IMG/VR virus record: IMGVR_UViG_3300022921_000111
Coordinates: 1-23,706 of that record
From: a virus
Length of the DNA stretch: 23,706 nt
Reading direction: 5' to 3' (one strand)
A model generated the notes under the pieces. That model did no database searches and had not been told where the DNA came from. It was given only the letters and a program-made list of their open reading frames with translations. The position numbers were made by a program, and so were the translations under genes. Below, piece after piece: positions 1-23,706 of this stretch. The first letter of the stretch is position 1. Each line of letters opens with the position of its first letter.

Positions 1-1120
1 CTGATGCATTAATTCCACCCTCTTTCATGGCGGTAAGGAAGAATGCGAGATCCTCAACATCTCCACCAAGCTGTTTGACTACTGGACCAGCTTTTGGAAT
101 AGCCGTGGTAAGATCTTCAATGCTAACAACAGTTTGGTTTTCAACTGCGTTTAAGAAGTCAATTTTATTTGACAAATCATCTGCAGCTACACCAAATGCG
201 TTAGTTAGAGAAATAGTTGTTTCTAGTGCTTTTTCTTGCTCTACCCCACCAAGGACAGCTAGCTTGGATGCTTCGCCTACCTGCGCAAGAAGATCTGCAC
301 CCATCTTACCCATAGCCGCAGCATCAGCTGCCATCTCCATGGTGTCTTTAAGAGCTACGCCATATTTTGTGAACTCTCTACCAAGTGTTTGCAGCTGCTC
401 AAGCATTTGATCTGTCTCAGCCTGGGTAGTAAATAGCTCACCGTAAACACGCTTAAACCTAATAGCCTGTTCTTCTAGGTCCATGAATGTTTTAGCAGCA
501 ACCGTACCAAAGATAGTAAGAGGAACGGTGAAACCAACCATAAGCTGACGACCAGCCCACTGGGTGTTCTTACCAAAGTTTAGAAGGTTTGTAGAACCCT
601 GTCTTAGCAACTGATTAAACAATTGCTGTCTTTGAGCAGCAATAGCAGTCTTAGTGGCAAGATTATCTAAGTCTAGTGCTAATGGCCTAACAGCCATTGC
701 TTTCATTGCACCGCTGGCATCACGACCCATTTTAATATACTGAGTCTGAAGAGTCTTTACTCTTTCACGGGCAACCTTATTGATCGTATCAAACTCTGAC
801 CTAAACATTCTTCCGAATGTTTTAGAAGCACCGCCAGCATACCTGAAATACTCTCTCATAGAGAGCTTGTTTGTTTCTAGTGCACGAGTAAACGATTCAG
901 TTGTGGTAGAAACTGTTCGCATAGTAGCAGAAAACTTACCAGTAGCATTAATGCTATTGATAAGATTTCTCTGCATTGCAGCAGAATCAGCAAGGGCAGT
1001 CGCATTTCCCTTTGCCATCGTTTGATGGAACGTGGAAATCTGAGCCTGCAAAGTACGTAGACTGGCTAACGCCTCAGAGGTATTAAGGTTAACGTTAATA
1101 TTGGCTTGTGCGTCAGCCAT
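1..1120 (-). CDS. Tail tape measure protein, N-terminal 373 residues (cut by window edge)
   Basis: The reading frame opens at the ATG at 1120 (MADAQANINVNL) and stays open to the left edge, so only the N-terminus is seen. Residues 1-150 are rich in A, Q, T and R and probably helical. At about 190-208 comes the hydrophobic stretch QLMVGFTVPLTIFG, followed by alanine-rich helices (MAADAAAMGKMGADLL) and ISLTNAFGVAADDL, DLTTAIPKAGPVVKQLGG and FFLTAMKEGGINAS. This pattern is characteristic of the TP901-type phage tape measure core. The protein sets tail length and is threaded inside the tail tube. GGAGAG lies about 11 nt upstream of the ATG. The gene follows the two tail assembly chaperones by 14 bases, the standard position. 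Family assignment is firm; total length is unknown. Confidence 0.93.
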   Translation of the reverse strand, partial: MADAQANINVNLNTSEALASLRTLQAQISTFHQTMAKGNATALADSAAMQRNLINSINATGKFSATMRTVSTTTESFTRALETNKLSMREYFRYAGGASKTFGRMFRSEFDTINKVARERVKTLQTQYIKMGRDASGAMKAMAVRPLALDLDNLATKTAIAAQRQQLFNQLLRQGSTNLLNFGKNTQWAGRQLMVGFTVPLTIFGTVAAKTFMDLEEQAIRFKRVYGELFTTQAETDQMLEQLQTLGREFTKYGVALKDTMEMAADAAAMGKMGADLLAQVGEASKLAVLGGVEQEKALETTISLTNAFGVAADDLSNKIDFLNAVENQTVVSIEDLTTAIPKAGPVVKQLGGDVEDLAFFLTAMKEGGINAS

Positions 1121-1134
1121 CTACGGGCACTCTC

Positions 1135-1452
1135 CTATTGCATATTAATGAGGCTACCTTCGGAGACTCTAGCTCCAGATGCTTCCTCTACAATTCGATA
1201 TACCGTTGGTAGATCGACAATCTCTTCAAGTGCAGTCAGATCTTCAGCTAGTTCAGGCTTGTACTGCTTCATAGCAATCTGTACGCACTCCATAAGAATA
1301 CTCATTGATTTCTCATTATCGTTTACCACCTCTTGAATCTGCTCAAACTTTTGCATGAATGGTCTAAGTAGTGAAATTTTTAGTGGTCGAAGGGAAATCT
1401 CCTGACCGTCGATTAGTTTTACGGTTTTTTCTTCATTTACATTTGTTGCCAT
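1135..1452 (-). CDS. Tail assembly chaperone, short form (gpG-like)
   Basis: A 105-residue protein. I start it at the ATG at 1452 (MATNVNEE) because AAAAGGAGAG lies just upstream; an upstream frame extension would run through this SD. It shares an ordered motif set with the N-terminal half of the preceding gene: LIDG (13-16), PLKI (22-25), IL.EC (52-56), MKQ (61-63), LEE.VD (75-80), PT.Y (82-85), then SG. It is therefore a paralogue of the N-terminal domain of that gene. Its place directly before the tape measure and after the tube protein identifies both as tail assembly chaperones, which coat the tape measure during tail assembly and are absent from the virion. It has its own extended -10 and a strong SD, so it may be made in excess over the long form. 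The role is inferred from position and paralogy. Confidence 0.8.
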   Translation of the reverse strand: MATNVNEEKTVKLIDGQEISLRPLKISLLRPFMQKFEQIQEVVNDNEKSMSILMECVQIAMKQYKPELAEDLTALEEIVDLPTVYRIVEEASGARVSEGSLINMQ

Positions 1453-1482
1453 TATTTTTTTCTCTCCTTTTGAGACTATACA

Positions 1483-1491
1483 ATTATAACA
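1483..1491 (-). promoter_or_regulatory. Extended -10 promoter candidate for the short chaperone
   Basis: On the minus strand this reads TGTTATAAT, a perfect -10 hexamer with the TGn extension. It lies 30 nt before the ATG at 1452 and overlaps the end of the long chaperone gene's stop region. A clear -35 was not seen. The short leader holds the SD AAAAGGAGAG. Confidence 0.5.
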
Positions 1492-1495
1492 CAAA

Positions 1496-2200
1496 CTAGT
1501 CTTTCTTGCGATCTACCCGTTCGTAAGAAAGACCCATACCAATACCAAAACCAGCCTTTGCTGCGTTTTGTCCTTGTAGTGAAAGTATATCATCTGGATC
1601 ACTACTTTGTCCACCGCTGAAGACTCTGGCCTTCATTTCTTCCCAAGGATCACGACCATTGTTTTCTTCTTTTTCTAGGTCAACACCTTGTAGTGCAGCG
1701 TCAAACTTTCTTTGATTATTTTCTATTTCTCTTTTGGTTTCTATTATCTTTATAAGTTCGGGCATAGTGATAGAAGATTCTAGATCATCAAAGCTTTTCC
1801 AGCTACCAACAAGGAATGCTTCTGCCTCTAAGCCAACTAGATCAAAGTCTTCCCAAGACCCCTGCTTCTCTGCATTATCTTTAGCCTGACTTTCTATGTT
1901 TTCTTCTTTATCTGGATTAATTTTAATACCAGAGCAAAGATCTAGAATTTTGTATATGGTTGGCATATCTACAAGCTCTTCTAGATCTGCCCTCGTTTGA
2001 ACAACGGGGTAGTGCTGCTTCATGCAAACAGTAGCACACTCAGAAAGAACAGAGATAGCCTCAAAATCACCCTTGGCAAATTTGATTAGATTAAAATAAG
2101 ACATGAACTCTACATAGAACTTAATCTTAAGTGGACCCATCTGTACAAGGGTGCCATCAATAAGATTAATATATCCAGTCTCAAAAACTCTTTTTACCAT
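1496..2200 (-). CDS. Tail assembly chaperone, long form (gpGT-like, single frame)
   Basis: A 234-residue protein starting at the ATG at 2200 (MVKRVFETG). The frame can be extended upstream to a TTG at 2236, but that codon lies inside a terminator hairpin, so I reject it. Residues 1-95 match the short chaperone motif for motif (LIDG at the same residues 13-16, PLKI, LSEC, MKQ, LEELVD, PTIY, SG). Residues about 110-234 add a T-like extension: SWEDFD, EAEAFLVGSWKSFDDLE, MPELIKII, AALQGVDL, then an acidic tail ending in basic residues. In many long-tailed phages this extension is reached by a programmed frameshift; here it is fused in one frame. No SD precedes the ATG. Instead TGGTACAAT ends 6 nt upstream, suggesting a leaderless transcript. 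Confidence 0.8.
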   Translation of the reverse strand: MVKRVFETGYINLIDGTLVQMGPLKIKFYVEFMSYFNLIKFAKGDFEAISVLSECATVCMKQHYPVVQTRADLEELVDMPTIYKILDLCSGIKINPDKEENIESQAKDNAEKQGSWEDFDLVGLEAEAFLVGSWKSFDDLESSITMPELIKIIETKREIENNQRKFDAALQGVDLEKEENNGRDPWEEMKARVFSGGQSSDPDDILSLQGQNAAKAGFGIGMGLSYERVDRKKD

Positions 2201-2206
2201 TAATAC

Positions 2207-2215
2207 ATTGTACCA
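2207..2215 (-). promoter_or_regulatory. Extended -10 (TGGTACAAT), 6 nt before ATG: leaderless promoter candidate
   Basis: TGG TACAAT is followed by GTATTA and then the ATG at 2200, which puts the expected transcription start at or next to the A of ATG. No SD exists. The same nonamer at the same distance occurs before the gene at 22301. A weak TTGCTC is possible as a -35 with an 18-nt spacer, and it would fall inside the terminator loop upstream. Confidence 0.5.
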
Positions 2216-2219
2216 AAAC

Positions 2220-2252
2220 AATACAGCCCAGAGCAAGGCCCTGGGCTGTATT
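2220..2252 (-). terminator. Intrinsic terminator after the tail tube gene
   Basis: A perfect 12-bp inverted repeat: AATACAGCCCAG at 2220-2231 pairs with CTGGGCTGTATT at 2241-2252 around a 9-nt loop. On the minus strand it starts about 15 nt after the stop of the major tail protein gene and is followed by GTTTTGG, a short T tract. It would insulate the very highly expressed tube gene from the chaperones. Confidence 0.75.
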
Positions 2253-2267
2253 ATGTGTTTAGTTAGA

Positions 2268-2945
2268 CTATGAAATTAGAGATAGTGTACGGTCAACGAT
2301 CTTACCATATGATGCTGTGTCATCATCTGGAAGAAGGCGGAACGATACCTCGTACATAGTAGGCTCATCACGCTTTGCAGAAACTGTAACGCTCTCGATA
2401 GAGAGTGCACGGTATGCAACGTAGATGCGCTCGATGGATTCTGAAGCTGCACAGTCACCTGTACCTGGACCAATGGCTACCAAACCACGTTCTACTGGAC
2501 ATTCACCGATGTCACCAGCAGACATGTTCAATACCTTGTTTCCAGCCCACTTTGTGTTGTCGAAATCGTCAGCAGTGGAAGAACCATTTGCATCGATGTC
2601 GGCTTCTTTACCAGCTAGTGAGAATAGAAGGTTTTCGAGTGTTGCCTCAGCGAAAGCAGTGTTAAGGTTAACCTGCATTCCCTGCTTGTAAAGCTTAGCA
2701 ACGTCCAAAACCTGGTCTACCTGGACCTCACCGAAGTCTGGCTGGAAAACGATCTCAAGACCGTTCATGGTGTATCCAACGTTACGGAAGGCGTCGGTGT
2801 TTGGTGCTGTTGACAATGTTGTCTTGTAAGAAACATCCTCATCCAATGCTGGAAGAGAGTCATCAATCAGCGTACCGTCCTCGTAAGTGAATAGCGCAGC
2901 TGCACCAACGATAATGTTGGTACTTTGACCACGAGAATATGCCAT
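2268..2945 (-). CDS. Major tail protein (tail tube subunit)
   Basis: A 225-residue protein, MAYSRGQSTNIIVGAAALFTYEDGT, rich in beta-type sequence with a central acidic, Asp-rich loop (about 115-130) and a C-terminal segment with AYRALSIESVTVSAKRDEP then MYEVSFRLLPDD. Size, composition and position between the neck genes and the chaperones plus tape measure fit a siphovirus tube subunit that polymerises around the tape measure. GAGGTGA lies about 8 nt before the ATG, a strong SD. The gene has a 52-nt leader behind a TATAAT box and is followed by a 12-bp terminator. This is an isolated unit suited to high expression. I did not identify a named family by motif; the call rests mainly on position. 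Confidence 0.8.
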   Translation of the reverse strand: MAYSRGQSTNIIVGAAALFTYEDGTLIDDSLPALDEDVSYKTTLSTAPNTDAFRNVGYTMNGLEIVFQPDFGEVQVDQVLDVAKLYKQGMQVNLNTAFAEATLENLLFSLAGKEADIDANGSSTADDFDNTKWAGNKVLNMSAGDIGECPVERGLVAIGPGTGDCAASESIERIYVAYRALSIESVTVSAKRDEPTMYEVSFRLLPDDDTASYGKIVDRTLSLIS

Positions 2946-2997
2946 AATTTTTCACCTCATTTTCTATAATGAAATATGGGCGTGTTTCCTCATTACT

Positions 2998-3003
2998 ATT
3001 ATA
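2998..3003 (-). promoter_or_regulatory. -10 candidate (TATAAT) upstream of the tail tube gene
   Basis: Perfect TATAAT on the minus strand, in the sequence GTGTATATAAT, lying 52 nt before the ATG at 2945 and just after the stop codon of the preceding gene. The leader that follows carries GAGGTGA as SD. Confidence 0.45.
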
Positions 3004-3011
3004 TACACCAT

Positions 3012-3560
3012 TTATGAATAATCGTGAACATGGTAGTCATAATTAATAATTAACTTTGTAGCAATAAAAGTTCTATTGGTTTGTTGTGATACGATGTCTC
3101 TTGATTCTTCCAGAGAAAAGAGATTCATTTCATGAAAGAATACTGGCTTAAATGTTCTTTGTAGTCTACCGCTGCCGAGGACTACCATCCCAGCATTGTT
3201 TGTGTTTTCTGATATCCAGGCATTAACCTCTTGAGCAGACTCATCTTTTCTATCTAGAAGATCTTGAATAACCTGTGTTGTCTCTAGCAATAATTCTGGA
3301 TCACTATTCATCTTGTATAAGTAAAGCATCATCTGCTCACACTTTACGTGTGGGAAAGCTTGTCTATTAAGCCTGAACATTCTGTCATATACTCCGAAGA
3401 CATCATTGGCCATAGAGGGGTTTGATTTTACGAGTGCGTTAATGTCTGTTGGCATTGTTGGGAAAAATTTAAATGCACCCTTAAATTTACCAGCCAATCT
3501 CTGTGGGACCTTTTCGGCAAGGTATTCGTTAATCAAAACTGGTGGATAAGTTATAGCCAT
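3012..3560 (-). CDS. Probable tail terminator protein
   Basis: A 182-residue protein, MAITYPPVLINEYLAEKVPQ, with no motif I can tie to a named family. It is the last gene before the tube protein, where siphoviruses usually encode the tail terminator (lambda gpU / SPP1 gp17-like) that caps the tube and joins it to the head. It contains FPTMPTDIN, a helical middle with repeated leucines, and a beta-type C-terminus (RTFIATKLIINYDYHVHDY) that is compatible with that fold. The start overlaps the previous stop as TAATG, with GGGAG upstream, so translation is probably coupled. Function is inferred from gene order only. Confidence 0.5.
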   Translation of the reverse strand: MAITYPPVLINEYLAEKVPQRLAGKFKGAFKFFPTMPTDINALVKSNPSMANDVFGVYDRMFRLNRQAFPHVKCEQMMLYLYKMNSDPELLLETTQVIQDLLDRKDESAQEVNAWISENTNNAGMVVLGSGRLQRTFKPVFFHEMNLFSLEESRDIVSQQTNRTFIATKLIINYDYHVHDYS

Positions 3561-4240
3561 TATCTATCTACTCCCATGCTAGTAATCCATCTATAGCCAG
3601 CAGCAACACCAGCACTTCTACCAACCTTAAGACCAGCTTGTAGATTTTTGTTATATGTGACAACATTGCCGAATCTTTTATTCAATCCAGTTGTTTGAAG
3701 TATTGCCTGGGTAAAGTATTTATTTACGAACAGCTCAAAAGTAGCACCGAAGCTACCCTGCACATACGATCCACCAGGATTGTCTACAGTAACAGTATTT
3801 GGTGTAGCAATAGTATTGCCGTCAATATCAAATACAAGTCTCTCGGCGTTGGTTGGTGAAATTCTTACAGAAATTCCAGCTTCCATTACCCTTGCCTTAT
3901 TATAAAAAGGAACGGTAGACCCATTACGAATAGATGTTGATTGTCTAAAGGTAGACATCATAGAAAGACCGAGGTTGCTGATTGTGTAGTCAATATCAAA
4001 AAGCCTACCCTCTGGGCTTCCAGTCTGATACCACTCATAAACGTGGTGCAAGGCTTCTGGATTTTGCCTAGCAGAAGAATCTATAAACTGTTCTAGAATT
4101 TCTTTTGTGCCCTCACCAAGCTGTGCAAAGAATAGTGTCTTGCCTCTTTCTACACCCTCAATGAAGCCAAAAGAATAGTCAACGAGATTTCTCATCTGCT
4201 TATTGAATAATCCGTTACGATCAAAGGTTACGCTAATCAT
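3560..4240 (-). CDS. Neck / tail-completion protein candidate
   Basis: A 226-residue protein, MISVTFDRNGLFNKQMRNLVDYSFGFIEGV. It has an N-terminal helical part (EGTKEILEQFIDSSARQNPEALHHVYEWYQTGSPEGRLFDI) and a beta-rich, Asn/Gly-rich centre with IDGNTIATPNTVTV. The C-terminal region is basic. The position, third connector gene after the capsid, is where HK97 gp10-like tail-completion or neck proteins sit. It overlaps the preceding gene by 4 bases (ATGA) and the following one by TAATG, so the four neck genes form one coupled run. I recall similar proteins with the EWYQTGSPEGRLFD motif from actinobacteriophages. The exact role is not proved. Confidence 0.5.
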   Translation of the reverse strand: MISVTFDRNGLFNKQMRNLVDYSFGFIEGVERGKTLFFAQLGEGTKEILEQFIDSSARQNPEALHHVYEWYQTGSPEGRLFDIDYTISNLGLSMMSTFRQSTSIRNGSTVPFYNKARVMEAGISVRISPTNAERLVFDIDGNTIATPNTVTVDNPGGSYVQGSFGATFELFVNKYFTQAILQTTGLNKRFGNVVTYNKNLQAGLKVGRSAGVAAGYRWITSMGVDR

Positions 4241-4683
4241 ACATCAAACCCCTGATTCTCAGATCTTCTAAGTATCATTTTGTAATACTCTACGCTACCA
4301 AATGGTCCAACAAATGGTTGAAAAGTAGCAATCTCAAAGAGAGTTGACTTCCCTACCCTTGGGCCATCAGACTCAACATAAATTTCATTACAGTTTTTGT
4401 CTTTAATGTTAGTCAAAATAATGTTCGTAAGACCAAACGTTTCATCAAAAGAACTCTTTCTAATGTCATCTTTTACTCTAGAAATAAGAAGAGAATCTTT
4501 TAGGACTTCAATATTAATATCTATTTCTTCTTTATAGTTTGATCCAGCATACACAAAGTTTCCAACAATAACTTTATCAAACGTCCATGTCTTAGCTACA
4601 TTGCCGTATGCACCCTGCTCAATAATTGGATAGTAAACTTCCGCCTGCATTGGAAAGCGAAAATCTTTAGTATCGCAACTCAT
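4237..4683 (-). CDS. Head closure / stopper-like protein candidate
   Basis: A 148-residue protein, MSCDTKDFRFPMQAEVYYPIIEQGAYGNVAKTWTFDKVIVGNF, made mostly of predicted beta strands: EVYYPIIEQ, TWTFDKVIVGNF, NIEVLKDSLLISRV, NIILTNI, STLFEIATFQPFVGPF, YYKMILRRSE. This layout, an SH3-like beta barrel with the phrase W.fd..i.g, resembles head-completion stoppers such as SPP1 gp16 and lambda FII. It lies directly after the adaptor, the expected place. The start overlaps the previous stop as TAATG with GGAG upstream; the stop overlaps the next start by 4 bases. Assigned by length, predicted strands and order. Confidence 0.5.
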   Translation of the reverse strand: MSCDTKDFRFPMQAEVYYPIIEQGAYGNVAKTWTFDKVIVGNFVYAGSNYKEEIDINIEVLKDSLLISRVKDDIRKSSFDETFGLTNIILTNIKDKNCNEIYVESDGPRVGKSTLFEIATFQPFVGPFGSVEYYKMILRRSENQGFDV

Positions 4684-5561
4684 TACAGCACTCCTAGAGT
4701 TCCGTATGACCTCGCATAGTTAGACAGAATCTTATCAACAATAACATTACCAGTTCCAGAGAAGGCTTGCTGGGATAGCTGAACCTTAAATTGGTCTGTG
4801 TTGTATGAAGTAATATATCTTTGGAAGTATTCTAGTCTGCCACAATAAATGTCATCAATTAGAAGCTCTGCTGCTTTCTTAATATCTGACGGGATTGTTG
4901 TGTAGCCATGAGTTACAAGAATTCTGTAGTCGAATGATCTTGGAAATCCACGGTAGACATACTTAACATCAAGAAGATCTGAACCTCCAGATGGCATTAT
5001 TAGTGCTGCACCCTCAAGCCTATTAAGATGATCTGTGCTAGCCTCCATGATTGCTGTCTTATCAGAAGTTAGAGAATAAGATGTTTCATAGTCTTCTGGG
5101 TTAGCTGCATCATAAAGCAATACGTTGTTTTCGTATAACTTTAGAACCTTGTTAACTTTATACCATACTGGCAAATAGTCTGAACCAAGGCCCACTGTTT
5201 CGATATATCTTTTACGATAATAGAATCCATCTGCCACGACAGAATCAATAATTGCTCTAGCCAACTCTTCATACCCAGCATATTCTGCAATCTCAGAAGC
5301 GGTAGTGCCTTTAGTCGTTGGATCAACATATGGCCTAACAACAGAAAAGTAGTGTTCTTCGTCATTAACCGTGACTGTGTAAGAGCCGTCGTATTCGTGT
5401 GGAAGAGTAACTGTCAGCTTCCCATTAGAGTCAGATGTTGCGGTGCCTTCTGTAATAGAATGATCAACATCATCAACAATAGTATAAGTATACTCTGTCG
5501 ATGCAGTAAGTCCAGTGATACTAGCATTAGTTGCCAACGAGGGCACTCGCAATATGTCCAT
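4683..5561 (-). CDS. Head-tail adaptor (connector) with an N-terminal Ig-like domain
   Basis: A 292-residue protein. Residues 1-75 look like an Ig/FNIII-type beta domain: SITGLTASTEYTYTIVDD, SNGKLTVTLPHEYDGSYTVTV. Residues about 80-292 resemble gp6/gp15-type head-tail connectors: YEELARAIIDSVVADGFYYRKRY, a central beta region, then VTHGYTTIPSDIKKAAELLIDDIYCGRLEYFQRYI. The phrase HGY..IP.DIK.A..LL is typical of adaptors that bind the portal. It starts 3 bases after the previous stop with only a weak GGAAAG upstream. The fused Ig-like domain is unusual for an adaptor and would project from the neck. Adaptor call moderately confident; Ig-like domain by pattern only. Confidence 0.65.
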   Translation of the reverse strand: MDILRVPSLATNASITGLTASTEYTYTIVDDVDHSITEGTATSDSNGKLTVTLPHEYDGSYTVTVNDEEHYFSVVRPYVDPTTKGTTASEIAEYAGYEELARAIIDSVVADGFYYRKRYIETVGLGSDYLPVWYKVNKVLKLYENNVLLYDAANPEDYETSYSLTSDKTAIMEASTDHLNRLEGAALIMPSGGSDLLDVKYVYRGFPRSFDYRILVTHGYTTIPSDIKKAAELLIDDIYCGRLEYFQRYITSYNTDQFKVQLSQQAFSGTGNVIVDKILSNYARSYGTLGVL

Positions 5562-5564
5562 TTT

Positions 5565-5924
5565 CTACTTTCCGTATTCCCTAGCGACTTCTTCTGGTGT
5601 AGCTTCACGAATGTAGGACTTGCCTAACCACGCATTAGCTGCATCTCTTGTCACTATGTTGTATCCGACAGACACTCTCCCAACACCACTCCAATTGGCA
5701 TTTCTTCCAGAGAAGATCGCCACCATCTCTTTTTCAGACTTAACCTTTTTAGGCTTATCCTGAATAGAAGTGTCTATTGGCCTATCTGTGCTCCCAATAG
5801 CTCCATCTGCTACTGGGGCAAGAACTTGTTGTTTAGTTTTTTTACTACCTTTGGAACCAGTGATTGTATTGTTTTGAAAATTTTTTGGTACAGGGTTTTT
5901 GATAGCTTGCTCTTTACCTGGCAT
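5565..5924 (-). CDS. Small conserved head-associated protein, function unknown
   Basis: A 119-residue protein. I start it at the ATG at 5924 (MPGKEQAIKNP) because AAGGAGGAAATA lies immediately upstream; a longer frame begins with a TTG at 5942 and would translate through this SD. The first 70 residues are basic, Lys/Gln/Ser-rich and probably disordered. The C-terminus is compact: VAIFSGRNANWSGVGRVSVGYNIVT then AWLGKSYIREATPEEVAREYG. I recall such YNIVT..A..WL....REATPEEVA tails in small proteins after the capsid gene of other phages but cannot name a function. It is the first gene after the capsid terminator, with its own extended -10 and strong SD. Confidence 0.7.
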   Translation of the reverse strand: MPGKEQAIKNPVPKNFQNNTITGSKGSKKTKQQVLAPVADGAIGSTDRPIDTSIQDKPKKVKSEKEMVAIFSGRNANWSGVGRVSVGYNIVTRDAANAWLGKSYIREATPEEVAREYGK

Positions 5925-5941
5925 TATTTCCTCCTTAAACA

Positions 5942-5950
5942 ATTATATCA
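5942..5950 (-). promoter_or_regulatory. Extended -10 (TGATATAAT) promoter candidate after the capsid terminator
   Basis: Perfect TATAAT with a TGA extension, placed just downstream of the capsid terminator and 17 nt before the ATG at 5924. No -35 is possible at the usual spacing because that position falls in the terminator stem, so it would act as an extended -10 promoter. It could restart transcription of the neck genes. Confidence 0.5.
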
Positions 5951-5962
5951 GTAAATTAGAAA

Positions 5963-5988
5963 GGGGACGGAGCAATCGCTCCGTCCCC
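5963..5988 (-). terminator. Intrinsic terminator after the major capsid gene
   Basis: A perfect 11-bp GC-rich stem: GGGGACGGAGC at 5963-5973 pairs with GCTCCGTCCCC at 5978-5988 around a 4-nt loop. On the minus strand it is followed by TTTCTAATTT. It begins about 21 nt after the capsid stop codon. It would end a high-level capsid transcript and lower expression of the neck genes. Confidence 0.85.
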
Positions 5989-6009
5989 AATCTATTGGGT
6001 TAACTAGGA

Positions 6010-7131
6010 TTAGCTAGCGTCTGCCTCTGCATCTGCGAAGGCAATAGCATCCTCTTCTTCCCACTGGATTCCGAAACGGACGAACACAGTGTACTCGATT
6101 GTGTCCTTCTTCGCAACGTACTCACGGTTAACCGTGATGTCACGCTGGAAGCCCCAGATGCGGTTGCTTGGGAATGTAAGGTCTACATAGCCCTCTGGGT
6201 AGTATGGAACCTCCATTACGTCGATTCCTAGAACACGAGTGGTACGAGCACCACCGAATGTCTGTCCAACACCGTCAAGGTAGGACTGAGCGTTAGCTTC
6301 AGTTCCAGATACCTGTCCAGCAAATGCTTCAGCAATAGCGTCAGAAAGTGTACCGTTGTTCTTAACGATACCCTGGAATGCATCTGTACCAGCGTAGAAC
6401 TTGAGGTTGTTCTTTAGAGCACGGAACTTACGTGGCATTGCAAGAATGATTTCCTGCATTACCTCTGGGGTCCAAGCGTTGTCAGTAACTGTAACAACGG
6501 CTTCATTTGCGTCACCGTTTGTCTTAGTTCTGTTAACGAACCCATCCATGATCGAAAGGAAGTTACCTGTTGAACCGTCACCATTAATGGCTAGGTCTTC
6601 GATGTCATTTGCGAATGCATTTGTCATCAAACGAACCAGGTGGTCCTCAAGACCAGCACCCTCAACGTTGTCTTCAAGTGCTTCTGCTGTTACCTCCCAG
6701 TCAAGACGAATCTTCTTTGTAGTAAGTTCGACCTTGCTGAAGGTTGCGCCAGTGTTGGTGTAGTCACCAATACCTTGTGATGCCGCACGAATAACACGCT
6801 CTCCAACGTTAACTTTCTCAAGCTCCATTGTGTTTGCACGCATAGTCACACGACGACCATCTTTGGCGAGAACTGTTCCGTCCCAGACATAGTCAATAAA
6901 ACGACGAGCCTGTTCTGGACGAAGGATACCACTTGCTGCATCACCCGAAGGATTTACGGCATTTGGACCTGTAGTTACGCCAAAGCTAGCGGTAGGAATG
7001 TTGCCCAGTGTGTCAGCGCCAGGGTTTGTTACCCCACCGATGCCACCAGATGCAAAACCACCCTCAGCGTTATAACGGCCTGAGTCAGCGTCTGCACTGT
7101 CTGGATTATTCTTCTTAATCTCTTCCGACAT
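6010..7131 (-). CDS. Major capsid protein (HK97-fold)
   Basis: A 373-residue protein. Residues 1-75 are Gly/Asn/Ser-rich and flexible. The core then begins with ILRPEQARRFIDYVWDGTVLAKDGRR, MELEKVNVGERVIRAASQG and TGATFSKVELTTKKIRLDWEVT, typical of HK97-fold shells with N-arm and E-loop segments. It continues with LVRLMTNAFANDIEDLAINGDG (spine helix and G-loop) and ends with a P-domain-like FPSNRIWGFQRDITVNREYV and FVRFGIQW. It follows the protease-scaffold gene, the usual order. AGGAGGTGA precedes the ATG by 3 nt beyond a strong SD core, the best ribosome site in the window, and a strong terminator follows. Both features fit the most abundant virion protein. Confidence 0.92.
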   Translation of the reverse strand: MSEEIKKNNPDSADADSGRYNAEGGFASGGIGGVTNPGADTLGNIPTASFGVTTGPNAVNPSGDAASGILRPEQARRFIDYVWDGTVLAKDGRRVTMRANTMELEKVNVGERVIRAASQGIGDYTNTGATFSKVELTTKKIRLDWEVTAEALEDNVEGAGLEDHLVRLMTNAFANDIEDLAINGDGSTGNFLSIMDGFVNRTKTNGDANEAVVTVTDNAWTPEVMQEIILAMPRKFRALKNNLKFYAGTDAFQGIVKNNGTLSDAIAEAFAGQVSGTEANAQSYLDGVGQTFGGARTTRVLGIDVMEVPYYPEGYVDLTFPSNRIWGFQRDITVNREYVAKKDTIEYTVFVRFGIQWEEEDAIAFADAEADAS

Positions 7132-7154
7132 TTGTCACCTCCTAAGTGATTTTA

Positions 7155-7754
7155 TTATTTAAACAAGTCGGCAGTTTTGAGGAAACGACCGCCCCATAGG
7201 GATTTTTCAACCATTTCTGGTTGCTCCTGTACGATCTCGCCAAGATCGCCAGACTTACGGAAAGCTGTGTCTTGCTCTACAGCATCCACTCTCTTTCCAA
7301 ACTCATTGAACTTCTCAGTTGCTTCTGATAGGTTTTGCTTTGTTGAAGCTACCTCTTCAGAAACGGCACCAACTGACTTCTTCAATTCAGAAATCTGCTC
7401 GTTTAAAAACTTCACAGTTTCTGTTAGATCGCTAAAGGCTGATGTAAGAGTGTCTTTGATTTCAGCAACTGTGTCTACAGCTACATCATCTGACTTAGAT
7501 ACCTCTACCTCTTCCTCGGCTACGTCGGCCTTTTCAACCTCAGCCTGGTTGCCCTCGGCTTCGTCTGATTTTGTGACCTCAGCTTCGGACTCTGCATCAA
7601 CTGTATCAGCTTTTTCTTCGACCTCTGCCTCTTCGGCTTCAGTCTCTTCAGCTTCCTCAGCCTCAACAGCTTCGGCATCTGCCTCTGGAGCGACCTCTAC
7701 TTCTTCAACGACCTCGTCGGATTTCTCTACGAGTTCTTCTGTTGCGTCAGTCAT
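7155..7754 (-). CDS. Nested scaffold protein from an internal in-frame start
   Basis: Inside the protease-scaffold gene, the in-frame ATG at 7754 (MTDATEELVEKSDE) is preceded by AAAGGAGG at 7763-7770 with an 8-nt spacer, a near-ideal SD. Initiation here would give a 199-residue protein holding only the acidic linker, the coiled coil and the basic C-terminus, exactly the scaffold part without the protease. This parallels the lambda C/Nu3 arrangement, in which the scaffold is made from an internal start of the protease gene. The SD codons read as AKEV, ordinary residues, so chance cannot be excluded, but the placement at the domain boundary is telling. Confidence 0.72.
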   Translation of the reverse strand: MTDATEELVEKSDEVVEEVEVAPEADAEAVEAEEAEETEAEEAEVEEKADTVDAESEAEVTKSDEAEGNQAEVEKADVAEEEVEVSKSDDVAVDTVAEIKDTLTSAFSDLTETVKFLNEQISELKKSVGAVSEEVASTKQNLSEATEKFNEFGKRVDAVEQDTAFRKSGDLGEIVQEQPEMVEKSLWGGRFLKTADLFK

Positions 7755-8513
7755 AGGACTTACCTCCTTTGCTATCTTAACTGTACTAATGCCTTTAGCA
7801 CTATCAATTAAGAACTTTACCATGTCAGCTTTCTCATTATCTGCTTTTTCAACAAATCCAATATTCTGCATAACTTCTCCAGAAACTGGGCTGATCTCAG
7901 AATCTGCTTCTGATAGAAGGACAAGATCAGAATTTGAATCCCAGAAAACATTTTCAATTACAGTATCTGCATCGATACCTTTGATAACATCAACGCCATC
8001 AACCTTTTCAACAGAAAGGATGCTAGCAAACTGATTTGCTGGAGAATCAACAAGAGAAAGCTCAATCAAGTCATATTCCTTAATGACACGAATCTGATCT
8101 TCTGTCTCTGCATTATACCCATCATCCCATTTTAGCATCTTTCCACCGATAGAGAAACCAGTGTAAGTTCCGTCTAGAACTTTTTCCCATGCGTCCTGTG
8201 CACCCTTGGAAACATATGCTGATACATAAACACCACGATAGAACTTCTTAGTTTCTGGATCGAAGTATTTGTCTTCTTTAAAGTCTACCATCTTTCCAAC
8301 AGCTGATGGTTGGTGCATCTCACGGATGTTACCACGGAATTTCTTGAAAGCCTTCATGCTGGCTTCAGAAGTGACAATATCGTTTTGACGATCAACATTG
8401 TCTAGAGTAGCAAAACCAGAGACAATACGTCTCTCCTGATCTACTTTTGAGAATGGCATTGAAAGGCGAAGTGAATCGCCATCAGTATCCCAATGAGCTT
8501 TTAAAATAGTCAT
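7155..8513 (-). CDS. Prohead protease (XkdF / S78-like) fused to scaffold
   Basis: A 452-residue protein. Residues 1-170 form a phage maturation protease: VSGFATLDNVDRQNDIV (about 31-47), EMHQPSAVGK with probable catalytic His67, TGFSIGGKM with probable nucleophile Ser121, and IELSLVDSPANQF (150-162), the closing motif of this family. Residues about 265-345 are a long Glu/Ala/Val/Asp acidic stretch, and 346-430 are predicted coiled coil (TETVKFLNEQISELKKSVG), as in scaffolds. The C-terminus (EKSLWGGRFLKTADLFK) is basic and hydrophobic and could contact the capsid. The protease cuts scaffold and itself during head maturation. A TATAAT ends 9 nt before the ATG. An in-frame internal start at 7754 probably makes free scaffold. 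Confidence 0.88.
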   Translation of the reverse strand: MTILKAHWDTDGDSLRLSMPFSKVDQERRIVSGFATLDNVDRQNDIVTSEASMKAFKKFRGNIREMHQPSAVGKMVDFKEDKYFDPETKKFYRGVYVSAYVSKGAQDAWEKVLDGTYTGFSIGGKMLKWDDGYNAETEDQIRVIKEYDLIELSLVDSPANQFASILSVEKVDGVDVIKGIDADTVIENVFWDSNSDLVLLSEADSEISPVSGEVMQNIGFVEKADNEKADMVKFLIDSAKGISTVKIAKEVSPMTDATEELVEKSDEVVEEVEVAPEADAEAVEAEEAEETEAEEAEVEEKADTVDAESEAEVTKSDEAEGNQAEVEKADVAEEEVEVSKSDDVAVDTVAEIKDTLTSAFSDLTETVKFLNEQISELKKSVGAVSEEVASTKQNLSEATEKFNEFGKRVDAVEQDTAFRKSGDLGEIVQEQPEMVEKSLWGGRFLKTADLFK

Positions 8514-8522
8514 ACTAAATCC

Positions 8523-8528
8523 ATTATA
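8523..8528 (-). promoter_or_regulatory. -10 candidate (TATAAT) before the protease gene
   Basis: TATAAT on the minus strand ends 9 nt before the ATG at 8513, in a 53-base, extremely AT-rich gap after the portal gene. No clear SD exists between it and the ATG, so any transcript would have a leader of only a few bases. A TTGTAA lies 19 nt upstream, too far for a good -35. Confidence 0.4.
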
Positions 8529-8566
8529 TAACCTTTTTATAAAAAATTTACAAAAATGTTACTTTT

Positions 8567-10171
8567 TTATTCTGATGCTGGGCCTTCGCCCTGTGGATTT
8601 CTTCCGTCAACCGTGCCAGGACTGTCTGCCTGGTTATTCGATCTCTCAGTATCCCTCTGCCTATTTCGAGCAGTGTTTGCTCTCATGTCAGTAGCTTGTC
8701 TAGCAGTCATTTCAAATGGGTCATCCCCGTCTGAACGCTGCGGTAGGCCCAACTGCTGCCTTGCCTCGTTTGGTGTAATTACCTGAGTTTTTACGTATCT
8801 TTCCAAAATTTGCGATTGTGCAATTTCGTCTGTCAACGTAAGTTCATTGAACTTGAATTCAATTATATCAGTTTTTTCCTTAACAAGTCTGTTAATCATT
8901 TTTTCAAGATTACGCTGAGCTGGTCTTGATACCTGCTCCTTGAATGTACGGTCTTGAGCCAAAGCTGCAGCAATAGCAGAGCTATCGCCACCACCAATCT
9001 TTGATAGAGGAACTTGGTGTGCAATTAAAATATCGTCACGGTTCTGTGTACGATATTCCTTGAACGATGCTTCTTGTACACCACTTTCGATTGGCTCCAT
9101 CTTAAACTCAACCTTGTTGGTGTCTGAGTCGCCAGGTAGTGGGATGTAAAGAGTTCTGTGTGACTGCCCCTTGAGATTTGTTTGCAAGAATCTAAACAGT
9201 TTGTCTTCAGCATCTCCAGACAGCTTTGCACCCTTTAAGGTTACGATATATCTTGGTGTTGCCTTATTCGCAAAATAGTCAATGTTGTACTGGGATGCCA
9301 ACTGGTCTCCATGCAATGAGGTAATTGCAGACATAATGTCTGGAACACCATAGAATGTGTTTAGTGGTGAGTATTCTTTATAGTGAAGAATCTCGTTTGG
9401 TCTTGGATCGGTTGTCATTGGGTTTGGGTTCTTTGCCCCGAAGTTTCTGAAGTAAACAACCTTCTGTCCAATTATTTGTACGTACCCGTCACGCAATCTG
9501 CGCACACGCATCGTAGTTGATGGGATGTGGCCGACATAGCCAATCTCTCCGTTAATTGTTCTACCAATTTCTAAATATCCGTTTCCTGTAGCTTGTACGT
9601 CTGTATAAAATTTTGTTAATGTTTCTGTAAACGATTCTTCATCGTTAAGATTTTCAATCCAGTCTCTTAGCTCAATCTTAGCTCTTTCAATTCTTTTACG
9701 AGCACGATCTACAGATTCAGAAGATGGGTTGTCCTCTAGTCTTAGCATTGTTCTTTGAGATACTTCAAAGTCATAGCCAAGACCAACAATGTTCTCTACC
9801 TTGGCATCAATAGCTGCGTGATTAGCAAAAGAAGTGTCGTAATAATTGGCAAGCTCGTATAGATTCCATGGTGGTGTAATGACATCAAACATACCGTAAC
9901 CATTACGGAATACGTCTCCAGGGTTAATCTCTTTAGATTGAGCACCGTCTCTTCCAGATGCAATTGCCCTAGCGTTAGTTAGGTATTGGTCTGTTGGGGG
10001 CATCTCCAATGCCTTAGCCATTCGGCTTGTTCTTCTCTTAAAGTTAGTCTCTAGCCCATTAAGATTTTTAAGATCTTCCCATGGCTTGTTGAATGGATCT
10101 CTTTTTTTAAAAAGATCTTCTGCAAGTTCTTGCTCTGGAACACTAGCTCCAAGAATATATTCTTCAGTCAT
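8567..10171 (-). CDS. Portal protein (PBSX-like family)
   Basis: A 534-residue protein of normal portal length. Recognisable segments are an N-terminal region with TPPWNLYELANYYDTS, HAAIDAKVENIVGLGYDFEV, TLTKFYTDVQATGNGYLEIGR, the HIPSTTMRVRR beta part, ILHYKEYSPLNTFYGVPDI, and the helical crown region with VPLSKIGGGDSSAIAAALAQDRTFKEQVSRPAQR. The order clip-stem-wing and the GGGDSS..AA....F....V.P.Q phrase match phage portals of the PBSX type. Twelve copies form the DNA channel at the head vertex. The C-terminal 60 residues are Arg/Asn-rich and disordered. The start touches the previous stop (TAGATG) with GAGG close upstream. No terminase gene precedes it here, which is uncommon. Confidence 0.92.
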   Translation of the reverse strand: MTEEYILGASVPEQELAEDLFKKRDPFNKPWEDLKNLNGLETNFKRRTSRMAKALEMPPTDQYLTNARAIASGRDGAQSKEINPGDVFRNGYGMFDVITPPWNLYELANYYDTSFANHAAIDAKVENIVGLGYDFEVSQRTMLRLEDNPSSESVDRARKRIERAKIELRDWIENLNDEESFTETLTKFYTDVQATGNGYLEIGRTINGEIGYVGHIPSTTMRVRRLRDGYVQIIGQKVVYFRNFGAKNPNPMTTDPRPNEILHYKEYSPLNTFYGVPDIMSAITSLHGDQLASQYNIDYFANKATPRYIVTLKGAKLSGDAEDKLFRFLQTNLKGQSHRTLYIPLPGDSDTNKVEFKMEPIESGVQEASFKEYRTQNRDDILIAHQVPLSKIGGGDSSAIAAALAQDRTFKEQVSRPAQRNLEKMINRLVKEKTDIIEFKFNELTLTDEIAQSQILERYVKTQVITPNEARQQLGLPQRSDGDDPFEMTARQATDMRANTARNRQRDTERSNNQADSPGTVDGRNPQGEGPASE

Positions 10172-10540
10172 CTATCCCTCGTCACCATAAGTCTTCAAAG
10201 TCTGCTGTGCAGCATGTACTGCACCAAGATCGTTAAGGTTAGGAATCAGGCCCTCTTTCATTCGATCAAGCTGCTCATTGTATTCTTCGTCAGTTACTCT
10301 GCTTAGCCCAGCAAAGAAAACTGGTTCTCCATCTGGCTCTCCATAGTAGGCAGCTGCCTGTTTTAGTTCAGAAAGTTTAGAAATGTCGCCTTTCATGGAA
10401 GGAATGTTTAAAATGTTTCCACTTCCGTCAGTAAACCACTTACCGTTAGCTCTTTTCCACACATAGACACCCCAGTCATACCCTTTATCAATAAAAGTGA
10501 CCTTAGACTTACCAATTTGATCTTCTCTACCAGCATTCAT
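10172..10540 (-). CDS. Small conserved phage protein before the portal, unknown function
   Basis: A 122-residue acidic protein, MNAGREDQIGKSKVTFIDKGYDWGVYVWKRANGKWFTDGSGNILNIPSMKG, with an N-terminal beta-type part rich in aromatic residues (DWGVYVWKR..GKWF) and a helical C-terminal part with DEEYNEQLDRMKEGLIPNLND. I recall similar short proteins next to portal genes in actinobacteriophages but know of no function. It ends directly at the portal start codon and so may be coupled to it. No SD precedes its ATG; TGATATAAT ends exactly 6 nt upstream, suggesting a leaderless transcript that also carries the portal. Confidence 0.75.
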   Translation of the reverse strand: MNAGREDQIGKSKVTFIDKGYDWGVYVWKRANGKWFTDGSGNILNIPSMKGDISKLSELKQAAAYYGEPDGEPVFFAGLSRVTDEEYNEQLDRMKEGLIPNLNDLGAVHAAQQTLKTYGDEG

Positions 10541-10546
10541 GGTTTA

Positions 10547-10555
10547 ATTATATCA
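10547..10555 (-). promoter_or_regulatory. Extended -10 (TGATATAAT), 6 nt before ATG: leaderless promoter candidate
   Basis: A perfect extended -10 is followed by TAAACC and the ATG at 10540, with no SD. It lies directly after the stop of the LamG-like gene and would drive the small protein and the portal. The downstream hexamer TAAACC is nearly the same as TAAACA before the gene at 22805. Confidence 0.55.
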
Positions 10556-10557
10556 CA

Positions 10558-13500
10558 CTATACTGGTTTAATGGTTGCAGACTGTAAAGAAGCATTATTA
10601 TTTACTGCATATCTATACTCAATTGGTCTGAGTGTAACATCATCGCTGAATATTGTCTTATTGGTTCCAGTAAACAATTGATAAACATTCTCCAAGTTAA
10701 CGCCAGGATATTCATTTGCTCCTAGAATTGGAATACTTTCTCTCTGCAAGGCATCTAGACCATAGTATGTTAGGTTGTTGATTAGGATTGGTCCGACGAT
10801 ATTTATGGTTCCAGCCGTGCCATCAAAACTTATAGGTGTGGCAAAACCTAGTCCAATCATGTTCCATTCATTAACAGAAATAGTTGGTGCTTGCACCCTT
10901 CTACCATTTAAATAAAAGATTACAGAATCAACCTCTACATCATTTTGATCTGTAGCATATAGAACAAATCTGTCAGAAGATGGTTTGGATGGCTTAATAA
11001 AAATCTTAATCTTATTATCTGGATTATTGCTGTCAACTTCTAGTAGTGGCAAATCGGAGTCAACGATATCTGCCCTATTAAACTTTGCAGACATTTGTAT
11101 TGCAGCAAGATCATATACTGAAAGTCTTTCTCTATTAATTCTCATCGCAATACCACGATCAGCGTCACCAAAAGATCCAGTTAATTCTATTCCACTATTT
11201 TTAGTCAGGTATAAATGCGGAGTGCTATCTTTATACATTAAATATGGATTTCTTGCTTTGTAGTCATAGTAGAAGCCATACCTTGTGTATGGATACATAG
11301 GCTCACCGAACTTGGTATTTATTGGATTAGTGATCAATGAGTCGAGACTTCTTGAAGACAGCTGTAAGGATCTAATCTTGATTGGATTCTTTATAATGCC
11401 GTCAGACTTCATGACAATGTGTAAAACTATGGCTGTGTCTTCAATATCTATTGAAGGTGGCAGATAAACAATAGAACCATTTACGACCTCATACTTGGTA
11501 TTTACCCACTCAGAGGACGGCTCAACAAGCCTTGACCTATCTATTGACTGGGTGTTTACGAAAGAGTTAGCCGAAAGTGTTGCTCCACCAGATATTGTTT
11601 GAAAAGAAATGTAGGTTCTAATGCCCGAATCGTTTGTATAGTATGCGTCATTTAAATATGTCTCTGGAACTGTGGTATTAGAATTGATTTGAATAAAATC
11701 AATACTGTATTCATCTTGCCCGCTTTTATTTTTAACCTTTTTAGCAAAATAACTTAGAGGAATATAATCCTGCCAATACGAACTGGTCTCTATGTCTAGG
11801 TATCTTTCTCCGAAAAAGTCTTTTACACCGATAGTGTAGCTAGCTTTATGTGAAAGAATGTCGTTAATGTATTCTTCATATGGATAGCCACCGTTAGCTA
11901 TTTCTTCTGGAATATACTCTTCTGGAGTTCCACCATCAAACTGGTATCTTAAAAATGGTAAGCCATTTGATCCAAACAGATAGCTCAGCTCTGAAACATT
12001 TTGCTTTGTGCAAAAACCTATTCTATAAATATATCCAGAGAATGTATTTGTAAATGATTTGTTACCAGCCAGGTAAAGACTTAGATCAGCCCTATTGTTT
12101 AGCAAAGTTGAAACGTTCCCTCCGAACGTATTCGAAAAGTCTTTGAAGTTAAGTCCAGCAACAAAAGAATGTCCCATTGTTATAGCTGGTGTCTCATAAA
12201 CCAGCTCTTCGACATTATTATAAAAAAGTTTATACTGAATAGTATTAGCAATAAACTGAACAGAGTTTTCAGTGATCGTTGAAATTGATATCTGATCACC
12301 GTCTTTAGAGTTAGATATCGTGAAGCTATCGTCATCAATTACATTTACGAGATAATCTTTATTTTCTATAATTTCAGGTGGTAAAGAGCCAGAGAAAGAA
12401 ATCAAATCGTTAGTTGAAAGACCGTGGCCTACTGAATTTATTACAGTATCACTAATTGAAGAAACATTGTTTGATCTTGTATTAGTCATAGCATCAAGAT
12501 AATTCTTTGTTGTTTTGTTTTCAATCCTAAACAAAGTTTCTGAACTAGAGTATCCTATTGGAGACTCAAATAATCCATAGAAAGCTACTGTTTTTTGATT
12601 CAGAACACTAACGCTATTAAAGAACAAATATCCATCCGTATCTACCCATGATTCATCTGGCTTCATCATGATAGCGTTAGATGCTATTCTTGACAATCCA
12701 CGATACCAGCTGTCTTCCGTCTTGTTGTTAAAAATAATTTCTGGAAGAGAATATGAAGGTGGAGATAAAACATTGTTGGTAGTAGAAGCGTTTTCTAAAG
12801 TTCCCTGTTGCCATTTAGCTATATCTGGATAAGTATAGTTATTGCTATAGTTGGAGAGGGTATAGTCTATTGGAAAAGATTCTCCGAAGTATGACGATGC
12901 TAGCTCATTAGGGAATGATACTGCCTGTCCATATACCCACCTTCTTTTTGAGACAGCAGATGGCACTCGGTAAGAATATATTGCAAAACAGTCTATTTCA
13001 AACTTACTGATTTCTTCATATGAATAGAAGCCAAGCCAGTCTTGACTTTTGCCAGCCAGGTTGGTTTCTGCTGGAAGATCTAGTTCGGAAGTATCAAAAG
13101 ATACATCCAGAACCTTCTCGCCATTAATAACAAGAGAAGCCCCATTTTCAAAAACAATAAGATTAATAAGCATTGGCCTATACCATTCGCCAATATAGTG
13201 TGCCTGGATTCCTTCACCTATTTTAACTGTTATAAACGGTCCATCAACATAAATTCCATCTTCTGAACTAATTGGACCAAATATTCTTTTTGGCTCTCTA
13301 GTGTCTGGATTAATTCTTAACCAAAACTCTACCGTGTATGTTCTGTATCTTCCAGACTCATTTAAGAATCCATTACCTGGAAGAATAATCGATGGTCCGC
13401 CAAATCTCTCTGGCATTATTGATGTTACTGTGGAAGATCCATAAACCATTGGCATGTTAGTATTTTTTGCCAATAGCTTATTTTCTCTAGCAAGATAGTA

Positions 13501-14442
13501 TCCTGGAGAACTTTCTAGACCGTAAAGATCAGACTCTAGGCCATAATATTCTTTATCAATATTTACCGAAGTTATTTCTGAAGCAGTGACACCATCAGAA
13601 GTATCAAAAAATTCTTCAGCATACTGTCCTATAGCAAACCCTCCGACATAAGTAGTTATTGTTTGATCATATACAAGGTTATACCTAATAAAAGGTGTTA
13701 TTGTTTTAACTGGTAAAACATAAAGTGTTCCAAATCTTGGTTTATTAAAACTTATACCGCCAGATCCTACGGTATCTTCTATTTCAAAAGTATCATCGTC
13801 TGCATTCACAACAAAGTATTCTGTGTATCGGTTTAGTGCTAAAGGCAAATCAAAAGACGCATCGACCTTAATTCTATCTCCATCAGAAAATCCATGATCG
13901 GCTAGAAGAAACTTGGTTGCTGGTCCAGCAGTAGTAGAAAGACCATCTGCATTAAATACAATCTGCTCAACATCTGGTAAGTCAAAGGTATGATGTAAAA
14001 ACTGCCAACCATCTTGATTAAAAGCGGTTACCTGCTCAACACGCTCAAGGCTATTGGTGTATCTTGGAACACCTACACCATCATACTTGTATCCAAACTC
14101 TATAGACTCTATGTTTTGCGAATTTGGGTAGCAATAAAAACCAATAGCAACACTTCCAAGATCTTCATTAAGATAAGTGTCAACCATATCTTGAGACTCT
14201 ATCTCAAAAGAAAAAACATCTTCAGAAACAATGCTATAAACAACCTTAGAACTATTTGGGATACTCTGAGAAGAATCTATAGAAACAGAACAGTTAGAAT
14301 ATGTCCAAGAAGAAGTATTTGAAAGATCTTTAGCATTTTCAGTAGTGATAGAAAGATAATCTACCGTCTCGTCTAGAGGCCATAGGGCTAAAGGGTGTTC
14401 AGAAAAAACCTGTTCTGCGTAAAGGTTAGAAGGATTTGACAT
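10558..14442 (-). CDS. Large LamG / concanavalin-like virion protein (receptor-binding candidate)
   Basis: A 1294-residue protein, the longest in the window. It opens with MSNPSNLYAEQVFSEHPLALWPLDE, the typical phage opening of LamG-type proteins (PLALWPLDE). A clear LamG-like jelly roll lies at about 320-495: TVEFWLRINPD, ITVKIGEG, FENGASLVINGEKVLDV, FEIDCFAIYSY. Further related beta domains follow to about 1290 (AIQMSAKFNRADI, RFVLYATDQNDVEVDSVIFYLNGRRV). Two similar inserts (about 177-245 and 668-735) carry HGf/l..gD.i.f..sLP......YfVv..DdDtF.I. Such proteins bind glycans on the tail or head. No signal peptide is present. SD GGAG precedes the start. It lies between the Gly-rich adhesin and the portal genes. 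Confidence 0.8.
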   Translation of the reverse strand: MSNPSNLYAEQVFSEHPLALWPLDETVDYLSITTENAKDLSNTSSWTYSNCSVSIDSSQSIPNSSKVVYSIVSEDVFSFEIESQDMVDTYLNEDLGSVAIGFYCYPNSQNIESIEFGYKYDGVGVPRYTNSLERVEQVTAFNQDGWQFLHHTFDLPDVEQIVFNADGLSTTAGPATKFLLADHGFSDGDRIKVDASFDLPLALNRYTEYFVVNADDDTFEIEDTVGSGGISFNKPRFGTLYVLPVKTITPFIRYNLVYDQTITTYVGGFAIGQYAEEFFDTSDGVTASEITSVNIDKEYYGLESDLYGLESSPGYYLARENKLLAKNTNMPMVYGSSTVTSIMPERFGGPSIILPGNGFLNESGRYRTYTVEFWLRINPDTREPKRIFGPISSEDGIYVDGPFITVKIGEGIQAHYIGEWYRPMLINLIVFENGASLVINGEKVLDVSFDTSELDLPAETNLAGKSQDWLGFYSYEEISKFEIDCFAIYSYRVPSAVSKRRWVYGQAVSFPNELASSYFGESFPIDYTLSNYSNNYTYPDIAKWQQGTLENASTTNNVLSPPSYSLPEIIFNNKTEDSWYRGLSRIASNAIMMKPDESWVDTDGYLFFNSVSVLNQKTVAFYGLFESPIGYSSSETLFRIENKTTKNYLDAMTNTRSNNVSSISDTVINSVGHGLSTNDLISFSGSLPPEIIENKDYLVNVIDDDSFTISNSKDGDQISISTITENSVQFIANTIQYKLFYNNVEELVYETPAITMGHSFVAGLNFKDFSNTFGGNVSTLLNNRADLSLYLAGNKSFTNTFSGYIYRIGFCTKQNVSELSYLFGSNGLPFLRYQFDGGTPEEYIPEEIANGGYPYEEYINDILSHKASYTIGVKDFFGERYLDIETSSYWQDYIPLSYFAKKVKNKSGQDEYSIDFIQINSNTTVPETYLNDAYYTNDSGIRTYISFQTISGGATLSANSFVNTQSIDRSRLVEPSSEWVNTKYEVVNGSIVYLPPSIDIEDTAIVLHIVMKSDGIIKNPIKIRSLQLSSRSLDSLITNPINTKFGEPMYPYTRYGFYYDYKARNPYLMYKDSTPHLYLTKNSGIELTGSFGDADRGIAMRINRERLSVYDLAAIQMSAKFNRADIVDSDLPLLEVDSNNPDNKIKIFIKPSKPSSDRFVLYATDQNDVEVDSVIFYLNGRRVQAPTISVNEWNMIGLGFATPISFDGTAGTINIVGPILINNLTYYGLDALQRESIPILGANEYPGVNLENVYQLFTGTNKTIFSDDVTLRPIEYRYAVNNNASLQSATIKPV

Positions 14443-14457
14443 GTGTTCTCCATGTCT

Positions 14458-14466
14458 ATTTTATCA
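14458..14466 (-). promoter_or_regulatory. Extended -10-like TGATAAAAT before the LamG gene
   Basis: On the minus strand TGATAAAAT lies 15 nt before the ATG at 14442, followed by ATGGAGAACAC, which supplies GGAG as SD. The hexamer TAAAAT departs from consensus at one base. Confidence 0.35.
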
Positions 14467-14473
14467 TAAAGGA

Positions 14474-15379
14474 TTAGACTGCGTATCTAAAAATAACTAC
14501 CCCAGAGCCACCATCACCGCCAACAGAAGCTGCCTCTGCTCCACCGCCTCCGCCACCAGTATTTGCTAATGCTGCTGTAGGAATTGTTGAGCCAGTTTCT
14601 CCCCTACCTCCGCCGCCGTTACCACCATCAACAGCGCCACTGTCTCTATCTCCTCCACCGCCACCGCCAGCAAACCACCTTGTGCTTGGGAATATAAGCT
14701 CTCCGACACTACATGCATTGCCCCAGTCAGAGAAAGCACTAGTTCCATTTCCACCAAGACCACCTTGGTTTGTAGTTGCATCTCCGCCAGCTTCTCCAGC
14801 ACCACCGCCACCGCCACCACCGTCACCACCGAATCCAGTTCCACCAGCATTACCTTGTCCAGGAATACCGTCACCACCTGGACGACTACTAGATGAAGCA
14901 CCTCCACCACCAGAACCACCCTTAGACCCATACTCTTGTTTGTTCTGGGTGCCACCACCACCTCCACCGCCTACAGCATAGATACGGCCCTCAATATAAG
15001 ACGACTCCCCATCACCACCAAGACCACTGTTTGATGTTCCAGGAGCACCAGCACCTACACGAACAACAGTGGTTCCAGCATCAAAGAAAAAACTTCCATT
15101 GATGACACCACCAGCACCACCTCCACCACCACAGTTATCACTAGATTCACCAGTAGACCCACCACCGCCACCGCCAACCATTAAAACTTCTAAAAGACCT
15201 GGAGATTGAATAACAAGATCATGCTCACCAGTAGATGTCCAAGCTAAATATCTATAACCACCAGTTGTTACAGCTACATCAAAAGAAGAAGCTGTCTCAT
15301 CGACAACTGCAGATCCAGGAAGTGCTGGTATCCAAGCAGAACCATTCCATACCTTAGCATTACCAAAAGAATATGCCAT
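14474..15379 (-). CDS. Glycine-rich adhesin-like protein (second copy type)
   Basis: A 301-residue protein. Residues 1-65 are an attachment-type beta domain: MAYSFGNAKVWNGSAWIPALPG, then VTTGGYRYLAWTSTGEHDLVIQ and LLEVLMV. Residues about 69-295 are long glycine runs broken by Ser, Asn, Ala and Asp (VGGGGGGSTGE, CGGGGGAGG, GGNGGGGRGETG), ending GSGVVIFRYAV. Glycine-rich phage adhesins of the S16 gp38 type fold such runs into polyglycine-II helices whose loops bind receptors. That fold is inferred here. The start overlaps the stop of the 71-residue partner gene as TAATG with GAGGT upstream. The same overlap links the other Gly-rich gene to its partner, so this looks like a duplicated cassette. 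Confidence 0.75.
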   Translation of the reverse strand: MAYSFGNAKVWNGSAWIPALPGSAVVDETASSFDVAVTTGGYRYLAWTSTGEHDLVIQSPGLLEVLMVGGGGGGSTGESSDNCGGGGGAGGVINGSFFFDAGTTVVRVGAGAPGTSNSGLGGDGESSYIEGRIYAVGGGGGGGTQNKQEYGSKGGSGGGGASSSSRPGGDGIPGQGNAGGTGFGGDGGGGGGGAGEAGGDATTNQGGLGGNGTSAFSDWGNACSVGELIFPSTRWFAGGGGGGDRDSGAVDGGNGGGGRGETGSTIPTAALANTGGGGGGAEAASVGGDGGSGVVIFRYAV

Positions 15380-15594
15380 TATGGAACCTCAATCCATACA
15401 TCCCCTGCAAAAAGAGTATATCCAGAAACTGGATCAACAGAGCCAACATAAATCTTTTGACCAGCCTCACCGTCAGTATTTATAATTTTAGCAGTCTGAT
15501 CATTGATTTGCCATGCACCAATAGCATCTACCCAAACATACCCCTCGTAAATATCACCATCTGTTGGGTTAGCTGGAAAGTTTAATGCTGCCAT
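15379..15594 (-). CDS. Small fibre-associated protein with FP..P.dGD..W module
   Basis: A 71-residue protein. Its N-terminus MAALNFPANPTDGDIYEGYVWVDAIGAWQI matches the first 30 residues of the proteins starting at 19373 and 22805 (FP.sPs.gD.....W.w....W). Its C-terminus, VDPVSGYTLFAGDVWIEVP, resembles the P...GD.W module seen in the collagen-like proteins. It has SD AGAAGGAG and a TATAAT 20 nt before the ATG. Its stop overlaps the start of the Gly-rich gene (TAATG), so the two products are probably made together. It may be an adaptor joining the Gly-rich protein to the virion; this is inferred from coupling only. Confidence 0.7.
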   Translation of the reverse strand: MAALNFPANPTDGDIYEGYVWVDAIGAWQINDQTAKIINTDGEAGQKIYVGSVDPVSGYTLFAGDVWIEVP

Positions 15595-15614
15595 CTGTAT
15601 ACTCCTTCTAAAAT

Positions 15615-15620
15615 ATTATA
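15615..15620 (-). promoter_or_regulatory. -10 candidate (TATAAT) before the small fibre / Gly-rich pair
   Basis: TATAAT on the minus strand within TGGTATATAAT, 20 nt before the ATG at 15594. The leader contains AGAAGGAGT. The layout TATAAT, about 8 nt, GAAGGAGT, start is the same as at 19393-19398 before the other cassette. Confidence 0.45.
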
Positions 15621-15625
15621 TACCA

Positions 15626-16216
15626 TTAAGGAATGTTTACCTGTACCCATTGTGAGGAATCAGTGTCTTGATAATAAACATAGAGATAGCCAGTAGCAGA
15701 GTCTAACCAAAGATCTCCGTTATTTGCTGTTGCTGGAGATGATTCTGATATAAATGTTTGTCCACCAGAAGGTCCTTGAATACCCTGTGCACCTGTTGGT
15801 CCTGTCGGACCTGTCGGTCCACTATTTCCAGCCTCTACCCATTGGCCACCATCAACATCTTCATACCAAATAGCTGTTACTGCTGTTTCAGAATTAAACC
15901 ATCCATCACCATCATTAGGTGCTGTAGGTGCTGTAGCAGAAACAAAGAATGCTGCTGCACCAGTGGGACCAGTTGGCCCTGTCGGACCCGTTGGGCCAGT
16001 TGGGCCTTGCTCGCCCTGTGGGCCTACTTCACCCTGTTCTCCGATCTCTCCTTGAGGACCACTAATTGATTCTAATTCATTCCACGCAGCTATACCATCA
16101 CCGATACGAATATTAAAATTGGTTGTGTCATAACCAATTTCACCAAGAGCAAGAACAGGGTTTGCAGCAGCCCACTCTGCTGCAGTTCCTCTACGCTGCT
16201 GAATTCTAGTTGCCAA
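15626..16216 (-). CDS. Collagen-like tail fibre protein, TTG start
   Basis: A 196-residue protein. Residues 1-50, ATRIQQRRGTAAEWAAANPV then LALGEIGYDTT and IRIGDGIAAWNEL, match the short N-terminal repeat found in many phage fibres (like the Mtd N-terminal domain). Residues 53-86 are collagen-like G-X-Y ending in [16 protein letters not shown]. Residues 87-130 and 152-196 are two copies of a module reading (F)(V/I)S...P.....GD.W..S.T......Y.D.D..QWV. A second collagen stretch lies at 133-151. Trimeric fibre is expected from the G-X-Y tracts. The start is TTG with ATGGAGGAATATA upstream; no in-frame ATG exists near it. It directly follows the glycosyltransferase gene. Confidence 0.82.
   Translation of the reverse strand: MATRIQQRRGTAAEWAAANPVLALGEIGYDTTNFNIRIGDGIAAWNELESISGPQGEIGEQGEVGPQGEQGPTGPTGPTGPTGPTGAAAFFVSATAPTAPNDGDGWFNSETAVTAIWYEDVDGGQWVEAGNSGPTGPTGPTGAQGIQGPSGGQTFISESSPATANNGDLWLDSATGYLYVYYQDTDSSQWVQVNIP
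15791..15830 (-). repeat. Second GPT codon repeat of the 196-residue fibre
   Basis: Nine-base units encoding [10 protein letters not shown] at residues 133-142, followed by GAQGIQG. The units are close in sequence to those of the other collagen-like genes in the window. Confidence 0.65.
15959..16060 (-). repeat. Collagen-like G-X-Y codon repeat (main tract of the 196-residue fibre)
   Basis: Eleven consecutive G-X-Y triplets, the last five being GPT. At DNA level the GPT part consists of near-identical 9-bp units with varied third positions (GGC/GGG/GGA, CCC/CCG). Such units can expand or contract by slippage or recombine with similar tracts at 15791-15830, 22501-22532 and 22645-22694. Confidence 0.75.
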
Positions 16217-16243
16217 TATATTCCTCCATAAAAGACTAATCTA

Positions 16244-16252
16244 ATTATAACA
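16244..16252 (-). promoter_or_regulatory. Extended -10 (TGTTATAAT) before the collagen-like fibre gene
   Basis: Perfect TATAAT with TGT extension, 27 nt before the TTG start at 16216, just after the stop of the glycosyltransferase gene. The same nonamer lies before the short tail chaperone (1483-1491). The leader carries ATGGAGGAA as SD. Confidence 0.5.
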
Positions 16253-16254
16253 TG

Positions 16255-17340
16255 CTATTTGCTTACAACTTTGCTAGAATAATGAGCTAGATTGGACTTT
16301 AGTCTTTCGCTAGATGGATTAAGTTTAGATGCTTCTATTCCATATTCTAATGCTTTATCGTATTCCCCGACGGCATAAGCAGAAATAGCAGCCAAATCAT
16401 ATGGAAGGTCTCCCCAAGCATACTCTTCACACAAATATTCTAATGGTCGCTCTTTAATAGCTAATGCCATTTCAGAATACTTTAGGCATTCTTCCCATTT
16501 TTGATTTTCATAATAGAATCTTGCTAAATCAACTATTGGCTCTCTTCTATCTGGTGTCTCCTCAACTGCTTTTATGAACCAGTCTTCCTTTTCCTGCCCA
16601 GTGCTACATTTAGCAATGTATCTCATAGACGCTGAACGCTCTGGCTTCCAAGTAGATCGGGGTAACGAAAGGTGCCTAATAAATTCTTTCTTTGCTTCTT
16701 CAAATTGAAAATGAAAGAAAAGCTCTCTAGCATAATAGTGTGCGTTACGATCATCTAGTGGATCTTCTTCTACTGCCAACCTGAGTAGTGGCATATACTG
16801 TCCACGTGACTTTGTGCTATCTGGGTGATGATGTATCTCTAAATCTACCCAGCTCTGCTTCTCTTCAATTCTGTCTGTAGTTAATACTTCATGAACTGGA
16901 TGTTTCCAACGGTATCCAAATCTAGAATGAATCTTATCTCCGCCATATTGTAGTCCAGGGATAGTTTCTTTTTCATCTTTCCAAGACCATGTATATTGAT
17001 ACCGTGGGCGAGTAGCACCTTCTTTATGAGCTTTTTCTAAATGTTTTCTCCAGCCAGGAAGTAGCACTTCATCCATATCCAAAGCAATGCAGTAGTCAAT
17101 ATCTTCTGGCAACAATGCTAGAGCAGCATTACGAGCATTATCAAAACGCCAAGGTCTGACAAGAATAGAAGCAACCTCTATACCATACTTAGCAGCGGTA
17201 AGCAATGCATCATCTGTGCTGCCAGTATCAGCAATTAAAAGATAGTCAGCATCTTTAGCTGACTCATACCAACGTTCAATAAACTGTTCTTCGTTTAGCG
17301 CAATGGTATATACTGCGACTTTCATACCCTTTTTAGTCAT
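16255..17340 (-). CDS. GT2-type glycosyltransferase with helical-repeat (TPR-like) C-terminus
   Basis: A 361-residue cytoplasmic-type protein with no signal or membrane segment. Residues 6-200 form a GT-A domain: VAVYTIALNEEQFIERW, then DTGSTD (38-43), RFDNARNAAL (65-74) and DMDE (88-91), the D.D metal and nucleotide-sugar motif. HPVHE follows in the acceptor side. Residues about 210-355 consist of helix pairs like TPRs (ARFYYENQKWEECLKYSEMAL, AYAVGEYDKALEYGIEASKLNP). The build resembles SunS-like peptide glycosyltransferases and similar phage enzymes. The context, between fibre genes and directly upstream of a GPT-repeat collagen-like gene, suggests that it glycosylates a virion protein. The sugar and target are unknown. 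The start is ATG at 17340; a second ATG lies 5 codons in. Confidence 0.85.
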   Translation of the reverse strand: MTKKGMKVAVYTIALNEEQFIERWYESAKDADYLLIADTGSTDDALLTAAKYGIEVASILVRPWRFDNARNAALALLPEDIDYCIALDMDEVLLPGWRKHLEKAHKEGATRPRYQYTWSWKDEKETIPGLQYGGDKIHSRFGYRWKHPVHEVLTTDRIEEKQSWVDLEIHHHPDSTKSRGQYMPLLRLAVEEDPLDDRNAHYYARELFFHFQFEEAKKEFIRHLSLPRSTWKPERSASMRYIAKCSTGQEKEDWFIKAVEETPDRREPIVDLARFYYENQKWEECLKYSEMALAIKERPLEYLCEEYAWGDLPYDLAAISAYAVGEYDKALEYGIEASKLNPSSERLKSNLAHYSSKVVSK

Positions 17341-17344
17341 AGAG

Positions 17345-17833
17345 CTAGTCTATCACAACAAGAGTCCAGGATTGCGTTTCTTCTATCCACTGATACATAT
17401 TTCCATCATCTGGTGGTGGGAATGGTGGCTGCCATTCTGCAGCATCATCATTCCATGTCCAGGACAGATATGGTTGTTCTGGTATTGGAACCTCTAGCGG
17501 CAAAATTTCTGAAAATGATTCTCCAGCATTTTCTGCCCAAGCATCTATATAATATGTTCTATTAGGTCTGAAACCAAATACTCTTGATATTTCTAAATAA
17601 GTTTGATCTGTAGCAATATATTGCATAGTATTCTTTGGATATTCCTCGCCACCGAAAGGTATACCGTCAAAAGAAATAGCATACCCAAACTTTAGATTAT
17701 CGAACTCAACTTCTTCAGAACCATTTTGTTTAAAATTAAAATAAAAGTCAACATAGTCATCATATGGGTCAACCATAGACGTATCTATGTTCCAATCTTT
17801 ATTGATAGTATCAAAATTTATTTTTACTTTCAT
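17345..17833 (-). CDS. Virion-associated protein with Trp-rich C-terminal motif
   Basis: A 162-residue acidic protein. Residues 1-115 are beta-type (MKVKINFDTINKDWNID, VDFYFNFKQNG, YYIDAWAENAGESFSE) and resemble a single Ig/FN-like domain. The C-terminus, PYLSWTWNDDAAEWQPPFPPPDDGNMYQWIEETQSW, carries the W.WN....W.pP.p.PdDG..Y.W.E....W motif that I recall from small virion proteins of aquatic cyanophages and other marine phages. Its function there is not known to me. It starts 2 bases after the previous stop without a good SD, and ends 4 bases before the glycosyltransferase start, so it is co-expressed with both the Gly-rich adhesin and the enzyme. Confidence 0.65.
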   Translation of the reverse strand: MKVKINFDTINKDWNIDTSMVDPYDDYVDFYFNFKQNGSEEVEFDNLKFGYAISFDGIPFGGEEYPKNTMQYIATDQTYLEISRVFGFRPNRTYYIDAWAENAGESFSEILPLEVPIPEQPYLSWTWNDDAAEWQPPFPPPDDGNMYQWIEETQSWTLVVID

Positions 17834-17835
17834 AT

Positions 17836-18792
17836 CTACCCGTAACTTAGTATATATCTAATTGAAACAATTCCAGAACCGCCAGCTGCACCACCTTTGG
17901 AACCTGCCGCTGTTGAGAAGTATGCTGATCCACCAGCACCGCCACCACGACCATCTGTTCCAGCAATACCGCTGTTTATTCCAGTCCTACCAGCTGCGCC
18001 ACCACCAAAGCCACCAGCACCAGCAGTCAGTCTACCAGACCCACCGCCACCGCCACCATACCTTACGTTTGTTCCAGTTGGTATGCGGTTAAACTGTCCA
18101 ACTCCGCCATCACCACCATCATTAGTTGCAGCATCAGCACCAGCAGCAGCAGCACCACCCCCACCTCCAGCACCACCCTGAGACGTTCCATATGGTCCAG
18201 AAGCACCACCAGCATACCCCTGCCCAGCAGTTCCATCTCCACCAGCAGTTCCAGTACTACCATTACCAGTTCCACCACCAGAACCACCAGAGTTTGCAGG
18301 CTTAGTAAAGTATGATGTTCTACCACCACCGCCTTGGCTGGTTTTTCCATTAAATGATGAGTTTTCTCCATTAGAACCACCACCAGTTCCACCACTACCA
18401 CCAGCACCACCATCACCCACTGTTACGGTATAGCTTCCAGATGTCAAAAACATTCTTGACTCAGCAGAAGCACCACCACCAGAACCATGGTCGCCAGAAT
18501 CTGTTCCCTGTGCATTTGACCTAAATCCTCCTCCACCACCACCACCAGCTAAAGTAACGTCATCTTTAGAAGCACCGCTACCACCACCACCAGCGACAAT
18601 AAGATACTGAACCTCTCCAGTAGTTCCAGGATCAGTAACGGTAAAAGTTGAGCTTCCAACTGTAGTAAAAGTATGCACTTTCCAAGTTATTCCAGTAGAG
18701 CCAGTGTAAGTGCTTACTGTTCCACCAGTGGCCTGTATTGGCTCCCAAACCAAACCTAGTGATGCAGGGCTTCTAAATCCATGAAGAGGCAT
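17836..18792 (-). CDS. Glycine-rich adhesin-like protein (first copy type)
   Basis: A 318-residue protein. Residues 1-70 are an attachment-type beta domain: PLHGFRSPASLGLVWEPIQ, then ITWKVHTFTTVGSSTFTVTDPG and EVQYLIVAGGGG. Residues about 68-310 are glycine runs with Ser, Ala, Asn, Asp and aromatic breaks (LAGGGGGGGFRS, GSGGGTGNGSTGTAGG, RYGGGGGGSGRL), ending GSGIVSIRYILSYG. The C-terminal GGSG(I/V)V.(I/F)RY is shared with the 301-residue Gly-rich protein, while the N-termini differ apart from general type. Polyglycine-II packing as in S16 gp38 adhesins is the likely fold, by inference. The start overlaps the stop of the 193-residue gene as TAATG with GAGGAG upstream. Confidence 0.75.
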   Translation of the reverse strand: MPLHGFRSPASLGLVWEPIQATGGTVSTYTGSTGITWKVHTFTTVGSSTFTVTDPGTTGEVQYLIVAGGGGSGASKDDVTLAGGGGGGGFRSNAQGTDSGDHGSGGGASAESRMFLTSGSYTVTVGDGGAGGSGGTGGGSNGENSSFNGKTSQGGGGRTSYFTKPANSGGSGGGTGNGSTGTAGGDGTAGQGYAGGASGPYGTSQGGAGGGGGAAAAGADAATNDGGDGGVGQFNRIPTGTNVRYGGGGGGSGRLTAGAGGFGGGAAGRTGINSGIAGTDGRGGGAGGSAYFSTAAGSKGGAAGGSGIVSIRYILSYG

Positions 18793-19373
18793 TATAGCTC
18801 CTCAATGTATGCTGCTACGCATCCCGTATCTGATGTGGTGAATGATGTAACTGTTAAGATACCAGTTTTCCCAGCGGTAATTGATGTCGGGATAATGCCA
18901 ACAAATGTCCAGTTTGCTGGGTATGAGAATGTTCTGTCTGATGCACCAGTGTTAACAATTCTTAGTGTTTTGATTCCACCAGCAATATAGTTACTTCCAG
19001 TGATAGTTAAGGCTTCATCAATTGAAACGGTATACAAGCCAGTGTCTGAGGAGAAGTCAAGGTTTAAAGTTCCTGGGCTGCTAGATGTTGTTACATCAAT
19101 ATCATAGTTTGGTGCAGAAATAATACTAGAGCTATCAAGGCTTGTTAGATCATTTATGTCATAAGAGTAGGTAATTGTTTCATTTACCCAATTTCCACTG
19201 GCATTATCATATACTAGAAAATCTCCATCAGATGGGGTTGGAACGGTAACATCGGAAAGATCGTTGAACTCTGTAATGGTTAGCTGTCGTCTCCAAATGC
19301 CAGCTGTTGCATCCCAATAAAAATTATCATATGTGTCACCATCGCTAGGTGAACTGGGAAAGTCTAATGCCAT
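18792..19373 (-). CDS. Fibre-associated protein with FP..P..GD and LSDV modules
   Basis: A 193-residue protein. Residues 1-32 (MALDFPSSPSDGDTYDNFYWDATAGIWR) are the FP.SPS.GD..W.W module shared with proteins at 15594 and 22805. Residues about 36-68 (FNDLSDVTVPTPSDGDFLVYDNASGNWVNE) are an LSDV module shared with the two collagen-like proteins at the right end. The rest is a beta domain (TLNLDFSSDTGLYTVSIDEALTITGSNYIAGGIKTLRIVNTGA) typical of phage fibre tips. The SD GAAGGAG and a TATAAT box 19 nt before the ATG mirror those of the 71-residue gene. It overlaps the Gly-rich gene that follows, so the pair is probably a functional unit. Confidence 0.72.
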   Translation of the reverse strand: MALDFPSSPSDGDTYDNFYWDATAGIWRRQLTITEFNDLSDVTVPTPSDGDFLVYDNASGNWVNETITYSYDINDLTSLDSSSIISAPNYDIDVTTSSSPGTLNLDFSSDTGLYTVSIDEALTITGSNYIAGGIKTLRIVNTGASDRTFSYPANWTFVGIIPTSITAGKTGILTVTSFTTSDTGCVAAYIEEL

Positions 19374-19392
19374 ACAAACTCCTTCAGTATTA

Positions 19393-19398
19393 ATTATA
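19393..19398 (-). promoter_or_regulatory. -10 candidate (TATAAT) before the 193-residue / Gly-rich pair
   Basis: TATAAT on the minus strand, 19 nt before the ATG at 19373, with TGAAGGAGT as SD in the leader. The layout parallels the box at 15615-15620 before the second cassette. Confidence 0.45.
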
Positions 19399-19411
19399 CA
19401 CTATTTTGTCT

Positions 19412-19849
19412 TTATGATTCTGGATATAGCTCTGGCCAAACAATATTATATGGGTCTGTTTGCGACTGAGGTATATCTCTAAGTTCCTGGCGGTATATGA
19501 CATATTCTTCTGGAACAGGAACTCCAGCCTCATATGACTTAAGAACAATGAAATCTGTTTCTGATAGAAGCCTATCTCTTTGATTTCTGATTAGCTCCCA
19601 CTGCCCCTCAATCTCAAAATCAATTTCTTCTTGAGTTTTATCTCTAACATTCCAAGACATAGACTCCTGAACCCAGGTCACTACCTTGGTATTATCTACT
19701 GATGGCTTTTGATCTACCTCAAAATATCCAGCAGACTGCAAATCTTCTGCTGTAAAGGTTGTCTTATCAGTTTTTGTAGTGCCATCTGGCATACGTAGCC
19801 TGGAAGGCATAATCGATGGGTATGCTCCGTTATAAGAATAAAGTTTCAT
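19412..19849 (-). CDS. Tail fibre assembly-like protein
   Basis: A 145-residue protein, MKLYSYNGAYPSIMPSRLRMPDG. The C-terminal half, WELIRNQRDRLLSETDFIVLKSYEAG then EEYVIYRQELRDIP and NIVWPELP-like YP, matches the R..RD.LL..TD.....YR..LRDIP....WP pattern of phage tail fibre assembly and related chaperone-like proteins. Those proteins help trimeric fibres fold and may stay out of the virion. The N-terminal part contains a WVQESMSWNV segment that resembles the Trp motif of the 162-residue protein. It lies 6 bases after the previous stop; no strong SD is seen. The neighbouring fibre genes on both sides fit the role. Confidence 0.72.
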   Translation of the reverse strand: MKLYSYNGAYPSIMPSRLRMPDGTTKTDKTTFTAEDLQSAGYFEVDQKPSVDNTKVVTWVQESMSWNVRDKTQEEIDFEIEGQWELIRNQRDRLLSETDFIVLKSYEAGVPVPEEYVIYRQELRDIPQSQTDPYNIVWPELYPES

Positions 19850-19855
19850 AATACT

Positions 19856-20635
19856 CTATGATACCACCAAATAAAAACCAGTAAGCGATTGTCTACCAGT
19901 ATCGTCAGTCGATATTGAAATATCTAATGTCTGAGAATTGTTAAAAATTGTGTAGCCAATTGTCATATTGCCATTGTCAATGATATCTGAATATGGCGAC
20001 ATTGTTAGTGTCGGCTCCTGAGAAGGTGGTCTACCAACTAGATTGGCTATTGCTATAACAAAACCAGAGCCAGTAGAAGAAGATATGCTCGAAGAATATG
20101 TGCTTGGGCCTTTATTGTTGCTATAGCCATAGCTATCAACATTTACAAATTCTTTTTGTGTAGAAAATACAGCTATACCGCAAGAAAAAATAGTTGAAAC
20201 TGCAGACGATATTGATACGGTAGATCCAGCATCGCCATTTTCTAATATTTTATAGTAAGAGTATACTCTAGGGTATTCTCCGCTGTCTCCAGCACCTATT
20301 AATGTCCAACCAGATGGGGTTGTTTGAGATGCACTAGAGCTATCTCCAGCAGCAAATAAAACAGCAAGATCACCACTTTTTGCATCAGACGGTATCGTAG
20401 CTGTAAAAGTAGAATCAGTGCCCCCCTCAAAAGAAGTGCTTAACAGTTCAACAAATCTTATTTTCTTTTCAAACTGAGTTGTGCTATTTAGATTCCAAAT
20501 GCCCTCGGCATCATTATAGCTAAAATCAGAAACGTTAACTGGTCTTGGTGCTATATCAGAAGAGCTAAGCTTATCCCATTCCTTAAAAAACCTTTTCTTA
20601 CCTTTACGAAAACCACCAAACCTACTTTTTGACAT
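19856..20635 (-). CDS. Beta-rich fibre / virion-associated protein
   Basis: A 259-residue protein. A basic N-terminus (MSKSRFGGFRKGKKRFFKEWDKL) precedes DFSYNDAEGIWNLNSTTQFEKK, which resembles the RYQDGIWNLQSI segment of the preceding 433-residue protein. Residues about 65-259 are a beta sandwich: STFTATIPSDAKSGDLAVLFAAGDSSS, PSGWTLIGAGDSGEYPRVYSYYKI, GSTVSISS, STGSGFVIAIANLVG, ending LTGFYLVVS. The GD...L.AA....P.GWT.I......Y..YYKI.....G.T pattern is found in many phage fibre proteins. It resembles the first domain of the 433-residue protein. It begins 2 bases after the previous stop (TAATAATG) and has no clear SD. Confidence 0.65.
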   Translation of the reverse strand: MSKSRFGGFRKGKKRFFKEWDKLSSSDIAPRPVNVSDFSYNDAEGIWNLNSTTQFEKKIRFVELLSTSFEGGTDSTFTATIPSDAKSGDLAVLFAAGDSSSASQTTPSGWTLIGAGDSGEYPRVYSYYKILENGDAGSTVSISSAVSTIFSCGIAVFSTQKEFVNVDSYGYSNNKGPSTYSSSISSSTGSGFVIAIANLVGRPPSQEPTLTMSPYSDIIDNGNMTIGYTIFNNSQTLDISISTDDTGRQSLTGFYLVVS

Positions 20636-20637
20636 TA

Positions 20638-21939
20638 TTAATCACCAAACCCAGACAAATCTAATGTTTGATAATCCCCCTGCCAAGTTCTTATCTGATG
20701 AATTAGTCCAGTAAAATCTACCTCATACGATGCCTCAAGATCAGCAACGTTAGACGAGATGGTTCCAAATCCACAGTCATTTGATCCAGAAACTGTGCTA
20801 GAGGAGCCATCTGTAATATCAGAACCAAGAAAATCTAGCCCAGTAAAACTTCCACGTCCACCGAGTTGTGCATATACAGAAAGCTTATATTGTGATGCAT
20901 CAACAACAAAGTAGTAAGTAACAAAAGTATTCAAATAATCAGAAATATCAACTTCTACAAATGCTGCTCCAGCATCAGTATTCCATGCAGAATTTCCAGT
21001 TGTAGTAAATGCCCTAGCCCTAAGAGTCCCAGAATCAACACCAGCAGAAAACCCAGCACCACCAGAACCACCTATATCAAAAAGAATTCCAGAATCTGAA
21101 GAACCGATAACAGCATCCACAGCAACAAGAACATCAGAAGAGTTATTTTCTCCAGGCCCAGTGCTTGGCATAGACTTAATTGTTTTATAAGGTGTTCCGT
21201 ATCTAGACTCTTTATCATCTAAAGAAGACTCGATTATAGACTGTAAATTCCAAATTCCATCCTGATACCTTTTTTCTACAGCTGGGATAAACTGAACATA
21301 GCATGAAGCAACAGCGTTTCGACCACCATCGCTAGCATCCCAGGTTGCATTTACTGGGGTATCTCCGCTATTAAAAACCCATGCGGCAACATGAAAATTA
21401 TTAGAAACAGTTACTTCATAATCAGCAGTTGGTGATGTCGAAGGAAAGCTTCCACCATTAACATAGTAAGAAGCAAAACCAAAAACTGGGGTGTCAACAC
21501 CAGACATAGATATAGTTTGAGAAGCAGGATCGTTTCTTGTCGATTGGCTATTTGAGCTTCCGAACAAAGCTACAGAATCTTTATCTGGCCTTAGAATAGC
21601 CCAGTAATGATTATTATAATAATTAAAAGTATATGTGCTACTAGAATCTGCTGCAGAAAGTTTAGCATAGCTAATCTGAGTTCCAACGTCGCTTTCTCCA
21701 GCTCCGTCTGTTGATGCAGCAATCACTAAACCATCTGGTTTATCAGAAACATGTCCAGCATCTGTAGAACCAGAAAATATAAGAAAATAATCATTATCTA
21801 AAACAGTTGGAACAGTGACAGTTGTTCCAGAAACAGACCCTACACTAATAATAGAAACTGATGTCAAGTCTGTATTTTTATTTTCAAGATAGCTTGTTGT
21901 AGTTCCAACATATCCACCATTAAGATATACGCTTTCCAT
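20638..21939 (-). CDS. Two-domain fibre protein (beta sandwich plus ConA-like)
   Basis: A 433-residue protein, MESVYLNGGYVGTTTSYLENK. Residues about 35-215 are a beta-sandwich (VTVPTVLDNDYFLIFSGSTDAGHVSDKPDGLVIAAS, TQISYAKLSAADSSSTYTF, VAAWVFNSGDTPVNATW, NAVASCYVQFIP) related in layout to the following 259-residue protein. Residues about 222-240 hold RYQDGIWNLQSIIESSL. Residues about 260-433 look concanavalin/LamG-like: VLVAVDAVIGSSDSGILFDIGG, TYYFVVDASQYKLSVYAQLGG, ending IHQIRTWQGDYQTLDLSGFGD. Such modules bind glycans on fibres. It starts 2 bases after the previous stop (TAATAATG), coupled. Assigned by fold pattern only; precise structure unknown. Confidence 0.65.
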   Translation of the reverse strand: MESVYLNGGYVGTTTSYLENKNTDLTSVSIISVGSVSGTTVTVPTVLDNDYFLIFSGSTDAGHVSDKPDGLVIAASTDGAGESDVGTQISYAKLSAADSSSTYTFNYYNNHYWAILRPDKDSVALFGSSNSQSTRNDPASQTISMSGVDTPVFGFASYYVNGGSFPSTSPTADYEVTVSNNFHVAAWVFNSGDTPVNATWDASDGGRNAVASCYVQFIPAVEKRYQDGIWNLQSIIESSLDDKESRYGTPYKTIKSMPSTGPGENNSSDVLVAVDAVIGSSDSGILFDIGGSGGAGFSAGVDSGTLRARAFTTTGNSAWNTDAGAAFVEVDISDYLNTFVTYYFVVDASQYKLSVYAQLGGRGSFTGLDFLGSDITDGSSSTVSGSNDCGFGTISSNVADLEASYEVDFTGLIHQIRTWQGDYQTLDLSGFGD

Positions 21940-21941
21940 TA

Positions 21942-22301
21942 TTAGCTAATTTCTTCGTAAGAGCATACCGCCTGTAAATCCCCATCAGCAGAAGCTAGAC
22001 ATCTAAGAGAATCACCTTCTTCAAGATAAATAGATGTATCTTTAGATACTACAACTAGTGAAGCATCTGCTGGCACAGTAATAGTATTTGCAAGCTTATA
22101 AGAAGTTGAGCTTCTAAAAAAATCAACGGTAACGTCTGCTGAGTTAGTTCCATCTATGTTAGAAATTACAAGAGAATTAATTTTAATAATTTTACCACTA
22201 GCTGCGGTATTTTCAACAATGGCAGCAGCACTAGTGGTAACAGACTGAACTGCTGTCTTACCATAAATACTTACTACGTTAACGATGTTAGGATTTGCCA
22301 T
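21942..22301 (-). CDS. Small virion protein of a type recalled from marine and cyanophages
   Basis: A 119-residue beta-rich protein: MANPNIVNVVSIYGKTAVQSVTTSAAAIVENTAASGKIIKINSLVISNIDGTNSADVTVDFF, then KLANTITVPADASLVVVSKDTSIYLEEGDSLRCLASADGDLQAVCSYEEIS. I recall close relatives in aquatic phages, where they are annotated as virion structural proteins; I know of no specific function. The MAN.NIVNV.SI.GKTA opening and SYEEIS end are the signatures. No SD precedes the ATG. TGGTACAAT ends 6 nt upstream, so the transcript is probably leaderless and may include the coupled 433- and 259-residue genes. Confidence 0.78.
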   Translation of the reverse strand: MANPNIVNVVSIYGKTAVQSVTTSAAAIVENTAASGKIIKINSLVISNIDGTNSADVTVDFFRSSTSYKLANTITVPADASLVVVSKDTSIYLEEGDSLRCLASADGDLQAVCSYEEIS

Positions 22302-22307
22302 AAAACT

Positions 22308-22316
22308 ATTGTACCA
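22308..22316 (-). promoter_or_regulatory. Extended -10 (TGGTACAAT), 6 nt before ATG: leaderless promoter candidate
   Basis: Followed by AGTTTT and the ATG at 22301. The nonamer and its 6-nt distance are identical to those at 2207-2215, about 20 kb away before the long tail chaperone. No SD is present. Confidence 0.55.
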
Positions 22317-22319
22317 TTT

Positions 22320-22805
22320 CTATCCGAAAACCATTGCTAAAGCTATAGACTTACCAGGGGTAACTAGGCCAGCCTCAGAAGGTGTTTGATTTATCCATTC
22401 AGAAGAATTATTATCATAAGCCAAAATTTCATTATCAGCTGGAGTATTTATAGTAACGTCAGAAAGATCATCAAGAGTTGCTGACCCCAGGCTACCAGCT
22501 GGTCCAGTAGGTCCAGTAGGTCCTGTAGGTCCTTGAGGTATAGCAAAATCCAATACCTGGTTACCTGCTGGTCCAGCGATAGACACTGATGCTGTTCCAC
22601 CAGGATCTTCAGTAGTTACCGTTCCAAGAGATATAGTTGTTTCTGGACCTGTAGGTCCTGTAGGTCCTAGCGGTCCAGTAGGGCCTGTTGGACCGACAAC
22701 TGTAGTTACAACACCTTGCCATACAGATCCAGTCCACTTCCATGTTTTTCCAGAAGCGGTGAATTCGTCATCAACTGATGGTGAGTCTGGGAAGTCTATA
22801 GCCAT
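22320..22805 (-). CDS. Collagen-like fibre protein with FP and LSDV modules
   Basis: A 161-residue protein. Residues 1-33 ([30 protein letters not shown]) are the FP.SPS module. Collagen-like GPT/GPL triplets lie at 38-54 and GPT/GPA at 92-104, separated by a small beta module ([33 protein letters not shown]) common in collagen-like phage fibres. Residues about 111-140 are the LSDV module ([29 protein letters not shown]). The protein ends [12 protein letters not shown], similar to the end of the 192-residue protein. No SD; TATAAT ends 6 nt before the ATG. Trimeric fibre expected. Confidence 0.8.
22501..22532 (-). repeat. GPT 9-bp tandem repeat in the 161-residue fibre gene
   Basis: About 3.5 units of a 9-base repeat (forward unit GGTCCAGTA / GGTCCTGTA) encoding [11 protein letters not shown]. 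The units are almost identical to each other and to those at 22645-22694. Confidence 0.75.
22645..22694 (-). repeat. Second GPT/GPL 9-bp repeat in the 161-residue fibre gene
   Basis: About 5.5 nine-base units encoding [17 protein letters not shown], one unit altered (GPL). The short direct repeats flank the beta module at about residues 55-91, so recombination between the two tracts could delete that module in frame. Confidence 0.7.
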
Positions 22806-22811
22806 TGTTTA

Positions 22812-22817
22812 ATTATA
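22812..22817 (-). promoter_or_regulatory. -10 (TATAAT), 6 nt before ATG: leaderless promoter candidate
   Basis: TATAAT is followed by TAAACA and the ATG at 22805, with no SD. It is placed 2 bases after the stop codon of the 192-residue gene. It lacks the TGn extension but shares the 6-nt distance with three other sites. Confidence 0.5.
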
Positions 22818-22819
22818 CC

Positions 22820-23398
22820 CTATCCAGACAAAGCCAAGACTAGTCCAATACTTACCCCTGGTCCTGTAGGCCCTGTAGCACCAGTAAGGTTTGCAGAAGC
22901 TTCTATCCAATATGAGTCATAATAAACATAAAGTCTTGCCTCTGTTGAATTAAACCATGCGTCGCCCTCTTCTGGGCTGACTGGTGCTGTGTCAGAAACC
23001 GTATAGTTTCCATCAGGCCCAGTAGGTCCAGTTGGACCAGGCAAGCCACCCTCAGCTATCTGAATCCACTGTGATGTATCAGCATCAGTATAATAAACAG
23101 AGGTCAAACCATTGGATGTATTAAACCAAATATCACCAGATTCAGGACTAGATGGTGCTGTAGGTCCAGTTATATGTGTTGTAGCACCTGTCTCAACACC
23201 GCCACCTACAGTTGCTGGACCCCAAACACCAGAAGAATAAACTAGTGCTTGTCCATTAGATGCACCAGAAACACTTACGTCAGAAAGATCATCGATAGAT
23301 GATGCCTCTGTTATAACATTGTTACCATTTACGGAAGCGGTAGCACCTTCGACAATAAGACCATTCTTGACCTTAAAGTCTTTGTTATCTGTAGCCAA
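22820..23398 (-). CDS. Collagen-like fibre protein, TTG start
   Basis: A 192-residue protein. Residues 1-30 (ATDNKDFKVKNGLIVEGAT) are an opening I recall from aquatic phage fibres. Residues about 36-62 are the LSDV module (DDLSDVSVSGASNGQALVYSSGVWG). Residues 74-115 and 131-168 are two copies of the P.sP..GD.WFN......vYY.d...W module, each followed by collagen-like triplets (118-130 [11 protein letters not shown]; 172-181). The end is PGVSIGLVLALSG. The start must be TTG: an in-frame TAG lies two codons upstream and no in-frame ATG follows nearby. GGAGGTGG upstream is a strong SD. It lies 22 bases after the stop of the first gene. Confidence 0.8.
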   Translation of the reverse strand: MATDNKDFKVKNGLIVEGATASVNGNNVITEASSIDDLSDVSVSGASNGQALVYSSGVWGPATVGGGVETGATTHITGPTAPSSPESGDIWFNTSNGLTSVYYTDADTSQWIQIAEGGLPGPTGPTGPDGNYTVSDTAPVSPEEGDAWFNSTEARLYVYYDSYWIEASANLTGATGPTGPGVSIGLVLALSG

Positions 23399-23420
23399 GT
23401 GCTACCACCTCCATAAATTT

Positions 23421-23705
23421 CTATGCTATAAGTGTACCAAATACTTTTACAGTAGTTGTTGCTGTTCCAGCGGTATAAAGAATCTCAACGTCTGTTCCAT
23501 TGATACCAGCGGTAATTACACCAAGACTTCCATTAGTTCCAACAACTGCATATTCTGTAATTGCAATGTTGTCTGATGTGTCTAGTGTTACTAGTATTTC
23601 TGATACCTCGGTGTGAGTTGAGTATGCTGCTTTTACTACAAACTTTGCTGCTCTGTAATCTGCTTTAGCCCATGCATACACTGCTGTTTGGTTTGTGTTA
23701 GACAT
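23421..23705 (-). CDS. Small beta-rich virion protein, or C-terminal end of a longer fibre
   Basis: A 94-residue protein: MSNTNQTAVYAWAKADYRAAKFVVKAAYSTHTEVSEILVTLDTSDNIAITEYAVVGTNGSLG, then GTDVEILYTAGTATTTVKVFGTLIA. The pattern YR.AKf.v......TEvsEilv..D....i.eY..v.TnGsLg.......g..v.l.yt......vKv..t.I is one I recall as a C-terminal domain of fibres in marine phages. The first codon lies one base from the window edge, so the frame may continue upstream and the ATG may be internal. It is followed by the TTG-start collagen-like gene. Confidence 0.65.
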   Translation of the reverse strand: MSNTNQTAVYAWAKADYRAAKFVVKAAYSTHTEVSEILVTLDTSDNIAITEYAVVGTNGSLGVITAGINGTDVEILYTAGTATTTVKVFGTLIA

Positions 23706-23706
23706 T

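Follow-up and report, generated by a model that had tools for sequence, protein, structure and literature searches.

Two places in a 23,706-base stretch of viral DNA (hereafter the window) carry the same arrangement, a small protein with an FP N-terminus encoded directly ahead of a glycine-rich (Gly-rich) protein, which raises the questions of whether the two units are copies of each other, whether their partners belong together, and what the phage would use them for. The window holds minus-strand genes of an uncultured aquatic tailed phage, among them those for portal, protease, capsid, tail and tape measure, in this order. The same order is found in Karimac, one of the Streptomyces phages whose portals are about 45-47% identical to that of the window; the capsid and tail genes of the window are named by position. 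From the portal kinship, an actinobacterial host may be guessed. Both units sit upstream of the portal gene, and all four reading frames that the first-pass annotation had paired (193 with 318 aa, 71 with 301 aa, TAATG overlaps at 18792 and 15379) were confirmed (Table 1).

Table 1. The two units and associated features of the window
Feature	Position	Strand	Description
FP193, 193 aa	18792..19373	-	First gene of unit 1; FP module (residues 1-30), DLSDV/W linker module, C-terminal beta-rich domain
GlyA318, 318 aa	17836..18792	-	Gly_rich_2; 1-nt overlap (TAATG) with FP193; phrog_2295, E=1.4e-39
g162	17345..17833	-	Third in unit 1; putative accessory or assembly role
FP71, 71 aa	15379..15594	-	First gene of unit 2; FP module and IYVG..DP....AGD.WIE module
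GlyB301, 301 aa	14474..15379	-	Gly_rich_2; NAKVWNGSAW N-terminus; 1-nt overlap (TAATG) with FP71
TATAAT box	19393..19398	-	Ends 19 nt before FP193 start; GAAGGAGT Shine-Dalgarno between
TATAAT box	15615..15620	-	Ends 20 nt before FP71 start; GAAGGAGT Shine-Dalgarno between
APC145, tail assembly chaperone / tail fibre assembly family	19412..19849	-	PF16778, E=3.3e-15; phrog_4912, E=4.3e-21; adjoins unit 1
Third FP-module protein, 161 aa	22320..22805	-	Collagen-like repeats; without Gly-rich partner

The N-terminus proposed to be common to FP193 and FP71 was recovered by BLASTP (E=2e-7) and by a Smith-Waterman score of 83, against 29.6 +/- 5.2, with a maximum of 61, in 1000 shuffles. A similarity search with FP193 returned a chance-level match only. 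Among the loci of relatives, here designated by L numbers, L111 holds a 56% identical relative of the C-terminal part of FP193, and counterparts of FP71 occur in L033, L041, L052 and L059. A third FP N-terminus, of which the first-pass annotation was unaware, lies elsewhere in the window (Table 1), and the g162 C-terminus, FPPPDDGNMYQWIEETQSW, resembles the module by eye. Because FP-like hairpins are thus found in a protein with no Gly-rich partner and, apparently, at the end of g162, the FP module is not specific to tips.

The Gly-rich partners both exceed the curated cut-off (24.3 bits) for membership in Pfam Gly_rich_2 (PF21722), GlyA318 with 37.3 bits (E=3.9e-9) and GlyB301 with 82.5 bits (E=5.7e-23). 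BLASTP between them gave nothing and was replaced by a shuffle test, in which they proved homologous beyond composition, with a score of 380, whereas 300 sequences shuffled inside stretches of 10 aa reached 243 +/- 14.5 and at most 280. No match to either was obtained by tblastn against phage records, possibly owing to low-complexity filtering, and nothing was found by phmmer with GlyB301 or by PDB profile searches with A5 and A1.

A recent duplication as the origin of the two units is doubtful: the Gly-rich proteins are of different subtypes, the FP tails differ as well, and similarity at the DNA level is confined to glycine-rich coding sequence and a short FP stretch. The pairs have nothing but an FP module and a Gly-rich family in common, the N-termini of the Gly-rich proteins being different. 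That an ancestral gene pair was truly duplicated in this phage lineage and then diverged would fit the shared gene order, the 1-nt overlaps, the homologous FP modules and Gly-rich domains and the similar leaders, and a tree forced to join GlyA318 and GlyB301 is not rejected (AU p=0.55). We nevertheless regard it as unlikely, given the dissimilar N-termini and FP tails, the free trees, built from 57 and 49 Gly-rich sequences, which leave GlyA318 and GlyB301 unjoined (with weak support), the pairs of L033, L041, L052 and L059 that match FP71-GlyB301 in both modules, and the close relatives L033, L035 and L036, which carry the second unit alone. The two units are here taken as members of an old, exchangeable family.

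As described earlier, a TATAAT box precedes each FP start with GAAGGAGT in between, and the distances to the ATG held; the gap from box to GAAGGAGT, given as about 8 nt, is in fact 6-7 nt. The leader is no evidence for the pair, since TANAAT boxes occur genome-wide, in 13 of the 15 gene gaps of at least 14 nt. Half of the minus-strand TATAATs in the window (9 of 18) touch its 579 intergenic bases. TAATG overlaps are similarly common, at 4 of 27 junctions here and 106 of 515 in relatives. Translational coupling of each pair can only be conjectured from the overlap and from Shine-Dalgarno-like sequences inside the upstream gene.

Extended -10 boxes were also observed at other gene starts, for example those of the third FP gene and of 21942-22301 and 10172-10540 in the window, and in loci L030-L109. 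A survey of 234 distinct leaders of relatives, with start codons assigned by the longest ORF, contained 149 TANAAT hexamers, 112 of them preceded by TGn, with a position peak of 39 cases at exactly 6 nt ahead of the start codon. Boxes up to 9 nt from the start mostly come without a Shine-Dalgarno sequence (63 vs 12), and those farther away mostly with one (69 vs 5). By this pattern, structural genes seem to use leaderless as well as leadered promoters.

Whether the partners belong together was evaluated in loci for which the portal was the bait, a sampling on which FP and Gly-rich genes had no influence; near-identical records of the window were left out of the pair count. An FP gene lies directly upstream of 5 of 21 distinct Gly-rich genes, as compared with 7 of 494 other genes (p=4.5e-5, to be read only as a guide, the loci being related), which agrees with the expectation that the pair recurs in other genomes. 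Four of these five pairs show the 1-nt overlap, and the other 16 Gly-rich genes have no FP gene directly before them. An initial enrichment count (14 of 58 vs 59 of 950) was discarded for bias, many of its loci having come from queries with FP and Gly-rich sequences, and the portal-bait count replaced it. Copy number varies too, from 0 to 4 Gly-rich genes per locus in the 25 loci of the portal set that extend 9 kb or more upstream.

In several relatives the two parts form a single protein, once each in L018 and L121 and twice each in L050, L122, L125 and L126; the tandem fusion genes overlap by 1 nt in L050, L122 and L125, and lie 5 nt apart in L126. Portal-bait enrichment and natural fusions together indicate that FP and Gly-rich parts belong together, split or fused, and, since those relatives encode both as one protein, the units of the window look like the split form. 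Two-gene units of another type were also seen, in which a 109-110 aa protein (MATxYKVLGQ..) is encoded directly upstream of another Gly-rich subtype, mostly starting MAVTSMANSS.. (L005, L052, L054, L059, L122, L161).

Gene content surrounding both units differs between relatives. Locus L005 keeps the order of the window, with APC gene, FP gene, Gly-rich gene, g162-type gene, glycosyltransferase and Mtd_N gene, a 109-aa gene separating the FP from the Gly-rich gene; at the place of FP71 and GlyB301 it has a 359-aa FP protein with a different C-terminus. In L037, whose portal is 86% identical, neither unit was found within the stretch covered. The family 2 glycosyltransferase among the adhesin genes (window 16255-17340; PF00535, weak TPR similarity) is kept in L005, L033 and L037 while the adjoining units change.

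The third gene of unit 1 has a recurrent position of its own. The C-terminus of g162 (SWTWNDDAAEWQPPFPPPDDGNMYQWIEETQSW) is common to a small protein encoded after Gly-rich genes in relatives, and this family follows 10 of 67 Gly-rich genes versus 3 of 981 other genes (4 of 27 versus 3 of 513 with the portal bait alone, p=1.6e-4). Its members in relatives begin MAHYA.LDENN.V; the N-terminus of g162 is another domain, weakly similar to a pilus backbone protein (E=0.007).

The reading of the Gly-rich proteins as tips gained support from structure prediction, GlyB301 being the one of the two that was modelled, and predicted to fold like known fibre tips. Its AlphaFold2 model (pLDDT 86.5, pTM 0.85, first residues of low confidence) and that of a natural FP-Gly fusion, L125:3822-4751 (pLDDT 89, pTM 0.87), both feature a beta core and long glycine-rich stretches without regular secondary structure; the fusion model begins with a beta hairpin. 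Foldseek against the PDB listed first, for both models, the mycobacteriophage Bxb1 tail tip (9d93) and the Pam3 fibre (7ypx/7yfw), followed by Gly-rich domains of ALK/LTK; a resemblance of Pam3 gp24 to ALK was noted by its own authors (PMC9608196). With TM-scores to the solved fibres of 0.30-0.49, all below 0.5, the claim is one of fold type and not of close similarity. A comparison with the near-identical records L030 and L031 did not bring out hypervariable loops, their differences from the window (14 and 9) being too few for that.

Pam3 gp24 (7YPX, 7YFW) likewise combines a beta core with a glycine-lattice domain bearing GGGG motifs, and has an assembly-family gene nearby. It matches GlyB301 with E-values of 1.8e-5 and 5.8e-4 (probability 1.00, TM 0.41-0.48) and the L125 fusion model with 3.9e-6 and 3.0e-4, and the GlyB301 model contains a gp24-type beta core and glycine-strand lattice, as a fold-type resemblance. 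In Pam3, gp24 was detected in virions by mass spectrometry; its N-terminus docks to the baseplate, and its TNF-like and Gly-rich domains are proposed for receptor recognition (PMC9608196). Unlike gp24, whose helical docking domain is part of the same chain, the units described here have a beta-hairpin FP module on a separate protein, and the GlyB301 model shows no long N-terminal helix of the docking type. The Bxb1 tail-tip chains Qa and Qb (9D93) share the Gly-rich fold (E=1e-5 and 2e-5), with TM-scores of 0.30-0.42.

Two further systems are comparable. The hafunaviruses of haloarchaea have, in a hypervariable region, a Gly-rich adhesin gene that lies beside a small-protein gene and tracks host range (PMC8651126), and the Gly-rich protein Q8V6M2 of Halorubrum phage HF2 matches the L125 fusion model (E=3e-15). 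Those are haloarchaeal tailed viruses, however, and their small gene comes after the adhesin gene, whereas here it comes before. In Salmonella phage S16, the polyglycine tip gp38 (6F45) is also a separate protein, capping a fibre, but has a beta-helix core, ten glycine motifs and Trp-tipped attachment helices (PMC6851490); 6F45 was absent among the 50 PDB matches listed for each model, and neither model has an N-terminal helical bundle as in gp38.

Taken as a whole, we consider it reasonably probable that the two units are two receptor-binding adhesins, each made of an interchangeable Gly-rich distal tip and an FP attachment part, and that the variable region ahead of the portal which holds them serves host recognition. 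The tip would present a beta (TNF-like) core bearing a lattice of glycine-rich strands with variable end loops, and presumably binds receptors, by analogy to Pam3 gp24 and to the haloarchaeal adhesins that track host range. The FP protein would be the N-terminal attachment part, made as a polypeptide of its own and joined to the tip in relatives; this is suggested by the position of FP at the N-terminal end of the fusions and by the analogy to gp24. The split partners would touch, and given the 1-nt overlaps both could be supplied together from one mRNA.

The FP proteins might instead be assembly helpers of the tip, absent from the virion, like Pam3 gp25, the chaperone of gp24, which was cloned as one segment with the fibre and went undetected in virions (PMC9608196). 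The small FP genes do directly adjoin the tip gene, yet several relatives have FP joined to the tip at its N-terminus, unexpected for a released chaperone, and APC145 and the g162 family are better chaperone candidates, which makes the helper role improbable.

The location of the genes bears on the tail-tip assignment itself, as they are neighbours of the portal and do not follow the tape measure gene, so that a tail location is only presumed. The region is adjoined by collagen-like genes and by a 1294-aa gene whose family matches are weak or absent, and the distant relative Karimac has genes of unknown function at the same place; head or neck fibres or decorations could be encoded here. We find this rather unlikely, the best structural matches being tail-tip and tail-fibre proteins and a tail-fibre-assembly family gene adjoining unit 1.

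If the units are adhesins, as we favour, their different tips may allow the virion to offer two different recognition surfaces, both tips presumably being present in one particle. As a tentative and rather doubtful generalization, such plug-in adhesins could rely on a common FP module serving interchangeable tips, either fused or as a separate, co-translated socket, with units gained and lost and several tips per virion.

The adhesin kind is already known; the arrangement is new. Gly-rich tips set host range in some phages, and the two-gene form, the fusions and the copy number of 0-4 per locus would help to find attachment modules and tips by sequence in aquatic phages that have not been cultured, and would allow testing whether one virion bears several tips.
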